In this document: piece after piece, positions 1-64,000 of the stretch | How the letters are laid out: each line of letters begins with the position of its first letter | How positions within the stretch are numbered: the stretch's first letter is position 1 | Source: Larkinella soli | GTDB taxonomy: Bacteria; Bacteroidota; Bacteroidia; Cytophagales; Spirosomataceae | Assembly (NCBI RefSeq): GCF_003703975.1 | Contig: NZ_ML112622.1 | Coordinates: 125,971-189,970, forward strand | Length of the DNA stretch: 64,000 bases | Direction: 5' to 3' | Notes under the pieces: generated by a model | Database searches by the model: none | Seen by the model: only the letters and a program-made list of their open reading frames with translations | What the model was told of the DNA's origin: nothing | Program-made: the position numbers and the translations under genes

Positions 1-255
1 GTGTTCACGGGTCGGCACCGTCCGGTCGCTGACGTAATCGGCCGCGGGATTGTCAGGAAGGATGAAGTGCTGCCCGACAAAGCGGCCCAGTGAAAAATCG
101 GGCCGGTCCTTCTGTCCCTCGTACAGGGCCAGGATGGCGGCCGGCGGCATCATCGGTACACAATCGACAAAAGTTTTCGAATCGGGGAATACGCGTCTTA
201 GCTGCACGTCACGGAAAAGAATGCCGAAAAGCTCGTCCGGAGGGGTGGTCATCAT
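1..255 (-). CDS. Trehalase (GH37), N-terminal fragment cut by window edge
   Basis: The first 85 codons read MMTTPPDELFGILFRDVQ and then FPDSKTFVDCVP. This is the signature opening of family GH37 alpha,alpha-trehalases, which hydrolyse trehalose to two glucoses. The gene begins at tandem ATG codons and runs off the window, so the catalytic domain is not visible. I see no clear signal peptide in the first residues, so a cytoplasmic enzyme is possible. It is transcribed divergently from an MFS permease; in Bacteroidota such a pair usually handles trehalose or its glucose product (inference). The family call is firm from the motif; the length and cell location cannot be judged. Confidence 0.85.
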   Translation of the reverse strand, partial: MMTTPPDELFGILFRDVQLRRVFPDSKTFVDCVPMMPPAAILALYEGQKDRPDFSLGRFVGQHFILPDNPAADYVSDRTVPTREH

Positions 256-294
256 CGGGAAAATCTATTTTTTATTGGGAATGTACTTTTTTAT

Positions 295-302
295 TATGTT
301 TG
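295..302 (+). promoter_or_regulatory. Candidate -7 element (TATGTTTG) for the MFS gene
   Basis: TATGTTTG matches the Bacteroidota -7 consensus TAnnTTTG and lies 26 bases before the MFS start codon. A TTG at 275-277 is only 17 bases upstream, shorter than the usual 19-21, so the -33 half is weak. Confidence 0.4.
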
Positions 303-307
303 CCAAA

Positions 308-315
308 CAAATATA
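308..315 (-). promoter_or_regulatory. Candidate -7 element (TATATTTG) for the trehalase gene
   Basis: On the minus strand TATATTTG fits TAnnTTTG, with a TTTG 17 bases further upstream. It would give a 5' leader of roughly 45 bases before the trehalase start. It is interleaved with the divergent promoter at 295-302, so the two genes could be co-regulated. Confidence 0.4.
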
Positions 316-328
316 CAATTTCCCTGTG

Positions 329-1591
329 ATGTCAAACTGGAGAATCAAACTTTCCCTTTTATTAAACTACTTTGTGTTCGCCATTCTGCTCAACAGCGTC
401 GGCACCGTCATCCTCCAGGTCCAGAACAACTACGGCGTTTCGGCCTCGGAAGCGAGCGTTCTGGAGGCCTTCAAGGACCTCAGCATCGCCGTGGCCTCGT
501 TCCTGATCGCTTCGTCGGTCACCCGGATCGGTTACCGGCGGTCGATGGCGCTGGCGCTGGCCTTCGTCGCGGCCGCCTGCCTGCTGATGCCGCAGGTTCC
601 CGGCTTTCTGATGACCAGGCTCCTGTTTGCCGCTACCGGGGTCGGGTTTGCCCTGATCAAGGTCTCGGTGTATGCCACCATCGGCCTGATCACCGACGAT
701 TCCCGCGAGCACGTCAGCTTCATGAACTTCCTCGAATCGTTTTTCATGATCGGCGTCCTGACCGGTTATTTCATTTTCAGTGCGTTCGTCGACGACCGTC
801 ATCCCGGCTCCACCGACTGGCTCGACGTGTACTACCTCCTGGCCGGTATTGCCCTGACGGCCCTCCTGCTGCTCCTCAGCACACCCATCGACGAGTCAAA
901 GGTAAAACCATCGTCCGGCAAAAGTCTCCCGGAAGAAATGGCCGAAATGATAAAACTGGCCGTTCGCCCGGTGGTTCTGGTGTTCATTCTCAGTGCCTTT
1001 ACCTATGTCCTGATCGAGCAGGGCATCATGAGCTGGCTGCCGACCTACAACAGCCGGATTCTTCATCTACCGACCACGCTGAGCATTCAGATGACGAGCA
1101 TCCTGGCGGCTTCGACGGCGGCAGGGCGGTTTCTGGCCGGGCTGGCCCTGCGCCGGTTTGCCTGGTTCGGTATCCTGGCGGCCTGTCTGCTGTCGGCCGC
1201 GGCCCTGGTGCTGCTGGCCCTGCCGCTGGCGTCCGCCGTCCCGGCCACCCCGGCCACGGGCTGGGCCGACGCCCCTCCGGCCGCGTTCGTATTCCCCCTG
1301 ATCGGCCTGTTCATCGCACCGATCTATCCGGCCATCAACTCCGTGATCCTGAGCACCTTGCCGGCCAGACAGCACGGCCCCATGTCGGGTCTGATCGTGG
1401 TTTTTTCGGCCCTGGGAGGCACCACCGGATCGATCATCACCGGAACGGTCTTTGAAGCCTACGGCGGGCAGACGGCTTTCTATTTCTCCCTCCTGCCCAT
1501 CACCCTTCTGCTGCTGGCCCTCTTCGGGTTCAACCGGATGCAGAAAGGCGGCCGGAAACCGCAGCCGACCGGGGTTATATCCGAACCTTAA
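329..1591 (+). CDS. MFS permease, probable sugar transporter
   Basis: This is a 420-residue integral membrane protein with about twelve hydrophobic segments separated by short charged loops (for example VTRIGYRRS after the second segment). That is the size and layout of the major facilitator superfamily. Overall it most resembles the FucP/TsgA-like sugar branch, but I cannot fix a substrate from sequence. I chose the start MSNWRIKLSLLL because it directly precedes the first membrane segment and follows a TAnnTTTG element. The same frame is open further upstream, but that stretch lies inside the divergent trehalase gene and is low-quality, basic, cysteine-rich sequence. The trehalase neighbour suggests uptake of trehalose or glucose (inference). 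It ends only 5 bases from the convergent GH43 gene. Confidence 0.8.
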   Translation: MSNWRIKLSLLLNYFVFAILLNSVGTVILQVQNNYGVSASEASVLEAFKDLSIAVASFLIASSVTRIGYRRSMALALAFVAAACLLMPQVPGFLMTRLLFAATGVGFALIKVSVYATIGLITDDSREHVSFMNFLESFFMIGVLTGYFIFSAFVDDRHPGSTDWLDVYYLLAGIALTALLLLLSTPIDESKVKPSSGKSLPEEMAEMIKLAVRPVVLVFILSAFTYVLIEQGIMSWLPTYNSRILHLPTTLSIQMTSILAASTAAGRFLAGLALRRFAWFGILAACLLSAAALVLLALPLASAVPATPATGWADAPPAAFVFPLIGLFIAPIYPAINSVILSTLPARQHGPMSGLIVVFSALGGTTGSIITGTVFEAYGGQTAFYFSLLPITLLLLALFGFNRMQKGGRKPQPTGVISEP

Positions 1592-1596
1592 GCCGC

Positions 1597-3369
1597 CTAT
1601 TTGACGCTGACGACCTGGCTAACCGTCGAAACGCCATTTTCATTGAAGGCTTCGACGGCAAACGAATACGGGACGCCCACGTTCAGCGCCCGGAGTTCAA
1701 GCCGGTTCGGCTGGTCGTTCCAGACCTGATAGGCCTGATACAGCTTGTCGGGCGCGATGCCCCAGAGTATGTTGTAGCCGACCGCGCCCGGCACTTTCTC
1801 CCAGCTGATATCGGCATTCCGCTGGTCTTTCTGCCGCACGGCCTTCAGCCCGGCCGGGGAAGCGGGCGCTTTGCCCAGCCCGTTGCCAAACACCCGAAAA
1901 CCGTTGACGGCGACGTAGGGGCCGGCGGTATACACGTGTTCGTAGCGGATGTACCGCGCCCGCACCGGAGCCGGCAGTTCGACGTAGGCGCAGGCCCGGT
2001 CGCGTTTGGGTTCCTGCGTCAGGTCGGCGATGCGGTCCCACTTTTTCCCGTCGCGGGAGGCAAAGAGCCGGAACTGGGTGTAGACCGTCGAATCGCTGTC
2101 GAAGACGTTGTTTTTATAATCGACGTAGTTGACCTGAACCGCCCGGACGTCGTGGTCGGCGCCGAGGTCGGTCGTGAGGGTTTCGCCGGGGCGGTTGCGG
2201 GTCGGCACCCAGAAGGTACGCGGGTTTTCATCGACGGTCAGTTCGGCCCGCAGGGTGTCGAGGGTCGAGGAGGCCGTGACCGGTTTTTTGTAGTTCAGCA
2301 GCATCCAGCCCGTAAACAGCTCGTTGCTGTTCTGCCATTTTCCGGTCGGCAGGCGGTGCGGAAAGTCGCCGAACCGGGTGTTGGCATACATCTGGTCGTC
2401 TTTGTCGAAACCGGCGGGGTGCATCACGATCCGGCGCTCCATGCCCCAGACGATGCCCAGCCAGGTGGTGCCGGTATTCCAGTAGTTGCCGAAATGGTCC
2501 TGGAAGGTATTTCCGTGGCCGGTGCCGGTGGCATACCCGCCCGGGCGGTAGGCCACCGGGTTGTAGGGGGCATATTCGAAGGGCCCGAGGGGGTGTTTCC
2601 CGACATACGTACCGTTGGCGTAGACGTTGTATTCGGTGCCGGGAGCGCCATACTGGAGGTAATACTTCCCGTTGTGCTTGGTCATCCAGGCGCCCTCCAC
2701 AAACGGTTTGATGGGGTCGGAGTGGTTCGGACCGAACCGTTCCCAGCCATGCTGCCAGGGGTCGAGCCAGAACATGGGCTGATAGGCTTTGGAGGGTTCC
2801 GGGTTGGCGTAGGTCAGACGGCGGCCGTGGTCGAGTTCGGCGCCGAACACCGGGTAAACGTTCGAGGAACCCCAGTACATATACCATTTGTCGGTATCGG
2901 GATCGTGGAACAGGGCGGGGTCCCAGGGGCCGATGTCCTTCGGAAGCCGGGGCAGCCAGCGGTTGTAGAACTTCAGTTTGCCCTGCCCCGGCTCGGTCGA
3001 GTAGAAAATGGGCCGCTGCTCGAAGGTCGACTGGAACAGAAAGAGCGTATCCCGCACCGACAGGGCGGCCGGCGCACACATATCCTCCATGGGCCACTTG
3101 TCGGGCACGACATACTGCCAGCCGACGAGGTCTTTCGACTTCCACCAGCCGCCCGAGATGGTGACGAACAGAAAGTATTCTCCCTTGTGGGCGATGATGA
3201 CCGGGTCGGCCCCGGACCGGTAGGAGATTCTTTCGTTCAACTGCTCGAAATTGTACCGATAGCTGATGTCCATCGGGTTACAGTACGTGCGTTGCTGGGC
3301 CACGGCCCCGGCGGCACAGATCCACAGCAGTCCAAGGCACAGAGCCCGTTTTCCAAACGCGATTTTCAT
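1597..3369 (-). CDS. Secreted GH43-family glycoside hydrolase with discoidin and Fn3 domains
   Basis: The 590-residue protein starts with a signal peptide (cleavage near residue 24, AAGAVA then QQ). Residues about 50-350 form a five-bladed propeller typical of GH43, with the likely triad Asp55 (SGADPV), Asp150 (GPWDPA) and Glu225 (FVEGAW). Residues about 360-495 resemble an F5/8 type C (discoidin) carbohydrate-binding domain and about 505-590 a fibronectin type III domain. GH43 enzymes cleave arabinose, xylose or galactose linkages by inversion; the exact substrate is not readable here. It stands alone, convergent with the MFS gene, and no SusC/SusD pair is nearby, so it is not in a classical polysaccharide-utilisation locus in this window. 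Confidence 0.85.
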   Translation of the reverse strand: MKIAFGKRALCLGLLWICAAGAVAQQRTYCNPMDISYRYNFEQLNERISYRSGADPVIIAHKGEYFLFVTISGGWWKSKDLVGWQYVVPDKWPMEDMCAPAALSVRDTLFLFQSTFEQRPIFYSTEPGQGKLKFYNRWLPRLPKDIGPWDPALFHDPDTDKWYMYWGSSNVYPVFGAELDHGRRLTYANPEPSKAYQPMFWLDPWQHGWERFGPNHSDPIKPFVEGAWMTKHNGKYYLQYGAPGTEYNVYANGTYVGKHPLGPFEYAPYNPVAYRPGGYATGTGHGNTFQDHFGNYWNTGTTWLGIVWGMERRIVMHPAGFDKDDQMYANTRFGDFPHRLPTGKWQNSNELFTGWMLLNYKKPVTASSTLDTLRAELTVDENPRTFWVPTRNRPGETLTTDLGADHDVRAVQVNYVDYKNNVFDSDSTVYTQFRLFASRDGKKWDRIADLTQEPKRDRACAYVELPAPVRARYIRYEHVYTAGPYVAVNGFRVFGNGLGKAPASPAGLKAVRQKDQRNADISWEKVPGAVGYNILWGIAPDKLYQAYQVWNDQPNRLELRALNVGVPYSFAVEAFNENGVSTVSQVVSVK

Positions 3370-3581
3370 GAGATGATTTCCTTCCGCAAATTCGATTGAA
3401 CCCGCAAGCTAATGGTTTTTACAGGTTCAGGGCAAGTCGGGTCTGAACGGCTTCGCCGGCCCGACTACTTACCAATCGGGTAGCTGTCAGGCTTTTGCAA
3501 CTCTCGCAAATCTGGCGTATCTATACCGAATTATTTATTTAAAAAAACGGAAGACCGGCATCCGCGCACTTCCCCAACCCT

Positions 3582-3589
3582 TACATTTG
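3582..3589 (+). promoter_or_regulatory. Candidate -7 element (TACATTTG) of the rsb operon
   Basis: TACATTTG matches TAnnTTTG 25 bases before the rsbR start codon, inside a 245-base intergenic region (3370-3614) that holds nothing else I can name. No TTG sits at the usual 19-21-base spacing upstream. Confidence 0.4.
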
Positions 3590-3614
3590 TTCCTTCCTAA
3601 ATGAGCCTCAGAGC

Positions 3615-4484
3615 ATGAAGAGTAACCTACTGAAATCCCTTCAGAAAAAAAAGAAACAAATTTTAGAACTCTGGATACAGAATCAGCTGACGGACCCCAA
3701 CCTGCGGGAGGACCTGATGAGCAATACCGAACTCCGCGTGCAGTCGGACGAGTTGGTGGACGTTTTTCTGAAAAATCTGAACGACACCAACCTGACGGAA
3801 CCGGATTCGCCTGATTTTGAGCCGGTCTTCGAAATTCTGGCCGGCATTTCCATCTCCCGGGCGCGGCAGGGCTTTTCTCCGCGCGAAACCGGCATTTTCG
3901 TATTCAGCCTGAAAGAGGCCCTGCTGGAAATTCTGCGGCAGGAGCTTCCGGACGACCCGCTCCAGCTCTATAATGAGAGCATGAAAATCAGCCGGCTGAT
4001 CGACAGTTTCGGCATCAATACCTTCGAAACGTTTATCAAAGGCCGTGAGGAAGTTATCCTGCGGCAAACCGACGAAATCGCCGAAATCTCCACCCCCGTG
4101 ATCCGGGTCTGGGACGGCATTCTGGCCCTGCCGATCATCGGAACCCTCGACAGCTCGCGGACGCAGGTGGTGATGGAAAACCTCCTGCAGGAGATCGTCG
4201 AAACCGCCAGCGGCATTGCCATCCTGGACATTTCGGGCGTCCCGGCGGTGGACTCCCTCGTGGCCCAGCACCTGATCAAAACCGTCAGCGCCACCCGGCT
4301 GATGGGGGCCGAATGCATCATCAGCGGCATCCGGCCGGAAATTGCCCAGACGGTGGTTCACCTCGGCATCGATCTTTCCGGCATCGTTACCAAGGCAACC
4401 CTGGCCAGTGCGCTCAAATACGCCTTTTCGCTCCAGCAAATGGAGGTGAAGCGCATTCGTCAGGAAAGAAAGTACATCGACTAA
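3615..4484 (+). CDS. rsbR: Stressosome sensor/scaffold RsbR
   Basis: In known stressosomes RsbR and RsbS build a large cytoplasmic particle that holds the kinase RsbT until stress. This 289-residue protein has a variable helical N-terminal sensory half (about 1-155) resembling the RsbRD-type N domain (motif ILELWIQ near 16-22). Its C-terminal STAS domain (about 160-280) includes LDISGVPAVDS and ISGIRPEIAQT, both typical of RsbR. By alignment to Bacillus RsbRA, the two regulatory threonines (Thr171 and Thr205, 34 residues apart) correspond to Ser180 and Ser214 here, also 34 apart, so both sites are serines. It is first in a tight operon; rsbS follows after 8 bases. The family call is secure; what the N-domain senses is unknown. 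Confidence 0.93.
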   Translation: MKSNLLKSLQKKKKQILELWIQNQLTDPNLREDLMSNTELRVQSDELVDVFLKNLNDTNLTEPDSPDFEPVFEILAGISISRARQGFSPRETGIFVFSLKEALLEILRQELPDDPLQLYNESMKISRLIDSFGINTFETFIKGREEVILRQTDEIAEISTPVIRVWDGILALPIIGTLDSSRTQVVMENLLQEIVETASGIAILDISGVPAVDSLVAQHLIKTVSATRLMGAECIISGIRPEIAQTVVHLGIDLSGIVTKATLASALKYAFSLQQMEVKRIRQERKYID

Positions 4485-4492
4485 ACCCTTTT

Positions 4493-4885
4493 ATGGAGAA
4501 AATCCCTATCCTCCGAATGGGGCCGTTTTTGCTGGTCACCATTCAGATCGATCTTTATGACCGGCTGGCGCTGAATCTGGAAGCCGACCTGGTGCAAATG
4601 GTAAACAAAACCGGCGCCCGGGGAGTTTTAATCGATATCTCAGCCGTTTCCATCGTCGATTCCTTTATGGGCCGGATCATCGGAAACATCGCCAGTATGT
4701 CCAAAATCCTCGATGCCGAAACCGTTGTTGTGGGTATGCAGCCGGCGGTCGCCATCACCCTGATCGAGTTAGGACTCCCCCTCAAAGGTGTACATACGGC
4801 CCTGAACGTCGAAAAAGGAATGGAATTGCTGAAGTCGAAAATTGGTCCCGAAGAGGAATCCGACGACGATGGTGACGCTGACTAA
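4493..4885 (+). CDS. rsbS: Stressosome scaffold protein RsbS (STAS domain)
   Basis: RsbS is the single-STAS-domain partner of RsbR and the direct binding site of RsbT. The 130-residue product contains LIDISAVSIVDSFMGRI; Ser57 in VDSF matches the serine (Ser59 in Bacillus) that RsbT phosphorylates to dissolve the complex. The start MEKIPILRMG was chosen because it gives the canonical RsbS length; the frame stays open upstream only inside rsbR. An acidic tail (EEESDDDGDAD) extends past the STAS fold and is not typical of Bacillus RsbS. The end overlaps the rsbT start by 17 bases, consistent with translational coupling. Confidence 0.93.
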   Translation: MEKIPILRMGPFLLVTIQIDLYDRLALNLEADLVQMVNKTGARGVLIDISAVSIVDSFMGRIIGNIASMSKILDAETVVVGMQPAVAITLIELGLPLKGVHTALNVEKGMELLKSKIGPEEESDDDGDAD

Positions 4886-5279
4886 GGACCGAATGATGAT
4901 CCTGAAAGACCAGGACGTGGTTCCCTTCCGGAACCGGGTGAAGGAGTATGCCGTCCGGATCGGAATGGGGCTGGTCAACCAGACCAAACTGATCACGGCC
5001 GCCAGCGAACTGGTCCGGAACATGCTTCGGTATGCCCAGCAGGGTGAAGTTTTCATTGAAGTGGTCACGCAAGGGCGGGAAAACGGCGTGCGGCTCACTT
5101 TCGTGGACAAAGGCCCGGGCATTCCGGACATCGAACTGGCCATGAAAGACGGATATTCCACCCACCGGAGCATGGGGCTGGGCCTGCCCGGCACCAAACG
5201 ACTGGTCAACGAATTCGAAATCCGGAGCAAGGTGGGCGAAGGAACCGTCATTACAATTTTAAAGTGGAAGAATGGTTAA
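4869..5279 (+). CDS. rsbT: RsbT serine/threonine kinase (stressosome switch)
   Basis: RsbT phosphorylates RsbR and RsbS and, once released, activates the downstream partner. The 136-residue protein is a complete GHKL ATPase. It has an N-box ELVRNMLRYA with Asn51, a G1 box VDKGPGI with Asp80, and a glycine lid SMGLGLPGTKRL at about 101-112. The ATG at 4869 (MVTLTKDRMM) matches normal RsbT length; an in-frame codon 27 bases earlier would add an unneeded extension. It overlaps rsbS by 17 bases and the next gene by 8. In Bacilli the target is the phosphatase RsbU; no RsbU or SigB-like gene is present in this window, so the target here is probably the kinase encoded two genes downstream (inference). 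Confidence 0.92.
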   Translation: MVTLTKDRMMILKDQDVVPFRNRVKEYAVRIGMGLVNQTKLITAASELVRNMLRYAQQGEVFIEVVTQGRENGVRLTFVDKGPGIPDIELAMKDGYSTHRSMGLGLPGTKRLVNEFEIRSKVGEGTVITILKWKNG

Positions 5280-6285
5280 CCCTTACCACGTCGCCTTCAA
5301 CGCCACCGATCGAAGTTACCTTGCGATTCTGAAAAGGGAGATTCATCTTCTGGTGGGTCAGTTGAAGTTCAGTACGAAGAGAGCGGGCGAGATCGATATC
5401 ATTGTGGCTGAAATGGGGTCCAACCTGGTAAAACACGCCGGCGGGGGCGAAATTCTCGTCCGGATTCTGAAAGAGCCTGAACCGGAAGGAATCGAGCTGA
5501 TCAGCATCGACAACGGCCCCGGCATGGCCGACCCCGGCCGCATGATGACCGACGGCGTCTCCACCAGCCAAACCCTGGGCCACGGCCTAGGCGCCATCAA
5601 ACGCCTTTCGGACGTATTTAATCTGTATTCGACGCCGGAATGGGGCACCGTCCTGCTGGCCAGAATCTTTAAGAAACCTCCGGCCAGGGGGGCGTTGAAT
5701 CCGCGGGCGGAAGTCCGGTCGGTCATCGTGCCGAAACCGGGCGAAACCGTCAGTGGCGACGGCTTTTCCAGCCAGTTGTCGACCGAAACCCTGCGGCTCT
5801 TTCTGGGCGACGGGCTGGGGCACGGACCTGAGGCCGGGGAAGCCGTTCGGCAAGCCGCGGTATCGTTTCAGGAAAGCCGCGAAACCCAGCCCGTCGAGAT
5901 CATCCGGCAGATGCACCGCGCCGTTCGAAAAACGCGGGGACTGGTCGGGACGGTCGCGGCCTTTGATTTCAGCACCCGCAAATGCCGCCTGTGCGGAGTG
6001 GGTAATATCACGACCCGGTTTCATCTGGGTCCCCATTCCAGAAATTACCTGTCCTACAACGGCATTATCGGACTCAACGTACCCGGTACGATGAACGATC
6101 AGGAATTGACGTTTGAAAGCGGCCATGTGATGATCATGTGCTCCGACGGCATCAAATCCCGATGGGATATATCCAGATATCCATCCATATTAAAATACGA
6201 TCTGTCCGTTCTGGCGGCCGCCCTGTATAAGGATTATGCGCGTCGAACCGACGATACTTCCGTGGTGATTGCCCGATTTTCCTGA
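5272..6285 (+). CDS. rsbX: RsbX-like PP2C phosphatase with N-terminal ATPase domain
   Basis: In stressosomes RsbX removes the phosphates from RsbR and RsbS and resets the switch. This 337-residue version is much longer than Bacillus RsbX (about 200) because residues 1-135 form a second RsbT-like GHKL domain, apparently intact: N-box Asn51 in EMGSNLVKHA, Asp80 in IDNGPGM, lid TLGHGLGAIKRL. Residues 150-337 are the SpoIIE/PP2C-type phosphatase with the metal-binding aspartates in SGDGF (163), LGDGLGHGPE (180), CSDGIKSR (292) and RTDDTS (327-328). The start ATG overlaps the rsbT stop by 8 bases. Fused ATP-binding SpoIIE-family phosphatases are known in many phyla; the partner of the extra ATPase domain is unknown. 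Confidence 0.9.
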   Translation: MVNPYHVAFNATDRSYLAILKREIHLLVGQLKFSTKRAGEIDIIVAEMGSNLVKHAGGGEILVRILKEPEPEGIELISIDNGPGMADPGRMMTDGVSTSQTLGHGLGAIKRLSDVFNLYSTPEWGTVLLARIFKKPPARGALNPRAEVRSVIVPKPGETVSGDGFSSQLSTETLRLFLGDGLGHGPEAGEAVRQAAVSFQESRETQPVEIIRQMHRAVRKTRGLVGTVAAFDFSTRKCRLCGVGNITTRFHLGPHSRNYLSYNGIIGLNVPGTMNDQELTFESGHVMIMCSDGIKSRWDISRYPSILKYDLSVLAAALYKDYARRTDDTSVVIARFS

Positions 6286-6288
6286 GCC

Positions 6289-7998
6289 ATGCACGAAATT
6301 GCCAAAGTCGCCTTAGAAAATGAGATGGACCTGATTCTGGCGCATAAACGCGCCATGAAACTGGGCGAACTGGCAGGGCTGTCTCTGGCTTCACAGACCA
6401 TATTTGCCACGGCCGTTTCGGAAGTTGCCCGGAATGCCATCGATTTCGGCGTCGACGCCTGGCTGACGCTCGGCATCACCTCCGGCAGCGAAGCCGACCG
6501 AAGCATGGTGGCCTGCATCAACGACCGCCGGCCGACCGTCTCCGACAAGGAAACCGAGGGCCTCAACAACGCCCGCCGGCTGGTCGACGAATTTTATTTT
6601 CAGGAATCGCCGAAGGGTTTTGAAATCAGCCTCCTCGTTCGGTTTCCGGCCAGCTACCGCGTCAGCGAAGCCCGGATCGAGGCCTGGAAGCGGCAGTTCA
6701 TCGCCCAGACGGCCGTTTCTCCCTACGAAGAACTGCGCGGCAAAAACCGCCTGCTCCAGGAACTGGCCGAACGGCTCCGGGCCAGCGAAAAACAGTACCA
6801 GCTTCTGACGAATTCGCTGCCGCTGATGATTTTTTCGGTGACGAACGACGGTCAGGTACTATACGCCAACGACTGGATGGTGCAGTTCACCGGATGCCCG
6901 ATCGACGAACTCAATTCGACCGAGTGGCGAACGGTCATCCACCCCGACGATCTGGAAGCCGGCTGGAAAAACTGGCGCCAGGCGACGGCCGACGGTAAAC
7001 CGTTTCAGAGTGAGGTCCGGGTTCGGCAGGCGGCTACCGGAGCCTACGTCTGGCACCTGGTGTCCACCTCTCCGCTGCGGAACGAACAGAATGAGATCCA
7101 GTACTGGTCCGGGTTCATGGCCGACATTCAGGCTCAGAAAACGGTGGATCAGACCCTGCGGGCCAACGAGGAACTGCAGGAAACCAAGATGCAGCTCGAA
7201 CAGTACCAGAACGAACTGAAGATGAACATCGGGGAGCTGAACCGCAGCAACCAGGAGCTGGCCGAGTTTGCGTACGTGGCCTCGCACGACCTTCAGGAAC
7301 CTCTGCGCAAGATTCAGTCGTTCGGGACGCTGCTCCTCGAAAACTTTGCCCCCGAACTCAGCCCGACGGCGCAGGACATGATCCACCGGATGCATACGGC
7401 CGCCGAGCGGATGCATGGGCTGATCAAGGACCTGCTCTCCTACTCCCGGCTGAACACCTACCGGCAGCCGTTCCGGCCCGTCGACCTGAATGTGCTCGTG
7501 AAGGAAGTTCTGGGAGATCTGGAGATTACGGTTCGGGAAAAAGGCGCGAAAATCCTGACCGAGCCGCTGCCCGTCGTGAAAGGCAATGCGCTGCAGCTGA
7601 GGCAGATGTTTCAGAACCTGCTGTCCAACGCCCTGAAATTTACGACGGCGGATCGGGCCCCCGTCATCAGTGTTCAGACCGCAGAGATGGCCGCCGGCGA
7701 CGTTCCGGTTTTCCTGCGGCATCCCGAACCGCACTATCTGGCCATCCGGGTGGCGGATAACGGCATCGGCTTCGACGAAAAGTACCACGACCGGATTTTT
7801 CAGCTTTTCCAGCGTCTACACGGCAAAGACCAGTATTCCGGCACCGGCATCGGGCTGACCATCTGCAAGAAAGTGGCCGAAATGCACGGAGGGACCATCG
7901 GCGCCCAGGCGCAGCCGGGACAGGGAGCTACCTTCACCATCTATCTCCCCAACAGCTCCATCGTAGAATCGGTCCTCCGTACGAAACCGGGGGCTTAG
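6289..7998 (+). CDS. PAS sensor histidine kinase with N-terminal RsbT/RsbW-like domain, likely stressosome output
   Basis: This 569-residue soluble kinase ends the rsb operon, 3 bases after rsbX. Domains in order: an anti-sigma-type GHKL-like domain (1-140), a short coiled segment, PAS (about 165-285), a coiled coil (about 285-325), HisKA with phospho-acceptor His333 in VASHDLQEPLRK, and a complete HATPase (N-box QNLLSNALKF 442-451, G1 ADNGIGFDE, G2 SGTGIGLTICK). The N-terminal GHKL domain keeps an N-box (SEVARNAIDFG, Asn49), but its G1 region reads NDRRPTVSD without the DxGxG motif and its glycine lid is absent, so it probably does not bind ATP and may act as a docking module. No membrane segments and no adjacent response regulator are seen. 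The kinase family is certain; its role as stressosome output is inferred from operon position. Confidence 0.88.
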   Translation: MHEIAKVALENEMDLILAHKRAMKLGELAGLSLASQTIFATAVSEVARNAIDFGVDAWLTLGITSGSEADRSMVACINDRRPTVSDKETEGLNNARRLVDEFYFQESPKGFEISLLVRFPASYRVSEARIEAWKRQFIAQTAVSPYEELRGKNRLLQELAERLRASEKQYQLLTNSLPLMIFSVTNDGQVLYANDWMVQFTGCPIDELNSTEWRTVIHPDDLEAGWKNWRQATADGKPFQSEVRVRQAATGAYVWHLVSTSPLRNEQNEIQYWSGFMADIQAQKTVDQTLRANEELQETKMQLEQYQNELKMNIGELNRSNQELAEFAYVASHDLQEPLRKIQSFGTLLLENFAPELSPTAQDMIHRMHTAAERMHGLIKDLLSYSRLNTYRQPFRPVDLNVLVKEVLGDLEITVREKGAKILTEPLPVVKGNALQLRQMFQNLLSNALKFTTADRAPVISVQTAEMAAGDVPVFLRHPEPHYLAIRVADNGIGFDEKYHDRIFQLFQRLHGKDQYSGTGIGLTICKKVAEMHGGTIGAQAQPGQGATFTIYLPNSSIVESVLRTKPGA

Positions 7999-8032
7999 GA
8001 CCCGACGTCCGGCAGACGGAAGGCTATTCCGC

Positions 8033-9049
8033 TCAATACCGCTCCAGGGTCTTCCGGAGCGACTCTTTCAGTTCCTGCGCCAGGCTCTCCGGCTCCAGCA
8101 CCCGGACGTGCTCGCCATAACTTCGGAGGTGCATGAGCAGGTCACGGTTGGGGGCCAGCCGGAGCCGCACCACACACTCGCTTTCATCGTCGCGCAGGAC
8201 TTCCTGGGTCTGGTGAATCGGCTTGGCCCGGACATACCGTCCGAACAGGGGTGAAAACGAAAGAACAATGGCCTCCACCGGGCCGCTGCTGTCGGTGATG
8301 CCGTAGATATGTTCGAAGAGTTCGGAAACGTAGGCCAGGACGGCGGGCGGCACCTCGCAGGGTTCGTCGAGCGTCTCCAGGTCGCTCATTCGGTCGAGGG
8401 CGTAGGTTTTCTCCCGCCCGGCCGAAGCGTCGTAGCCGATGACGTACCAGCTGTCGGCTACCTCCCGCAGTAAAATCGGGTGCAGCGTCCGCAGGCCGGA
8501 GGCCGACCCGGGATCTTCATGTTTGCGGTATTGAAAGTGCACCTGCCGGTTCTGGTTGATGGCCCGGATCAGAACCGGAACATACTGGCGGTTCCCGCCC
8601 AGGATCTTCTCCTCCACGTATACCACCCGACGGGCCGGACCCGTCTCCCCGCCCGGTTCGGTTTTGACTTCCCGGATGATGTCCAGACTCTGCCGGACCT
8701 TCTGCAGGGCGTTGGTGAGTTCGCCGGCCACCGAGTCGCCCTGCGTGGCCGCCAGCACCTCCCGGGCATAATCCAGCGCTTCCATGTCGTCGGGCGTCAG
8801 CATGAGCCGGAGTAGCCGGAACTGCGGGTCGGTGTAGTAGTAGCCGTTGCTGCGCTTACAGTAGGCGATGGGCGCATCGTGATCTTCGCGCAGCCGCTGA
8901 ATGTCTTTTTCCAGCGACGACATGGACCGGATGCCGCAGCGGTCGCGGCAAAGCTCGAACAGCGCCTGTTTGGAATACCGGCGCGGATAGCGGCTGATGA
9001 TTTCGTCGATCAGGCGGTAACGCTGGAAGGCGGATCGGGTCAGGGGCAT
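8033..9049 (-). CDS. WYL-domain transcriptional regulator
   Basis: The 338-residue protein has an N-terminal winged helix (about 5-70, including SMSSLEKDIQRLRED). A WYL domain follows (about 145-235, with DSWYVIGYDASAGREKTYAL in place of the W-Y-L signature), then a C-terminal WCX extension. WYL regulators bind nucleic-acid-type or nucleotide ligands and control DNA damage, defence or metabolic genes. It is convergent with the stressosome kinase. An 8-bp perfect inverted repeat lies 73 bases upstream of its start codon (9122-9142) and could be its operator (inference). Target genes are not evident; the divergent neighbour at 9224 is one possibility. Confidence 0.85.
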   Translation of the reverse strand: MPLTRSAFQRYRLIDEIISRYPRRYSKQALFELCRDRCGIRSMSSLEKDIQRLREDHDAPIAYCKRSNGYYYTDPQFRLLRLMLTPDDMEALDYAREVLAATQGDSVAGELTNALQKVRQSLDIIREVKTEPGGETGPARRVVYVEEKILGGNRQYVPVLIRAINQNRQVHFQYRKHEDPGSASGLRTLHPILLREVADSWYVIGYDASAGREKTYALDRMSDLETLDEPCEVPPAVLAYVSELFEHIYGITDSSGPVEAIVLSFSPLFGRYVRAKPIHQTQEVLRDDESECVVRLRLAPNRDLLMHLRSYGEHVRVLEPESLAQELKESLRKTLERY

Positions 9050-9121
9050 GGTTCAGCCGATTAAGGGGAGGGGCAACGAATACCGGGTAAAAATCCGAAG
9101 ATTTTTTTCACAAAAAAAGAA

Positions 9122-9142
9122 GAACGTAAAAAGATTACGTTC
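9122..9142. promoter_or_regulatory. 8-bp inverted repeat, possible operator
   Basis: GAACGTAA, five bases, TTACGTTC form a perfect dyad in the space between the divergent WYL regulator and the gene at 9224. A dyad of this size suits a dimeric regulator, but no function is proven and a small RNA hairpin is equally possible. Confidence 0.3.
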
Positions 9143-9223
9143 CGGGGGTGACACCTTTGTAATGAACAATAAGCAACACGATCGATGAACGTCCTCTGCA
9201 ACGGACAGTAAACAACAAAACTC

Positions 9224-9685
9224 ATGAACGTCCAGCTTTCAATTCCACACCAGACCGCCCGCTTCTCCGGTTCCCACCTGATGCGCTGGCAGGAGCCGCT
9301 GTCGACGCAACTGCGTTATCAGCACGAACTGCCGGGCCAGGTGGCGAACCGGCTTCTGAATGTGGAACTGGGGTTGTTCGTGCTGGCCGAGCTGTTGCCC
9401 CTCGCCCCTCCGCAGGCACTTTCCGACCTGCTGAACGGCGAAGGGGCCGCGTATGAGCAGCGCCCGGTCTGGACACCCCGGCAGCACCGGTATCTGAGCC
9501 GGGCCCGGACGCTCCTGGCCCCCTACCGCAACCGGCTCCGCTGGCTGGCCGCCCTGGAAAAATACGAGCGCCTGCCCGAAACGGCGAAAGCCTTCACCCT
9601 GCACGGCGCCGGCGGCTGGGGCACCGCCATGAGCGGCATCGATCTTCGGAAACGCCGGGAGTTGTTTCAGGCGGCACTGAAATAA
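9224..9685 (+). CDS. Hypothetical protein, unrecognised
   Basis: I do not recognise this 153-residue protein. It has no signal peptide or membrane segment, is rich in Leu, Arg and Pro, and is mainly helical in the middle (RLLNVELGLFVLAELLPL, then RARTLLAPYRNRLRWLAALE). A glycine-rich stretch, HGAGGWGTAMSG, lies near residues 127-138. Codon usage matches its neighbours, so it is probably real. The ten bases ATGAACGTCC at its start are duplicated 39 bases upstream (9185), where they open an eight-codon reading frame MNVLCNGQ followed by a stop. It is divergent from the WYL regulator, which may control it (inference). Confidence 0.6.
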   Translation: MNVQLSIPHQTARFSGSHLMRWQEPLSTQLRYQHELPGQVANRLLNVELGLFVLAELLPLAPPQALSDLLNGEGAAYEQRPVWTPRQHRYLSRARTLLAPYRNRLRWLAALEKYERLPETAKAFTLHGAGGWGTAMSGIDLRKRRELFQAALK

Positions 9686-9761
9686 GATATTTTTTTCAGG
9701 TAGATAGTCCGTTCGGGAGGCTTTTGTAGTATTGAATTATCATCAAGCCTTACCTTATAAT

Positions 9762-11237
9762 ATGGAATCTTCAGACAAACCGTCCCAGACATCCCGTCGC
9801 CAGTTCCTGCAATCCGGGGCGCTGGCCGCCGGTAGTTTCTTTATTGTGCCGCGCCATGTCCTGGGAAGAGGTTTTATCGCCCCCAGTGACAAACTCAATA
9901 TCGCCGGTGTCGGCGTTGGAGGGAAGGGCTTCGGCGATACCAACAACGCCTTCAACAACGGAGCCAACAACATCGTGGCGCTCTGCGACGTGGATTGGGG
10001 CCTGCCCCGCGTGAAGGAGAATTTCACGAAGCACCCCAACGCCAAGCGGTATAAGGACTTCCGTGAAATGCTCGACAAGGAAGGAAAAACCATCGACGCC
10101 GTCACGGTTTCGACCGCCGACCATACGCACGCCGTGGTGGCGATGGCCGCCATGTCGCGGGGCAAACACGTCTACGTTCAGAAACCGCTGACCCACAACA
10201 TCTACGAGGCCCGCATGCTGACCGAAGCCGCACGCAAATACAAGGTGGTCACACAGATGGGTAACCAGGGCTCCTCGAACCCGCAGCAAAAGCAGATGGT
10301 GGAGTGGTTCGACAAGGGCCTGGTCGGCAACGTCCACACGATCTATCTCTGGACGAACCGCCCGGTATGGCCGCAGGGCATCCCCGTGCCCCCGGCGGCC
10401 GGTGAAGTGCCCACCGACCTTGACTGGGATCTGTGGCTCGGACCCGCCCAGAAAGTGGGCTACACGCCTGCCTACCACCCCTTCAAATGGCGCGGCTGGT
10501 GGAACTTCGGTGCCGGCGCCCTCGGTGACATCGGCTGCCACATCATGGACGTACCGTTCCGGGTGCTGGGTCTCGGCTACCCGACCGAGGTCGAAACCAG
10601 CGTCGGCCAGGTGTTCCTGAAAGACTGGACAGCCGAATACATTCCCGAAGGCTGCCCGCCCTCGTCGCACGTCGAACTGAAGTTCCCGGCTTCGACCAAG
10701 AACAAGTCGGCCGTGAAGATGGTCTGGATGGATGGCGGTCTGCGTCCGTTTAAGCCCGATTTCCTGCCGGAGGGCGAAGCCTACCCGGAAAACGGCGAGA
10801 ACGGCGTGTTCATGGTCGGTGATAAAGGTCTGATTGCCTGCGGCATGTACGGCGACGATCCGAAACTCTACACCAAGAGCGGTGAGAAGATGGAAGCGGC
10901 TCCGAAGCCCAAAGGAGCGGACGGAAAAATGCTTCCGGAAAACGGTCACCAGATCTTCTGGACGGAAGCCTGCAAGGCCGGTTTCAACAGCAAGGAACAC
11001 AAGGCCCTGACCTCCTCGTTCGACTTCGCCGGCCCGCTGACCGAGTCGGTGCTGATGGGGAACGTCGCCATCCGCAGCTACATGGTCCGGACACCGAAAG
11101 CCGACGGCAAGGGTTTCAACTACCCTGGTCGCAAACGCCTGACCTGGGACGGCAAGAATATGAAGATCACCAACTTCGATGAAGCTAACCAGTTCGTTTC
11201 ACGGCAATACCGCGACGGCTGGAAGCTGAACATGTAA
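9762..11237 (+). CDS. Tat-exported Gfo/Idh/MocA-family oxidoreductase
   Basis: The 491-residue protein begins MESSDKPSQTSRRQFLQS, a twin-arginine signal followed by a hydrophobic stretch, so a folded, cofactor-loaded protein is exported. The Rossmann motif NIAGVGVGGKGFGDTNN follows. The sugar-dehydrogenase motif VYVQKPLTHN corresponds to the EKP region of the family with Gln in place of Glu. Family members oxidise or reduce sugars and inositols with NAD(P); secreted relatives in Bacteroidota act on glycan-derived sugars, some without redox turnover. I took the ATG at 9762, which puts the SRRQFL motif at residue 11 onward; a TTG 30 bases earlier is in frame but adds nothing. It ends before a strong bidirectional terminator. 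Confidence 0.87.
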   Translation: MESSDKPSQTSRRQFLQSGALAAGSFFIVPRHVLGRGFIAPSDKLNIAGVGVGGKGFGDTNNAFNNGANNIVALCDVDWGLPRVKENFTKHPNAKRYKDFREMLDKEGKTIDAVTVSTADHTHAVVAMAAMSRGKHVYVQKPLTHNIYEARMLTEAARKYKVVTQMGNQGSSNPQQKQMVEWFDKGLVGNVHTIYLWTNRPVWPQGIPVPPAAGEVPTDLDWDLWLGPAQKVGYTPAYHPFKWRGWWNFGAGALGDIGCHIMDVPFRVLGLGYPTEVETSVGQVFLKDWTAEYIPEGCPPSSHVELKFPASTKNKSAVKMVWMDGGLRPFKPDFLPEGEAYPENGENGVFMVGDKGLIACGMYGDDPKLYTKSGEKMEAAPKPKGADGKMLPENGHQIFWTEACKAGFNSKEHKALTSSFDFAGPLTESVLMGNVAIRSYMVRTPKADGKGFNYPGRKRLTWDGKNMKITNFDEANQFVSRQYRDGWKLNM

Positions 11238-11262
11238 GTCGTATCTGAAATACGGTTATAAA

Positions 11263-11311
11263 AAACCGCCGGAAAACCGCCTTCAGCATGAGGGAAGTTT
11301 TCCGGCGGTTT
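11263..11311. terminator. Bidirectional hairpin terminator between convergent genes
   Basis: A perfect 15-bp stem (AAACCGCCGGAAAAC at 11263-11277 with its complement at 11297-11311) closes a 19-base loop. A-rich and T-rich flanks on both sides let it serve the oxidoreductase gene and priA. Confidence 0.8.
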
Positions 11312-11323
11312 CGTTTCAAGAGC

Positions 11324-13831
11324 TTACAGACAGTCGACGTCCGCGACGATAGTCACGGCTTTCAGGCCCTTGTCGCTCAGCAATTCGTTCATTTTTTCGA
11401 GGATAAACGCCTTGGCGGCCTTGGGGTTGATGGCCCGTTCGAGTTTGATCAGCACCGTGTAGAGGAACTGATTCCTGATCCTCTCGACCAGCGGCACCTC
11501 CGGCCCCAGCACCCGGGCGCTGCCCAGCTTGGCGGTCAGGTCGTCGACCAGACGCTGGGCGGCCTGCAGGCTGACGGTGGCTTCGGAGTGTTTGACGGTC
11601 AGCTTGATCAGCCGGGAGAAAGGGGGATAGTTGAAATTTTCGCGCTCCTGGACTTCCTCCTCGAACATCCCTTTGTAGTCGTTTTCCAGTATCTTCAGCA
11701 ACACCGCCTGATGCGGGTTACTGGTCTGAATCAGCACCTTTCCGCGACGGTCGGCCCGGCGACCCGCCCGGCCGCTCACCTGCGTAATCATCTGGAAGGC
11801 CCGTTCGACGGCCCGGAATTCGGGAAAATGGATCAGGCGGTCGGCGTCGAAAATACCGACCAGGCTCACGTTGTCGAAGTCGAGGCCCTTGCTGATCATC
11901 TGGGTCCCGACCAGAATGTCGACGTTGCCCGCTTCAAACTCGGAGATGATCTGCTGGTAGGCATTCTTGCTCCGGGTGGTGTCGAGGTCCATGCGCTGGA
12001 TGCGGGCGGCCGGAAACACGATCTGAAGCTGGTCTTCGATTTTTTCGGTCCCGAAGCCGATGGTGCGCACTTTATAGGAGCCGCAGGCCGGGCAGGATTT
12101 CGGAACGGGGTCCTTGTGGCCGCAGTAATGGCAGCGCAGCTCGGCGTCGCGCATGTGGTAGGTCAGGCTGACGTCGCAGTTCGGGCACTGGCTCACCCAC
12201 TCGCAGTCCTCACACTGGAGGTAGGGCGAATACCCGCGCCGGTTCTGGAACAGGATGCTCTGCTCCTTCCGCTCCAGGTTCTGATTCAGTTCCTCCAGCA
12301 GCACCGACGAAAACTCGTTTTTCATCTTTTTCTGCCGCCGTTCCAGCCGCGTATCGACCAGCACGATGTCGGGCAGCGTGGCATCGCCGTACCGCTGGAG
12401 CAGTTCGGCAAAACCGTACCGGCCCTGCCGGGCGTGGTAATAGCTCTCGACGGACGGCGTGGCGGACCCCAGCAGCACCTTGCCCTTCTGCCAGGTGGCA
12501 ATCATCATCGCCACGTCGCGGGCGTGGTAGCGCGGAGCCGGATCGTGCTGTTTGTAGGAGGTTTCGTGTTCCTCGTCGACGATGATCAGGCCCAGGTTGT
12601 CGAACGGCAGAAAAATTGCCGACCGCACCCCGACCACGAACTGGTACTGGCCCGACACGATGCCCTTCCAGACCTCCACCCGCTCGTTGTCGGAGAATTT
12701 GGAGTGGTAGATGCCCATCTTGTCGCCGAACACCTTTTTCAGCCGCACGACGATCTGGGTGGTCAGGGCGATTTCCGGCAGCAGATAAAGCACCTGCGAG
12801 CCGCTCTCCAATACTTTCTGAATCAGATTGATATAGACTTCCGTCTTTCCGGAGCCGGTGATCCCGTGCAGCAGCACGATGTCCTTCTCCTGAAACTGGG
12901 TCAGGATGCTGTCCACGGCCTTCTGCTGCGGGCCCGTCAGTTTGATCTGGGCCGTGGGTGCGGAAGTATCCTCGCCGAAGCGGGGCATGATGACCTCGAA
13001 CGTCTCGAATACCCCGTTTTTGATCAGTGTCTGCAGCGACGACTGCGACAGTTCGTCGTCCTGATTGAGCAGGCCCTTATCGAGACCCTTGCGGTTCAGT
13101 ACCGGGTTGTTCTGCGCCGGCACATACCGCAGATACCGCATCACCACCTCCTGCTGCTTCGGTAGTTTTTCGAGCCGGTTGATCAGTCCCAGCAGCTGGT
13201 CGCGGTCTTCGTAGGACGGGTGCAGCCGGATCTTGCGGATCATCTTCGGAATGTATTTCTCCCGCACCTCGTCGAAGACGATCACCGCCCGCTTGCCGAC
13301 CAGCGACTTGATGGTAGTCGGCACGTTGGTTTCACCCACCAGCCGGCCGAGTTCCTCGTAGCTCAGGGCCGGGTGCTTTTTCAGTTCGTCGAGCAGCCGG
13401 ACTTCCTCTTCCGTCAGCAGTTCGGGGTAATCGAAATCCGGGTTATACTGCACCTTCGACTGGCTCGTGATCTTCAGGCCCGAGGGCAGCGCCACGTTCA
13501 GCACGTCGCCGATATTGCAGAGGTAATACTCGGCCATCCACGAAAACAATTCGAGCTGGTAGGGCGTCACCAACGGGTATTCGTCCAGTAGTTCGAGGAT
13601 GTATTTGGCCTGATAGGCGCTGGGGGGCTGGGTGTGGATGCGTCCGACCACCGCCGTGTAGACCCGGTTTTTACCGAACGGCACGATTACCCGCGCCCCT
13701 ACCTTCAGCAGTTCGACCATATCCCGCGGGACGCGGTAGGTGAACAGTTTCGGGATCGGCACAGGCAGGATCAGGTCGGCGAAGTAGGTGGTTTCTTCAC
13801 CGGCGGCATAAACAAGGGGCAGCGGTTGCAC
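11324..13831 (-). CDS. priA: Primosomal protein N' (PriA helicase)
   Basis: PriA recognises stalled replication forks and reloads the replisome. The 835-residue protein has the N-terminal DNA-binding region (ADLILPVPIPKLFTYRVP), the SF2 helicase core with Walker A GITGSGKTE (about 323-331) and the DEEH box (VDEEHETSYKQHDPAPRYHA). It also has the zinc-binding insertion carrying the expected cysteine pairs (CEDCEWVSQCPNCD ... CHYCGHK ... CPACGS) and helicase motifs V and VI (VSGRAGRRADRRG). The length is somewhat above the E. coli enzyme (732), as is normal in Bacteroidota. It is convergent with the oxidoreductase gene, and kefB-like lies 43 bases downstream of its start on the same strand. Confidence 0.96.
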   Translation of the reverse strand: MQPLPLVYAAGEETTYFADLILPVPIPKLFTYRVPRDMVELLKVGARVIVPFGKNRVYTAVVGRIHTQPPSAYQAKYILELLDEYPLVTPYQLELFSWMAEYYLCNIGDVLNVALPSGLKITSQSKVQYNPDFDYPELLTEEEVRLLDELKKHPALSYEELGRLVGETNVPTTIKSLVGKRAVIVFDEVREKYIPKMIRKIRLHPSYEDRDQLLGLINRLEKLPKQQEVVMRYLRYVPAQNNPVLNRKGLDKGLLNQDDELSQSSLQTLIKNGVFETFEVIMPRFGEDTSAPTAQIKLTGPQQKAVDSILTQFQEKDIVLLHGITGSGKTEVYINLIQKVLESGSQVLYLLPEIALTTQIVVRLKKVFGDKMGIYHSKFSDNERVEVWKGIVSGQYQFVVGVRSAIFLPFDNLGLIIVDEEHETSYKQHDPAPRYHARDVAMMIATWQKGKVLLGSATPSVESYYHARQGRYGFAELLQRYGDATLPDIVLVDTRLERRQKKMKNEFSSVLLEELNQNLERKEQSILFQNRRGYSPYLQCEDCEWVSQCPNCDVSLTYHMRDAELRCHYCGHKDPVPKSCPACGSYKVRTIGFGTEKIEDQLQIVFPAARIQRMDLDTTRSKNAYQQIISEFEAGNVDILVGTQMISKGLDFDNVSLVGIFDADRLIHFPEFRAVERAFQMITQVSGRAGRRADRRGKVLIQTSNPHQAVLLKILENDYKGMFEEEVQERENFNYPPFSRLIKLTVKHSEATVSLQAAQRLVDDLTAKLGSARVLGPEVPLVERIRNQFLYTVLIKLERAINPKAAKAFILEKMNELLSDKGLKAVTIVADVDCL

Positions 13832-13874
13832 GGGTCGTACGGCTTTGGATCAAAAGACAAGATAAGGTTTTTTG

Positions 13875-15761
13875 TCAGGAGTTGGGCGTATTGAACTCCC
13901 GACGCAGGGATTCGGCATCCCACCCTTCTTCAACATCTTTCAGCCAGCGATCGTTTTCGTCCGAGGTAATCAATTCCTCCAGTTCCCGGATGCGCCGGCG
14001 GGCGCTGCTGAAATATTGTTTGTGGTCGTGCCGGACGGCCGCCAGCTCTTCCAGCGCCTTCTCGTCGTGCTTCCGGAACAGCCGGGCGGCCCGTTCGGAG
14101 GAGTAGGCCCGGTGACCCAAAAGCCGCATGGCATCGACGCCCATCCGCAGGGAGCTGTCGAGGGTTTCGCGGTAAATATGCGTCAGACCGGCATCCATGA
14201 ACTCGTAGGCATCGTCGCGGTCGATGGCCTTGACCAGAATTTCCAGATTGGGAAAGTGCTTTTTGGCCGTTTCGATCAGGTCGAGTGCCTTGTCGGGCGA
14301 GTCGATGGCGATGATCAGCAGCCGGGCTTCGGCCGCCCCGGCCGATTTCAGCAGATCGTAGCGGGAAGCGTCGCCGTAATAGACCTTCAGCCCCAGCTTC
14401 CGCAGCGTATCCACCCGGTCGGAGTCGAAATCGAGCACCGTCGTGGCGACGTTGTTGGCCCGCAGAAACCGCCCGACGATGTTTCCGAACCGCCCGAAAC
14501 CGGCAATAATGACCTCATTTTTCTCCTCGACGGCGTCTTCCGGCTTGCGTTCTTTCTCCTTCGTGCCGAAGCGCGGCAGCAGCATTTTCTCGTTGAACAG
14601 AAAAACCAGCGGGGTCAGCGCCATGCTGAGAGCCACGACGGCCGTCATCAGATCGACGGTCCCGGCGTCCAGAATGCCGTTCTGGGAAGCGAACGAAAGC
14701 AGTACGAAAGCGAACTCGCCCACCTGACAGAGGCCCAGTGAAAACAGCAGGTTCTGGTCGGTCCGAAGCCGGAACCGGTTTCCCAGCACCGCCAGCACGA
14801 CCGCCTTGGCCGCCATGATCCCGAACACGATGCCCAGCACCACCCAGGGGCTGCCCAGGAGCAGGTCGAAATTGATTGCCGCCCCGACGGAGATGAAGAA
14901 CAGGCCCAGCAGCAGCCCCTTGAACGGGTCGATGTCGCTTTCCAGCTCGTGTTTGTATTCGCTGTTGGCCAGCACCACCCCGGCCACGAACGCGCCCAGC
15001 GCCGGGCTGAGGCCCACCATCTCCATCAGCACGGCGATGCTCACCACCATGAGCAGGGCCGTGGCGATGAACACCTCCCGCATGCCGGTGCGGGCAATGA
15101 TCCGGAACACGGGCCGCATGACATACCGCCCCACCAGCACCAGCCCGACCACGGCCCCGACCACGACGAACGGCCGCGCCCAGTCGGGCAGTCCGTCGAC
15201 GAGGGAAAAATGGTGGGCGTGGTTGCCTTCGGCCTGCGCCGGGTAGATGGCCAGCAGAGGCATGATGGCCAGAATCGGGATGACGGCAATGTCCTGGAAG
15301 AGCAGCACCGCGAAGGTGCGCTGGCCGGCCGCCGTCGACAGCAGCCCTTTTTCGTTGAAGGTCTGCAGCACGATGGCCGTCGAGGACATGGCCAGAATCA
15401 TGCCGAGGGCGAGGGAAGGCTGCCAGGCAAGGCCGGTCAGCATAGCCAGCCCGGCGACGATGAGCGTCGTCAGAAGCACCTGCAAACCGCCCAGCCCCAG
15501 CACCGAAACGCGCAGTTTCCAGAGCCGTTCGGGTTCCAGTTCCAGCCCGACCAGAAACAGCATGATGATGACGCCGAACTCGGCGAAGTGCATCAGGTCG
15601 TGGCCCTCGTCGCCCACAAAGCCCAGCCCGGCCGGACCGATCACCATGCCGGCCAACAGATACCCCAGCACCGACCCCAGGCCCAAGCGCTTGGCGAGGG
15701 GCACGAACAAAACACCGGCGGCCAGATAGACGATGGCCTGCAGCAATACGGATTGATCCAT
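13875..15761 (-). CDS. KefB-type monovalent cation:proton antiporter (CPA2) with TrkA-N domain
   Basis: This 628-residue protein has about twelve membrane helices (1-390) of the CPA2 exchanger fold. A cytosolic RCK/TrkA-N domain (about 410-530) begins VIIAGFGRFGNIVGRFL and binds NAD(H)-like nucleotides. It ends in a charged, helical C-terminal tail rich in Arg/Glu/Asp. In E. coli, KefB and KefC release potassium and acidify the cell in response to electrophile-glutathione adducts; Cytophagales often use bacillithiol, so the physiological trigger may differ (inference). The flavodoxin-like partner gene ends 9 bases upstream, forming a KefG-KefB pair. The family call is secure; the ion actually carried is inferred. 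Confidence 0.9.
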   Translation of the reverse strand: MDQSVLLQAIVYLAAGVLFVPLAKRLGLGSVLGYLLAGMVIGPAGLGFVGDEGHDLMHFAEFGVIIMLFLVGLELEPERLWKLRVSVLGLGGLQVLLTTLIVAGLAMLTGLAWQPSLALGMILAMSSTAIVLQTFNEKGLLSTAAGQRTFAVLLFQDIAVIPILAIMPLLAIYPAQAEGNHAHHFSLVDGLPDWARPFVVVGAVVGLVLVGRYVMRPVFRIIARTGMREVFIATALLMVVSIAVLMEMVGLSPALGAFVAGVVLANSEYKHELESDIDPFKGLLLGLFFISVGAAINFDLLLGSPWVVLGIVFGIMAAKAVVLAVLGNRFRLRTDQNLLFSLGLCQVGEFAFVLLSFASQNGILDAGTVDLMTAVVALSMALTPLVFLFNEKMLLPRFGTKEKERKPEDAVEEKNEVIIAGFGRFGNIVGRFLRANNVATTVLDFDSDRVDTLRKLGLKVYYGDASRYDLLKSAGAAEARLLIIAIDSPDKALDLIETAKKHFPNLEILVKAIDRDDAYEFMDAGLTHIYRETLDSSLRMGVDAMRLLGHRAYSSERAARLFRKHDEKALEELAAVRHDHKQYFSSARRRIRELEELITSDENDRWLKDVEEGWDAESLRREFNTPNS

Positions 15762-15770
15762 AAGTAACTA

Positions 15771-16361
15771 TTAATCAAGGATAAGTTCGTTGAAGTACTG
15801 CCGCTTTCCGGCCTCCTGAACATCGATCTGGTCGTTGACCAGCATCGACAGCAGCGACTGATACTGCTGTGCATACCGCTGGATGTCGGGTTCGTTCAGG
15901 CGGTGGGTGCCGTGCACCACGAACGGAGGCAGGTAGGACATATTACAGAGCCGGGCCGTCTGTTCGAACGGCGCCAGAAACTGACGCATCGTGAAGCGGT
16001 TGTACCCTTCTTCCTGGTACGCTTCCTGCCGCCCCCCGGCCGTCACCACATTGAGCATTTTTTTTCCGGTAAGCGCCTTGCCCTGCCGCCCATACGCCCA
16101 TCCGTGTTCCAGCACCAGGTCCTGCCATTGCTTCAGGAGGGCGGGCGAGCTATACCAGTACAAGGGGTGATGCATGATGATGTAGTCGTGGTCGAGCAGC
16201 AACTGCTGTTCGCGGTCCACGTCGATGTCGAAATCCGGGTATTCCTCGTAGAGGTCGTTGACGGTCACCGCCCCCATCTCCCGGCAGGCCTTCATCAGAT
16301 ACCGGTTCGTTTTCGATTTCTCCAGCGCGGGATGGGCAAACAGGATAAGAACGGACGACAT
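15771..16361 (-). CDS. KefF/KefG-like quinone reductase, antiporter accessory subunit
   Basis: The 196-residue protein has the flavodoxin-like fold of the NAD(P)H:quinone oxidoreductase family. VLILFAHPALEKSKTNRYL opens the FMN site, HHPLYWYSSPALLKQWQD is the conserved quinone-reductase motif and TAGGRQEAY lines the flavin. KefF and KefG bind the antiporter and are needed for full activity; the operon with the CPA2 gene downstream supports that role. It starts at ATG 16361, with a TAnnTTTG element about 65 bases upstream. No signal peptide is present, so it is cytosolic. Confidence 0.88.
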   Translation of the reverse strand: MSSVLILFAHPALEKSKTNRYLMKACREMGAVTVNDLYEEYPDFDIDVDREQQLLLDHDYIIMHHPLYWYSSPALLKQWQDLVLEHGWAYGRQGKALTGKKMLNVVTAGGRQEAYQEEGYNRFTMRQFLAPFEQTARLCNMSYLPPFVVHGTHRLNEPDIQRYAQQYQSLLSMLVNDQIDVQEAGKRQYFNELILD

Positions 16362-16425
16362 ACTTCAATAAGTTGATTGGGACAACCGCCACCACCCGGG
16401 CGTCGTGCAGGCAAGCCACTTCATT

Positions 16426-16433
16426 CAAAAGTA
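16426..16433 (-). promoter_or_regulatory. Candidate -7 element (TACTTTTG) of the kefG-kefB operon
   Basis: The minus-strand TACTTTTG fits TAnnTTTG and sits between the xre-like gene stop and the kefG start. No clear -33 TTG is seen. Confidence 0.35.
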
Positions 16434-16446
16434 GTGAAAAACGGGC

Positions 16447-16656
16447 TTACTTTTTATTCGACACGAACAACTCCCGGACGTCGACGTCGAGCAATCGGGC
16501 AATTTCGAAGAAGGTTTCGACGGGCGGCTGCATGTCGTTGGTACACCAGCGGGAGACGGTTGACTTATCTTTCCCGAGCTTTTCACAAAGCCATTTGGAC
16601 GTCCGGTCCTGCTCTACCAGAACCGCCTTGATCCGATTAAATTTCTGATTCGGCAT
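16447..16656 (-). CDS. Small Xre-family helix-turn-helix regulator
   Basis: The 69-residue protein is almost entirely an HTH_3 (Cro/CI-type) domain. It includes the recognition segment TSKWLCEKLGKDKSTVSRWC and then the helix TFFEIARLLDVDVRELF. It is the type of small regulator found beside toxin genes and mobile elements but also alone in Bacteroidota genomes. It lies divergently from the SymE-like gene, so it may repress across the shared 165-base region (inference). It could alternatively regulate kefGB, whose gene follows on the same strand. Confidence 0.85.
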   Translation of the reverse strand: MPNQKFNRIKAVLVEQDRTSKWLCEKLGKDKSTVSRWCTNDMQPPVETFFEIARLLDVDVRELFVSNKK

Positions 16657-16680
16657 GAATCACACAAATTTCGTCGGGCG

Positions 16681-16688
16681 CAAACATA
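16681..16688 (-). promoter_or_regulatory. Candidate -7 element (TATGTTTG) for the Xre-like gene
   Basis: The minus-strand TATGTTTG matches TAnnTTTG 24 bases upstream of the start codon. A TTTG lies only 14 bases further up, closer than usual. Confidence 0.35.
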
Positions 16689-16810
16689 GTTAAGAATATT
16701 TCCAAAACCTACCGAGTTTCATCCAGCCAGTTTTACGCGTTTTACGAAAAATATTTTCTTTTTTTTGAAAACATTTATTTAGTTGGCGTAACAATTATCA
16801 GTTTCCGGTT

Positions 16811-16816
16811 GGGAGG
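16811..16816 (+). promoter_or_regulatory. Strong Shine-Dalgarno sequence (GGGAGG) before symE-like gene
   Basis: GGGAGG is placed 5 bases before the ATG at 16822. Strong Shine-Dalgarno sites are depleted in Bacteroidota mRNAs, so this one stands out and may reflect foreign origin or toxin-specific translation control. Confidence 0.5.
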
Positions 16817-16821
16817 AATTT

Positions 16822-17094
16822 ATGCGTCAACCCAGAAAAATCCGTAATAAAAAGGGAGTCGGAACATCACGCAGGTGGACCGTCCGCCAACTGAAAGTAT
16901 ACCGGAAACATTTCCCGCGGGCCCGGTACAAAACCGTCGTATTCCCCGAAATCCGGCTTTGCGGTCAATGGCTTCAGGACATCGGTTTCGAATGCGGGCA
17001 GACGGTTCTGGTCCAGCGGGAACCGCACCGGATTACGATCACGCTGAAAGCCGGGCGGGCCACCGGTGACGGTGATCAGATAAAAATGGAATGA
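16822..17094 (+). CDS. SymE-like type I toxin (AbrB/MazE-fold)
   Basis: The 90-residue basic protein has an Arg/Lys-rich N-terminus (about 1-35). Its C-terminal half matches the SymE signature: FPEIRLCGQWLQDIGF, then CGQTVLVQREPHRITI. Family members have a SpoVT/AbrB-like fold; E. coli SymE is an SOS-induced toxin held down by the antisense RNA SymR, and a related protein condenses the nucleoid. An antisense promoter would be expected over its 5' end, but I cannot identify one. It is preceded by an unusually good Shine-Dalgarno sequence and an AT-rich leader, and followed 40 bases later by an MNT/HEPN pair. Toxic activity is inferred from family only. Confidence 0.78.
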   Translation: MRQPRKIRNKKGVGTSRRWTVRQLKVYRKHFPRARYKTVVFPEIRLCGQWLQDIGFECGQTVLVQREPHRITITLKAGRATGDGDQIKME

Positions 17095-17111
17095 TTGCAT
17101 CCTTAATTTGT

Positions 17112-17119
17112 TATTTTTG
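17112..17119 (+). promoter_or_regulatory. Candidate -7 element (TATTTTTG) for the MNT/HEPN pair
   Basis: TATTTTTG fits TAnnTTTG 15 bases before the nucleotidyltransferase start. No -33 element at proper spacing is seen. Confidence 0.3.
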
Positions 17120-17134
17120 ACCAGTCACTGCATC

Positions 17135-17437
17135 ATGGCGAATATCGATCCACATATCAGACATACGCTTCAGCATTATTTTGCCGGCCAGCCGGTCATA
17201 AGAGCTTATCTTTTTGGTTCACTGGCCCGTGGACAGGATCATGCGGAGAGTGATATCGATGTGCTGATCGAATTCGCCAAAGGGGCGACCCTTTTCGATC
17301 AGGCCCGGATGGTGTGGCAACTGGAAGAGTTGCTGCACCGAAAAGTCGATGTCGTTTCCGAAAGCGGATTGTCTCCTCTAATCAGGCCGTTTATCAATCA
17401 GGATAAAATTCTCGTTTATGAAAGGAAATCTCGGTGA
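17135..17437 (+). CDS. Minimal nucleotidyltransferase (MNT/MntA-like antitoxin)
   Basis: The 100-residue protein carries the polymerase-beta-type signature YLFGSLARGQDHAESDIDVL, with the catalytic G-S and the two metal-binding aspartates (SDIDV). A third acidic site lies in KVDVVSE. In HEPN/MNT modules the MNT protein adenylylates and silences the HEPN ribonuclease. The start MANIDPHIRH was chosen because it gives the usual family length; an upstream in-frame start lies inside the putative promoter. The gene overlaps the HEPN reading frame by 20 bases, the normal arrangement. Base composition is visibly more AT-rich than the flanking genes, suggesting transfer. The antitoxin looks intact although its partner is broken. 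Confidence 0.87.
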   Translation: MANIDPHIRHTLQHYFAGQPVIRAYLFGSLARGQDHAESDIDVLIEFAKGATLFDQARMVWQLEELLHRKVDVVSESGLSPLIRPFINQDKILVYERKSR

Positions 17438-17787
17438 CCGGCAGAGAATCGAGCATATCCGGGAAGCTCTCGTTCATATTGAAAGTTTTACGAACGGGCT
17501 TAATTACCAAGCCTATATAGACAATTTCCAACTTCGGCTGGCCTTGGTAAAATTACTGGAAATCGTCGGAGAAGCTGCCGCTGCCATTAGTAGCGAACTG
17601 CAGGAAGAATTTTGAGATAGAATGGCGAACCTTGAAGTCCGTTCGCAATATCTTGGTCCACGAATACTTTGGGATCAGTTACGATATTATCTGGGATACA
17701 ATTCAGAAAGATATACCCGGTTTAAAAGACAAGATTGATTTAATTATCCAGAAAAAATTTTCGGATTCGTCCACCGCTGGGACTTGA
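17418..17787 (+). pseudogene. HEPN-domain ribonuclease toxin, frameshifted
   Basis: Codons 1-65 (MKGNLGDRQRIEHIREAL onward) read as the first half of a DUF86-type HEPN protein and hit a TGA at 17613-17615. Shifting one base at the TTTT run (17610-17613) restores the family sequence: EIEWRTLKSVRNILVHEYFG, then IIWDTIQKDIPGLKDKIDLI, ending at TGA 17785. The restored part holds the catalytic RNase motif Rx4H (RNILVH). A single extra T or loss of two bases (HEPN proteins usually have FPEI at this point) explains the break. The truncated product lacks the catalytic motif, so the toxin should be inactive unless ribosomal slippage or a sequencing error is involved. Confidence 0.82.
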
Positions 17788-18244
17788 ACCGAGCCAACCG
17801 GAAGGCAAAACGACCAGTTCCCCTGTCTTCGTGTACCGCCCGGCAATGCCCCTTAACCGGCTTTGTCATCCCGGTTCTTTTGTTATCCCACCCCTCCACC
17901 CTTTTTGTTATCCCGACGCAGGAGGGATCTTGCAGTTCAATAACCTATCTGAACGAGCATCGAAGCCCAGGATCCCTCGTTCCTCGGGATGACAAGGCTC
18001 CGCTGATTTGAAAACCGGCAAAGCAGCTTTGACATCAGGGTGACAGGTAGAAACCGCCGAACCCCACCCTCCCGCGTGCCGTAGGTACGCTACCTCTCCT
18101 CTGCCCTCACGAACGCCCGGCCTCGATCTGGTTTTGCCTCAAGGAAAATACCTGTCTGACAAACAGAACATTATCCTAATTGTTAATGATACCGCAAGGG
18201 GTAACGTCCTTTTACCTCCGGTTCATCACAAACCTTTAATCATC
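17788..18244. other. Non-coding stretch with repeats and tRNA-like remnant
   Basis: This 457-base gap has no credible gene. On the minus strand 17776-17861 resembles pieces of a type II tRNA: a D-arm-like GCC-GGTTAAGG-GGC and a T-arm-like GGTTCAAGTCC. The anticodon and acceptor stems do not form, however. The motif GTTATCCC/GTCATCCC recurs at about 17866, 17882 and 17907, and a long imperfect palindrome lies at 17905-17995. The rest (18000-18244) shows only short imperfect repeats such as GTAGGTACGCTAC. Confidence 0.6.
17905..17995. repeat. Imperfect palindromic intergenic repeat
   Basis: The arms at 17905-17930 and 17970-17995 are inverted copies matching at 21 of 26 positions. Their common form is TTGTcATCCCGA..., ending GAGGGATC, and they are separated by 39 bases. 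Similar GTCATCCCGA...GAGGGATC palindromes are known as dispersed intergenic repeats in several Bacteroidota genomes (general knowledge, not searched here). Confidence 0.6.
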
Positions 18245-18574
18245 ATGGGAAAATACGTCATCACCAGCGGCTCGCAGGGCGAAACCTTCCGCTTCCGACT
18301 CGTAGCCGGCAACGGCCAGACCATTCTGACCAGCGAAACCTATAAATCCAAAGCCGGTTGTGAAAACGGAATCAAATCCGTGCAGAACAACTCCCAACTC
18401 GATACCGCCTATGAGCGGATGACCTCCCGGAACGGCAAATACTACTTCAATCTGAAAGCCCGGAACGGCGAAATCATCGGCAACAGCGAACTCTACGAAA
18501 GCGAGTCCGGCCGGGAGAACGGCATCGACTCCGTCCGCCGAAACGGATCGACGGAGGTGGTCGAGACGGAATAA
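18245..18574 (+). CDS. YegP/DUF1508-family protein, two tandem repeats
   Basis: The 109-residue protein consists of two copies of the DUF1508 unit. Copy one is about 8-48, from GETFRFRLVAGNGQTILTSE through CENGIKSVQNN; copy two is about 58-100, from GKYYFNLKARNGEIIGNSEL through RENGIDSVRRN. The fold is a small beta-rich domain; E. coli YegP is of unknown function and tends to respond to stress. The ATG at 18245 starts directly at the first repeat; the upstream in-frame extension lies in non-coding repeat sequence. It is monocistronic and no regulatory site is obvious. Confidence 0.85.
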   Translation: MGKYVITSGSQGETFRFRLVAGNGQTILTSETYKSKAGCENGIKSVQNNSQLDTAYERMTSRNGKYYFNLKARNGEIIGNSELYESESGRENGIDSVRRNGSTEVVETE

Positions 18575-18658
18575 CGCCGACGGTGGCAGCCATCCGGTTT
18601 CCTGTGATTTTTAAGGTCAGTTTGCCGAAAAAACTGCCTTTCCAGAAACTTCTTTGGG

Positions 18659-18666
18659 TAACTTTG
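18659..18666 (+). promoter_or_regulatory. Candidate -7 element (TAACTTTG) for ypdA
   Basis: TAACTTTG matches TAnnTTTG and would give a leader of about 70 bases before ypdA. No -33 TTG at 19-21 bases is seen. Confidence 0.35.
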
Positions 18667-18744
18667 AGATTCTAAGGATATACCTTCTGAAGTGGGAAAC
18701 CGTCGGGTCAGATCGGCCCGGCCGATTCTGGAAATAAGCAAGTT

Positions 18745-19755
18745 ATGTATGACGTCATTATAGTGGGCGGTGGCCCCTGCGGGCTGGCGGCCGGAATCGA
18801 AGCGGCCAAAGCCGGACTGAGCTACCTGATTCTGGAAAAAGGCAGCCTGACGGAATCCATCCGGCGGTATCCGCGCATGATGCGGTTTTTCTCCACGGCC
18901 GAGAACATCGAGATCGGCGGGATTCCGTTTCCGATTTCCGGCGTGAAGGCCAACCGGAACGAAGCCCTGCAATATTACCGCAAGGTGGCCGGTTATTTCC
19001 ACCTGGATTTCAAGCTGTTTACGGAAGTGGACCGGGTTGAACCGACGGCGGGCGGGGAGGATACGGCCTTTACCGTCACCACCACAACCGGCGACGCCTT
19101 TCAGGCCCGGAAGGTAATTATGGCGACGGGCTACTTCGACAAACCGCGCCGGCTCGGCATTCCGGGCGAGGACCTGCCGCACGTGACGCACTACTACGAC
19201 GAGCCGTTCCGGTATTCCTACACCAACGTAGTGATCGTCGGGGCCTCGAACTCGGCCGTCGAGGCCGCGCTGGAGCTGTACCGCGCCGACGCCCATGTTA
19301 CCATCGTCCACCGGGCCGACGACTTCCGCAAAACCGTCAAATACTGGCTGGTGCCGGACGTCAAGAATCGGGTGAAGGAAGGAAAGATACACACGCAGTT
19401 CAACGCCTGCGTCACCCGCATCGAACCGGGCAAAGTCATGACCGTCAACCTGCAAACCGGCGAGGAAACGGAACTCCCGGCCGACTTCGTGCTGGTCCTG
19501 ACCGGTTACATCCCTGACGCCGACCTGCTGCGTCGCTGCGGCATCGAACTGAACGACGAAACCCAGGTGCCGGTATTCGACCGGGAAACCTTCGAAACCA
19601 ATCTCCCGGGGCTGTATGTCTGCGGCACGGTCATGGCCGGTATTTATACCGAAAAAGTTTTTATCGAGAACGGCCGCGACCATGCCAAAGCCATCATCGA
19701 CCACATCACCGGCAAGCCCATCCGGAAAGTGGCCGAACTGATCGAGCGGATTTAA
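18745..19755 (+). CDS. ypdA: YpdA-type bacillithiol disulfide reductase (FAD/NADPH)
   Basis: The 336-residue flavoprotein has an N-terminal FAD motif (VIIVGGGPCGLAAGIEAAKA, with Cys12 inside the motif) and a second Rossmann motif for NADPH (VVIVGASNSAVEAALEL, about 163-179). The conserved C-terminal segment LPGLYVCGTVMAGIYTE completes the family pattern. YpdA reduces oxidised bacillithiol with NADPH; Cys12-type residues in this position are used by the Staphylococcus enzyme. This implies the organism makes bacillithiol, as many Cytophagales do (inference). It is not in an operon with bsh genes in this window. The main alternative is a generic thioredoxin-reductase-like protein, but no CxxC motif is present. 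Confidence 0.87.
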   Translation: MYDVIIVGGGPCGLAAGIEAAKAGLSYLILEKGSLTESIRRYPRMMRFFSTAENIEIGGIPFPISGVKANRNEALQYYRKVAGYFHLDFKLFTEVDRVEPTAGGEDTAFTVTTTTGDAFQARKVIMATGYFDKPRRLGIPGEDLPHVTHYYDEPFRYSYTNVVIVGASNSAVEAALELYRADAHVTIVHRADDFRKTVKYWLVPDVKNRVKEGKIHTQFNACVTRIEPGKVMTVNLQTGEETELPADFVLVLTGYIPDADLLRRCGIELNDETQVPVFDRETFETNLPGLYVCGTVMAGIYTEKVFIENGRDHAKAIIDHITGKPIRKVAELIERI

Positions 19756-19851
19756 AAACGTTTCTCTGAAGCTACCGATCCGACAGTTCAGGATACAGAA
19801 AGCGGGTTTTGTCCGTATCTTGCGCCGAGATTTAGACCGACCCGGCCGGAT

Positions 19852-22242
19852 ATGAAAAACCCGCTTTTGCTCCTTTTTTTGCTCCTGAGCCCGATTGCCT
19901 TTGCCCAGATCCCCACTGAACGTCAAGTGAAACCGAACCCCCGCTGGCAGACCGATTTCTGGAAAGCCCGCTGGATCGCCCACCCATCGGCCCCGGCCCG
20001 TTCCTACGGGGTCTATCACTTCCGCAAATCCTTCGACCTGAGCCAGAAGCCGACCCGCTTCGTCATCAACGTCTCGGGCGACAACCGCTATCGGCTCTTC
20101 GTCAACGGCAAGCCGGTCGTTCACGGCCCCGCCCGCAGCGACCTTCAGAACTGGTATTACGAAACCGTCGACATCGCGCCTTTCCTGAATACCGGAAAAA
20201 ACACGCTCTCGGCCCAGGTCTGGTACCTCGGCGATCAGGCGCCCTTTGCCCAGATGAGCTACCAGGTGGGTTTCATCATCCAGGGCGACGGCGATGCGGA
20301 ACAGATCGTCAATACCGACAATACCTGGAAGGCCTTTCATAATCAGGCGTATTCACCCGTCGTCAACGACATTCCGAAGCTGCGGACCTACATCGTCGTG
20401 GGCGCGGGCGACCGGGTGGAAGCCGCCCGGTTTCCCTGGGGCTGGGAAAATTCAAATTTCGACGACGCCGGCTGGCCCCCGGCCAAACCGGTGGGCTGGG
20501 CGGCCAAGCCCCGCGGCCTCGGCACCGACGGCAACTGGCAGCTGATTCCGCGCACCATCCCCCTGATGGAAGAAACCCCGCTGCGGCTGGCGACGGTCCG
20601 CCGGTCGGAAGGGGTCGACGTCGATGACGATTTTCTGAAGGGAAACAATGCGGTGACGATCCACCGCAACTCCAAAGTGGTGATTCTCTGCGATCAGGGC
20701 CACCTCACCAACGCCTACCCGGAACTGACCGTCAGCCGGGGCAAAGACGCCGTGATTACGCTGGCCTACGCCGAAGCGCTCGTCGACGACAAGCGGCAGA
20801 AGGGCAACCGCAACCAGGTGGAAGGCCGTCAATTGATCGGGTTTGAAGATCAGTTCGTAGCCAACGGCGACCAGAAACGGACGTTCCGGCCGCTGTGGTT
20901 CCGCACCTACCGGTATTTGCAGATTACGGTCGAGACCAAAGGCGAGCCGCTGGTCCTCAATGACCTCATCGGTCAGTTTACCGGTTATCCGTTTCAGGAG
21001 AAAGCCCGGTTTGCGGCCAGCGACGCGGGTTTGACGGACATCTGGACCGTCGGCTGGCGGACGGCCCGGCTCTGTGCGGGCGAAACCTACTACGACTGCC
21101 CCTACTACGAACAGTTGCAATATACCGGCGACACCCGCATCCAGTCGCTGATCTCGCTCTACGTGACCGGCGACGACCGGCTGATGCGCAAGGCCATCAC
21201 CGATTACGAACACAGTCGTTTTAACGACGGTCTGACCCAGAGCCGCTACCCCAGTGCCGATTTTCAGGTGATTCCGCCCTTCTCGCTCTATTGGGTCTGC
21301 ATGGTGTACGACTACTGGCTGCACCGGCAGGACGACCCCTTCGTGCAGTCGATGCTGCCCGGCATCACGAGCGTGCTCGACTGGCACGAGAAGCGCCTGA
21401 CCTCCAACTACCTGAACGGCCCGATGGAGTGGTGGAACTTTGTCGACTGGTCGAAATGGGAAGCGCCCGAGGAGGGCATGGGCGGGGTGCCGAAAGGCGC
21501 CCGGAAAGGCGGATCGGCCATCCTGACGCTTCAGCAGGCTTATACGCTTCAGCGGGCCTCGCAGCTGTTGTTTCACTACGGCAAAAACCAGCAGGCCGAA
21601 CATTACCGCACGCTGGCCCAGCGGCTGGCCCGGACCGTCTACGAACGCTGCTGGGAACCGGGGCGGGGACTGATTGCCGATACGCCCGACAAAACCGGCT
21701 TCAGCCAGCATGCCAACATCTGGGCGGTATTGACCGACGCCGTGCCGGTGGCCCAGCAAAAGGCGGTATTGCAGAAAGTCATGACCGACCCGAATCTGAT
21801 TCAGGCGACGTTCTATTTCAAGTTTTACCTGTTCCAGGCCCTGAAGAAAACCGGCCTCGCCGACCAGTTTCTGCCCATGCTCAAACCCTGGCGCGACATG
21901 CTCGCCATTGGCCTGACCACCTTCGCCGAAAACCCGGAACCGACGCGTTCCGACTGCCACGCCTGGAGCGCATCACCCAACTACGAATTTCTGGCGACGG
22001 TCTGCGGGATCAACCCAGCCTCACCCGGTTTTCAGTCGGTGATCATCACCCCCTACCTCGGCGACCTCCAGTTTGCGGAGGGCAGCATGCCCCACCCGGC
22101 CGGAGAAATTGCCGTCCGCTTCGATAAAACCGCCACCGGCCTCAAAGGCACCGTAACCCTGCCGCCGGGACTGACCGGCACGCTCAAATGGCGGGGTAAA
22201 ACCGTCGCGCTGAAAGAAGGCAGACAGGATCTCACCTTATGA
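19852..22242 (+). CDS. Secreted GH78-like alpha-L-rhamnosidase family protein
   Basis: The 796-residue protein has a signal peptide (KNPLLLLFLLLSPIAFA, cleavage near residue 18). Beta-sandwich carbohydrate-binding modules follow (about 35-200, including SGDNRYRLFVNGKPVV, and about 250-380). The (alpha/alpha)6 catalytic domain (about 390-700) carries the motif YYDCPYYEQLQYTGDTRIQ, which fits the GH78 active-site loop, and a C-terminal beta domain follows. Family enzymes release rhamnose from plant glycans. The start codon follows a TATCTTGC sequence close to the -7 consensus. A strong terminator follows at once. The precise substrate is unproven. Confidence 0.85.
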   Translation: MKNPLLLLFLLLSPIAFAQIPTERQVKPNPRWQTDFWKARWIAHPSAPARSYGVYHFRKSFDLSQKPTRFVINVSGDNRYRLFVNGKPVVHGPARSDLQNWYYETVDIAPFLNTGKNTLSAQVWYLGDQAPFAQMSYQVGFIIQGDGDAEQIVNTDNTWKAFHNQAYSPVVNDIPKLRTYIVVGAGDRVEAARFPWGWENSNFDDAGWPPAKPVGWAAKPRGLGTDGNWQLIPRTIPLMEETPLRLATVRRSEGVDVDDDFLKGNNAVTIHRNSKVVILCDQGHLTNAYPELTVSRGKDAVITLAYAEALVDDKRQKGNRNQVEGRQLIGFEDQFVANGDQKRTFRPLWFRTYRYLQITVETKGEPLVLNDLIGQFTGYPFQEKARFAASDAGLTDIWTVGWRTARLCAGETYYDCPYYEQLQYTGDTRIQSLISLYVTGDDRLMRKAITDYEHSRFNDGLTQSRYPSADFQVIPPFSLYWVCMVYDYWLHRQDDPFVQSMLPGITSVLDWHEKRLTSNYLNGPMEWWNFVDWSKWEAPEEGMGGVPKGARKGGSAILTLQQAYTLQRASQLLFHYGKNQQAEHYRTLAQRLARTVYERCWEPGRGLIADTPDKTGFSQHANIWAVLTDAVPVAQQKAVLQKVMTDPNLIQATFYFKFYLFQALKKTGLADQFLPMLKPWRDMLAIGLTTFAENPEPTRSDCHAWSASPNYEFLATVCGINPASPGFQSVIITPYLGDLQFAEGSMPHPAGEIAVRFDKTATGLKGTVTLPPGLTGTLKWRGKTVALKEGRQDLTL

Positions 22243-22248
22243 AAAGAA

Positions 22249-22277
22249 AAAGACCGGCCCCTTTGCCGGTCTTTTTT
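22249..22277. terminator. Rho-independent terminator
   Basis: A 10-bp stem (AAAGACCGGC with GCCGGTCTTT) around a 6-base loop is followed by a T-run on the plus strand and preceded by an A-run. It can therefore serve both the rhamnosidase gene and the convergent ferritin-like gene. Confidence 0.88.
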
Positions 22278-22304
22278 CCATCCAGTGTGTTCAGTACTCT
22301 ATAA

Positions 22305-23132
22305 TCAGCTTTTGATAAACGGCCCGGCAATCGCCAGCACCTGCTCCATGGTCAGCGGTTCGTCGAAAGATTCGTAAACCGTTCTTTCGTACATGGCCGG
22401 GTTGAAGACCGAGTCATGCGGCAGGGTCATCAGATCGACCATTCCGCCACCGCCGTTAGGCTGCATCGTCTGGTTTTCGCCTGCATAGACGGCGCCCTGT
22501 ACGTTGGGTGAGGTCGGCAGCGTATTGTCGTTGGCGTCGGGCCACACCCGGATGCCCCGCATCCGGCGCACAGCAGCCGCGTGACGGGCTTCGACGGAGT
22601 GGATCTGGAGGGCGATGCCCAGCACGGTCGGGTCGGAAAGCAGGTTGGCGGCCTGGCCTTTGTAGGCCCGAACCCCCGTGTCTTCCAGCGCCTGGGCGAT
22701 GGCCAGGAAGGTCTGGTAGTTAGTCAGAACGTCCGGGAAAGCCCCACCATAGGTGAAATCAAATTTCAGGGTGTTTTCCTTGATCGTCTGGGCTTCCGGG
22801 ATGGCACCCCGGAGCAAGTCGACGTGGGAGGCCTCATGCTTGGCAATCTGGACCACATACTCGCGGGTGCCCAGCGGCAGCAGACCCCGGGAGAACTGGG
22901 CAGCCCGGTAGAAGTCGCGTTCCAGGTACTCCAGCGTCAGGGCATATTTCAGAATGTCGACGACCGAAGGCGTGTCGGCAAAGGCTTTGTTGATGGAAGC
23001 GGCAAAGAAAAGGGGTGTGGCGGCCGCAGCGACCGACGTGGTTTTCAGCAGTTTCCGGCGCGAGAAGCTTACTTTTTCAGCCGCTTCCGGATCTGTTTTT
23101 TCAATCTGGGAAAATATTCCGAAGAGATTCAT
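22305..23132 (-). CDS. Tat-exported ferritin-like protein
   Basis: The 275-residue protein has an N-terminal signal with SRRKLLK at residues 24-30 and an alanine-rich hydrophobic stretch, so export by Tat is likely. A four-helix ferritin-like domain (about 55-200) follows with carboxylate/histidine pairs LEYLERDFY (Glu68, Glu71), KHEASHVDLL (His99-His103), ALEDTGVRAYKGQ and SVEARHAAAVRRM, matching the di-metal pattern. Family members occur in Bacteroidota periplasms, usually as a tandem pair as here; their chemistry is unknown. The second copy lies 33 bases upstream and is probably co-transcribed. Confidence 0.82.
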   Translation of the reverse strand: MNLFGIFSQIEKTDPEAAEKVSFSRRKLLKTTSVAAAATPLFFAASINKAFADTPSVVDILKYALTLEYLERDFYRAAQFSRGLLPLGTREYVVQIAKHEASHVDLLRGAIPEAQTIKENTLKFDFTYGGAFPDVLTNYQTFLAIAQALEDTGVRAYKGQAANLLSDPTVLGIALQIHSVEARHAAAVRRMRGIRVWPDANDNTLPTSPNVQGAVYAGENQTMQPNGGGGMVDLMTLPHDSVFNPAMYERTVYESFDEPLTMEQVLAIAGPFIKS

Positions 23133-23165
23133 GAGTTCGTTGAAAGTTTAAAGGTTGGAGATCGG

Positions 23166-23918
23166 TTAACGGCTCAGCAGATCACCGAAGTCGAGGCCGG
23201 TGGTGGTGATGAACTTCGCGACCATCGGAATGACCTGCGACGGTTTCAGGCTGATATCCAAACCCATGGTTTTCACCACGTCGTCACCGGCGAAGAAGCT
23301 GGTCCCCGGACGCAGAATCGTGCGGATCAGGGCGGCATGGCGGGCTTCGACGGAGACGATCTTGCCGGCCAGCGTCAGGAACGTGCCGTTGGTCAGCAGC
23401 GGACCCGCGCCGTTATAAGCTCCTACACCTGTATCTTCCAGCTGACGGGCGGTGTTGAGCACCTCCTGACGGTGGTTGAAATCGATCGGAAATTTAAACT
23501 CCAGATCCTGAATGGCATACGGCCCCAGGGCGGCTTTGAAGAATTCCCTGTGGACCAGCTCGTGGTCGTGGATGTCGCTCAGGACCATTTTTTCATCGCC
23601 CCGGATGTCGGAGAACAGTTTTTCGACGGCCTGGCGGTAGAAGGCCGTTTCGAGCTGCTCAAGGGCATAGGCATAGTTGAGAATGGCAATGTCTCCCGTC
23701 CCGAAACTCTTGCCGCCGGCATCGGCGGCCGTTCGGGCACCCGAGCGGTTGGCCGGTGCCAGTTCGTTCACGGAATTCTGGCACGAAGCCAGGAACGCGG
23801 CTGTGGAGGCTGTAAACAGGCCGACGGTGCGCAGGAACATTCTCCGTTCGACCGACGGGATGGCGGGAACCGATGGTCCAGTTTCTTTTTTGACTGGCTC
23901 ACTGGATAACTGTTTCAT
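23166..23918 (-). CDS. Ferritin-like lipoprotein, partner of the downstream gene
   Basis: This is a 250-residue protein. The N-terminus has ERRMFLRTVGLF and then a lipobox-like AFLASC with Cys46, so it is probably a lipidated periplasmic or outer-membrane protein. The ferritin-like domain (about 78-215) repeats the same pattern as its neighbour: ALEQLETAFYR, IHDHELVHREFF, QLEDTGVGAYNG and SVEARHAALIRT. The two genes are paralogues that diverged mainly in the anchor and C-terminus. It is first of the two-gene operon; I found no convincing TAnnTTTG upstream. The substrate or metal is not determined. Confidence 0.82.
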   Translation of the reverse strand: MKQLSSEPVKKETGPSVPAIPSVERRMFLRTVGLFTASTAAFLASCQNSVNELAPANRSGARTAADAGGKSFGTGDIAILNYAYALEQLETAFYRQAVEKLFSDIRGDEKMVLSDIHDHELVHREFFKAALGPYAIQDLEFKFPIDFNHRQEVLNTARQLEDTGVGAYNGAGPLLTNGTFLTLAGKIVSVEARHAALIRTILRPGTSFFAGDDVVKTMGLDISLKPSQVIPMVAKFITTTGLDFGDLLSR

Positions 23919-24253
23919 AATGATAATGAGTTGTTAAGAATAGTGTGAGATTGCCTTTGGAAGACACTGATACCAACGAGGCAGGCGCTTATCCGGATTT
24001 CGGTGCCGTAAGCTTCCTGAGGGAGTGGGACGTCAGGAAGGGGCTAAGTAACTGAAAGGCAGTAAATTAGATTTTTGAGATATTTTATGTTATTTTTTTG
24101 CTACTCCCGCTGAATTTTCTTTGGATAAAAAATTGAACAAACCGCCTTGAAAACGGTTTATGCCCCCTTTTTACTGGCTCTCAGAATACTCGATGCTCGT
24201 CGAAACTTCGTATCTTCGTTTTCTGTTAGCTTTAAGAATAAGGCCTTCACAAC
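23919..24253. other. Intergenic region, divergent ferritin-like/uvrA
   Basis: No gene is seen in these 335 bases. A perfect 8-bp hairpin (CTTCCTGA at 24013-24020, TCAGGAAG at 24033-24040) lies toward the ferritin-like side. The middle is AT-rich. TATCTTCG at 24211-24218, one base off the TAnnTTTG consensus, is a possible uvrA -7 element. Confidence 0.5.
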
Positions 24254-27103
<2,850 letters not shown>

Positions 27104-27119
27104 AACCGTTAAAACGGTT
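27104..27119. repeat. REP-like palindrome, copy 1
   Basis: AACCGTT-AA-AACGGTT forms a 7-bp dyad starting at the base after the uvrA stop codon. It has the same arms as the copy at 27220. Confidence 0.6.
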
Positions 27120-27150
27120 CAGGTCGGTAAAATCACGTCATCGAATGAAG

Positions 27151-27174
27151 CCCCCGGTTGAAACCGGGGGTTTT
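27151..27174. terminator. GC-rich palindrome, probable uvrA terminator and REP-like unit
   Basis: CCCCCGGTT-GA-AACCGGGGG makes a 9-bp stem followed by TTTT. Its core (CCGGTTGAAACCGG) resembles the two flanking palindromes, so it may belong to the same repeat cluster recognised by the neighbouring transposase. Confidence 0.65.
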
Positions 27175-27219
27175 GAAACGGAGATCACCGATGATCCGAA
27201 TATATTGCCCGCGGAGCCG

Positions 27220-27235
27220 AACCGTTTCAACGGTT
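27220..27235. repeat. REP-like palindrome, copy 2
   Basis: AACCGTT-TC-AACGGTT repeats the arms of the palindrome at 27104 and abuts the stop codon of the transposase gene. Confidence 0.6.
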
Positions 27236-27694
27236 TTACATCTCACGCACCTGCCCGTCTTCCCCGGCCGTCAGCCCGTGGTGTTGAAGAAACCGTGTGA
27301 ATTCATCCTGAAAGGTGAGCCGGCGATGGTGTTCTTCCTGATTCCGGATATACTGCCGAACGCGTTCCACCTGCGATTCGCTGACCGAAAAAGCGCCGTA
27401 ACCCACCTGCCAGGCAAATTTCTGCCGCAGGAGCGCACTGCGGTTAACCTCATGCGAACTGCCTCCCTTCACCTGCTTCAATACCTCGGAAATCGACCGC
27501 TGGGGAGGTAGCAGAAACAGGAGGTGAACATGGTCCTCGATCCCGCCGATGCCTTCGACGGAGCAGCCAATGTCGGCGAGTTGCCGCCGGATCAGTTCAT
27601 GGACAGCGGCCCGGATGCTTTTATGCAGGAAAGGCCGGCGGTTTTTGGTAGCAAAGACGGCATGAATCCAGACTCTGGAGTACGTATGCGGCAT
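27236..27694 (-). CDS. REP-associated tyrosine transposase / IS200-type Y1 transposase
   Basis: The 152-residue protein is a Y1_Tnp single-strand transposase: VWIHAVFATKNRRPFL at the start, the HUH metal motif in EDHVHLLFLLP, and the catalytic tyrosine in VRQYIRNQEEHHRR. No accessory tnpB gene and no obvious IS ends are present. Three short palindromes lie beside its 3' end, the arrangement of RAYT genes that act on REP/REPIN sequences. The reading frame is complete, so it may be active. It lies convergent with uvrA and 55 bases from the sugar transporter gene. A domesticated IS200 copy is the alternative. Confidence 0.88.
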   Translation of the reverse strand: MPHTYSRVWIHAVFATKNRRPFLHKSIRAAVHELIRRQLADIGCSVEGIGGIEDHVHLLFLLPPQRSISEVLKQVKGGSSHEVNRSALLRQKFAWQVGYGAFSVSESQVERVRQYIRNQEEHHRRLTFQDEFTRFLQHHGLTAGEDGQVREM

Positions 27695-27749
27695 GAGAAG
27701 GGGACGTTCGTTTTAGTAGTAGACGTAAGGGTCCCCGAACCGTCACTGC

Positions 27750-28745
27750 TCAGCGGGCGGCAATGATCAGACCTAAGCCGACGACATAACACAACAGCAT
27801 GATGTTCAGCAGCATACCGACGCCTTTGGGCGCGTTGCGGAACTCATGCCAGACATAGATTCCCCAAAGGGCCGCCACCACCGTAGCCCCCTGACCCAGC
27901 CCGTAGCTGATGGCCGGGCCGGCTTTGTCGGACGCGATGATGCTAAACGACATCCCGACGCACCAGATCATGCCGCCCAGAACTCCCATCCCGTGGTCAC
28001 GGAAACTGCCCCGGAAATACGCCGAATAGCGGACCGGAGGCCCGACGAACGGCCGGTACATCAGGAGCGTGTTGAACAGAAAGTTGCTCAGAAAAATACC
28101 GAGGGCGAAGAACACCACCGCCGTATACGGGCTGAGCTTGCCGGGTTCGGGAACCGAAAAGTCGGGAAACATCGAAGCCGCCACATAGCGGTAAAAGAAC
28201 CCCATCAGAACGCCCGCGACGACCGAGAGCAGCAGGCCCCGGGTGGAAACGCCCTGATTCGAGGACGCTGTCCGTCGATAGGCCCCGGCATTCAGCAGAA
28301 TCGCTACGATGATCAGTGCCACCCCGCCGAACAACAATCCGGCGTTGCCGACCGGCAGGTCGAGGTAATTGACGATGACCCCGATCACCAGCGCCAGGCC
28401 GATGCCGACCGGAAACGCCACCGACATCCCGGCAATGGAAATAGCGGCTCCCAGCAGGATATTGGCGGCATTGAAAATCACCCCGCCGACGATGGCCGAT
28501 CCCAGATTGCGCCCGTCGGCCTGCCGTACATCGGGCAAAAACGCCCGGCCCCCTTCCCCCGTGCTGCCGAACGTAAACGCAAAAAGCAGCGAAAGCAGCA
28601 GGATACCGACTACATAATCCCAATAAAATAACTCGAAACGCCAGGTCCCGGCTGCCAGTTTCTGGGTGTTGGCCCATGAGCCCCAGCAGAGCATGGTGAT
28701 CACGCAGAACAGGACGGCCAGAGAATAGGAAGGAATGATAAACAC
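27750..28745 (-). CDS. GRP-family sugar transporter (probable ribose uptake)
   Basis: The 331-residue protein has about ten membrane helices and the drug/metabolite-transporter fold of the glucose/ribose porter (GRP) family. Landmarks include VITMLCWGSWANTQKL in helix one, ISIAGMSVAFPVGIGLALVIG, and the C-terminal ISYGLGQGATVVAALWGIYVW. Ribokinase lies 42 bases upstream on the same strand, so the pair probably takes up and phosphorylates ribose or a similar pentose (inference from context). No solute-binding or ABC components are nearby, consistent with a proton-coupled single-subunit carrier. Confidence 0.83.
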   Translation of the reverse strand: MFIIPSYSLAVLFCVITMLCWGSWANTQKLAAGTWRFELFYWDYVVGILLLSLLFAFTFGSTGEGGRAFLPDVRQADGRNLGSAIVGGVIFNAANILLGAAISIAGMSVAFPVGIGLALVIGVIVNYLDLPVGNAGLLFGGVALIIVAILLNAGAYRRTASSNQGVSTRGLLLSVVAGVLMGFFYRYVAASMFPDFSVPEPGKLSPYTAVVFFALGIFLSNFLFNTLLMYRPFVGPPVRYSAYFRGSFRDHGMGVLGGMIWCVGMSFSIIASDKAGPAISYGLGQGATVVAALWGIYVWHEFRNAPKGVGMLLNIMLLCYVVGLGLIIAAR

Positions 28746-28787
28746 GGCTATGCAGGGTTAGGGGTTCAGATAGTGGAAAACCGCAAC

Positions 28788-29708
28788 TCAGGCGACGGCC
28801 GGCCGTTCGTCGAACTCATGCCGGTGGGGGGCCGAGGCCTGGGCGCCCATCCGCGTAACGGAAACAGCGGCTGCCCGGCAGGCAAAGGCGACGGCCTCTT
28901 CCAGCGGCCGGTTTTCCGACAGGGCCACCGCCAGGGCGCCGTTGAAACAGTCTCCTGCCGCGGTGGTATCGATGGCGGTGACCGATGGAGCCGGAATCAG
29001 CCGTGCCCCGGCCGCCGTATGCAGAAAAGCCCCCCGCGAACCCAGCGTGATCACCACGTTGGGCACTCCCAACTCGTGCAGCCGCACAGCCGCCCGTTCG
29101 GCCGAGGCCGGGTCCGTCACCCGGATGCCGGTCAGCAATTCGGCTTCGCTTTCGTTGGGGGTAACCAGATAGAGAAATGGAAAAACATCCGGGGACAAAG
29201 ACTGGGCCGGAGCCGGATTCAGAATGACCCGAAACCCCTTCTCATAACTGCGCCGGATGGCGTATTCGACTACCGGCAGCGGGATTTCAAGCTGTACCAG
29301 CACGATGGGCGACCCGCTCAGGGCATCGATGGCCCGCTCCACCTCGCCGGTTTCCAGCCGCGCGTTGGAACCGGGGGCCACCATGATGCAGTTTTCGCCC
29401 GCAGCATCCACGTTGATCAGCGCCACCCCCGACGGGCTTTCCGAATCGGTAAAAATGTAGGCGGTGTCGATCTGTTCCTGCCGAAACTGCCGGACGGCCT
29501 GTTCACCGAAAATGTCGTTTCCGACTTTGGCGACCAGCATTACCGAAGCACCCAGCCGGGCAGCCGCCACGGCCTGGTTGGCCCCTTTTCCGCCGGGATT
29601 CATCAGGAACGTGCCGCCGATCACCGTTTCGCCGGGGCCGGGTAGTTTCTCTGCCTTGACCACCATGTCGGTGTTGGAACTGCCGATCACGCAGATTGCA
29701 TTCGCCAT
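28788..29708 (-). CDS. rbsK: Ribokinase (PfkB family)
   Basis: The 306-residue kinase phosphorylates ribose at O5. The PfkB signatures are clear: the first is NPGGKGANQAVAAARLG (about residues 37-53). The second, DTTAAGDCFNGALA, contains the anion hole and the catalytic aspartate of AAGD; the usual DTTGAGD has Ala in place of the first Gly. VIGSSNTDMVV opens the sugar-binding N-terminus. It lies upstream of the GRP transporter and probably shares its mRNA. A TATATTTG element 27 bases before the start is a likely promoter. Confidence 0.92.
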   Translation of the reverse strand: MANAICVIGSSNTDMVVKAEKLPGPGETVIGGTFLMNPGGKGANQAVAAARLGASVMLVAKVGNDIFGEQAVRQFRQEQIDTAYIFTDSESPSGVALINVDAAGENCIMVAPGSNARLETGEVERAIDALSGSPIVLVQLEIPLPVVEYAIRRSYEKGFRVILNPAPAQSLSPDVFPFLYLVTPNESEAELLTGIRVTDPASAERAAVRLHELGVPNVVITLGSRGAFLHTAAGARLIPAPSVTAIDTTAAGDCFNGALAVALSENRPLEEAVAFACRAAAVSVTRMGAQASAPHRHEFDERPAVA

Positions 29709-29734
29709 AAAAGAGTCCAGGAATTGTCAGCAGC

Positions 29735-29742
29735 CAAATATA
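29735..29742 (-). promoter_or_regulatory. Candidate -7 element (TATATTTG) of the rbsK operon
   Basis: The minus-strand TATATTTG is a perfect TAnnTTTG 27 bases upstream of the rbsK start. A TTTG occurs 13 bases further up, too close for a standard -33. Confidence 0.42.
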
Positions 29743-30027
29743 TCCGGAATTTATACAAATTCGGATACCGGCTCCCGGTATTCTTCCTCCTGCTCCAGCC
29801 CAGAGAAAGCCGCAGGTAATTCGGTTTCCGGCGCGCCGGACCGGGTTTGGATCGGTCGGCCGGCACCTTTTTCCATTGTGATCCACAACGTTGGTCGTTA
29901 GACCGTAGCGGACCACAATGGCCGGCAGGTCCTCCCGCAAAGGTCCCGAACAGCCGGTCCCGGATGATGAGGGTCATGCCGCTGAAATACCGACGAGCGA
30001 AAATCGGGGTCAGAAAAGCCCCGGCTT
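29743..30027. other. Intergenic region upstream of rbsK with a long hairpin
   Basis: I see no credible gene. Open frames on both strands here have arginine-rich, low-complexity products typical of shadows. An inverted repeat (CCATTGTGATCC at 29873-29884, GGACCACAATGG at 29910-29921, one G-U pair) encloses a smaller GGTC-GTTA-GACC hairpin. This makes a 49-base structured element that could act at the proA 3' end or as a regulatory RNA. Confidence 0.45.
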
Positions 30028-31278
30028 CTACCACCGAACCTGCCCGTCGCCGGTTACGATCCACTTTTCGGTCACGAGCTTTTCGAGCGCAAACGGACCC
30101 CGGGCGTGCAGCTTCTGGGTGGAAATACCGATCTCGGCGCCCAGCCCGAAGACGCCCCCGTCCGTAAACCGGGTCGATGCGTTGGCGTAGACGGCCGCGG
30201 CATCTACTTCGTTGAGAAACCGGTCGATGATCGCCGGTTTGCGGGAAATGATGGCTTCGGAATGCCGGGAAGAGTAGGTCTGAATATGAGAAAGCGCTTC
30301 CTCCAGCCCGGAAACGACCTTCACGGCGCATTTATAGTCCAGAAACTCGCGGCCGAAATCGCTGAGCTGCGCCGGCAGCAGCCGGATATAACCGGCTTCG
30401 GCTAGAATGGCATACGCTTCCTCGTCGGCAAATACCTCGACCTGCCATTTTTCAAAATCCCCGATCAGCATCGGCAGAAAGTCCGCGGCCACCGTCCGGT
30501 CGACCAGCACGCAGTCGAGCGAGTTGCAGACCGACGGCCGGGATACCTTAGCGTTGACGACGATGTCCTGCGCCTTCGTCAGGTCGGCGGTTTCCTCGAC
30601 GTAAGTATGGCAGACCCCCGCGCCGGTCTCGATGGTCGGCACCAGTGAGTTCTGCCGCACGAACTGGATCAGCGACTCCGACCCCCGCGGAATGATGATG
30701 TCGACGTAGCGGGTGGCCGTCAGCAGTTCGTTGACCACCGCCCGGTCCGGGGGCAGGAGCGAAACCGCATCCTCAGGCACCCTGAATTCCCGCAAAACCG
30801 ACTGGATCAGCCCGACCAGACACTGGTTGGAGTGGTGCGCTTCCTTCCCGCCTTTCAGCACGCACGCATTACCGGACCGCAGGCAGAGGGCGGCCACGTC
30901 CAGCGTCACATTGGGCCGTGATTCGTAAATGACGCCCACGACCCCCAGCGGAACCGCCACTTTGCGCAGTTGCAGCCCCTGTTCGAGGGTCCTTTCCAGC
31001 AATACCTGGCCGCTCGGATCAGGCAGGCCGGCCACCTGACGGAGGCTGTCGGCCAGATCGGCGATGCGTTTTTCGTTCAGCAGCAGCCGGTCCTTCTTCG
31101 GGTCTTCGTCGGGCATGGCATCCAGGTCTTTCCGGTTTTCGTCCAGAATGGCGGCACACTGATCCAGGATCAGATCGGCCAGCCGGTTGAGCAGGACGGT
31201 TTTCTGATCGTCGGACAGGCGCCGGACCGATGCTGCGGCCGCCTGGGTTGCCTGAAGAACGGGAGTAATCGTATTCAT
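30028..31278 (-). CDS. proA: Gamma-glutamyl phosphate reductase (ProA)
   Basis: ProA reduces glutamyl-5-phosphate with NADPH to glutamate semialdehyde, step two of proline synthesis. The 416-residue protein has the aldehyde-dehydrogenase fold with the nucleotide region VPLGVVGVIYESRPNVT and the catalytic Cys251 in SRPSVCNSLDC. It ends with the family motif GGVFGLGAEIGISTQKLHARG. Length is standard. proB ends 10 bases upstream on the same strand, so the two are co-transcribed. Confidence 0.96.
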   Translation of the reverse strand: MNTITPVLQATQAAAASVRRLSDDQKTVLLNRLADLILDQCAAILDENRKDLDAMPDEDPKKDRLLLNEKRIADLADSLRQVAGLPDPSGQVLLERTLEQGLQLRKVAVPLGVVGVIYESRPNVTLDVAALCLRSGNACVLKGGKEAHHSNQCLVGLIQSVLREFRVPEDAVSLLPPDRAVVNELLTATRYVDIIIPRGSESLIQFVRQNSLVPTIETGAGVCHTYVEETADLTKAQDIVVNAKVSRPSVCNSLDCVLVDRTVAADFLPMLIGDFEKWQVEVFADEEAYAILAEAGYIRLLPAQLSDFGREFLDYKCAVKVVSGLEEALSHIQTYSSRHSEAIISRKPAIIDRFLNEVDAAAVYANASTRFTDGGVFGLGAEIGISTQKLHARGPFALEKLVTEKWIVTGDGQVRW

Positions 31279-31288
31279 CGCTGTTGGT

Positions 31289-32317
31289 TTACCACAAAAC
31301 TATATCATTCGCATTCGCAATTTCAATATTCGGCTTGCCGATAACCTCTCCGATGGCTCCTGACGAAAGCCGGGCGCGGGCTACGGCCACCGCCGAGCCG
31401 CTTTCGTCGCAGATCTCGACCACTTCGCCGGCTTCGAATTCGCCCTCCACGGCCCGAACACCCACCGCCAGCAAACTGTTCCGCCGGCCGAGTGCCGCCA
31501 CCGCGCCGGCATCCACTTTCAGGCAGCCGGCCGCCAGGCTCCCGCTGCCCAGCCAGCGGTGGCGGGCCCGGGGGGTGCCGAGCTGCGGGGTGAAGGCCGT
31601 GCCGGTTTCGCCCTTCAGCGCCCTGAGAATCCCGTCGGGCTGGTTCAGGCCGAAGATCGTTACCTGAATGCCCATGCGGGTCGCCAGTTTGGCGAAGGTC
31701 AGCTTGGAGGCCATACCGCCCAGCCCCAGGGCCGATTTTTCGTTACGGACCAGCCCAAACACCGACTCGTCGACCCGCCCGACGGACGGAATGATCTGTC
31801 CCTGCGGATTGAGCAGGCCGCCTACGGACGTACAGAGCATGAGCGTGGAAGCTCCGAAACCGACGGCCATGAGCGTGGCCAGTTCGTCGTTATCGGAAAA
31901 CTTCAGTTCTCGGTCGCTGACGACGTCATTTTCGTTGGCGATGGGAATGATGCCGTTTTTCCAGAGTTCCTCGACGGTTTCCTTCAGTTGGAGAAACTGC
32001 CGGCGGTCGGCGAAATGATGCCGTTCGCAGAGGGCCTGAGCCACGGGAATGTCATACCGGGAAAAATAATGATTATATACGTTGAGCAACAGAAGGTTGC
32101 CCACGGCTGCGGCCGCCTTGCGCTGGGCAATCTCGCCCCGGTATCCCTGAATCAGGCTCTTCCCGGCCCCGACTGCCCCGGACGAAACCAGAACGATGCG
32201 GTAGGATCGGTGCAGCTCGGCCACCTGCCGGGCAATGTCGGCAATGACGGCTTCATTCAGCGCACCATCCGGCCGGGTGATCGAGGCCGTCCCAAATTTA
32301 ATGACTAAAACAGACAC
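31289..32317 (-). CDS. proB: Glutamate 5-kinase (ProB) with PUA domain
   Basis: ProB phosphorylates glutamate, the committed and proline-inhibited step of proline synthesis. The 342-residue protein has the amino-acid-kinase fold (VIKFGTASITRPDG, IVLVSSGAVGAGK, NENDVVSDRELKFSDND, GLGGMASKL). A C-terminal PUA domain (about 258-340, including AGEVVEICDESG) is present. The start MSVLVIKFG is close to the family norm, which usually begins a few residues earlier. It leads the proBA operon, and a good TTG-N21-TACTTTTG promoter lies upstream. Confidence 0.95.
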   Translation of the reverse strand: MSVLVIKFGTASITRPDGALNEAVIADIARQVAELHRSYRIVLVSSGAVGAGKSLIQGYRGEIAQRKAAAAVGNLLLLNVYNHYFSRYDIPVAQALCERHHFADRRQFLQLKETVEELWKNGIIPIANENDVVSDRELKFSDNDELATLMAVGFGASTLMLCTSVGGLLNPQGQIIPSVGRVDESVFGLVRNEKSALGLGGMASKLTFAKLATRMGIQVTIFGLNQPDGILRALKGETGTAFTPQLGTPRARHRWLGSGSLAAGCLKVDAGAVAALGRRNSLLAVGVRAVEGEFEAGEVVEICDESGSAVAVARARLSSGAIGEVIGKPNIEIANANDIVLW

Positions 32318-32381
32318 GCTTCTGGACCGTAGTTACGGCGATTTAACACGACCCGGATGCCCCCGGGCCGGCAGGAGGCAG

Positions 32382-32413
32382 CAAAAGTACGAAGATTCAG
32401 GGCAAGCCGCCAA
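32382..32413 (-). promoter_or_regulatory. Promoter of proBA (TTG-N21-TACTTTTG)
   Basis: On the minus strand TTG (32411-32413) and TACTTTTG (32382-32389) are spaced by 21 bases, matching the Bacteroidota housekeeping consensus. It gives a leader of about 60 bases. Confidence 0.55.
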
Positions 32414-32433
32414 TCCTTTTCGGAAACCGGCCG

Positions 32434-33060
32434 CTAATCCGACTGGTTTCGGAAGAGGTGATCGAGGACGGGCTCGGTAAAGCGGGCTTTCTTCTGAAGG
32501 GTGCGCTTGAGAATCCGCATGTATTCGGGGCGGGGAATCTCGATGGCCCCGAACCGCCGGACGTTGTCGTTAATGAACTGCGTATCGAGCAGTTCGAAGT
32601 TCTGTTTCCGGAGAATCTCGATCAGGTAATGAAAGGCGACCTTCGAGGCATTGGGAACGAGATAAAACATCGATTCCCCGAAAAAAGCCGATCCCAGCGC
32701 CACGCCGTACAGCCCGCCCACCAGGCGGTTATCGATATAGGTTTCCACGCTGTGGGCCAGCCCCATCTGGTGCAGATCGACATAGGCTTCGATGATTTCA
32801 TCGGAAATCCAGGTGCCGTCGTTCTCGGAGCGGGGGACCGCGCAGTGGCGCATTACGCTTTCAAAGTCGGAGTTGATCCGAAGTTCGAACAACCGCTTGT
32901 TCAAAACAGGCCGCAGGGATTTGGCCGGGCGATAGGTGTCGAGGGGGATAATAGCACGCGGGTCCGGAGAGTACCAGTAAAGCGTACCGTCCGTATCAGC
33001 CATCGGAAAAATACCGTTAATATAGCCATATATCAGATCATCGGAGGACAGCCGATACAT
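32434..33060 (-). CDS. aat: Leucyl/phenylalanyl-tRNA-protein transferase (Aat)
   Basis: Aat adds Leu or Phe to proteins with N-terminal Lys or Arg, marking them for ClpS/ClpAP degradation. The 208-residue protein has the hallmark GIFPMADTDGTLYWYSPDPR, the GNAT-fold core SVETYIDNRLVGGLYGVALG with FFGESMFYLVPNASKVAF, and the terminal LLDTQFINDNVRRFGAIEIP. Length fits the family. It starts at ATG 33060 with a TACATTTG element upstream. Confidence 0.95.
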   Translation of the reverse strand: MYRLSSDDLIYGYINGIFPMADTDGTLYWYSPDPRAIIPLDTYRPAKSLRPVLNKRLFELRINSDFESVMRHCAVPRSENDGTWISDEIIEAYVDLHQMGLAHSVETYIDNRLVGGLYGVALGSAFFGESMFYLVPNASKVAFHYLIEILRKQNFELLDTQFINDNVRRFGAIEIPRPEYMRILKRTLQKKARFTEPVLDHLFRNQSD

Positions 33061-33084
33061 GCAGGCGAGTTAAGGTTGTTCCGA

Positions 33085-33092
33085 CAAATGTA
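33085..33092 (-). promoter_or_regulatory. Candidate -7 element (TACATTTG) for aat
   Basis: The minus-strand TACATTTG lies 25 bases before the aat start, with a TTG 23 bases further upstream, a slightly long spacing. Confidence 0.42.
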
Positions 33093-33417
33093 TTAAAAAA
33101 TTCTTGGGAAAAAACCAATACGCTTTCGAACGTTTAGTCAATTTTTTCGTTATACCATTGCAAGAACGGAACAATTCTGTTAACATTGTCCCGCTTTTGG
33201 CGAAAGAGAAATGGCAAGACCTATCTATATACCGACTTTCTACCACACGACGCCATTTTGGTTCAGGTCCGAAAGGACCCGACGCTAATTGCTTGCCTAC
33301 GCGGTGAGTATCCGCCCCCTGCGGCTCCATCCTTTCTCATTTTCAACAACCATTCGATTCACAAAAACCACCGGATCAGTCGTCCGTTCCGGGGGTAACC
33401 TATTCCATCCAAAGACG
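33093..33417. other. Long leader region before the arginine genes
   Basis: No gene is seen in this 325-base stretch between divergent aat and the GNAT gene. A GNRA-capped hairpin (GGTCC-GAAA-GGACC) lies at 33266-33279. The rest shows no known riboswitch pattern that I can recognise. Confidence 0.4.
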
Positions 33418-34122
33418 ATGATTCCGGAAGTAGACAACGATCACTATATAGTACAGGTGGCCGACGAATCCCATCTGAATCTTGCCCAGACGATCTGCAA
33501 GGAGATGGAGGAGAGCGCCAAAGCGCGGGGTACGGGGATTGCCAAGCGGTCGCCTTTGTACCTGATGGAAAAAATGCTGGAGGGAAAAGCCATCGTCGCC
33601 ACCACCGATACCGGCGAATGGGTCGGCTTCTGCTATATCGAAACGTGGGAACATGGCAAGTTCGTTGCCAATTCGGGGCTGATCGTTCATCCGGATCACC
33701 GGAAAAGCGGCATCGCCACCCGGATCAAGGCCGAAGCCTTCAAACTCTCGCGCACCAAATACCCCGACGCCAAGATCATCGGTCTGACCACCAGCCTGGC
33801 CGTCATGAAAATCAACTCGGACCTTGGTTATGAACCGGTGACGTTCAGTGAGCTTCCGGCCGACGACGCCTTCTGGAAAGGCTGTTCGAGCTGCGTCAAC
33901 TACGACATCCTGACCCGGACCAACCGCAAGCATTGCCTCTGCACGGGAATGCTCTACAACCCGGAACAGCAAAAGAAGCAGGAAAAGTCCGAAAAATGGA
34001 ACTTCCTGAAGGAATCCAAACTGTATGAGCGCTGGATGCGCATCAAACAGCGGATCCTGCTGCGTTTCAGAGAGCGCCCGCGGGTCAGGAAGCCTGAACG
34101 TGAACTGGAAGCCGTCGGGTAA
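33418..34122 (+). CDS. GNAT acetyltransferase, candidate N-acetylglutamate synthase
   Basis: The 234-residue protein has a GNAT core (about 10-150) with the acetyl-CoA loop HPDHRKSGIATRIKAEA. A C-terminal cysteine cluster (GCSSCVNYDIL ... RKHCLCTGMLYN) looks able to bind a metal, and the tail is basic. The ATG at 33418 opens with MIPEVDNDHYIVQVADES; the upstream frame is non-coding leader. Because it directly precedes argG and argC, it is the best candidate for the first acylation of glutamate in arginine synthesis (inference from context; Bacteroidota lack a classical two-domain ArgA, and some use succinyl instead of acetyl groups). An unrelated GNAT function cannot be excluded. Confidence 0.78.
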   Translation: MIPEVDNDHYIVQVADESHLNLAQTICKEMEESAKARGTGIAKRSPLYLMEKMLEGKAIVATTDTGEWVGFCYIETWEHGKFVANSGLIVHPDHRKSGIATRIKAEAFKLSRTKYPDAKIIGLTTSLAVMKINSDLGYEPVTFSELPADDAFWKGCSSCVNYDILTRTNRKHCLCTGMLYNPEQQKKQEKSEKWNFLKESKLYERWMRIKQRILLRFRERPRVRKPERELEAVG

Positions 34123-34132
34123 CTTGATATCG

Positions 34133-34152
34133 TTCCGGATCCCTCTCCGGAA
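34133..34152 (+). terminator. Short hairpin between GNAT gene and argG
   Basis: TTCCGGA-TCCCTC-TCCGGAA is a perfect 7-bp stem with a 6-base loop, 10 bases after the GNAT stop. It has no T-run, so it is at most a weak attenuator or processing site. Confidence 0.35.
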
Positions 34153-34164
34153 AACACCATAAAA

Positions 34165-34172
34165 TACCTTTG
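34165..34172 (+). promoter_or_regulatory. Candidate distal -7 element (TACCTTTG) of argG
   Basis: TACCTTTG is a perfect TAnnTTTG 124 bases before argG; no -33 TTG at standard spacing. Confidence 0.38.
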
Positions 34173-34223
34173 TTATTCAGGTGATTTCGAGTCCCTTTCG
34201 GCTGTCGGCTGGAAGGGATTCGC

Positions 34224-34231
34224 TATTTTTG
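34224..34231 (+). promoter_or_regulatory. Candidate proximal -7 element (TATTTTTG) of argG
   Basis: TATTTTTG is a second TAnnTTTG 65 bases before argG. With the one at 34165 this suggests tandem promoters; no clear -33. Confidence 0.4.
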
Positions 34232-34295
34232 CGTCTGCCTAACCGAAATACGTACAACCGATTTCTTACCAACCCGCCACAGCGGACCCCGTCTA

Positions 34296-35513
34296 ATGTC
34301 AGAAGTTAAAAAGGTCGTTTTAGCGTTCAGCGGAGGTCTCGATACCTCGTTTTGTGTCAAATACCTGTCCGAAGATCTGGGCTATGAAATTTTTTCGGTG
34401 CTGGTCGATACCGGCGGTTTTCAGGAATCCGAACTGAAAGCCATCGAAGACCGGGCCTACTCCCTCGGGGTGAAACACCACACGGCCATCGCCAAAACGG
34501 ACGACTATTATCAGCAGTGCCTGAAATACCTGGTTTTCGGAAACGTCCTTAAAAATAACACCTACCCACTGTCGGTCAGCGCCGAACGCATTTTTCAGGC
34601 CATCGCCGTGGCGGAATACGCCCGGGAGATCGGCGCCGGGGCCATCGCCCACGGCAGCACCGGCGCCGGTAACGACCAGGTACGGTTCGATATGGCGTTC
34701 CGGATCATCGCGCCGGAGGCCGAGATCATCACCCCCATCCGCGACCTGCGGCTCTCCCGGGAAGCGGAAATCGAATACCTGAAATCGAAAGGCGTCGAGC
34801 AGGAATGGCACAAAGCCGCCTACTCGATCAATAAAGGGCTTTGGGGCACTTCCGTCGGAGGCCGCGAAACGCTGACCTCGCAGGGCTTTCTGCCCGAGTC
34901 GGCCTGGCCCACCCAGGTCACCAAAACCGAGCCGGAAACCATCACCCTCCGGTTTGAGGCCGGTGAACTGAAAGGTATCGGCGATACCCGTTACGACAAC
35001 CCGGTCGAGGCCATTCAGAAGCTGACCGAACTGGCCGGGCCGTTCGGCATCGGGCGCGATATTCACGTCGGCGATACGATCATCGGCATCAAGGGCCGCG
35101 TCGGTTTCGAAGCCCCCGCCCCGCTGATTATCCTGAAGGCCCACCACGCCCTCGAAAAGCACGTCCTGACCAAGTGGCAGCAGTACTGGAAAGACCAGAT
35201 GGCCAACTGGTACGGCACGATGCTTCACGAAGGCCAGTTTCTGGACCCGGTCATGCGGAATATCGAAACCTTCCTGACCGATACGCAGGGCCATGTGACG
35301 GGGCAGGTTCACGTCCTGCTGGCGCCCTACCGCTTTCAGGTGCTCGGGATCGAATCTTCCTACGATCTCATGTCGGCCAAATTCGGCAGCTACGGCGAAA
35401 TGAACAACGCCTGGACCGGTGAAGACGTCCGCGGCTTCTCCAAAGTCATGTCGAACCAGGTCATGATCTACGAAAAAGTCAAAGAAGCGAATCAGGTTGA
35501 ACATCATCGTTGA
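34296..35513 (+). CDS. argG: Argininosuccinate synthase (ArgG)
   Basis: ArgG joins citrulline and aspartate with ATP. The 405-residue protein has the PP-loop AFSGGLDTSFCVKYL, the substrate-binding AHGSTGAGNDQVRFD, and the WGTSVGGRETLTSQ region of the synthase domain. Length is typical of the Bacteroidota form. It is preceded by its own candidate promoters, and its last codons overlap the following glycosyltransferase gene by 17 bases, so that gene is translated from the same mRNA. Confidence 0.96.
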   Translation: MSEVKKVVLAFSGGLDTSFCVKYLSEDLGYEIFSVLVDTGGFQESELKAIEDRAYSLGVKHHTAIAKTDDYYQQCLKYLVFGNVLKNNTYPLSVSAERIFQAIAVAEYAREIGAGAIAHGSTGAGNDQVRFDMAFRIIAPEAEIITPIRDLRLSREAEIEYLKSKGVEQEWHKAAYSINKGLWGTSVGGRETLTSQGFLPESAWPTQVTKTEPETITLRFEAGELKGIGDTRYDNPVEAIQKLTELAGPFGIGRDIHVGDTIIGIKGRVGFEAPAPLIILKAHHALEKHVLTKWQQYWKDQMANWYGTMLHEGQFLDPVMRNIETFLTDTQGHVTGQVHVLLAPYRFQVLGIESSYDLMSAKFGSYGEMNNAWTGEDVRGFSKVMSNQVMIYEKVKEANQVEHHR

Positions 35514-36762
35514 TGCCAGCCCGCTCGGCATCGGGTTTTACCACCGTCAGGCCAAAACCGGCGTCAGCCGGGTGGCCGAGCAGCTGGTGAAAGGGCTGGC
35601 CGGATCGGAAAAAGTGAGGCTGTCGCTGGCGGCTCCCACTCACGTGGCCGAAACCCAGCGGTATGTCCGGACCACCTTCGGAGACCGGGCGCCCCGCCTG
35701 GTTAACCCGTCGGGGGAACGGGGCTGGGCCTCGTTCGAGAATGCCCTGCTGGCTCCGTTCTCTCCGGAAAGCCTGCCGTCGAAAGTAATCCGGCAGATTT
35801 TCTACCGGAGCCGGAAGGCGCTGGGCAGCGAACAGGCACGGTTCCGACCCGAGGATTTCCCGGCCGGTTCGATCTACCATTCGCCGTTTTATGCCATTCC
35901 CGGCGCCGTCGGGCGGATGAGCCACGTGCAGAAGGTGCTGACGGTTCACGATCTGATTCCGATTCACCACCCCGAGTGGTTTCCGGCAACGGAGCGGTCC
36001 GTCCGGGATGCCTTCACGCTCCTGCCGCCGGAGGCTCAGGTAGTGACGGTGTCGGAGGCTACGAAAGCGGACTTCTGCCACTATACCGGCTTCGACCCGG
36101 GCCGGGTAACGCCCATTCATCTGGCCGCATCGAAGGATCTGTTCTATCCGGTGACGGACGCGGGCCGGGTGCAGGATACCCGCCGGCGGTTCGGGCTGGG
36201 CGACGCGCCCTATCTGCTTTGTCTGGCAACGCTCGAACCCCGCAAGAACCTCGACCACCTGATTCGGTGTTTCGTCCGGCTGGCGGAGAGCGGGGACCTG
36301 GACCGGGAGGTCCGGCTGGTGCTGGTCGGTTCCAGAGGCTGGAAGATCGACCAGATTCTGAGCGAAGTAGCCCGTAGCGAAGCGGTTCGGGCGCGGCTGG
36401 TGTTCACCGGTTTCGTGCCGGATGAGGACCTGGCCCCGCTGTATGCCGGGGCGCTGGCCTTCGTCTACCCGTCGCTTTTCGAAGGTTTCGGGCTGCCCCC
36501 GCTGGAAGCTATGCAGTGCGGCCTGCCGGTCATTACGTCGAACGTATCGTCCCTGCCGGAAGTGGTCGGCGATGCGGCCGTGCAGGTGTCTCCGACCGAT
36601 GCCGATGCGCTGGCGCAGGCCATTCTGACCGTCGTGCGGTCGGAGCCGCTGCGGAAAGACCTCGCGGCCAAAGCCGTCCGGCGGGCGCAGCAGTTCTCCT
36701 GGCAGCGGTTTACCGACGAGCATATTATTCTGTATCAAAAACTTGTCAATACGAAATCCTGA
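35497..36762 (+). CDS. GT4-family glycosyltransferase, TTG start, coupled to argG
   Basis: The 421-residue protein is a GT-B glycosyltransferase. The N-domain contains QKVLTVHDLIPIHHPEWFP. The C-domain (about 225-400) has LATLEPRKNLDHLI and the EX7E motif FEGFGLPPLEAM, the signature of retaining GT4 enzymes such as alpha-mannosyltransferases. The only suitable start is TTG at 35497 (MNIIVDASPLGIG), 17 bases inside argG; later ATGs would delete the first beta strand. Its place between argG and argC is odd: it has no known role in arginine synthesis and more likely uses the operon for expression of a surface-glycan enzyme. The sugar donor and acceptor are unknown. Confidence 0.87.
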   Translation: MNIIVDASPLGIGFYHRQAKTGVSRVAEQLVKGLAGSEKVRLSLAAPTHVAETQRYVRTTFGDRAPRLVNPSGERGWASFENALLAPFSPESLPSKVIRQIFYRSRKALGSEQARFRPEDFPAGSIYHSPFYAIPGAVGRMSHVQKVLTVHDLIPIHHPEWFPATERSVRDAFTLLPPEAQVVTVSEATKADFCHYTGFDPGRVTPIHLAASKDLFYPVTDAGRVQDTRRRFGLGDAPYLLCLATLEPRKNLDHLIRCFVRLAESGDLDREVRLVLVGSRGWKIDQILSEVARSEAVRARLVFTGFVPDEDLAPLYAGALAFVYPSLFEGFGLPPLEAMQCGLPVITSNVSSLPEVVGDAAVQVSPTDADALAQAILTVVRSEPLRKDLAAKAVRRAQQFSWQRFTDEHIILYQKLVNTKS

Positions 36763-36807
36763 GTCGTTCGAGCCGGCAGGCCGGACGGAAAGGTTTCAGC
36801 ATTTATT

Positions 36808-37791
36808 ATGGATCAGATTACTGTTGGAATTATCGGCGGAGCCGGTTACACGGGCGGAGAACTGCTTCGCATCCTGATCAACCACCCGTACGTTCGCTTT
36901 GCCTTCGTACACAGCAAAAGCCAGGCGGGCAAACCCGTTCATGCGACCCATACCGATCTGCTCGGAGACACCGATCTGCGATTTTCGGGGGAAGAAACCC
37001 GCGATCTGGTGGCCCAGCCGGGGCTTTCGGTGATCTTTCTCTGCTCCGGCCACGGCGAATCGGCCCGGTTTCTGGCCGAAAATCCCGTACCGGAAACGGT
37101 GAAGATCATCGACCTGAGCACCGACTTCCGCGACCAGTCGAACGGCTTCCTCTACGGGCTGCCCGAGCTGCAGCGGGAACGCATCCGGCCGGCCGGTAAG
37201 ATCGCTAATCCGGGCTGCTTCGCCACCAGCATCGAACTGGCCCTGCTGCCGCTGGCGGGTTCCGGTCTGCTCCGCGAGGCCGTCCACGTCAGCGCCGTCA
37301 CGGGGTCTACGGGGGCGGGCCAGGCCCTGAGCCCGACCACCCATTTCACCTGGCGCAATAACAACTTTTCCATCTATAAGGCCTTTACGCACCAGCACCT
37401 GAAGGAAATCCGGATGAGCCTGACGACGCTTCAGGCCGGTTTCGACCAGGCCGTCAACTTCATACCGTACCGGGGCGACTTCACGCGCGGCATCATGGCC
37501 AACGTATACACGCCTTTTGCGGGCAGTCTGGAAGAGGCTCACCGGCTGTACCATGACTATTACGGCACCCATCCGTTTACCCACCTGAGCGACGCGCCGA
37601 TCGACCTCAAGCAGGTCGTCAATACCAACAAATGCCTGCTGCATCTGGAAAAGCACGAAGGTCAGCTGCTGATCACCAGCATCATCGACAACCTGACCAA
37701 AGGAGCATCCGGGCAGGCGGTGCAGAATATGAACCTGATGTTCGGATTGCCGGAGGATGCCGGTCTGCGGCTGAAGGCCCCCGCTTTCTGA
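36808..37791 (+). CDS. argC: N-acetyl-gamma-glutamyl-phosphate reductase (ArgC)
   Basis: ArgC reduces the acyl-glutamyl phosphate to the semialdehyde in arginine synthesis. The 327-residue protein has the Rossmann motif VGIIGGAGYTGGELLRIL, LSTDFR, and catalytic Cys137 in IANPGCFATSIEL. PYRGDFTRGIMANVYTPF and the C-terminal NLTKGASGQAVQNMNLMFG match the family closely. It follows the glycosyltransferase by 45 bases and is the last arginine gene of the cluster in this window; argD, argB and the carbamoyltransferase are elsewhere. Confidence 0.95.
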   Translation: MDQITVGIIGGAGYTGGELLRILINHPYVRFAFVHSKSQAGKPVHATHTDLLGDTDLRFSGEETRDLVAQPGLSVIFLCSGHGESARFLAENPVPETVKIIDLSTDFRDQSNGFLYGLPELQRERIRPAGKIANPGCFATSIELALLPLAGSGLLREAVHVSAVTGSTGAGQALSPTTHFTWRNNNFSIYKAFTHQHLKEIRMSLTTLQAGFDQAVNFIPYRGDFTRGIMANVYTPFAGSLEEAHRLYHDYYGTHPFTHLSDAPIDLKQVVNTNKCLLHLEKHEGQLLITSIIDNLTKGASGQAVQNMNLMFGLPEDAGLRLKAPAF

Positions 37792-37956
37792 CCCCGGCGA
37801 AAACCGCAACCGCCCTGATTGGTTAGGCTTTTGAACGGGAATCCGGTGAAAGGCCATGAAATTCGGGTCATGATCCGACTATTTGCGGACCTGAAAGCGT
37901 TTACCGATTGAGGTTCCAAGTTTTATCTTATTTTTACAGAAAAACATTATAAACCT

Positions 37957-39663
37957 ATGGCAACCACTTCGGCAGCTAAACCGTACCCCTGGCTAAAATT
38001 CTATCCGAAAGGTGTTCCGTACGAAATAAATCCCGATATCTTTTCTTCCCTGGTCGAGATGATGGAGGACGGCTTTCGTCGCTTTGCCGACCAGCCGGCC
38101 TACTCCTGCATGGGGAAAGTGCTGACCTTTCGGGAAATGGACGAACTATCCAGGCAGTTTGCCTCCTACCTTCAGAACGACCTGAAGCTTCAGAAAGGCG
38201 ACCGCGTCGCCATCCAGATGCCCAACCTGCTGCAATATCCGGTCGCCATTTTCGGTATCCTGCGGGCGGGGATGGTGGTGGCCAATACCAATCCGCTGTA
38301 TACTCCGCGCGAGATGCAGCATCAGTTCAAGGACTCGGGGGCTAAAGCCATCATCATTCTGTCGAACTTCGCGCACAATCTGCAGAAGATTATCGACCAG
38401 ACGGACATCCAACACGTGATCGTCACGCAGATCGGCGATCTTCTGGGATTCCCCAAGAAGCTGATCGTCAACGCGGTAGTGAAATATGTAAAGAAGATGG
38501 TTCCCGACTACCAGCTGCCGCAGGCGGTTTCGTTCGCCGATGCCCTGAGCCGCGGCAGCCGGACCGCCCCGCAGCCGGTCAAAGTGACCGGTCAGGACCT
38601 GGCCTTCATCCAGTATACCGGCGGTACGACGGGTGTCTCTAAAGGCGCCATGCTGTCGCACCGGAACATCGTGGCCAATGTGGAAGCCATGAGCCTCTGG
38701 ATGTTTTCCAGCAAAAAAACGGACGACCAGGACGTTATCGTAGCCGCGCTTCCGCTGTATCATATCTATGCCCTGACGGTGAATGCGCTTTCCGCCCTGA
38801 GGAGCGGAGCCATGAACCTGCTCATTACCAACCCCCGGGATATGAACGCGTTCATCGACGACCTGAAGAAAAACCGGTTCACCATCTTCGTCGGTCTGAA
38901 CACGCTCTACAACGGCCTGCTCAACAACCCGAGAATTAACGAGGTGGATTTCAGCCATATGCGAATCTCCTCGGCGGGCGGGATGGCCCTACAGACGGCC
39001 GTAGCCGAACGCTGGCAGAAACTGACCGGGATGCTGATCGCCGAAGGCTACGGCCTGTCGGAAACCTCGCCGGTGCTTTCCTCCAACCCCTGCGACGGCA
39101 CGGCCCGCCTGGGAACGATCGGCGTGCCTTTTCCCAGTACCGAACTGAAGATCATGCAGGAAGACGGCACGGAAGCTCCGCTCGGGACGCCCGGCGAACT
39201 CTGGGCCCGCGGCCCGCAGGTCTTTCCCGGCTATTTCAATCGCCCGGACGAAACCGCCAAAGTCATGGAAGGGGAATGGTTCAAAACCGGTGACATCGCC
39301 GTGATGGACGAAGACGGCTTTTTCCGGATCGTCGACCGGAAGAAGGACATGATCCTGGTCTCGGGCTTCAACGTCTATCCGAACGAAATCGAAGACGTGA
39401 TCGCGAAGTGCCCGGGTGTGGCGGAAGTAGCCTGCATCGGCGTGCCGGACGAGAAATCGACCGAGGCCGTCAAGGTGTTCGTCGTCAAGAAGGACCCGGA
39501 TCTGACGGCGGAAAACATCCTGAGCTACTGCCGGGAAAACCTGACCAACTACAAACGACCGCGACACATCGAGTTTCGGGCCGAGCTGCCCAAAACCAAT
39601 GTCGGCAAGATCCTCCGCCGGAGTCTGCGCGACGAGGAACTGGCCAGGCTGAACGGGAAGTAA
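37957..39663 (+). CDS. fadD: Long-chain acyl-CoA ligase (AMP-forming)
   Basis: The 568-residue enzyme activates fatty acids to acyl-CoA via an acyl-adenylate. It shows the ANL signatures: the P-loop YTGGTTGVSKGAMLSHRN, the A5 region EGYGLSETSP, the A7/A8 motifs WFKTGDIAVMDEDGFFRIV and RKKDMILVSGFNVYP, and the C-terminal catalytic lysine in PKTNVGKILRRSLR. It is of FadD length and has no membrane segment. It is monocistronic and ends at a strong hairpin. Confidence 0.92.
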   Translation: MATTSAAKPYPWLKFYPKGVPYEINPDIFSSLVEMMEDGFRRFADQPAYSCMGKVLTFREMDELSRQFASYLQNDLKLQKGDRVAIQMPNLLQYPVAIFGILRAGMVVANTNPLYTPREMQHQFKDSGAKAIIILSNFAHNLQKIIDQTDIQHVIVTQIGDLLGFPKKLIVNAVVKYVKKMVPDYQLPQAVSFADALSRGSRTAPQPVKVTGQDLAFIQYTGGTTGVSKGAMLSHRNIVANVEAMSLWMFSSKKTDDQDVIVAALPLYHIYALTVNALSALRSGAMNLLITNPRDMNAFIDDLKKNRFTIFVGLNTLYNGLLNNPRINEVDFSHMRISSAGGMALQTAVAERWQKLTGMLIAEGYGLSETSPVLSSNPCDGTARLGTIGVPFPSTELKIMQEDGTEAPLGTPGELWARGPQVFPGYFNRPDETAKVMEGEWFKTGDIAVMDEDGFFRIVDRKKDMILVSGFNVYPNEIEDVIAKCPGVAEVACIGVPDEKSTEAVKVFVVKKDPDLTAENILSYCRENLTNYKRPRHIEFRAELPKTNVGKILRRSLRDEELARLNGK

Positions 39664-39680
39664 AAAATTTAGTGGCACTG

Positions 39681-39715
39681 AACCAGCCCGCCCGGTCGAA
39701 CCGGGCGGGCTGGTT
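39681..39715. terminator. Perfect 16-bp hairpin between convergent genes
   Basis: AACCAGCCCGCCCGGT (39681-39696), loop CGA, and the exact complement (39700-39715) form an unusually stable stem between fadD and the convergent LytTR gene. There is no T-run on the plus side, while on the minus strand a T-rich stretch follows about 10 bases later. It probably stops both transcripts. Confidence 0.7.
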
Positions 39716-39720
39716 GGTTC

Positions 39721-40167
39721 TCAGGCGGTGGCGTAGAACGCCGTCAGCGGGAGCAGTTCCTGCTGAAACTGGCTGACCACCTTCAAAAACTGACCGGCCT
39801 TCCGGCGCGAGACTTCGAGGTCTACGCCGTTGGTCAGGCTGATCATCATGTTTTTATCGGGATGGATTTCCTGCAGATACAGCAGATTGATGATGTTTTT
39901 CTTGTGAGGCCGCACAAAGATTTCGGACGGCAGACGGCCCTCCAGCTTCTTCAGCGTGAGCGAAACGATCAATTGCGTTCCGTCGCTGAAATGCAGAACC
40001 GTGTAGTTCCCTTCCCCTTCCAGCCGGACGATTCGATAAACCGGCACCCTCTTTCTCTGCCCCCAGAAAGGTAATACCACATCCGGTAAATTCAGATGAC
40101 GGGTCAGCGCCTGCAGTTGATTCTCTGAGTAACTGCTTCGCGGATTGTAGTATAACTGTAGTTTCAT
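39721..40167 (-). CDS. Stand-alone LytTR DNA-binding regulator
   Basis: The 148-residue protein has a LytTR domain (about 42-140) with VYRIVRLEGEGNYTVLHFSD, the conserved FVRPHKKNIINLLYLQEI and VSRRKAGQFLKVV. The first 40 residues are a short lead without a receiver domain, so it is not a normal two-component response regulator. Such short LytTR proteins often pair with a membrane protein or autoregulate; no partner is adjacent. The 237-base AT-rich region upstream (40168-40404) is shared with the divergent cysM gene and may contain its binding sites (inference). Confidence 0.87.
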   Translation of the reverse strand: MKLQLYYNPRSSYSENQLQALTRHLNLPDVVLPFWGQRKRVPVYRIVRLEGEGNYTVLHFSDGTQLIVSLTLKKLEGRLPSEIFVRPHKKNIINLLYLQEIHPDKNMMISLTNGVDLEVSRRKAGQFLKVVSQFQQELLPLTAFYATA

Positions 40168-40404
40168 AATTTGTGCGGGTGTAGATGTTTAAGTTGGAAA
40201 GAGCGGTTAAATATTACTAAACATTAAATAAAAAACAATAAATACCTACTAATTTGTAACCACTTTGCTAAAATAATTTACAAAAAATACGCCTGTCCGA
40301 TTTAAAGCCCTTCTTCAGGATTTTCCGACCGGTTTTAAGAGAATTGCAACTTTGACCGGACGCCCCGCGTTTGAGCCTTTAACCGTATTATTTCTTCATT
40401 TTCC

Positions 40405-41289
40405 ATGGCAACCTTATTAGACTTTGTCGGCAATACGCCGTTGGTAGAGCTTAACCGTCTGAATCCGAATCCCGCCGTTAAACTGTATGGCAAAATGGAA
40501 GGCCAAAATCCCGGCGGCAGCGTCAAGGATCGCCCGGCCCTGAACATGATTAAAGGGGCCATCGACCGGGGCGAACTGAAACCGGGCATGAAACTCATCG
40601 AAGCCACCAGCGGCAATACCGGTATTGCTCTTGCCATGATTGCCCGCCTTTACAACGTTGAAATTGAGCTGGTTCTACCCCAGAACTCCACCCGGGAGCG
40701 CGTCCTGACGATGCAGGCTTACGGCGCGAAAGTGACCCTGCTCGAATCGATGGAAAGCGCCCGGGACTACGCCGAGGCTCAGGTGGAAAAGGGGGGCTAC
40801 TTTCTGCTAAATCAGTTCGCCAACCCGGATAATTACCTAGCGCACTACCGTACCACCGGCCCCGAAATCTGGCGGGATACTCAGGGGAAAATTACTCATT
40901 TCGTTTCTTCCATGGGAACCACCGGCACCATCATGGGAACCTCCCGGTATCTGAAGGAGCAGAACCCCGGGGTGCAGATCGTGGGCTGCCAGCCGTCCGA
41001 AGGCTCCCAGATTCCGGGCATCCGGAAATGGCCGGAGGAGTACCTGCCCAAAATTTTCGACCCCAGCCGCGTCGACCGGACCATCGAGGTATCGCAGGAC
41101 GATGCCACCGAAATGACCCGCCGGCTGGCCCGCGAGGAAGGCGTTTTTGCGGGAATGAGCAGCGGAGGGTCCGTGCATGCCGCCCTGAAACTGATCGAAG
41201 AACTGGAAGAGGGCGTCGTCGTGTGCATCATCTGCGACCGGGGCGACCGCTATCTGTCCTCCGATTTATTTAACCAGGAAGGTCTTTGA
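40405..41289 (+). CDS. cysM: Cysteine synthase B (O-acetylserine sulfhydrylase, CysM type)
   Basis: The 294-residue PLP enzyme makes cysteine from O-acetylserine and sulfide or thiosulfate. [14 protein letters not shown] is the family opening; [11 protein letters not shown] carries the PLP lysine (Lys41). [12 protein letters not shown] and [17 protein letters not shown] are substrate and phosphate loops, and [17 protein letters not shown] ends the fold. Its short length and the KDRPA motif favour CysM over CysK. Its stop region overlaps the promoter of pyrD. Confidence 0.93.
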
Positions 41290-41316
41290 GACCTTGCGGG
41301 TTGGGTCGTACCTTTG
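41285..41316 (+). promoter_or_regulatory. Promoter of pyrD (TTTG-N20-TACCTTTG)
   Basis: TTTG at 41285-41288 and TACCTTTG at 41309-41316 are 20 bases apart, an exact match to the Bacteroidota consensus. The -33 box overlaps the last codons of cysM. The ATG of pyrD lies 4 bases after the -7 box, so the expected start of transcription falls at or next to the start codon and the mRNA would be nearly leaderless. Confidence 0.65.
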
Positions 41317-41320
41317 CGTC

Positions 41321-42358
41321 ATGTACAAGCGTATCCTCCTGCCCCTTCTTTTTCGCTTCGACGCCGAGCAGATTCACCATTTCGTCACTTCGCTTTTAAA
41401 ATTTACGCTCGCCATACCCGGATTCCGCTGGCTGACCCGCCGATTGTTCACCTTCGAGAACCCGCGGCTGGAGCGGGAGGTCTTCGGAATCCGGTTTGCC
41501 AACCCCGTGGGGCTGGCGGCCGGTTTCGATAAAAACGCCGACCTCGTCGACGAACTGGCCTGCCTCGGATTCGGCTTCATTGAAATCGGCACGGTGACCC
41601 CCCGCCCCCAGCCCGGCAACGACCGGCCCCGGCTGTTCCGGCTGAAGGCCGATCAGGGTCTCATCAACCGCATGGGTTTCAACAACAAAGGCTCCAGGGT
41701 CGCTGCCGAACGACTGCGCCGACGGCAGTCGAGGGTCATCATCGGGGGAAACATCGGCAAAAACAAAGTCACACCCAACGAAAACGCCCTGGACGACTAT
41801 CTGGTCGCCTTCCATGACCTGTTCGAGGTGGTCGACTATTTTGTGGTCAACGTCAGCTCGCCCAATACGCCCGGCCTGCGCGATCTTCAGGAGAAGGGCC
41901 CGCTGACGGCCCTTCTTCAGCGGCTTCAGGACGAAAACCACCGGAAGCCGGCCCCCAAACCCATTCTGCTCAAGATTGCTCCCGACCTGACCGACAGCCA
42001 GCTGGACGACATCATCGACATCGTGAAGACGACCGGCATCGCGGGGGTGATCGCCACCAACACGACCATCAGCCGGGAGAACCTGACCACCGACCGGGCG
42101 GCCGTCGAGGCCATCGGCGCGGGCGGGGTCAGCGGGCAGCCGCTCCGGCAGCGATCGACCGAGGTGATTCGTTACCTTTGCCGGCAGTCAGGCAATGCCT
42201 TTCCCGTCATTGGGGTGGGCGGTATCGCCACTGCCGGGGATGCGCTCGAAAAGCTACGGGCCGGGGCCAGCCTGGTTCAGATCTACACCGGCTTCATCTA
42301 CGAAGGCCCGTCGTTAGCTAAACAGATTTGCAAAACTTTGTCAGAAAAGGTAGCTTAA
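41321..42358 (+). CDS. pyrD: Dihydroorotate dehydrogenase, quinone type (PyrD, class 2)
   Basis: PyrD oxidises dihydroorotate to orotate and passes electrons to membrane quinone. The 345-residue protein has the class 2 N-terminal helical extension ([19 protein letters not shown]), the FMN site ([19 protein letters not shown]), and the catalytic serine region [16 protein letters not shown] (about 175-190). It ends with [20 protein letters not shown] and [14 protein letters not shown] chose ATG 41321 because the in-frame start 27 bases earlier lies inside the promoter. ftsK follows 19 bases after the stop. Confidence 0.95.
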
Positions 42359-42377
42359 AGCAGTTTTCAATAACAGA

Positions 42378-44921
42378 ATGGCTCAACCCACTAACCGACA
42401 AAACTCAATTCGGAACGAGCGAGCGAAGGCGCGGGCTTCGGCGGTTTCGATTAACTGGACTGCCTGGCAAACCGACCGCCGGTCTCAACTGGCCTTCGGC
42501 GGATTGCTTCTTTTTTTAGCGGTGGGGCTGACGGTCGCTTTCGTGTCGTATCTGCTGACCGGACCGGCCGACCAGAGCGTTCTCGATACGGTCACCACCA
42601 CGCCCCTGCGCGAATCCGGCGCCGAAACCCGCAACTGGCTTGGCGTACTCGGCGCGTTCGTGGCTCACATTTTCATCTTCCGCTGGTTCGGGATTGCCGC
42701 CCTCGGCCTGCCGATCATCCTGTTTCTGGCCGGTATCAAACTGGCTTTCGGCTGGGAGCTGCTGCCCCTGGCCCGAACCACCAAAGCGGTGCTGTTCTAC
42801 ATGGCCTGGGTCAGCATGCTGACGGGCTACATCGTGCTGGCGACGGAGTCCGTCGGGCGGGGCAGCGTCTGGTGCGGGGGCCTGGGCTACGAATTCAATG
42901 CGATTCTGTACAGCCTGATCGGCTGGGGCGGCATTGCCGTCATCGGCTTTGCGCTGTTCCTGTTCCTGGTCTATTTTTACAGCATCACCTCCCTCCCCTC
43001 CTTCTCGATGACGCCCAGGTCCCGGTCCTATGATCCGCAGGCCGGCGGGGTGGCGGAAGAACCGGACGACGAGGAGGATGACGATGATATTGAAGACTTC
43101 ATCGACGTAAAACCGCCCACGGTCAACGGGGTTCCCAGGCCGGAACAACCTCCGGTCGAAACGGCCCCGATTGAACCCGTGAACGGTCATGCGGCCACGC
43201 TCGATCTGAGTCCGAAACCGGAAACGCCCCGGATCGAAAAAGCCAACGGCAACGGATTGCCCTCGAAACTGCCGCTTACCCTTACCATCGAGGATACTTC
43301 AGCCGTGGTCCCGGAAGCCGGCGAGGAAACGGAAACGGCCGCCCCCGTGGCCGAACCCTACGCCGGCCCGACCGATGAGGTGGATGAGGACGCCCTGAAA
43401 CTGCATGGGCTCTACGACCCGACGCTCGATCTGCCCAAATACCTGTTCCCCACCATCGAACTGCTGACCGAATACCCGGAGAATCAGAAAGCGCAGGTGT
43501 CGGCGGAAGAACTGGAAGCCAACAAGGACCGGATCGTTGAAACGCTTCAGAACTACGGCATTACCATCGACAGCATCAAGGCAACCATCGGCCCGACGGT
43601 GACGCTGTATGAAATCGTGCCCTCGGCGGGGGTGCGGATCTCCAAGATCAAAAGCCTGGAAGACGACATCGCCCTGAACCTCTCGGCGCTCGGCATCCGG
43701 ATCATCGCGCCCATGCCCGGAAAAGGAACCATCGGGATCGAGGTGCCGAACAAAAACCGGGAGATGGTGGCGATGCGGTCGGTGATTACCTCTGAAAAGT
43801 TCGCCAAGAGCAACTTCGAGCTGCCGGTGGTACTCGGAAAAACCATATCCAACGAAATCTACGTCGCCGACCTCGCCAAAATGCCGCACCTGCTGATGGC
43901 CGGGGCGACGGGTCAGGGGAAATCCGTGGGTCTGAACGTACTGCTGACCTCGCTGATCTACCGCAAACACCCTTCTCAGCTCAAACTGGTGCTGGTGGAC
44001 CCGAAAAAGGTGGAACTGACGCTGTTCAACAAGCTGGAAAGGCACTTCCTGGCCAAGCTGCCCGACAGCGACGAGCCCATCATTACGGACACGAAAAAGG
44101 TAGTCAATACGCTTAATTCGCTGTGTATCGAGATGGACAACCGGTATAATCTGCTGAAAGACGCGCAGTGCCGGAATCTGAAAGAATATAACGCCAAGTT
44201 TATCCAGCGCCGGCTGAACCCCGAAAAAGGGCACCGGTTCCTGCCGTATATCGTGCTGATCATCGACGAGCTGGCCGACCTGATGATGACGGCCGGGAAA
44301 GAGGTCGAGCAACCCATTGCCCGGATGGCGCAGCTGGCCCGGGCCATCGGCATTCACCTCGTGGTGGCGACGCAGCGGCCTTCCGTCAACGTCATTACCG
44401 GTCTGATCAAGGCCAACTTCCCGGCCCGGCTTTCCTTCAAGGTAACCTCCAAGATCGACTCCCGGACCATTCTGGACACCGGCGGAGCCGAACAACTGGT
44501 CGGGATGGGGGATATGCTGTTTTCGTCCAATTCCGATATCGTCCGGCTGCAATGCCCCTTCGTGGATACCAACGAGATCGAAGAACTCTGTGATTTTGTG
44601 GGCGGTCAGCGCGGCTACGATTCGGCCTACGTGCTTCCGGAGTTTGCCGGCGACGATGCGGGCAACGGCGAGGAGAAGGAGATCGACCTCGAAAACCGGG
44701 ATCCGATGTTCGATGATGCCGCCCGCCTGGTGGTCGTTCACCAGCAGGGAAGCACTTCGCTCATCCAGCGCCGTCTCAAGCTGGGTTACAACCGCGCCGG
44801 CCGCCTGATCGACCAGCTCGAAGCCGCCGGAATCGTTGGCCCCTTCGAGGGCAGTAAAGCCCGTGAAGTGCTCGTCCAGGACCCGCAGGTTCTGGAGGAA
44901 ATGTTAAAGTCTCTTAATTGA
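42378..44921 (+). CDS. ftsK: DNA translocase FtsK
   Basis: FtsK sits at the division septum and pumps chromosome DNA. The 847-residue protein has four to five N-terminal membrane helices (about 35-205) and an acidic/proline-rich linker (starting EEPDDEEDDDDIEDFID, to about 340). The alpha/beta motor domain carries Walker A GATGQGKSVGLN and Walker B VLIIDELADLMM. The C-terminal gamma winged helix (about 775-845, GSTSLIQRRLKLGYNRAGRL) normally reads KOPS sites. All parts are present and uninterrupted. It probably shares the pyrD mRNA; the LolA-like gene follows with its own promoter. Confidence 0.96.
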   Translation: MAQPTNRQNSIRNERAKARASAVSINWTAWQTDRRSQLAFGGLLLFLAVGLTVAFVSYLLTGPADQSVLDTVTTTPLRESGAETRNWLGVLGAFVAHIFIFRWFGIAALGLPIILFLAGIKLAFGWELLPLARTTKAVLFYMAWVSMLTGYIVLATESVGRGSVWCGGLGYEFNAILYSLIGWGGIAVIGFALFLFLVYFYSITSLPSFSMTPRSRSYDPQAGGVAEEPDDEEDDDDIEDFIDVKPPTVNGVPRPEQPPVETAPIEPVNGHAATLDLSPKPETPRIEKANGNGLPSKLPLTLTIEDTSAVVPEAGEETETAAPVAEPYAGPTDEVDEDALKLHGLYDPTLDLPKYLFPTIELLTEYPENQKAQVSAEELEANKDRIVETLQNYGITIDSIKATIGPTVTLYEIVPSAGVRISKIKSLEDDIALNLSALGIRIIAPMPGKGTIGIEVPNKNREMVAMRSVITSEKFAKSNFELPVVLGKTISNEIYVADLAKMPHLLMAGATGQGKSVGLNVLLTSLIYRKHPSQLKLVLVDPKKVELTLFNKLERHFLAKLPDSDEPIITDTKKVVNTLNSLCIEMDNRYNLLKDAQCRNLKEYNAKFIQRRLNPEKGHRFLPYIVLIIDELADLMMTAGKEVEQPIARMAQLARAIGIHLVVATQRPSVNVITGLIKANFPARLSFKVTSKIDSRTILDTGGAEQLVGMGDMLFSSNSDIVRLQCPFVDTNEIEELCDFVGGQRGYDSAYVLPEFAGDDAGNGEEKEIDLENRDPMFDDAARLVVVHQQGSTSLIQRRLKLGYNRAGRLIDQLEAAGIVGPFEGSKAREVLVQDPQVLEEMLKSLN

Positions 44922-44973
44922 AAACCGGCCCGGACCGCTTAACCTTTTTTCCCTAAACTTTTTCCCCTAAAAA

Positions 44974-45004
44974 TTGTCTGAATACAAAACGGTCAGCAAT
45001 TTTG
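44974..45004 (+). promoter_or_regulatory. Candidate promoter of the LolA-like gene (TTG-N20-CAATTTTG)
   Basis: TTG at 44974-44976 and CAATTTTG at 44997-45004 are spaced by 20 bases. The -7 box has C in place of the first T, so the match is good but not perfect. Confidence 0.42.
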
Positions 45005-45047
45005 CGGCCTGTTTTGGTGAGCAAAAGATTCAGAAAAGAAAGAACAC

Positions 45048-45677
45048 ATGAGAAAATTAGCACTGCTGTTGATGTTGGTTACGGGTTTGTCACTACCGTC
45101 GACGGCGCAGAAAGATAAACGGGCGGAAGGGGTTCTGGATGCGATGAGTAAGAAGTACAAGGCGTTGAATTCGTACCAGGCGGCTTTCACCTATAAAGGG
45201 GACGGCGGCAATTATAAAGGCGATTTGGCGGTGAAAAACAACTCGTTCCGTCTGAAGCTGGCCGGCCAGGAAGTCTTTACCGACGGCAAGACGATGTCCA
45301 CTTACGTGAAGGAAACCAACGAAGTGAACGTACAGGATTACGATGCCGGTGAAGCGGGCGACTTTAACCCGGCCAAGATCTACACCATCTACAAGCAGGG
45401 CTACAACTATAAATTTATCGGGGAACAGAAGCAGGGCGGACAGACCGTGGAAGTGATCGAACTGACGCCGGAGAAGAAAAACACCCAGATTACCAAAGTA
45501 CAAATTGCCGTCAACAAGAAAGACAAAACGGTGAAAAGCTGGAAAATCACCGACAAAAGCGGAAAAGTCACCAGCTACCAGATCGATAAGTTTACCCCTA
45601 ACGTCAATATGCCGGATTCCTATTTCGTCTTCGACAAGACCAAGTATCCGGGCGTCGAGGTGGTCGATCTGCGATGA
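45048..45677 (+). CDS. LolA-family outer-membrane lipoprotein carrier
   Basis: The 209-residue protein has a signal peptide (KLALLLMLVTGLSLPSTA, cleavage near residue 20). A periplasmic LolA-like half-barrel follows, rich in beta strands (YQAAFTYKGDGGNYKGDLAV, NSFRLKLAGQEVFTDGKTMS, KVQIAVNKKDKTVKSWKI). LolA shuttles lipoproteins from inner to outer membrane; several LolA-like paralogues occur in Bacteroidota, so the exact cargo is open. The position immediately after ftsK recurs in this phylum (general knowledge). A strong terminator follows. Confidence 0.87.
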   Translation: MRKLALLLMLVTGLSLPSTAQKDKRAEGVLDAMSKKYKALNSYQAAFTYKGDGGNYKGDLAVKNNSFRLKLAGQEVFTDGKTMSTYVKETNEVNVQDYDAGEAGDFNPAKIYTIYKQGYNYKFIGEQKQGGQTVEVIELTPEKKNTQITKVQIAVNKKDKTVKSWKITDKSGKVTSYQIDKFTPNVNMPDSYFVFDKTKYPGVEVVDLR

Positions 45678-45698
45678 TTCATCATATCCATATAAATA

Positions 45699-45726
45699 AA
45701 AAAGCCGGACGTTGCCGGCTTTTTTT
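45699..45726 (+). terminator. Rho-independent terminator of the LolA-like gene
   Basis: AAAAAGCCGG, loop ACGTTG, CCGGCTTTTT and further T residues form a classic 10-bp stem plus T-run, 21 bases after the stop codon. Confidence 0.9.
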
Positions 45727-45863
45727 ATGACTTCATTTTACGTCCAATTGTTGATAACTGGGTCTGTTTTCCGGCTAAAATCCAATGGATGAAAAATAGA
45801 CGGACTATTTTATCAAAATACCTCCCTTTTCACCTACTTTCCGCCGGGCCGGGGTTTTTTGGT

Positions 45864-46553
45864 TTACACCAGTACCGCGTTCAGCAGTTGTTCAAGGATC
45901 AGTTTTCCGTCCGTATTGCCTAGCATCGGATCGGCGGCCCGCTCGGGATGCGGCATCAGGCCGAAGACGTTCTTCCGTTCGCTGGCGACCCCGGCAATGT
46001 TGTTCAGGCTCCCGTTGGGATTGGCCGATTCGACCACGCTGCCGTTCTCATCGCAGTACCGGAAGATAATCTGATCATTGTCTTCCAGGCGCTTGAGTGT
46101 ATCGGCATCGGCGAAATACCGGCCGTCGCCGTGCGCGATGGGGATTTTATAGGCCCGGTCTTCCAGCTCTGACGTAATCAGTGCGCTTTTCGACTCCGGC
46201 CGCAGGTAAATGTTCTTGCAGACGTATTTCTGACTGGTGTTCCGCAGCAGAACGCCGGGCACCAGCCGGGCTTCGGCCAGAATCTGGAAACCGTTGCAGA
46301 TTCCCATCAGGTAACCCCCCCGTTCCGCGTGTTTGATCACCTCATCCATAATAGGTGAAAACCGGGCCACGGCTCCCGTCCGAAGGTAATCGCCGTAGGA
46401 GAAACCGCCGGGCAGAATAATAAAATCACAACCCTGGAGGTCGTGGTCTTTGTGCCACAGCTTAACCACCTCCTGTTTAAGCTGATCACGCAGGGCGTGT
46501 ACGGCGTCGTCGTCGCAGTTCGACCCCGGAAATACTACTACTCCAAATTTCAT
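45864..46553 (-). CDS. purQ: Phosphoribosylformylglycinamidine synthase subunit PurQ
   Basis: PurQ is the glutaminase subunit that feeds ammonia to PurL in purine synthesis. The 229-residue class I amidotransferase shows the oxyanion region FIILPGGFSYGDYLRTGAVA, nucleophile Cys86 in MGICNGFQIL, and the His202/Glu204 pair in LMPHPERA. I set the start at MKFGVVVFPGSNCD; an upstream in-frame extension passes through the promoter. The 186 bases between its end and the LolA-like terminator hold no gene. Confidence 0.95.
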   Translation of the reverse strand: MKFGVVVFPGSNCDDDAVHALRDQLKQEVVKLWHKDHDLQGCDFIILPGGFSYGDYLRTGAVARFSPIMDEVIKHAERGGYLMGICNGFQILAEARLVPGVLLRNTSQKYVCKNIYLRPESKSALITSELEDRAYKIPIAHGDGRYFADADTLKRLEDNDQIIFRYCDENGSVVESANPNGSLNNIAGVASERKNVFGLMPHPERAADPMLGNTDGKLILEQLLNAVLV

Positions 46554-46575
46554 AGCTGGGATGAAAATGTATTCA

Positions 46576-46606
46576 CAAAGGTACTCAGATTGCCGGTCGG
46601 ATTCAA
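46576..46606 (-). promoter_or_regulatory. Promoter of purQ (TTG-N20-TACCTTTG)
   Basis: On the minus strand TTG (46604-46606), exactly 20 bases, and TACCTTTG (46576-46583) match the Bacteroidota consensus, 22 bases before the purQ start codon. This also supports the chosen purQ start. Confidence 0.65.
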
Positions 46607-46629
46607 CGGGTTGGGGAGAAAAAGGCTCA

Positions 46630-46731
46630 ACCACCCCCCATCCCCCTCTTTGCCAAGGAGGGGGTGGCTTCGCAGGTATGAAAAAGGCGGAGCACTCCCC
46701 ATCCTTACCAAGGAGGGGGATGGGGGGTGGT
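46630..46731. repeat. Nested inverted repeat element (two hairpin units)
   Basis: Outer arms of 19 bases (46630-46648 and 46713-46731) are perfect inverted copies. Inside, each half contains its own hairpin around the shared motif CCAAGGAGGGGG: CCCCCTCTTTGCCAAGGAGGGGG, broken as 5' CCCCCTC..., in the left half, and CCATCCTTACCAAGGAGGGGG, likewise split, in the right half. The element lies between the purQ promoter and the end of the metallophosphatase gene. It looks like a dispersed palindromic repeat and may also end transcription of the phosphatase gene. Confidence 0.65.
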
Positions 46732-46737
46732 CCTTTT

Positions 46738-47658
46738 CTACTTCACCTCGATCGCCCTCGCGCCTTCCATTCCACCCCTGCCGCGTTCGAAGGTCAGGTC
46801 GATGCGGCCGAGGTAGATCCCGGCAAACCCGACCTGGTTGATCAGCACCGGCAGGCCCTCCTGGCTTACCACGCTCACCGGTGCTTCCAGGAAAGTGTGG
46901 GTATGCCCGCCGATGATCAGGTCGATGTTCCGGCTTCGGGAAGCCAGTACCCGGTCCGACACCGTCGCGTCGTTGTACTGGTAACCGAGGTGCGAGAGAC
47001 AGACCACGTAGTCGCATTTCTTCTCCTTCCGAAGCCGTTCTGCCATGTCGTTGCCGACCTCAATGGGGTTCAGATACTTCATCTCCTTGTATAACTCCTT
47101 CGGAATCAGATCCTCCGGCTGGATACCCAGGCCGAAAACACCCACCCGGACGCCGTCTTTGTTGAAGACTTTCCAGGGCTGCGTCCGGCCGTCCAGCACA
47201 GTATTTTTAAAGTCGTAATTGGCGATCAGAAACGGGAATCGGGCCTTCCCGAACTGGGTCACCATGTTGTCGATACCGCCGTCGAAATCGTGATTTCCGA
47301 TGGCGCTGGCATCATAGCCCATCCGGTTCATGGCCAGAATCTCCGGTTCGCCCTTGTAAATGTTAAAATAGGGGGTGCCCTGAAAAAGATCCCCGGCGTC
47401 GAACAGCAGGATGTTGGGCTGCTCCTTGCGGATCTGGTCAATCAGCGTGGCCCGGCGAACGATGCCGCCCCTTCCGGCATTACGGCTGCCGTCCATCGGG
47501 AACGGGTCGAGCCGGCTGTGTACGTCGTTGGTGTGCAGAATGGTCAGCCGGGTGGTTTTCGGTTTCGCTGCCAGCTCGTTCGGTGCCAGGCTGCCCACCA
47601 CGGCGGCCGACCCGAAGAACTTCAGAAACTGACGTCTACTGGATTGTGATGCGTCCAT
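46738..47658 (-). CDS. 5'-nucleotidase metallophosphatase domain, Tat-exported (split gene, N part)
   Basis: The 306-residue protein begins with SSRRQFLKFFGS, a Tat signal, and has the complete calcineurin-type phosphatase fold of UshA-like 5'-nucleotidases. Metal ligands lie in ILHTNDVHSRLDP, FDAGDLFQGTP, AIGNHDFDGG and GGHTHTF. The C-terminal substrate-specificity domain usually fused to it is absent; it is encoded by the gene just upstream, which overlaps this one by 23 bases. The two products are probably made together and assemble in the periplasm or on the outer membrane to hydrolyse nucleotides (inference). Confidence 0.88.
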   Translation of the reverse strand: MDASQSSRRQFLKFFGSAAVVGSLAPNELAAKPKTTRLTILHTNDVHSRLDPFPMDGSRNAGRGGIVRRATLIDQIRKEQPNILLFDAGDLFQGTPYFNIYKGEPEILAMNRMGYDASAIGNHDFDGGIDNMVTQFGKARFPFLIANYDFKNTVLDGRTQPWKVFNKDGVRVGVFGLGIQPEDLIPKELYKEMKYLNPIEVGNDMAERLRKEKKCDYVVCLSHLGYQYNDATVSDRVLASRSRNIDLIIGGHTHTFLEAPVSVVSQEGLPVLINQVGFAGIYLGRIDLTFERGRGGMEGARAIEVK

Positions 47659-48397
47659 CGGTAACGGGAGTTATGGGTTGACCGGATTTGCCGAGCTGGC
47701 GAAAATAATCGATGAAGGCGTCGCGGAGAAGCAGATTCAGGTCCTGGCGACGGACGGCATCTTTCAGGAAAAAGGCTCCTCCCCCGCCGTTAGCGACAAA
47801 GTCACTGACGGCGATGGTGTACTCCTGCTCCGGCTGGAAGGTCTTTCCGTTCGTAAAGGCGATGGTCGTGATGCTTTTGCCCTGAATCGTGACCCGCACC
47901 CCGCCGACGAGCAGAGCCGCTTCGTTCGCTTCCGACCCCGCGTAATGCTCGAACAACTGCTTCAGCATCGAACCTTTCAGCGTCAGGACGGTAATCTGGT
48001 TGTCGAACGGCATGACCTCGAAGATGTTGCCGACCCGGATCGGGCCCTGCGGCAGACCGGACCGGACGCCCCCGTAATTCAGGTGGGAGCAGTCGACGGG
48101 CTGACCGAGCCGCTGGCGGGTCTGCTGAAGCATGGCGTCGCAAAGCAGGTTGTTCAGGGCGGATTCCGGCCTGGCCTTCTCCAGCCGCACCGTCGACTGA
48201 ACCAGCACCTCATTCATGGTTTTTTCCAGGCCCTGCCGGTAGGGTGCCAGGAAGCGGGCCGTGGAACTGTCGGCCGGGGCCGCAGCCGAATCCACCTGAA
48301 TGCGGTTGTAGGCCCGGTTGCTGAGGTGATACCCCGGGTGGCAGGCTGCCGTGACCAGCGCCAGCAGGAGGATCGAAATCCGTATTTTAGTAGGCAT
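47636..48397 (-). CDS. 5'-nucleotidase C-terminal domain lipoprotein (split gene, C part)
   Basis: The 253-residue protein has a lipoprotein signal (LLLALVTAAC, Cys19). The 5'-nucleotidase C-terminal domain follows (about 60-245), with ESALNNLLCDAM, LNYGGVRSGLPQGPIRVGNI and FEVMPFDNQITVLTLKG, and ends with YTIAVSDFVANGGGGAFFL. The phosphatase domain is not present; it is in the next gene. Alone it should bind the nucleoside part of the substrate but not cleave. The overlap (23 bases, different frame) shows translational coupling. M1 peptidase ends 21 bases upstream, so the three genes may form one operon. Confidence 0.87.
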   Translation of the reverse strand: MPTKIRISILLLALVTAACHPGYHLSNRAYNRIQVDSAAAPADSSTARFLAPYRQGLEKTMNEVLVQSTVRLEKARPESALNNLLCDAMLQQTRQRLGQPVDCSHLNYGGVRSGLPQGPIRVGNIFEVMPFDNQITVLTLKGSMLKQLFEHYAGSEANEAALLVGGVRVTIQGKSITTIAFTNGKTFQPEQEYTIAVSDFVANGGGGAFFLKDAVRRQDLNLLLRDAFIDYFRQLGKSGQPITPVTDGRITIQ

Positions 48398-48418
48398 GGG
48401 AGTTGAAAGAGTGTCCGC

Positions 48419-50095
48419 TTAGTTCTGGGTCGGGGTGTCGCCCTCCAGAAGCTGGCGGGTGCCGAACCATTGTAATTCATAGGCCAGACTGAACCATCCC
48501 TTCGTCCTGCGGACGGTCGTCGTCTGCCATTCACGAGTCGGCCGGAGCGTGTGCCAGGGTCCGAAGGCAAACCGAAATTTCAGGGGCATATCGAACCCCG
48601 GTGCCTCGGCGATCCACCGGTGCCGGATTTCCAGATCGTCGCCTTTCTCGGTGAGCTGGTACTCGATGATGGGCGGTTTGGCGTAGTTCAGAAACTGGTC
48701 GAAAATCGGTTTCAGGTCCATTTTCGTTTCACGGCTGAGAATGTCGACGATCTCGGCGGTCGAAACGATGGAGTGCTTTTTCTGCAGGGCCAGTTTGCGA
48801 AGGGCGATGAACCAGACGTCGTCGTTATCCACCACGTTCCGCAGCGTATGGAGCATCCAGGCTCCTTTGTAATAGATGTCGTTATCTTTCGGTTCAAAAT
48901 TGACCCCGGCCGGCCCGACCATCGGAAACTGGCTTTTGATAAGCTTTTTCTGCGTCATCAGGTACTTCACCGCCTTTTCGTACCCTTCCGTACTTTCGAC
49001 GTACAGTGATTCCATGTAGGTGGTGAAGGCCTCGTGGATCCACATCTCGGCGGGGTCGGCACAGCTCAGGCTGTTGCCGAAATACTCATGACCGCTTTCG
49101 TGAATAATGATAAAGTCGAAGCCGAAAGGGTTGTTTTTGTAATTGTTCCCGTAGGCGATGGCGCTCTGGTGTTCCATCCCCCAGTACGGCGTTTCGACCA
49201 GCGCATAGCCGTCGCGCCAGAAGGGAAAGTGGCCGAAGTGCCACTCATAGCAATCCAGCATGCCCTTCACCTGGGCAAAATGGGAAACGGCTTTGGCTTC
49301 ATTGTAGCGCAGGACGTAGTAATTGAGATCCAGAAATTTAAAATCCCGGCTGCGGTACTGGTCCTGAATCCGGACGTAATCGCCCAGGTTGAACGTCACG
49401 TTATAACTGTTGATCGGGTAGCTGACCGCCCAGGTAAACTCGGTCTGGCCGGCGCCGGCCTCCCGCTTGCCCACCAGCCGCCCGTTCGAGACGCACATCA
49501 GGCCGTTCGGCACCCGGAACGTCATCCGCATGGAATCCGGCTCGTCGGACAGGTGGTCCTTGCAGGGCCACCACGAACTGGCACCCAGCCCCTCGCACGA
49601 CACCCCGACCCAGTCGCGGCCGGTGCTGTCCTTACTCCAGGAAAAACCGCCGTCCCAGGGCGGGCTCTTGGCCTCCACCGGCTTTCCGCGGTAGACCACC
49701 CTGATTTCCTGCACTTTGCCGACCGGCTGCGGCCCTCCCATCGTCACAAAGACCGCGTTGCCTTCCCGCTGAAACTCCAGCGGTTTGCCGTTCTGGGTGA
49801 TGGCACCGATTTCCAGATTCGCAAACAGGTCGATCTGCATCCGGCTGAAAGGCTGTTTGACCCGGTAGCGGATCGTGTTGGTGCCGTCGATGGTCCGGGT
49901 AGCGGGGTTGACGGCCACATTCAGATCGTAGAAGGTGACGTCGTAACCCGTCCGTTCGGGCCGAAGCGAGCCGCGCAGGGAATCCTGTCGGGTATAGGAA
50001 GCGGGGGAAGCGTCTTCGGCGGCAGGGGCTGCGGTCTGCGCCCGGGAAGCGTACGAATAAAAAAGGGCCAGAACGGCCAGAACACATGGTCTCAT
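48419..50095 (-). CDS. Secreted M1-family metallopeptidase
   Basis: The 558-residue protein has a signal peptide (MRPCVLAVLALFYSYASRA). An N-terminal beta domain follows (about 45-245, YDVTFYDLNVAVNPATRTIDG), then the thermolysin-like catalytic domain with zinc site HESGHEYFGNS (His332, Glu333, His336) and Glu355 in IHEAFTTY. The exopeptidase loop reads GMEHQ (306-310) instead of the usual GAMEN/GxMEN. It lacks the large C-terminal helical domain of full aminopeptidase N, as do many Bacteroidota homologues. The start at 50095 was chosen for the signal peptide; the frame is open further upstream but without signal character. Substrate unknown. Confidence 0.88.
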   Translation of the reverse strand: MRPCVLAVLALFYSYASRAQTAAPAAEDASPASYTRQDSLRGSLRPERTGYDVTFYDLNVAVNPATRTIDGTNTIRYRVKQPFSRMQIDLFANLEIGAITQNGKPLEFQREGNAVFVTMGGPQPVGKVQEIRVVYRGKPVEAKSPPWDGGFSWSKDSTGRDWVGVSCEGLGASSWWPCKDHLSDEPDSMRMTFRVPNGLMCVSNGRLVGKREAGAGQTEFTWAVSYPINSYNVTFNLGDYVRIQDQYRSRDFKFLDLNYYVLRYNEAKAVSHFAQVKGMLDCYEWHFGHFPFWRDGYALVETPYWGMEHQSAIAYGNNYKNNPFGFDFIIIHESGHEYFGNSLSCADPAEMWIHEAFTTYMESLYVESTEGYEKAVKYLMTQKKLIKSQFPMVGPAGVNFEPKDNDIYYKGAWMLHTLRNVVDNDDVWFIALRKLALQKKHSIVSTAEIVDILSRETKMDLKPIFDQFLNYAKPPIIEYQLTEKGDDLEIRHRWIAEAPGFDMPLKFRFAFGPWHTLRPTREWQTTTVRRTKGWFSLAYELQWFGTRQLLEGDTPTQN

Positions 50096-50203
50096 CCGGA
50101 GTCTCAAATCTGCTCCGAAGTTACAAACCAAAACCGGTTCGAACAGCATCCGGGCGGTCCGATTTCGGGAAGAAGACAAGGGAAAATTCTCCGAATTACC
50201 GGA

Positions 50204-50383
50204 CTACTGCTCGAACCGGAAGGGAAGCCGGGGGGTACCTTTCAGGGAAACCAGGCCCAGCCGGTTCGCTCTGGCAATTAGTCGAAGAGCGTACTCCTCA
50301 GCCTCCGTACCGGGGAAGGAACCGGCGGTCGGCTTTCGGTTTCTGCGCAGCTTGTACAGGTCGGCACCTTTGATCAAATCCAT
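50204..50383 (-). CDS. Small hypothetical protein, 59 residues
   Basis: The frame begins ATG (MDLIKGADLYKLRRNRKP), contains GSFPGTEAEEYALRLIARAN, and ends PRLPFRFEQ followed by TAG. The sequence is basic at the ends with an amphipathic helix in the middle; no signal, membrane segment or known domain is visible. I report it because the codon pattern looks coding and it fills an otherwise empty 469-base gap. It is on the same strand as the ahcY gene upstream, after its terminator. The function is unknown, and chance cannot be excluded for such a short frame. Confidence 0.5.
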   Translation of the reverse strand: MDLIKGADLYKLRRNRKPTAGSFPGTEAEEYALRLIARANRLGLVSLKGTPRLPFRFEQ

Positions 50384-50489
50384 CAGACGGAACGGTTTTG
50401 ATTATACGTTGCGAAGATAACCCTTTTGTGGAATTTCTGTTAAACAGATTGGAAATTTCTACCGGAAAGACGTTTCAGAGGCTTCAAAA

Positions 50490-50532
50490 TAACGAAAAAA
50501 CAAAAAAACGCGGCCCCGGAAACGGGGCCGCG
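50490..50532 (-). terminator. Terminator of ahcY
   Basis: CGCGGCCCCG-GAAA-CGGGGCCGCG is a perfect 10-bp stem with a GNRA loop (50509-50532). On the minus strand it is followed by a long T-rich tract, 33 bases after the ahcY stop. Confidence 0.88.
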
Positions 50533-50564
50533 CATCCGGGCCAGAGGCCCGGTGAATGGAATGC

Positions 50565-51881
<1,317 letters not shown>

Positions 51882-51905
51882 AGATTGTTGTATTGGTCCT
51901 TAGCT

Positions 51906-53123
51906 TTATTTCAGTTTGGCTACTGCATCTTTGATCCGCTGAACGGCTTCGGCCAGTTGTTCGTCCGAGGCAGCCGTGGAGATACGGAGGCAGTTGGGGG
52001 CGCCGAAGCCGGAGCCGGCCACGGTCGAGACATAGGCTTCGTTCAGGAGCCAGAGTGCAAAATCGTCGGAGTTGTTGATGGCGGTGGTGCCGTCCGATTT
52101 GCCGTAGTAGTAGCTGATGTCGGGGAAGGCATAGAAGGCGCCTTCCGGTACGTTCACCTTGAAACCGGGTACCTCTTTCAGCAGCCCGATCACCAGATCC
52201 CGGCGACGCTCGTACGCCTTCGACATTTCCTGCGTCGGTTCCATTGGTCCGTTCAGAGCCGCCAGGGCCGCCCGCTGCGAAATGGAGCTGGTCCCGGACG
52301 TCACCTGACCCTGGAGTTTTTCGACTCCTTCGGCGATCCATTTGGCCGCTCCGATGTAGCCGATGCGCCAGCCGGTCATGGCAAAGCCTTTCGCCACCCC
52401 GTTGACGGTGATGACGCGGTCTTTGATTTCGGGAACCGAGCCGATGCTGAAATGGCCCTTATCGGTAAAGTTGATGTGTTCGTAGATTTCGTCGGCCAGC
52501 ACGAAGAGGTTCTCGTGACGCGCGACGACCTCGGCGATAGCGCGCAGTTCCTCCTCGCTGTACACCGATCCCGTCGGGTTGTTGGGCGATGCGTACATCA
52601 CCACTTTGGTGCGGTCCGTGATGGCGGCTTCGAACTGTTCGGGCGTCACCTTGAAATCGTTCTCGAAAGAACCTTCCAGCACGACGGATTTGCCTTCCGC
52701 CAGCTTCACCATTTCCGAGTAACTGACCCAGTAGGGCGCGAAAATGATCACTTCGTCGCCGGGGTTGACCAGCACCTGAATCACATTGGCCAGCGAATGC
52801 TTGGCCCCCGTCGAGACGACGATGTTTTCCGGTTTCCAGTCGAGATTGTTTTCGCGCTTGAACTTGTCTGCAATGGCTTTCCGCAGATCGAGGTAACCCG
52901 CTACGGGCGAATAACCGTGGTAGCCTTCGTCGATGGCTTGCTTGGCGGCTTCGCAAATGTGTTTCGGTGTCTTGAAATCAGGTTCCCCGACACTGAGACT
53001 GATCACTTTGTGGCCCTGGGCGGCCAGCTCGCGGGCTTTTTTGGTCATCGCCAGCGTCGACGATTCCTCCAGCGCGATGATGCGGTCTGCCAGTAAACTG
53101 GCAGTTTCTACCGTTGCAGACAT
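51906..53123 (-). CDS. Class I aminotransferase (aspartate aminotransferase type)
   Basis: The 405-residue PLP enzyme belongs to the AspC-like subgroup Ib: SLSVGEPDFKTPKHI at the start, YSPVAGYLDLRKAIADKF, and substrate/PLP residues Asn182 (PNNPTGSVY), Asp211 and Tyr214 (LADEIYEHI). The Schiff-base Lys245 lies in NGVAKGFAMTGWRIGY. Such enzymes transaminate aspartate and sometimes prephenate or other amino acids; which one cannot be read. It precedes ahcY; the coupling might link amino-acid supply to the methionine cycle (inference). A TAATTTTG element lies upstream. Confidence 0.93.
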   Translation of the reverse strand: MSATVETASLLADRIIALEESSTLAMTKKARELAAQGHKVISLSVGEPDFKTPKHICEAAKQAIDEGYHGYSPVAGYLDLRKAIADKFKRENNLDWKPENIVVSTGAKHSLANVIQVLVNPGDEVIIFAPYWVSYSEMVKLAEGKSVVLEGSFENDFKVTPEQFEAAITDRTKVVMYASPNNPTGSVYSEEELRAIAEVVARHENLFVLADEIYEHINFTDKGHFSIGSVPEIKDRVITVNGVAKGFAMTGWRIGYIGAAKWIAEGVEKLQGQVTSGTSSISQRAALAALNGPMEPTQEMSKAYERRRDLVIGLLKEVPGFKVNVPEGAFYAFPDISYYYGKSDGTTAINNSDDFALWLLNEAYVSTVAGSGFGAPNCLRISTAASDEQLAEAVQRIKDAVAKLK

Positions 53124-53157
53124 GATATATTAGGATGGTTTCAATAAAACTCAACCG

Positions 53158-53165
53158 CAAAATTA
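53158..53165 (-). promoter_or_regulatory. Candidate -7 element (TAATTTTG) of the aminotransferase-ahcY operon
   Basis: The minus-strand TAATTTTG fits TAnnTTTG 35 bases before the start codon; no -33 TTG at the usual distance. Confidence 0.4.
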
Positions 53166-53279
53166 CTAACAATCAACCGATTCCGGCTAATGTTTTTTGA
53201 ATTAATTGGATGAAGGGGTGAAAAGGCAGACAAAGGTCGTAAACGGCTGAAGGGCTGGAAGTTTCCCGAAACCTCCCGG

Positions 53280-54065
53280 CTACAGGATCTGAAACCGGTC
53301 CGAATCGAGGTTCGCCGGGAAGCGTTCGCGGAAGGCCGTCAGTTCATCGCGCGAGATCGTCAGCTGAAACGCGCCCTCGATGTCGGCCTGCCGGAACAGG
53401 ACCTCCCCCTTCGGGTCGATCAGGGCCGACTCGCCCGCGTAAGGATGGCCGTTGCCGTCTTCCCCCACCCGGTTCACCCCGGCCACGAAGCTCAGGTTCT
53501 CGATGGCGCGGGCCTGCAACAGCGTGTTCCAGGCCGTCCGGCGGGCGGCAGGCCAGTTGGCAACGTACAGCAGCAGGTCGTAGGCGAAAGGCCGGGCCTC
53601 CGCCGGCCGGTTGCGGCTCCAGACCGGAAACCGCAGGTCGTAACAGATCAGCGGGCAGATGTTCCAGCCTTTCCAGGTTTTGACGAGGAGTTTCTCCCCG
53701 GCGGCATAGGTCCGGTCCTCCCCCGCCATCCGGAAGCGGTGCCGCTTGTCGTAGGTATCGAATGCCCCGTCGGGCTGCATCCAGACCAGCCGGTTGTAAT
53801 ACCGCCCCTGCTCCTTTACGATGTAACTGCCCGTCACGACGGCGCCGGTTTGGGCGGCCATCTGTTTCAGCCAGCGGAAGGTGGTCAGGTTCATCGGTTC
53901 GGCCAGCACTTCGGCGTTCATCGTGAAACCGGTCGTGAACATTTCCGGCAGCACGATGAGGTCGGTCGGCGCGGGCAGGCCGAAGATGGTTTCTTCGAGC
54001 ATCGCCCGGTTGGCCGTGGGATCCTCCCAGTGCAGGCGGGTCTGGATGAGCGTCAGCCGCAGCAT
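53280..54065 (-). CDS. Nitrilase-family amidase (omega-amidase YafV type)
   Basis: The 261-residue carbon-nitrogen hydrolase has the triad Glu41 (VLPEMFTTGF), Lys107 (YDKRHRFRMAGED) and Cys141 (PLICYDLRFPVWSRN). The DKRHRF and CYDLRFPVW motifs are those of YafV/Nit2-type omega-amidases, which hydrolyse alpha-ketoglutaramate or ketosuccinamate, side products of glutamine transaminases and part of methionine salvage. It is the last gene of a ruvX-def-nitrilase operon, 4 bases after def. The substrate assignment rests on family only. Confidence 0.88.
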   Translation of the reverse strand: MLRLTLIQTRLHWEDPTANRAMLEETIFGLPAPTDLIVLPEMFTTGFTMNAEVLAEPMNLTTFRWLKQMAAQTGAVVTGSYIVKEQGRYYNRLVWMQPDGAFDTYDKRHRFRMAGEDRTYAAGEKLLVKTWKGWNICPLICYDLRFPVWSRNRPAEARPFAYDLLLYVANWPAARRTAWNTLLQARAIENLSFVAGVNRVGEDGNGHPYAGESALIDPKGEVLFRQADIEGAFQLTISRDELTAFRERFPANLDSDRFQIL

Positions 54066-54069
54066 GGGC

Positions 54070-54642
54070 TTATTTCGGGAATTTCATTTTGTAGTCCGCC
54101 TTGACGTTGCCCTTCGTGATGTCGGCCAGTTTCTTCTTGAGCAGCTGCCGTTTGAGCGGGGTCAGATAATCGGTAAAGAGCTTGCCCTCGATGTGGTCGT
54201 ACTCGTGCTGAATGATGCGGGCGGCCATGCCGTCGTATTCCTCGACGTGCCGGTTCCAGTCGGTGTCGTAATACTGAATCTTCACGACTTCCGGCCGGAA
54301 CACCTCGCCCCGGATGTGCGGAATGCTGAGGCAGCCTTCCTCGAAACCCCACTCCTCGCCGTCCTTTTCCAGAATCTGCGGATTGACAAACACCTTTTTG
54401 AACCCTTCCAGGCTCGGGTCTTTCTCGTCTTCGGGTTCGCCCTCGTTGAGCGCCGTTCCGTCGACCACGAACAGCCGGATGCTTTTGCCGATCTGGGGAG
54501 CGGCCAGACCGATGCCCGATGCATTGTACATCGTTTCGAACATGTCTTCACTGAGTTTTTTGACGTCGAGGCTCCCCTGCTCGATGTCCTGGGCGCGCTT
54601 CCGCAAAACGGGATCGCCGTAGGCAATTATTGGGTAAATCAT
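54070..54642 (-). CDS. def: Peptide deformylase (Def)
   Basis: Def removes the formyl group from nascent proteins. The 190-residue enzyme has the three motifs of the family: GIGLAAPQIG, EEGCLSIPHIRG with metal ligand Cys104, and QHEYDHIEGKLF with His146, Glu147 and His150. The middle insertion (LNEGEPEDEKDPSLEG) is acidic and typical of Bacteroidota Def. Its start codon shares one base with the ruvX stop (TAATG), a sign of coupled translation. Confidence 0.97.
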   Translation of the reverse strand: MIYPIIAYGDPVLRKRAQDIEQGSLDVKKLSEDMFETMYNASGIGLAAPQIGKSIRLFVVDGTALNEGEPEDEKDPSLEGFKKVFVNPQILEKDGEEWGFEEGCLSIPHIRGEVFRPEVVKIQYYDTDWNRHVEEYDGMAARIIQHEYDHIEGKLFTDYLTPLKRQLLKKKLADITKGNVKADYKMKFPK

Positions 54643-55055
54643 TATTTTTTACTTTCCATGTACGATTGTAAAATAATCACGGCGCTGACCTTGTCGATAT
54701 TGCCTTTTTCCCGGCGGTCCTTCTTTTTGGTCCCGGCCGCGATCATGGCCTGAAGGGCCATGGCGGACGTAAACCGCTCATCGTGCCAGTGGACCGGGAG
54801 GTCCGGGAAAGCCGCCTTCAGCTTTTCGGCAAACGCCCGGACCCGGGGCGTGTTGTCGGTATCCGAGCCGTCCAGTCGCCGGGGCAGCCCCAGCACGAAG
54901 GCCTCCACCGGCTCTGCGGCCGCATACCGCTTCAGGTAGTCCAGCAACTGATGCGTCGGAACCGTCTCCAGGGCGGACGCAATGATCTGAAGCGGGTCGG
55001 TCACCGCCAGACCGGTGCGTTTGGAGCCGTAATCGATTGCCAGCAAGCGAGCCAA
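54642..55055 (-). CDS. ruvX: RuvX/YqgF putative pre-16S rRNA nuclease
   Basis: The 137-residue RNase H-fold protein is of the YqgF family, implicated in 5' maturation of 16S rRNA and proposed as a Holliday-junction resolvase. LLAIDYGSKRTGLAVTDPL gives the first catalytic aspartate (Asp8), FVLGLPRRLDGSD the second strand, HWHDERFTSAMA the acidic motif and IDKVSAVIILQSYME the last. I place the start at TTG 55055 (MARLLAIDYG). An ATG 60 bases upstream is in frame, but it lies in or next to a TAnnTTTG promoter and would add 20 atypical residues. It leads the operon with def and the nitrilase. Confidence 0.92.
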   Translation of the reverse strand: MARLLAIDYGSKRTGLAVTDPLQIIASALETVPTHQLLDYLKRYAAAEPVEAFVLGLPRRLDGSDTDNTPRVRAFAEKLKAAFPDLPVHWHDERFTSAMALQAMIAAGTKKKDRREKGNIDKVSAVIILQSYMESKK

Positions 55056-55104
55056 ATCTTTCGGATGCGAATTAAAAGTGTTGGGGTATGAGTAGATTCG
55101 GGGG

Positions 55105-55112
55105 CAAATATA
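55105..55112 (-). promoter_or_regulatory. Candidate -7 element (TATATTTG) of the ruvX-def-nitrilase operon
   Basis: The minus-strand TATATTTG is a perfect TAnnTTTG 50 bases before the TTG start chosen for ruvX. It overlaps the first codons of the longer frame and so argues for the shorter protein. Confidence 0.45.
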
Positions 55113-55177
55113 CAATTTGGTAACGGCTAATCCTTTCGGAACGGTTCCTTAACTGCTAACTCTTAACAGAACCTCAG

Positions 55178-55675
55178 GTGGTACGGTATCAATTCTGTCC
55201 GCAGTGCGGTCATTCGCTGGTTGCCGGGATGGCCGGAGGGCGCGAGCGCCTGATCTGCTCCCAATCGTGCGGTTACATTTACTGGAACAACCCGCTGCCC
55301 GTGGTCGGCGCCATCGTTGAATACGGTGACGACCAGATCCTTCTGATTCAGAACCGGGGCTGGCCCACCGAGTGGTTCGGCCTCGTGACCGGCTTTCTGG
55401 AACAGGGCGAGGAGCCGGACCAGGCCGTTCTCCGGGAGATCAGGGAGGAAGTCGGGCTGGACGGAGAAATCGTGGAGCGGCTGGGCGTTTACACCTTTTA
55501 CCAGCGCAACGAGATCATTATCGCCTACCATGTCCGGGCCTGGGGCGACATCCGTATGGACGAGGAGGAACTGCAAGCCTATAAACTGGTGCCGGTGGAT
55601 GAACTGAAGCCCTGGCCGTTCGGCACAGGGCCCGCCGTGAAAGACTGGCTGAAGAAGAAAAGAGCATTGTCGTAG
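55178..55675 (+). CDS. Nudix hydrolase with zinc ribbon
   Basis: The 165-residue protein has an N-terminal zinc ribbon (FCPQCGHSL ... CSQSCGYIYW; Cys7, Cys10, Cys27, Cys31) and a Nudix domain. The complete box G-x5-E-x7-RE-x2-EE-xG is GFLEQGEEPDQAVLREIREE followed by VGL. The layout resembles the second half of NADH pyrophosphatase NudC, but the NudC-specific SQPWPFP motif is missing, so the substrate is uncertain (an NDP-sugar or dinucleotide is plausible). The start is GTG at 55178, directly before the first ribbon cysteine. It ends 4 bases from the convergent VOC gene. Confidence 0.87.
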   Translation: MVRYQFCPQCGHSLVAGMAGGRERLICSQSCGYIYWNNPLPVVGAIVEYGDDQILLIQNRGWPTEWFGLVTGFLEQGEEPDQAVLREIREEVGLDGEIVERLGVYTFYQRNEIIIAYHVRAWGDIRMDEEELQAYKLVPVDELKPWPFGTGPAVKDWLKKKRALS

Positions 55676-55679
55676 CCCC

Positions 55680-56063
55680 TCAGGCGGTTTCCGGCGCCGA
55701 ATAGGTGACGATATCGATGCCGATGCCGTTCGGATCGACCACCGCGAAATGCCGGTCGCCCCAGGGCTCGTCCCGCAGTTCGATCTCCACCGGCACGCCG
55801 AGCGCCCGGATGCGTTCATATTCCGCATCGACATTGTCCACCTCCACCGTCAGAAACACACCCGCACCCGCGAAGGGTTTCTGAAAAATCGGCCGCTGCG
55901 AAGGGTGATCCGGCAGCAGAAAGCCGAGTTCGGCCTGGCGGTTGGGGCTGTACATCAGGAGGTAAAATTCATTTTCAAACGTCACCCCGAAGTTCAGGAC
56001 CCGCTCGTAGAAAGCCCGGGTTTCGGCGAGTTTGTCGGTCACGATGCCTGCGTTCAGTTTCAT
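55680..56063 (-). CDS. VOC-superfamily protein (glyoxalase/bleomycin-resistance fold)
   Basis: The 127-residue protein has the two beta-alpha-beta3 halves of the vicinal oxygen chelate fold: AGIVTDKLAETRAFYERVLNF with FENEFYLLMYS in half one, and GVFLTVEVDNVDAEYERIRA with RHFAVVDPNGIGIDIVTY in half two. Small VOC proteins range from glyoxalases to drug-binding proteins, and the metal ligands are incomplete here, so no activity is assigned. The start MKLNAGIVT fits the fold; an earlier in-frame ATG adds ten unstructured residues. The WYL regulator upstream on the same strand (77 bases) may control it. Confidence 0.83.
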   Translation of the reverse strand: MKLNAGIVTDKLAETRAFYERVLNFGVTFENEFYLLMYSPNRQAELGFLLPDHPSQRPIFQKPFAGAGVFLTVEVDNVDAEYERIRALGVPVEIELRDEPWGDRHFAVVDPNGIGIDIVTYSAPETA

Positions 56064-56140
56064 GGGAATGGAATTTGGTTGAACCTGAGGCAAAGGAAAG
56101 GCAGGACGGTGACAACCGTATGTCAGCAGGGTTTCCCCGT

Positions 56141-57100
56141 TCAGGAAGTTATGTTTTCAGTCAGGTAATGCCGCTGCACTTCCAGGGCCAGCTTCCGGAG
56201 TTCGTCCTTCAGGGCGTCGGAGGTTTCGACGGTCACGGCGCTGCCGAACATCAGCAGCCAGCGGCCCATGCCTTCCGGGTACTGGGTCAGGAACCGCATC
56301 CGGACCCGGCCGCCGGCTTCCTCCTCCGACACGAAACCGTAGGTGTATTTAGTCTCCGCGCAATACCGCACCGCCGACCGGTGAAAGTCCACCACCACTT
56401 CCTGCAGATTCTGCGTTCGGCGGACCATTTCCAGATAGGCCGGTAGAGAAATCAGGTTTTGTTTGGAATACCGGCTTCCGGTCGGCTGGAGACGGCGGAT
56501 GCGTTCGACCCGGAAGTCGCGGTAATCCTGCCGGAGCCGGCAGAAGGCGATCAGATGCCAGCCCGTCCCGTAATGATACAACCCCACCGGCTCCACTTCC
56601 CGCCGGGTGGTCTCTTCGTTGTAACTCGAATAATACTCGATCTCCAGCACCTGACACTGCACGATCGCCTGCTGAATCCCGTTGAGCAGGCCGTCCGAAA
56701 AGGCCGGCGCCGACGGATGCCGGTGGACGTGCACGCGGGGTTCAAGGTCCTCCAGATGCTCCTGGTCATGGCGCTTCAGCACCGACTTGATCTTGTACAG
56801 CGCCGAGGCAAACTCGGTCTGCACGGACGCATCCGTCCACTTCTCGATCAGCTTGCCGCCCAGCAGCAGGGCGCCGGCTTCCTCGCGGGTCAGCATGACC
56901 GGGGGCAGGTGGTAGTTCTCCAGAAAATAACCGATCCCGGCTTCAGCCCCGATCGGCACCCCGGCCTCCTCCAGCGCCCGAACGTCGCGATACACCGTCC
57001 GCAGGCTGATCCCGAAGCGGTCGGCCAGTTCCTGGGCTCTGACGACCCGCTTCGTCTGAAGATGAATCAAAATGGCGGTGAGTCGGTCGATGCGGTTCAT
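56141..57100 (-). CDS. YafY-type WYL-domain transcriptional regulator
   Basis: The 319-residue protein has an N-terminal HTH_11 winged helix (about 1-60, RAQELADRFGISLRTVYRDV). A WYL domain (about 130-205, with HYGTGWHLIAFCRLRQDYRD holding the W-H-L variant of the signature and FRVERIRRL) and a WCX C-terminus (about 240-315) follow. It is shorter than, and not closely similar to, the WYL regulator at 8033. The start MNRIDRLTAI was chosen because the longer frame begins inside a TACCTTTG promoter. The following VOC gene is its likely operon partner. Confidence 0.87.
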   Translation of the reverse strand: MNRIDRLTAILIHLQTKRVVRAQELADRFGISLRTVYRDVRALEEAGVPIGAEAGIGYFLENYHLPPVMLTREEAGALLLGGKLIEKWTDASVQTEFASALYKIKSVLKRHDQEHLEDLEPRVHVHRHPSAPAFSDGLLNGIQQAIVQCQVLEIEYYSSYNEETTRREVEPVGLYHYGTGWHLIAFCRLRQDYRDFRVERIRRLQPTGSRYSKQNLISLPAYLEMVRRTQNLQEVVVDFHRSAVRYCAETKYTYGFVSEEEAGGRVRMRFLTQYPEGMGRWLLMFGSAVTVETSDALKDELRKLALEVQRHYLTENITS

Positions 57101-57121
57101 GCGAAAAGAGGGCTTGACGAA

Positions 57122-57129
57122 CAAAGGTA
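57122..57129 (-). promoter_or_regulatory. Candidate -7 element (TACCTTTG) for the WYL regulator
   Basis: The minus-strand TACCTTTG is a perfect TAnnTTTG 22 bases before the chosen start codon; no -33 TTG at 19-21 bases. Confidence 0.42.
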
Positions 57130-57289
57130 ACCAATGCGGCCGTCAGCCGCCAGTCGAACCGGTTTCGGCCGAAGGGTGATTTTTTTTTCGGAGCCGCGTG
57201 GGGGTATCCGCCGGCTGGGCGGTCATAGTACCAGAACCGGCTGACGGAAGCCGCCGGCTACGACACAAAACCATACACACACAAATACT

Positions 57290-58393
57290 ATGAAGAAGTT
57301 ACTTTTATCGATCAGCACCGTATTAGGACTTGCCTCATCGCTTTACGCTCAGGATATGGATTCGCTTCGTTCGCAGCTGAACGAGGCCCGGAAAAACCGC
57401 TACCCCAGCCGCATCGCCCAGGTCGGGTTCGTACCGCCCCTGAGCACCAACGGCCTGGAGAATGCCAGGGTATCCAATCATTTGTCGATCAACCTTCTGG
57501 GCGGATATGCCGCTGCGCTGGACGGGGTTGAATTCAGCGGCTTGTTCAGTCTGGAGAAAGATTATGCGAAAGGAGCCCAGTTCTCCGGCATTTTCAACGG
57601 CGTCCGGAACGAACTCGACGGGGCGCAGTTCGGCGGGATCGCCAACGCCGTGGGCGGGTCGGCTTTCGGCGCACAGTTCGCCGGGATATCCAACACGGTG
57701 GGCGGCCCGATGAAGGGGGCCCAGTTTGCCGGGATTGCCAACGTGGTCGGGAAGCAGGCCCGGGGCCTTCAGGTGGCCGGCATCGCCAATGTCGCCTACT
57801 CGATCGACGGGGTGCAGATCGCCGGCATCGCCAACGTCGCCAAACGGGTTCGGGGCACGCAGATCGGCCTGATCAACGTGGCCGAAACCGTCGAGGGCGC
57901 ACAGATCGGTCTGCTCAGCATCGCCCGCAACGGCTACCGCCGGTTCGAGGTCTGGGCCGGTGACGCCCTTTACGCCAACATGGGACTCAAAATGGGCGGC
58001 AACACCAAATTCTATAACATCCTGGCCGTCGGGGCCACCTTCCCGACCGGCGACAAAACCCGCTGGGGATACGGGTACGGGATCGGAACGAACCAGCCGC
58101 TCGGCAAACGCAATCAGCTGAGCATCGAAGGTATCGCCTACCAGATCCACGAAGAAGGCACCAGTTGGGACTACCTGAATATGCTGAACCAGGTGCGGCT
58201 CAGCTTCATTTTCCCGATCCATAACCGGCTCGCCCTAACCGTCACCCCGACCTTCAACGTCCAGGTGACCGATCTGGAAACCGGCGAGGGCATCGGCACG
58301 AAGTGGGTCAAGTGGGACGTGTACGACCGGACGTTCAACGACCGCACCCGCGTCCGGATGTGGCCGGGCCTGAACGTAGGGATCCAGTTCTGA
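57290..58393 (+). CDS. Exported protein with tandem 14-16-residue repeats (LA_2272-like)
   Basis: The 367-residue protein has a signal peptide (KLLLSISTVLGLASSLYA). Residues about 76-225 hold at least eight repeats of the form G-x-Q-[FIV]-[AG]-G-I-x-N-x-[VA], for example AQFGGIANAVGGSAFG, AQFAGISNTVGGPMKG and VQIAGIANVAKRVRG. The period is 16 residues at first and then 15 and 14. The regular Q-I-G-I-N pattern suggests a stacked beta-solenoid. The last 140 residues look like amphipathic beta strands ending in GLNVGIQF, compatible with an outer-membrane barrel. Related repeats are known in the LA_2272 surface family of Leptospira; function unknown. The repeats show also at DNA level. Confidence 0.8.
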   Translation: MKKLLLSISTVLGLASSLYAQDMDSLRSQLNEARKNRYPSRIAQVGFVPPLSTNGLENARVSNHLSINLLGGYAAALDGVEFSGLFSLEKDYAKGAQFSGIFNGVRNELDGAQFGGIANAVGGSAFGAQFAGISNTVGGPMKGAQFAGIANVVGKQARGLQVAGIANVAYSIDGVQIAGIANVAKRVRGTQIGLINVAETVEGAQIGLLSIARNGYRRFEVWAGDALYANMGLKMGGNTKFYNILAVGATFPTGDKTRWGYGYGIGTNQPLGKRNQLSIEGIAYQIHEEGTSWDYLNMLNQVRLSFIFPIHNRLALTVTPTFNVQVTDLETGEGIGTKWVKWDVYDRTFNDRTRVRMWPGLNVGIQF

Positions 58394-58435
58394 CGACAAC
58401 CGTCGTAGCAAACCCGTTTTTCAGGGTACAACCGG

Positions 58436-58470
58436 ATCGGTTGAGGGCCAGGTGCTTTCAACCGATTTTT
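58436..58470. terminator. Terminator between convergent genes
   Basis: ATCGGTTGA (58436-58444) and TCAACCGAT (58458-58466) make a perfect 9-bp stem with a 13-base loop, followed by TTTTC on the plus strand. Confidence 0.65.
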
Positions 58471-58503
58471 CTTTTCACCGACCCGGTCGTATCCTGCTCC
58501 GGT

Positions 58504-59832
58504 CTACACCACCGGGTTCCAGCCTTTCTCGTAACTCCGGCGCCAGAGTTTGGCGGCCTCCTTGTCGTTCAGGATGTGGCCGTTGGCCGGGTCGGTCTGG
58601 AGCGTGTGGCCCGTGCGCTGCGAAATGTTCGCCAGGTGGCACAGCAGCACCGATTTATGTCCTTCGGCAATGTCGGAATTGGGTTTGGCCTTGCCCCGGA
58701 TGCTTTCCAGGAAGTTTTCGAGGTGGTAGGCGTCGAGCCGCTCACCGCCCGCGCTGACCGCATTGGTGGCGGTATTGGCCGGTTCGTCGCCTTTCACTTC
58801 TTTGATTACTTTCCCGTCCAGGCCCAGAATCTGATACCCCGGGCCGCTCTGGGTGGCCGCCAGCGCCCCTTTATCGCCGTAGATGATGAAACCCCGGCCG
58901 CTTTTCTCGATGGAATTCGGCTGGCAGCTCCGGCCCTCCCACGTAATCAGCTTGTTGCCGAACTCGAAATTGGCGATCTGCGTGTCGGGCGTTTCCCAGT
59001 CGTCGCCCTGGAAGGCATACCGCCCGCCCGACGAATTGACTTTGGTCGGAAAATCGACGCCCAGCATCCAGCGGCAGCAGTCGATTTCGTGCGTTCCGTT
59101 GTTGCAGGCTTCGCCGGTACCCCAGTTCCAGAACCAGTGCCAGTTGTAGTGGACCACGTTGTCGTGGTACGGCCGGCGAAGGGCCGGTCCCTGCCAGAGT
59201 TCCCAGTCGAGCGTAGCCGGAACGGCAATCGGTTTTCCCTTGCCGATGGGTTTCCGGTTGTTGTAATACCAGCAGCGGGCGAAATACGGGTTGCCGATGG
59301 CGCCCTCACGCACTTCCTGGGCCGCCTGTTGGAGCGTGGGCCACGACCGGCGCTGGTTGCCCATCTGCACAATGCGGTTGTTCTTGCGGGCCGCTTCGGT
59401 CAGCCATTCGCCCTCCTGCGGGTTGTGACCGCAGGGTTTTTCGACGTAAACGTGCTTTCCGGCCGCGCAGGCCATGATGCCCGCCGGCGCGTGCCAGTGG
59501 TCGGGCATGGCGATGGCGACGGCATCCAGGTCCTTCTGTTCCAGCAGTTTCCGAATGTCCTTGATGACGGTCGGCTTGCGTTTCTGACCGGCTTTTTCAA
59601 CGGCCTTCAAACCGTTGGCGATGGCGCCGTCCTCCACGTCGCAGATGTAGGCCACCTCGGCCCCCTGGAGCTTGGAAAAGATGCTCGACAGCCAGCTTCC
59701 GCGCGAATTGACGCCGATCACGGCCACATTGACTTTCTCGTTCGGTGCGTTCTTCCCGAACACGGAGAAAGGAAGAATCTGCGTTGCCAGGCCCGCAGCG
59801 GCCGTTTGCTGAATAAACGTTCGACGTTTCAT
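58504..59832 (-). CDS. Exported Gfo/Idh/MocA-family oxidoreductase
   Basis: The 442-residue protein has a short signal (MKRRTFIQQTAAAGLATQIL; RR followed by TFIQQ, Tat-like). A Rossmann domain (VNVAVIGVNSRGSWLSSIF) and the family motif HVYVEKPCGHNPQEGEW with the conserved EKP lysine follow. The C-terminal domain has the GTHEIDCCRWMLGVD active-site stretch with the conserved D/H pair. It differs clearly from the homologue at 9762. The GMC oxidoreductase gene ends 1 base upstream, so both are made from one mRNA, suggesting a joint oxidative pathway for an external sugar (inference). Confidence 0.88.
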   Translation of the reverse strand: MKRRTFIQQTAAAGLATQILPFSVFGKNAPNEKVNVAVIGVNSRGSWLSSIFSKLQGAEVAYICDVEDGAIANGLKAVEKAGQKRKPTVIKDIRKLLEQKDLDAVAIAMPDHWHAPAGIMACAAGKHVYVEKPCGHNPQEGEWLTEAARKNNRIVQMGNQRRSWPTLQQAAQEVREGAIGNPYFARCWYYNNRKPIGKGKPIAVPATLDWELWQGPALRRPYHDNVVHYNWHWFWNWGTGEACNNGTHEIDCCRWMLGVDFPTKVNSSGGRYAFQGDDWETPDTQIANFEFGNKLITWEGRSCQPNSIEKSGRGFIIYGDKGALAATQSGPGYQILGLDGKVIKEVKGDEPANTATNAVSAGGERLDAYHLENFLESIRGKAKPNSDIAEGHKSVLLCHLANISQRTGHTLQTDPANGHILNDKEAAKLWRRSYEKGWNPVV

Positions 59833-59833
59833 G

Positions 59834-61558
59834 TTAAAGGTTTTGTTTCTTCATTTCCTTCACGGCATAATCGGCGGCCCGCGCCGTCAGGGCCATATAG
59901 GTGAGCGAGGGATTCTGGCAGGCCGACGAAGCCATGCTGGAACCGTCCGTGACGAATACGTTTTTGACGGCGTGCATCTGGTTCCAGCCGTTCAACACCG
60001 AAGTTTTCGGGTCTTTGCCCATCCGGCACGTACCCATCTCATGGATCGCCAGCCCCGGTGCCTGGTGGTTGTCGAAGGCCGAGGTGACCCGGATGCCGGC
60101 GGCTTCCATCATTTCCTGCGCCTGCCGGATGGCGTCGAGAGTCATTTTGTCCTCGTTCTCACTCCACTGGCAGTCGATGTCGAGCGTCGGCATGCCCCAT
60201 TCATCCTTTTTGGCAGGGTTCAGCCGGACATGGTTTTCGAACCGGGGCAGCATCTCGCCCATGGCCGTCATCCCGAAGGTCCAGACGCCCGGCTTGGTCA
60301 GTTCTTCCTTGAACTCCGCCCCGAAGCCTTCCATGCAGATGCCCCGCCCCCAGCTGTCGCGGCCCCCTCCGCAGGCATAGGCATACCCCCGGACGAAGTC
60401 TTTCTGCTTATCGTTCAGCACGTTCCGGAAGCGGGGCACGTAGGTGCCGGTCGGCCGGCGGCCGTAATAGTATTTCTGGTCGAATTCTTTCCCTTCATAT
60501 ACCCCGGCTACGCGGCCCCGGTAGTTGTGATCCATCAGGTAATGCCCCAGCGCCCCGCTGTCGTTGCCCAGCCCGTTCGGAAATCGCCGGGAAGTCGAAT
60601 TCAGCAGCAGGAGCGTCGAGTTCAGGGTGGCCGCATTGACGAAGATGACGCGGGCGAAGTATTCGCTCGTTTCCTTCGTGTTGGTGTCGATCACCCGCAC
60701 GCCCGTGGCCCGGCCTTTCTGCTCGTCGTAGAGGACCGACTGGACCACGGAAAAGGGCCGGAGGGTCAGGCGGCCGGTTCGGGCGGCTGCGGGCAGCGTG
60801 GCCGAATTGCTGCTGAAGTAGGCGCCGTACGGACAGCCCCGGGCGCACCAGCTCCGGGCCTGGCAGTCGCTGCGGCCGAGGTCCAGATGGACTTTCTGCG
60901 CCTTGCTGAGGTTGGCCGTCCGGCTCATGATGAAATGCCGGTCCGGAAACTTTTTGTCCACGACAGACTTGAAATGTTTTTCAAGGCAGTTCATTTCGAA
61001 GGCCGGCAGAAACTCGCCGTCGGGCAGGGTTTCCAGGCCGTCGCGGTTTCCGGAAACACCCGCAAACTTTTCGACGTAGCTGTACCACGGAGCGAGGTCG
61101 GCGTAGCGGATCGGCCAGTCGACGCCGAAGCCGTCGCGGGCGTTGTCCTCAAAATTAAAACCGGCCCAGCGCTGGGTCCACCGCGACCAGATCAGCGATT
61201 TACCGCCCACCTGATAGCCGCGAATCCAGTCGAACGGTTTTACCTGAGTGTAGGGGTGTTCGTGATCTTTGACAAAAAAATGGCCGGAGTATTCGTTGAA
61301 GACGTAATTGGCTTTGGCGGCCACCGGACTCTTTTCGAGCAGGTCGAGCGGAAGCCGCCCACGGTGGGCCATCTCCCACGGGTTCGACATCGTAGTCGGG
61401 TAGTCGGTGACGTGTTCGACAGGTCGGCCCCGTTCCAGAACGAGCGTTCGCAGGCCCTTCTGCGTTAGTTCCCGGGCGGCCCAGCCTCCGCTGATGCCGG
61501 AACCGATCACGATGGCATCGTAGGTGTTTTGCCGGGCGGCTTTCAGATTCAGGTTCAT
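59834..61558 (-). CDS. GMC-family FAD oxidoreductase
   Basis: The 574-residue flavoprotein has the FAD motif DAIVIGSGISGGWAARELTQ and substrate-side GYQVGGKSLIWSRWTQRW. A cysteine-containing loop SDCQARSWCARGCPYGAYF and the C-terminal active site LAIHEMGTCRMG with NVFVTDGSSMASSACQNPSL complete the family pattern. It is of the gluconate/2-keto-gluconate dehydrogenase large-subunit type. The usual small subunit 3 partner is not adjacent, and no twin-arginine signal is visible, so if exported it would need a partner encoded elsewhere. It precedes the Gfo/Idh/MocA gene by one base. The substrate is probably a sugar or polyol. Confidence 0.9.
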   Translation of the reverse strand: MNLNLKAARQNTYDAIVIGSGISGGWAARELTQKGLRTLVLERGRPVEHVTDYPTTMSNPWEMAHRGRLPLDLLEKSPVAAKANYVFNEYSGHFFVKDHEHPYTQVKPFDWIRGYQVGGKSLIWSRWTQRWAGFNFEDNARDGFGVDWPIRYADLAPWYSYVEKFAGVSGNRDGLETLPDGEFLPAFEMNCLEKHFKSVVDKKFPDRHFIMSRTANLSKAQKVHLDLGRSDCQARSWCARGCPYGAYFSSNSATLPAAARTGRLTLRPFSVVQSVLYDEQKGRATGVRVIDTNTKETSEYFARVIFVNAATLNSTLLLLNSTSRRFPNGLGNDSGALGHYLMDHNYRGRVAGVYEGKEFDQKYYYGRRPTGTYVPRFRNVLNDKQKDFVRGYAYACGGGRDSWGRGICMEGFGAEFKEELTKPGVWTFGMTAMGEMLPRFENHVRLNPAKKDEWGMPTLDIDCQWSENEDKMTLDAIRQAQEMMEAAGIRVTSAFDNHQAPGLAIHEMGTCRMGKDPKTSVLNGWNQMHAVKNVFVTDGSSMASSACQNPSLTYMALTARAADYAVKEMKKQNL

Positions 61559-61749
61559 GGGTTTACATTTAAATAGCGGCCAATAACCTCCCGTTCCTAC
61601 CGTTAACTGGAAGTCGGCCGGGCCGGGAATCAGTTTGTTATCCGGGTTGTTACGTAAGAAGAAAAATATTTCGGAAATTTACTGCCTGTCGAAATCCGGT
61701 CGCCGGCTACCCGACTGGCTAAACCCCGAACCCACGGTTCGGCCCCACA

Positions 61750-62019
61750 ATGGATACCCGTTTAATTGAAAAAGCATCCGGCGCCATCGCCGATAAATAC
61801 CGACTCCAGATTCTGGTCACCCTTTCCGAGAAAGGCTCCATGAACAGTTCCGATATTCAGGAAATGACCGGGCTGTCGCAGCCCTGCGTGTCCCACCACG
61901 TCAAGACCCTGATCGACAGTGGGTTGGTCAATGCCCAGAAAGAAGGCCGGAACCTGAACATCAGCCTGAATAAGGAAGCCATCAAGGACCTGTCCGGCTT
62001 CCTGACGAAGCTGACTTAA
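61750..62019 (+). CDS. ArsR-type winged-helix regulator
   Basis: The 89-residue protein is a single winged helix: KYRLQILVTLSEKGSMNSSD, recognition helix SQPCVSHHVKTLIDSGLV and wing AQKEGRNLNISLN. It lacks the cysteine metal sites of classical ArsR, so it likely senses something else or acts through redox or protein partners. The old yellow enzyme gene begins 85 bases downstream in the same direction and is its likely target or operon partner. Confidence 0.86.
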   Translation: MDTRLIEKASGAIADKYRLQILVTLSEKGSMNSSDIQEMTGLSQPCVSHHVKTLIDSGLVNAQKEGRNLNISLNKEAIKDLSGFLTKLT

Positions 62020-62104
62020 AAATTTTTAACAAAACATCCAAACTTTTAAATGTATAGATGCGTTATCCCACCGAATCACCACTCAAAAAGTTAAAGATAC
62101 GGTT

Positions 62105-63196
62105 ATGAGCAACCTGTTATTCTCTCCGGCCAGACTGGGCAACCTGACACTTACCAACCACATCGCCATGGCGCCGATGACGCGGAGCCGGGCCTTCAAC
62201 AACATCCCGAACGAACTGATCGCCACTTATTACGCCCAGCGGGCTACGGCCGGTCTGCTGATTACCGAAGGCACTTCCCCCTCGCCGAACGGCCTGGGCT
62301 ATTCCCGGATTCCGGGCCTCTTCAGCCCCGAGCAGATCGCCGGCTGGAAACTCGTCACGAAGGCCGTTCATGACAGGGGCGGGCATATTTTCGTGCAGCT
62401 CATGCATACGGGCCGCGTCGCCCACCCGCTGAACCTTCCCGTTGGTGCGGAAGTCGTGGGTCCGTCGGCCGTGGCGGCCGAAGGCATGATGTGGACCGAC
62501 CAGGAAGGCCCCAAACCGAACGCCACCCCCCGCGAGCTGACCACTGAAGAAGTGAAAGCCGTTATTCAGGAATTTGTGCAGGCATCGAAAAATGCCGTTG
62601 AAGCCGGTTTCGACGGCGTCGAACTGCACGGTGCCAACGGCTACCTGATCGAGCAGTTCATTCACCCGGCCAGCAACCGCCGGACCGACGAATACGGCGG
62701 CAGCATCGAAAACCGCGCCCGTTTCGCCCTCGAAGTGGCCGAACAGGTCGTCCGGGCCATCGGGAAAGAACGCGTCGGCATCCGGCTTTCGCCCTACGGC
62801 GTGGCCAACGACCTGCCCCATTATCCCGAAATCGAAGAAACTTACACCTACCTGGCCGAAAAACTGAACGACCTCGGTATCGTTTACATCCACCTCGTCG
62901 ATCACTCGGCCATGGGCGCCCCGGCCGTGGCCCCGTCGACGGTGAAAGCCGTCCGCGAACGGTTTAAAAATACGTTGATCCTCAGCGGCAACTACAACGC
63001 CGAACGCGGTGAAGCCGACCTGCAGAGCGGACTCGCCGACCTGATCGCCATCGGCCGGCCGTTCATCTCCAACCCGGACCTTGTTGAACGGCTGGCTACC
63101 GGCACCGAACTGGCTCAGCCCGACCCATCCACCTTCTACGTCGGGGGCGAAAAAGGCTACATCGATTACCCGGCCCTGGTCGAAGCGTCGGTCTAA
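62105..63196 (+). CDS. Alkene reductase, old yellow enzyme family (NemA-like)
   Basis: The 363-residue flavoprotein uses FMN and NAD(P)H to reduce activated C=C bonds and nitro compounds. It has ARLGNLTLTNHIAMAPMTRS at the start, LMHTGRVAHPLN, the catalytic HxxN (His175, Asn178) with Tyr180 in GVELHGANGYLIEQF, and the C-terminal FMN phosphate site LIAIGRPFISNPDLV. This is the classical class of OYE, of standard length. Regulation by the upstream ArsR-type protein would parallel electrophile-responsive nemR-nemA (inference). Confidence 0.94.
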   Translation: MSNLLFSPARLGNLTLTNHIAMAPMTRSRAFNNIPNELIATYYAQRATAGLLITEGTSPSPNGLGYSRIPGLFSPEQIAGWKLVTKAVHDRGGHIFVQLMHTGRVAHPLNLPVGAEVVGPSAVAAEGMMWTDQEGPKPNATPRELTTEEVKAVIQEFVQASKNAVEAGFDGVELHGANGYLIEQFIHPASNRRTDEYGGSIENRARFALEVAEQVVRAIGKERVGIRLSPYGVANDLPHYPEIEETYTYLAEKLNDLGIVYIHLVDHSAMGAPAVAPSTVKAVRERFKNTLILSGNYNAERGEADLQSGLADLIAIGRPFISNPDLVERLATGTELAQPDPSTFYVGGEKGYIDYPALVEASV

Positions 63197-63241
63197 GGCT
63201 CCATTTCATTCAGTATCAGTACTTATGAGGTTAATAAACGG

Positions 63242-63273
63242 AAAAGCCGGAGGCAGTTGCTTCCGGCTTTTTT
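63242..63273. terminator. Bidirectional terminator
   Basis: AAAAGCCGGAGGCA, loop GT, TGCTTCCGGCTTTT form a 14-bp stem with one G-U pair, with T-runs on both strands. It serves the alkene reductase and the convergent esterase gene. Confidence 0.88.
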
Positions 63274-63276
63274 GGC

Positions 63277-64000
63277 TTACCGGTTCGTGCGGAGATGCCG
63301 GTCGGCAAACTCGATGTACTGCTCCCAGTCGTAGCGGAGAATGTCGTGCTTCCCCTCCCGGATGTGATACCGGACGGTTTCGCCGGTAGGCTGATGGAGG
63401 CCGGGCATCTGGTCGGTGCCGATGCCTTTTTTCCCGTACAGGGCATAGACCGGGTCGGTTTTCCGGGCGCTGGTAAACTCGCCCTTCGGGTCGGCCCACT
63501 GGTCTTCACGGGCGCTCGCTACGTACAAAGGCCGGGGCGCCATCAGCGCCAGCAGTTCGTGCTGGTCGACGGGCAGTGCCTCCGGCCGGTTGTTATAGGA
63601 CCGGTAGCGGTCGCAGAACCAGTGCGGAAAGCTGGTGTTTAATTTTTCAATGGTCTCCCCAAAAATCCGCCGGGACAGAGCCGCCCCCCCTTCGCCCGAA
63701 TCGTTCGAGAGGACGATGTCGAAACGGGGGTCCTGCGCACCGGCCCACAGGGCGGCTTTTCCCTGCCGCGAGTGTCCGACGGCGATGGCCCGACCGACAT
63801 CGACCGAAGGGTCGGTTTCGAGATAATCCAGCATCCTGGACATGCCCCAGGCCCAGACGCCGATGGCTTTCCAGCGGTCGGGCGCTCCCTCGACGGGCGG
63901 GTCCAGGACGGAACGAATGCCGGTTTTCCAGCCCTCGGGATGGTCAGGCTCCAGGTCGCCGTAGTAGGCGGTGGCGACGGCATAGCCTTTGGACAGGATC
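63277..64000 (-). CDS. CE15-like glucuronoyl esterase / alpha/beta hydrolase, cut by window edge
   Basis: The visible 240 C-terminal residues form an alpha/beta hydrolase with nucleophile motif [17 protein letters not shown] and [55 protein letters not shown] and [18 protein letters not shown] follow. This set is that of family CE15, enzymes that cut ester links between glucuronoxylan and lignin. The N-terminus and any signal peptide lie outside the window. With the GH43, GH78 and trehalase genes it adds to a scattered plant-polysaccharide capability. Confidence 0.85.

Follow-up and report, generated by a model that had tools for sequence, protein, structure and literature searches.

The histidine kinase encoded by the fifth gene of an rsbR-S-T-X-K operon in Larkinella soli begins with a conserved pseudo-ATPase domain; the parts are known ones and their arrangement is new. 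This domain, referred to here as K-N, is predicted to share the fold of the switch kinase RsbT and has lost the motifs of the ATP site; positions at which it is otherwise conserved have changed in relatives that have no rsbRSTX genes (RSTX) at their loci. We give a probability of about 0.5 to the reading that K-N is a pseudo-RsbT by which the kinase (K) docks to the RSTX stressosome, with RsbR/RsbS as the most likely site. The features of the operon are collected in Table 1, where positions refer to the window, the whole stretch of 64,000 nucleotides that was analysed.

Table 1. Features of the rsbR-S-T-X-K operon and the adjoining gene in the window; residue numbers are those of K.
Feature	Position	Strand	Evidence or remark
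RsbR	3615..4484	+	RsbRD_N PF14361 8.7e-27; STAS PF01740 1.3e-14
RsbS (STAS)	4493..4885	+	PF01740 8.3e-7
RsbT, intact GHKL switch kinase	4869..5279	+	PF02518 7.1e-14; AF2 pLDDT 92.2; SpoIIAB Z 19.4
RsbX-like: intact RsbT/RsbW-like N-domain (~residues 1-130 of RsbX) and SpoIIE/PP2C	5272..6285	+	PF13581 3e-9; PF07228 1.6e-10
Kinase K, 569 aa: N-domain, PAS, HisKA, HATPase_c	6289..7998	+	Pfam
N-domain of K (K-N), residues 1-140, degenerate RsbT-like GHKL, putative 'pseudo-RsbT'	6289..6708	+	AF2, Foldseek, profile match
N-box remnant of K-N, residues 41-49, TAVSEVARN	6409..6435	+	Counts in 104 K N-domains
G1 remnant of K-N, residues 78-86, NDRRPTVSD	6520..6546	+	Profile alignment
alpha-3 of K-N, residues 86-98, after the 6-residue loop; ATP lid deleted	6544..6582	+	DSSP of the model
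C-terminal helix of K-N, residues 127-141, into linker and PAS	6667..6711	+	AF2 model
PAS of K, residues 169-280	6793..7128	+	PF00989
HisKA of K, residues 324-389	7258..7455	+	PF00512 2.3e-10
Catalytic HATPase_c of K, residues 433-555, intact	7585..7953	+	PF02518 3.1e-28
'GH' neighbour gene, adjoins the operon	1597..3369	-	Also beside the kinase in 8/8 RSTX-less loci

Residues 1-144 of K matched no Pfam family (E up to 1), no NCBIfam family (E up to 0.01) and, in a single-sequence search, no PDB entry; the A4 profile found no PDB chain by sequence either. The AlphaFold2 (AF2) model of K-N, built on an alignment of 76 sequences, has a pLDDT of 90.2 and a pTM of 0.85, and it runs from a strand through two long helices, two strands, a loop of six residues, a helix and two further strands to a C-terminal helix, which is the alpha/beta sandwich of the GHKL fold. 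Its best structural matches (Foldseek/VIA) were RsbW (Z 14.0 over 109 residues), SpoIIAB (12.9), UsfX (12.6) and SiaB (10.3), with the Leptospira regulator LvrC (9.5) and domains of histidine kinases such as DesK (8.1 or less) lower down. When the RsbT of the same operon was modelled in the same way, it had the same leading relatives with higher Z scores, and a stretch of lower confidence where K-N has its short loop. The preliminary description had set residues 1-140 beside RsbT as a GHKL domain, and the predicted structures agree with it. Comparison of profiles (hhalign) gave an E value of 3.9e-13 and a probability of 97.9 for K-N against RsbT, and a non-significant result (E 0.0088, probability 4.6) for K-N against the N-domain of RsbX. 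The profile match, the predicted fold and the position of the gene behind RSTX in 69 of 80 loci show that the likeness to RsbT is not due to chance.

The ATP site is degenerate in the window and throughout the 104 unique relatives that were examined. In the profile alignment NDRRPTVSD is placed against DKGPGIPD of RsbT, the Asp and Pro being retained and both Gly lost. Counted from the Asp of G1 to the conserved Arg in the G2 helix, the 104 K N-domains have 16-21 residues and 95 RsbT proteins have 32-33, so some 13 residues, including the ATP lid, have been deleted; in the models, 25 residues lie between strand 71-80 and helix 106-112 of RsbT at the place of the six-residue loop. The loss of the glycines and of the lid had been recognised in the preliminary description, as had the intactness of RsbT and RsbX: the N-box Asn, the Asp and Gly of G1 and the Gly of G2 are all present in 95 of 95 RsbT and 93 of 93 RsbX N-domains. 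K-N in the window lacks the DxGxG of G1, the G2 motif and the lid, and no convincing case of any of them was found among the 104; a D-x-G-x-G string near G1 in one protein (L109), which has no G2, is judged to be a chance hit. Asp79 of G1 is found in 76 of the 104. The statement that the N-box is kept, with Asn49 as its sign, has to be corrected, since Asn occurs at this position in just 22 of the 104 domains, that of the window included, with Tyr, Cys, Thr, Asp, Leu and others in the rest. Asn49 of the window is thus a leftover and not a constraint, and the residues of the N-box that are kept are Ser44, Glu45 and Arg48. The RsbT-type combination of Glu, Asn and ATP site was not found in K-N, where Glu45 stays and the ATP-site motifs are gone. 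From these motifs we infer that K-N is probably unable to bind ATP. The earlier picture of three GHKL domains, two intact and one dead, stands for RsbT, the RsbX N-domain and K-N; a fourth, intact one is the C-terminal HATPase_c of K itself.

Around this decayed site, certain residues are almost invariant in the 104 domains: Thr41 (104), Glu45 and Thr37 (103 each), Gln36 and Asp14 (102 each), Ser44 and Arg48 (100 each). Seven of the kept positions are common to RsbT and not to RsbX (D14, Q36, T37, T41, A42, S44 and R48), and Glu45 is common to both. We propose that K-N retains an RsbT-type surface around alpha-1 and alpha-2, made up of Asp14, Gln36, Thr37, Ser44, Glu45 and Arg48. For Listeria innocua RsbT, the accessible text of PMC9237128 proposes Glu45 as the catalytic base, turned towards RsbS; docking models there put it at Ser56 of RsbS and set another RsbT on RsbR, where the ATP site of this RsbT falls short of the target Thr. 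Judged from the motif, this Glu would be at the same position as Glu45 of K-N. Those models favour docking of K-N, as do its RsbT-type residues, the loss of the G1 glycines and lid, and a fold that is that of switch kinases binding STAS domains (RsbW, SpoIIAB, UsfX, SiaB). Six further conserved residues of K-N, L15, H19, M23, E27, F39 and A40, have no counterpart in RsbT, and this counts against docking by an RsbT-type surface.

The former pocket could also have been re-purposed for another ligand, for example a nucleotide without a requirement for the triphosphate, held by Glu45, Asp79, Thr41 and Arg48, which, by homology with GHKL anatomy, we take to lie along that pocket. The retention of Thr41, Glu45 and Asp79 (in 104, 103 and 76 of the 104 domains) fits such a role, but Asn49 varies and so, to a smaller degree, does Asp79. 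Moreover, kinases at loci without RSTX show changes at the conserved polar residues. This points to a protein as the partner, and we regard a re-purposed pocket as quite improbable.

The linkage of K-N to RSTX was followed in 80 named loci, the best 80 of 211 relatives found, from Spirosoma, Chitinophaga, Niastella, Flavobacterium, Chryseolinea and others. RSTX lies upstream of the kinase in 69 of these 80; three loci have part of it and are near contig ends, and eight have none within the flank examined. K-N was found in 30 of 150 genomes of the family, in 9 of 395 genomes of a class sample (one of the nine, G796, having an intact domain) and in 10 of 395 genomes of a phylum sample (two of the ten being weak: the intact domain of G337 and a stand-alone RsbT in G348). 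In 42 of the 80 named loci the gene directly after K codes for a REC-like protein, identified by motif. The window has at this place a gene convergent with the operon that encodes a regulator with WYL/WCX domains (8033-9049, minus strand), where many relatives have the REC-like gene. K-N is not universal: in Xanthomonas vasicola and Variovorax the kinases linked to RSTX are without an N-domain of this kind, and this weighs against docking by K-N. The N-region of an RSTX-linked hybrid kinase of Vibrio sp. THAF191c (L222:7957-8376) has by eye the look of a decayed GHKL domain, and single-sequence profile comparisons gave it no support (E 0.23 and 0.1).

The loci vary in layout. Sediminibacterium roseum has two tandem rsbR-S-T sets followed by one rsbX and K (L122:1604-4993), and in a contig of a Spirosoma metagenome-assembled genome (MAG) K is split over two reading frames (L094:2819-4505), either in reality or by an error of assembly. 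In one family of loci (f4; L159:6563-7771, L160, L216 and L217) K measures only about 400 aa; HisKA-like sequence follows closely on the N-domain, and a PAS domain seems to be absent. A MAG of Chitinophagaceae has K and a REC-like gene with no RSTX in the upstream flank examined (L097:5974-7641).

Eight kinases of the genus Larkinella (L032, L033, L035, L044, L048, L054, L055 and L056) have no RSTX at their loci. These orphans are full-length reading frames in all eight cases and adjoin the same 'GH' gene as the operon of the window. The gap between 'GH' and K is 214-708 bp (3,730 bp in L055), and no convincing remnant of RSTX was found in it (best tblastn E 0.017). Five of the eight genomes (G071, G043, G091, G082 and G108) returned no match to RsbS and no stand-alone RsbT, the RsbT profile matching there weakly and in frames of at least 372 aa; the other three (G058, G100 and G016) have a complete RSTXK operon elsewhere. 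In a tree of 30 kinases, those of 600 aa or more having been left out, the eight form one clade whose sister is the kinase of the window, which has RSTX. The catalytic core of the orphans is 73-77% identical to that of the window kinase, compared with 54-62% for other operon kinases, and the corresponding ranges are 41-54% against 47-51% for the N-domain and 46-54% against 40-50% for PAS.

The kinase of the window keeps all 20 N-domain columns of a first contrast, for which 100 of the 104 sequences were retained after duplicates and lengths outside 480-720 aa had been dropped. Because its columns were chosen on the operon set itself, that contrast is biased, and it was repeated with 21 held-out columns, which were chosen on 61 other kinases that lie mostly, not wholly, outside Spirosomataceae; L097 and six listed Spirosomataceae rows, where present, were excluded from the held-out set, and the comparison set was made up without seven distant rows (L057-L063). 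With the caution that cell counts in both contrasts are not independent, 23 of 168 N-domain cells were changed in the orphans and 5 of 378 in a set of 18 kinases from operons of the family, and there was no significant difference in PAS (2/56 against 1/126), HisKA (8/144 against 9/324) or HATPase (11/192 against 25/432). Substitutions were also counted as events by parsimony on the kinase tree and compared by a binomial test. Eleven N-domain events fell inside the orphan clade (tree length 1.16), one on its stem (0.12) and eight elsewhere (9.03), an excess with p 1.3e-6 without the stem and 6.6e-7 with it. Events inside the clade and elsewhere numbered 0 and 11 for HisKA, 1 and 7 for HATPase, and 2 and 1 for PAS (p 0.04). 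Those in the orphan N-domains are at M13, D14, M23, Q36, T37, S44, E45 and R48, and S44L, E45Q and R48Q are changes of the orphan type.

These patterns of substitution show a loss of constraint on K-N where RSTX has gone. Since conserved N-domain positions change in the orphans, the surface of K-N appears tied to RSTX, and on a plain reading it would be kept because of something in RSTX. The suggestion that the dead domain had become a binding domain gains indirect support in this way. Several observations temper the case for docking. PAS is mildly relaxed in the orphans too, and given this excess and the low identity of PAS, part of the signal may reflect a general relaxation of the sensory half of the protein. 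As all eight orphans belong to a single clade, RSTX may have been lost just once in their history, and three of their eight genomes still carry RSTX elsewhere. At least one changed position, M23, is not of the RsbT type. The kinase of L097, which is without RSTX nearby as judged from the flank of its locus, keeps S44, E45, R48 and Asn49. A relic or structural element, aiding dimerisation or folding of the kinase and linked to RSTX by inheritance of the operon, would agree with the absence of ATP-site motifs and with the full-length frames of all eight orphans; such an element should not, however, shed its best-conserved polar residues at loci without RSTX when the catalytic core is unchanged, and we regard it as improbable.

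The choice of partner was approached through correlated distances in 92 operons. The partial r of K-N was 0.32 with the C-terminal part of RsbX (RsbX-C), 0.28 with the kinase core, 0.26 with RsbR, 0.16 with the RsbX N-domain, 0.09 with RsbS and -0.16 with RsbT, with at least one non-overlapping pair of rows given a capped distance. No partner is singled out by these values: RsbR is not separated from RsbX-C or the kinase core, and this, together with the low value for RsbS, counts against docking at RsbR/RsbS. The value for RsbX-C, the smaller one for the RsbX N-domain and the place of rsbX directly before the kinase gene would be in keeping with binding of K-N to the N-domain or phosphatase of RsbX and direct regulation of K by RsbX. 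K-N keeps residues of the RsbT type and not of the RsbX type, and RsbR and the kinase core correlate with it about as strongly, so that we consider RsbX a very improbable partner.

K-N might instead be a receptor for free RsbT, forming a GHKL-GHKL heterodimer when RsbT is released and taking the place of the RsbU N-domain of Bacillus. Its homology with RsbT allows this, and SpoIIAB and RsbW, its relatives in fold, form homodimers; the positions that K-N has in common with RsbT may just as well derive from an ancestral homodimer interface that now serves for a heterodimer. RsbU is described as being activated when RsbT binds to the N-terminal domain and linker of RsbU (accessible parts of PMC12143880). 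The distances of K-N do not track those of RsbT, 200 of 200 permutations lying at or above the partial r of -0.16 in what is a weak test. In the accessible text of PMC9237108, a test for interaction of Vibrio vulnificus RsbT with the downstream kinase VvD1 had no positive result; VvD1 may lack a domain of the K-N kind, and for an RSTX-linked kinase from a different Vibrio the match to K-N was not significant. We think such a receptor unlikely.

The phylogeny of the three domains goes against the proposal that duplication within the operon gave rise to K-N. With residues from the window as query, related kinases were found in plasmid records of Sphingomonas aliaeris, Paraburkholderia, Deinococcus psychrotolerans, D. 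radiodurans and Phaeobacter, and they stand behind genes of the STAS-STAS-ATPase-phosphatase type where the record shows upstream genes. In D. psychrotolerans K is at the start of the record and RsbS near its other end; the kinase of P. aromaticivorans is short, and the upstream genes sought at that locus were those other than RsbR. The N-box Asn and DxGxG are kept in all six plasmid-record N-domains read, and the intact form is also present in two genomes of the phylum Bacteroidota (G337 and G796). The cluster of D. radiodurans MP1 (L202:5974-7707), which is of the RSTXK type and on a megaplasmid, has its intact RsbT-like N-domain on the kinase DR_RS15590, and a second, REC-HisKA kinase comes next. 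In a midpoint-rooted tree of a chosen subset of 88 domains, with 24 degenerate K-N representing the 104 and with G796 left out, the degenerate domains are sister to those of Paraburkholderia (100/100), then Sphingomonas (92/94), then Deinococcus (61/91). This group is apart from RsbT and RsbX, and the kinase domains of Phaeobacter and G337 are outside it, nearer RsbT. Together with the non-significant profile match to the RsbX N-domain, the tree leads us to reject a local duplication of rsbT or rsbX as the source. RsbT, the RsbX N-domain and K-N are, on this evidence, old paralogues that travel together as RSTXK. Since the closest neighbours of the degenerate domains in the tree are intact K N-domains from other phyla, the fusion of an RsbT-like domain to a kinase is old and may have happened more than once, and loss of the ATP site followed at a later time, in one lineage of Bacteroidota.

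The modules into which K-N would fit are widely conserved outside Bacillales, in several phyla (Heinz et al. 2022, PMC9237108). In its accessible text, the RsbU N-domain is present on some downstream proteins and absent from most of those examined; the route to the latter is left open there, with the suggestion that RsbT may perhaps phosphorylate a downstream kinase. The accessible part of PMC4976288 calls the partner of Vibrio brasiliensis RsbT unknown, and that of a 2025 eLife paper (PMC12143880) treats RsbU_N on histidine kinases. Figure 3 of PMC9237108 aside, no downstream kinase with an RsbT-like domain was found described in the freely accessible literature. Such a head domain, which some phyla have in intact form and a lineage of Bacteroidota in ATP-dead form, is a testable link for part of the outputs that have no RsbU_N, and the positions changed in the Larkinella orphans indicate which residues to mutate.

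If K-N does dock to the stressosome, it would most likely sit on the STAS surface of RsbR/RsbS that RsbT uses, without phosphorylating either protein. Under stress, RsbT would phosphorylate RsbR and RsbS, and RsbX would reverse this; the altered phosphorylation could change the docking of K and with it the autokinase activity of K, whose signal would be handed to a response regulator such as the REC-like protein encoded after K in many of the named loci. The partner, the direction of control and the relay are the parts of this scheme that we infer. One could go further and regard K as a stressosome-borne histidine kinase, held by an ATP-dead mimic of RsbT on the RsbT sites of the RsbR/RsbS shell, so that K would be a subunit released or switched by phosphorylation of the shell in place of a free RsbT seeking a target of the RsbU type. 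The intact versions of Deinococcus and Proteobacteria would then be ancestral, the kinase bringing its own second RsbT. We hold this extension to be possible, with odds a little short of even.

K-N resembles RsbT in fold, in part of the residues of alpha-1 and alpha-2 (QTxxxTAxSExxR) and in its operon. It differs in lacking the G1 glycines and the lid, in having mostly lost the Asn and in being fused to PAS-HisKA-HATPase, and it does not branch with RsbT but groups with the K N-domains of other phyla. The intact RsbT-like kinase N-domains (D. radiodurans DR_RS15590, D. psychrotolerans, Sphingomonas aliaeris, Paraburkholderia, Phaeobacter, G337 and G796) have the same place as K-N in the operon and in the protein; they keep the Asn, DxGxG and the G2 motif, whereas K-N is without DxGxG and G2. 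In six of seven such kinases scanned, the best stretch of Pfam HATPase_c_2 is inside the intact N-domain, a region that has no Pfam match in the kinase of the window; the Phaeobacter kinase has two such stretches, the better one being C-terminal. SpoIIAB and RsbW, the best structural matches to K-N (Z 12.9 and 14.0), are free-standing, ATP-binding proteins that act on sigma factors. The N-domain of RsbU is helical; residues 1-144 of K matched no family of Pfam or NCBIfam, and the fold predicted for K-N is GHKL. According to the accessible parts of PMC9237108 and PMC12143880, the RsbU N-domain is, like K-N, N-terminal, and it couples the stressosome to an output enzyme; it is a dimerisation domain to which RsbT binds, whereas K-N is itself RsbT-like.
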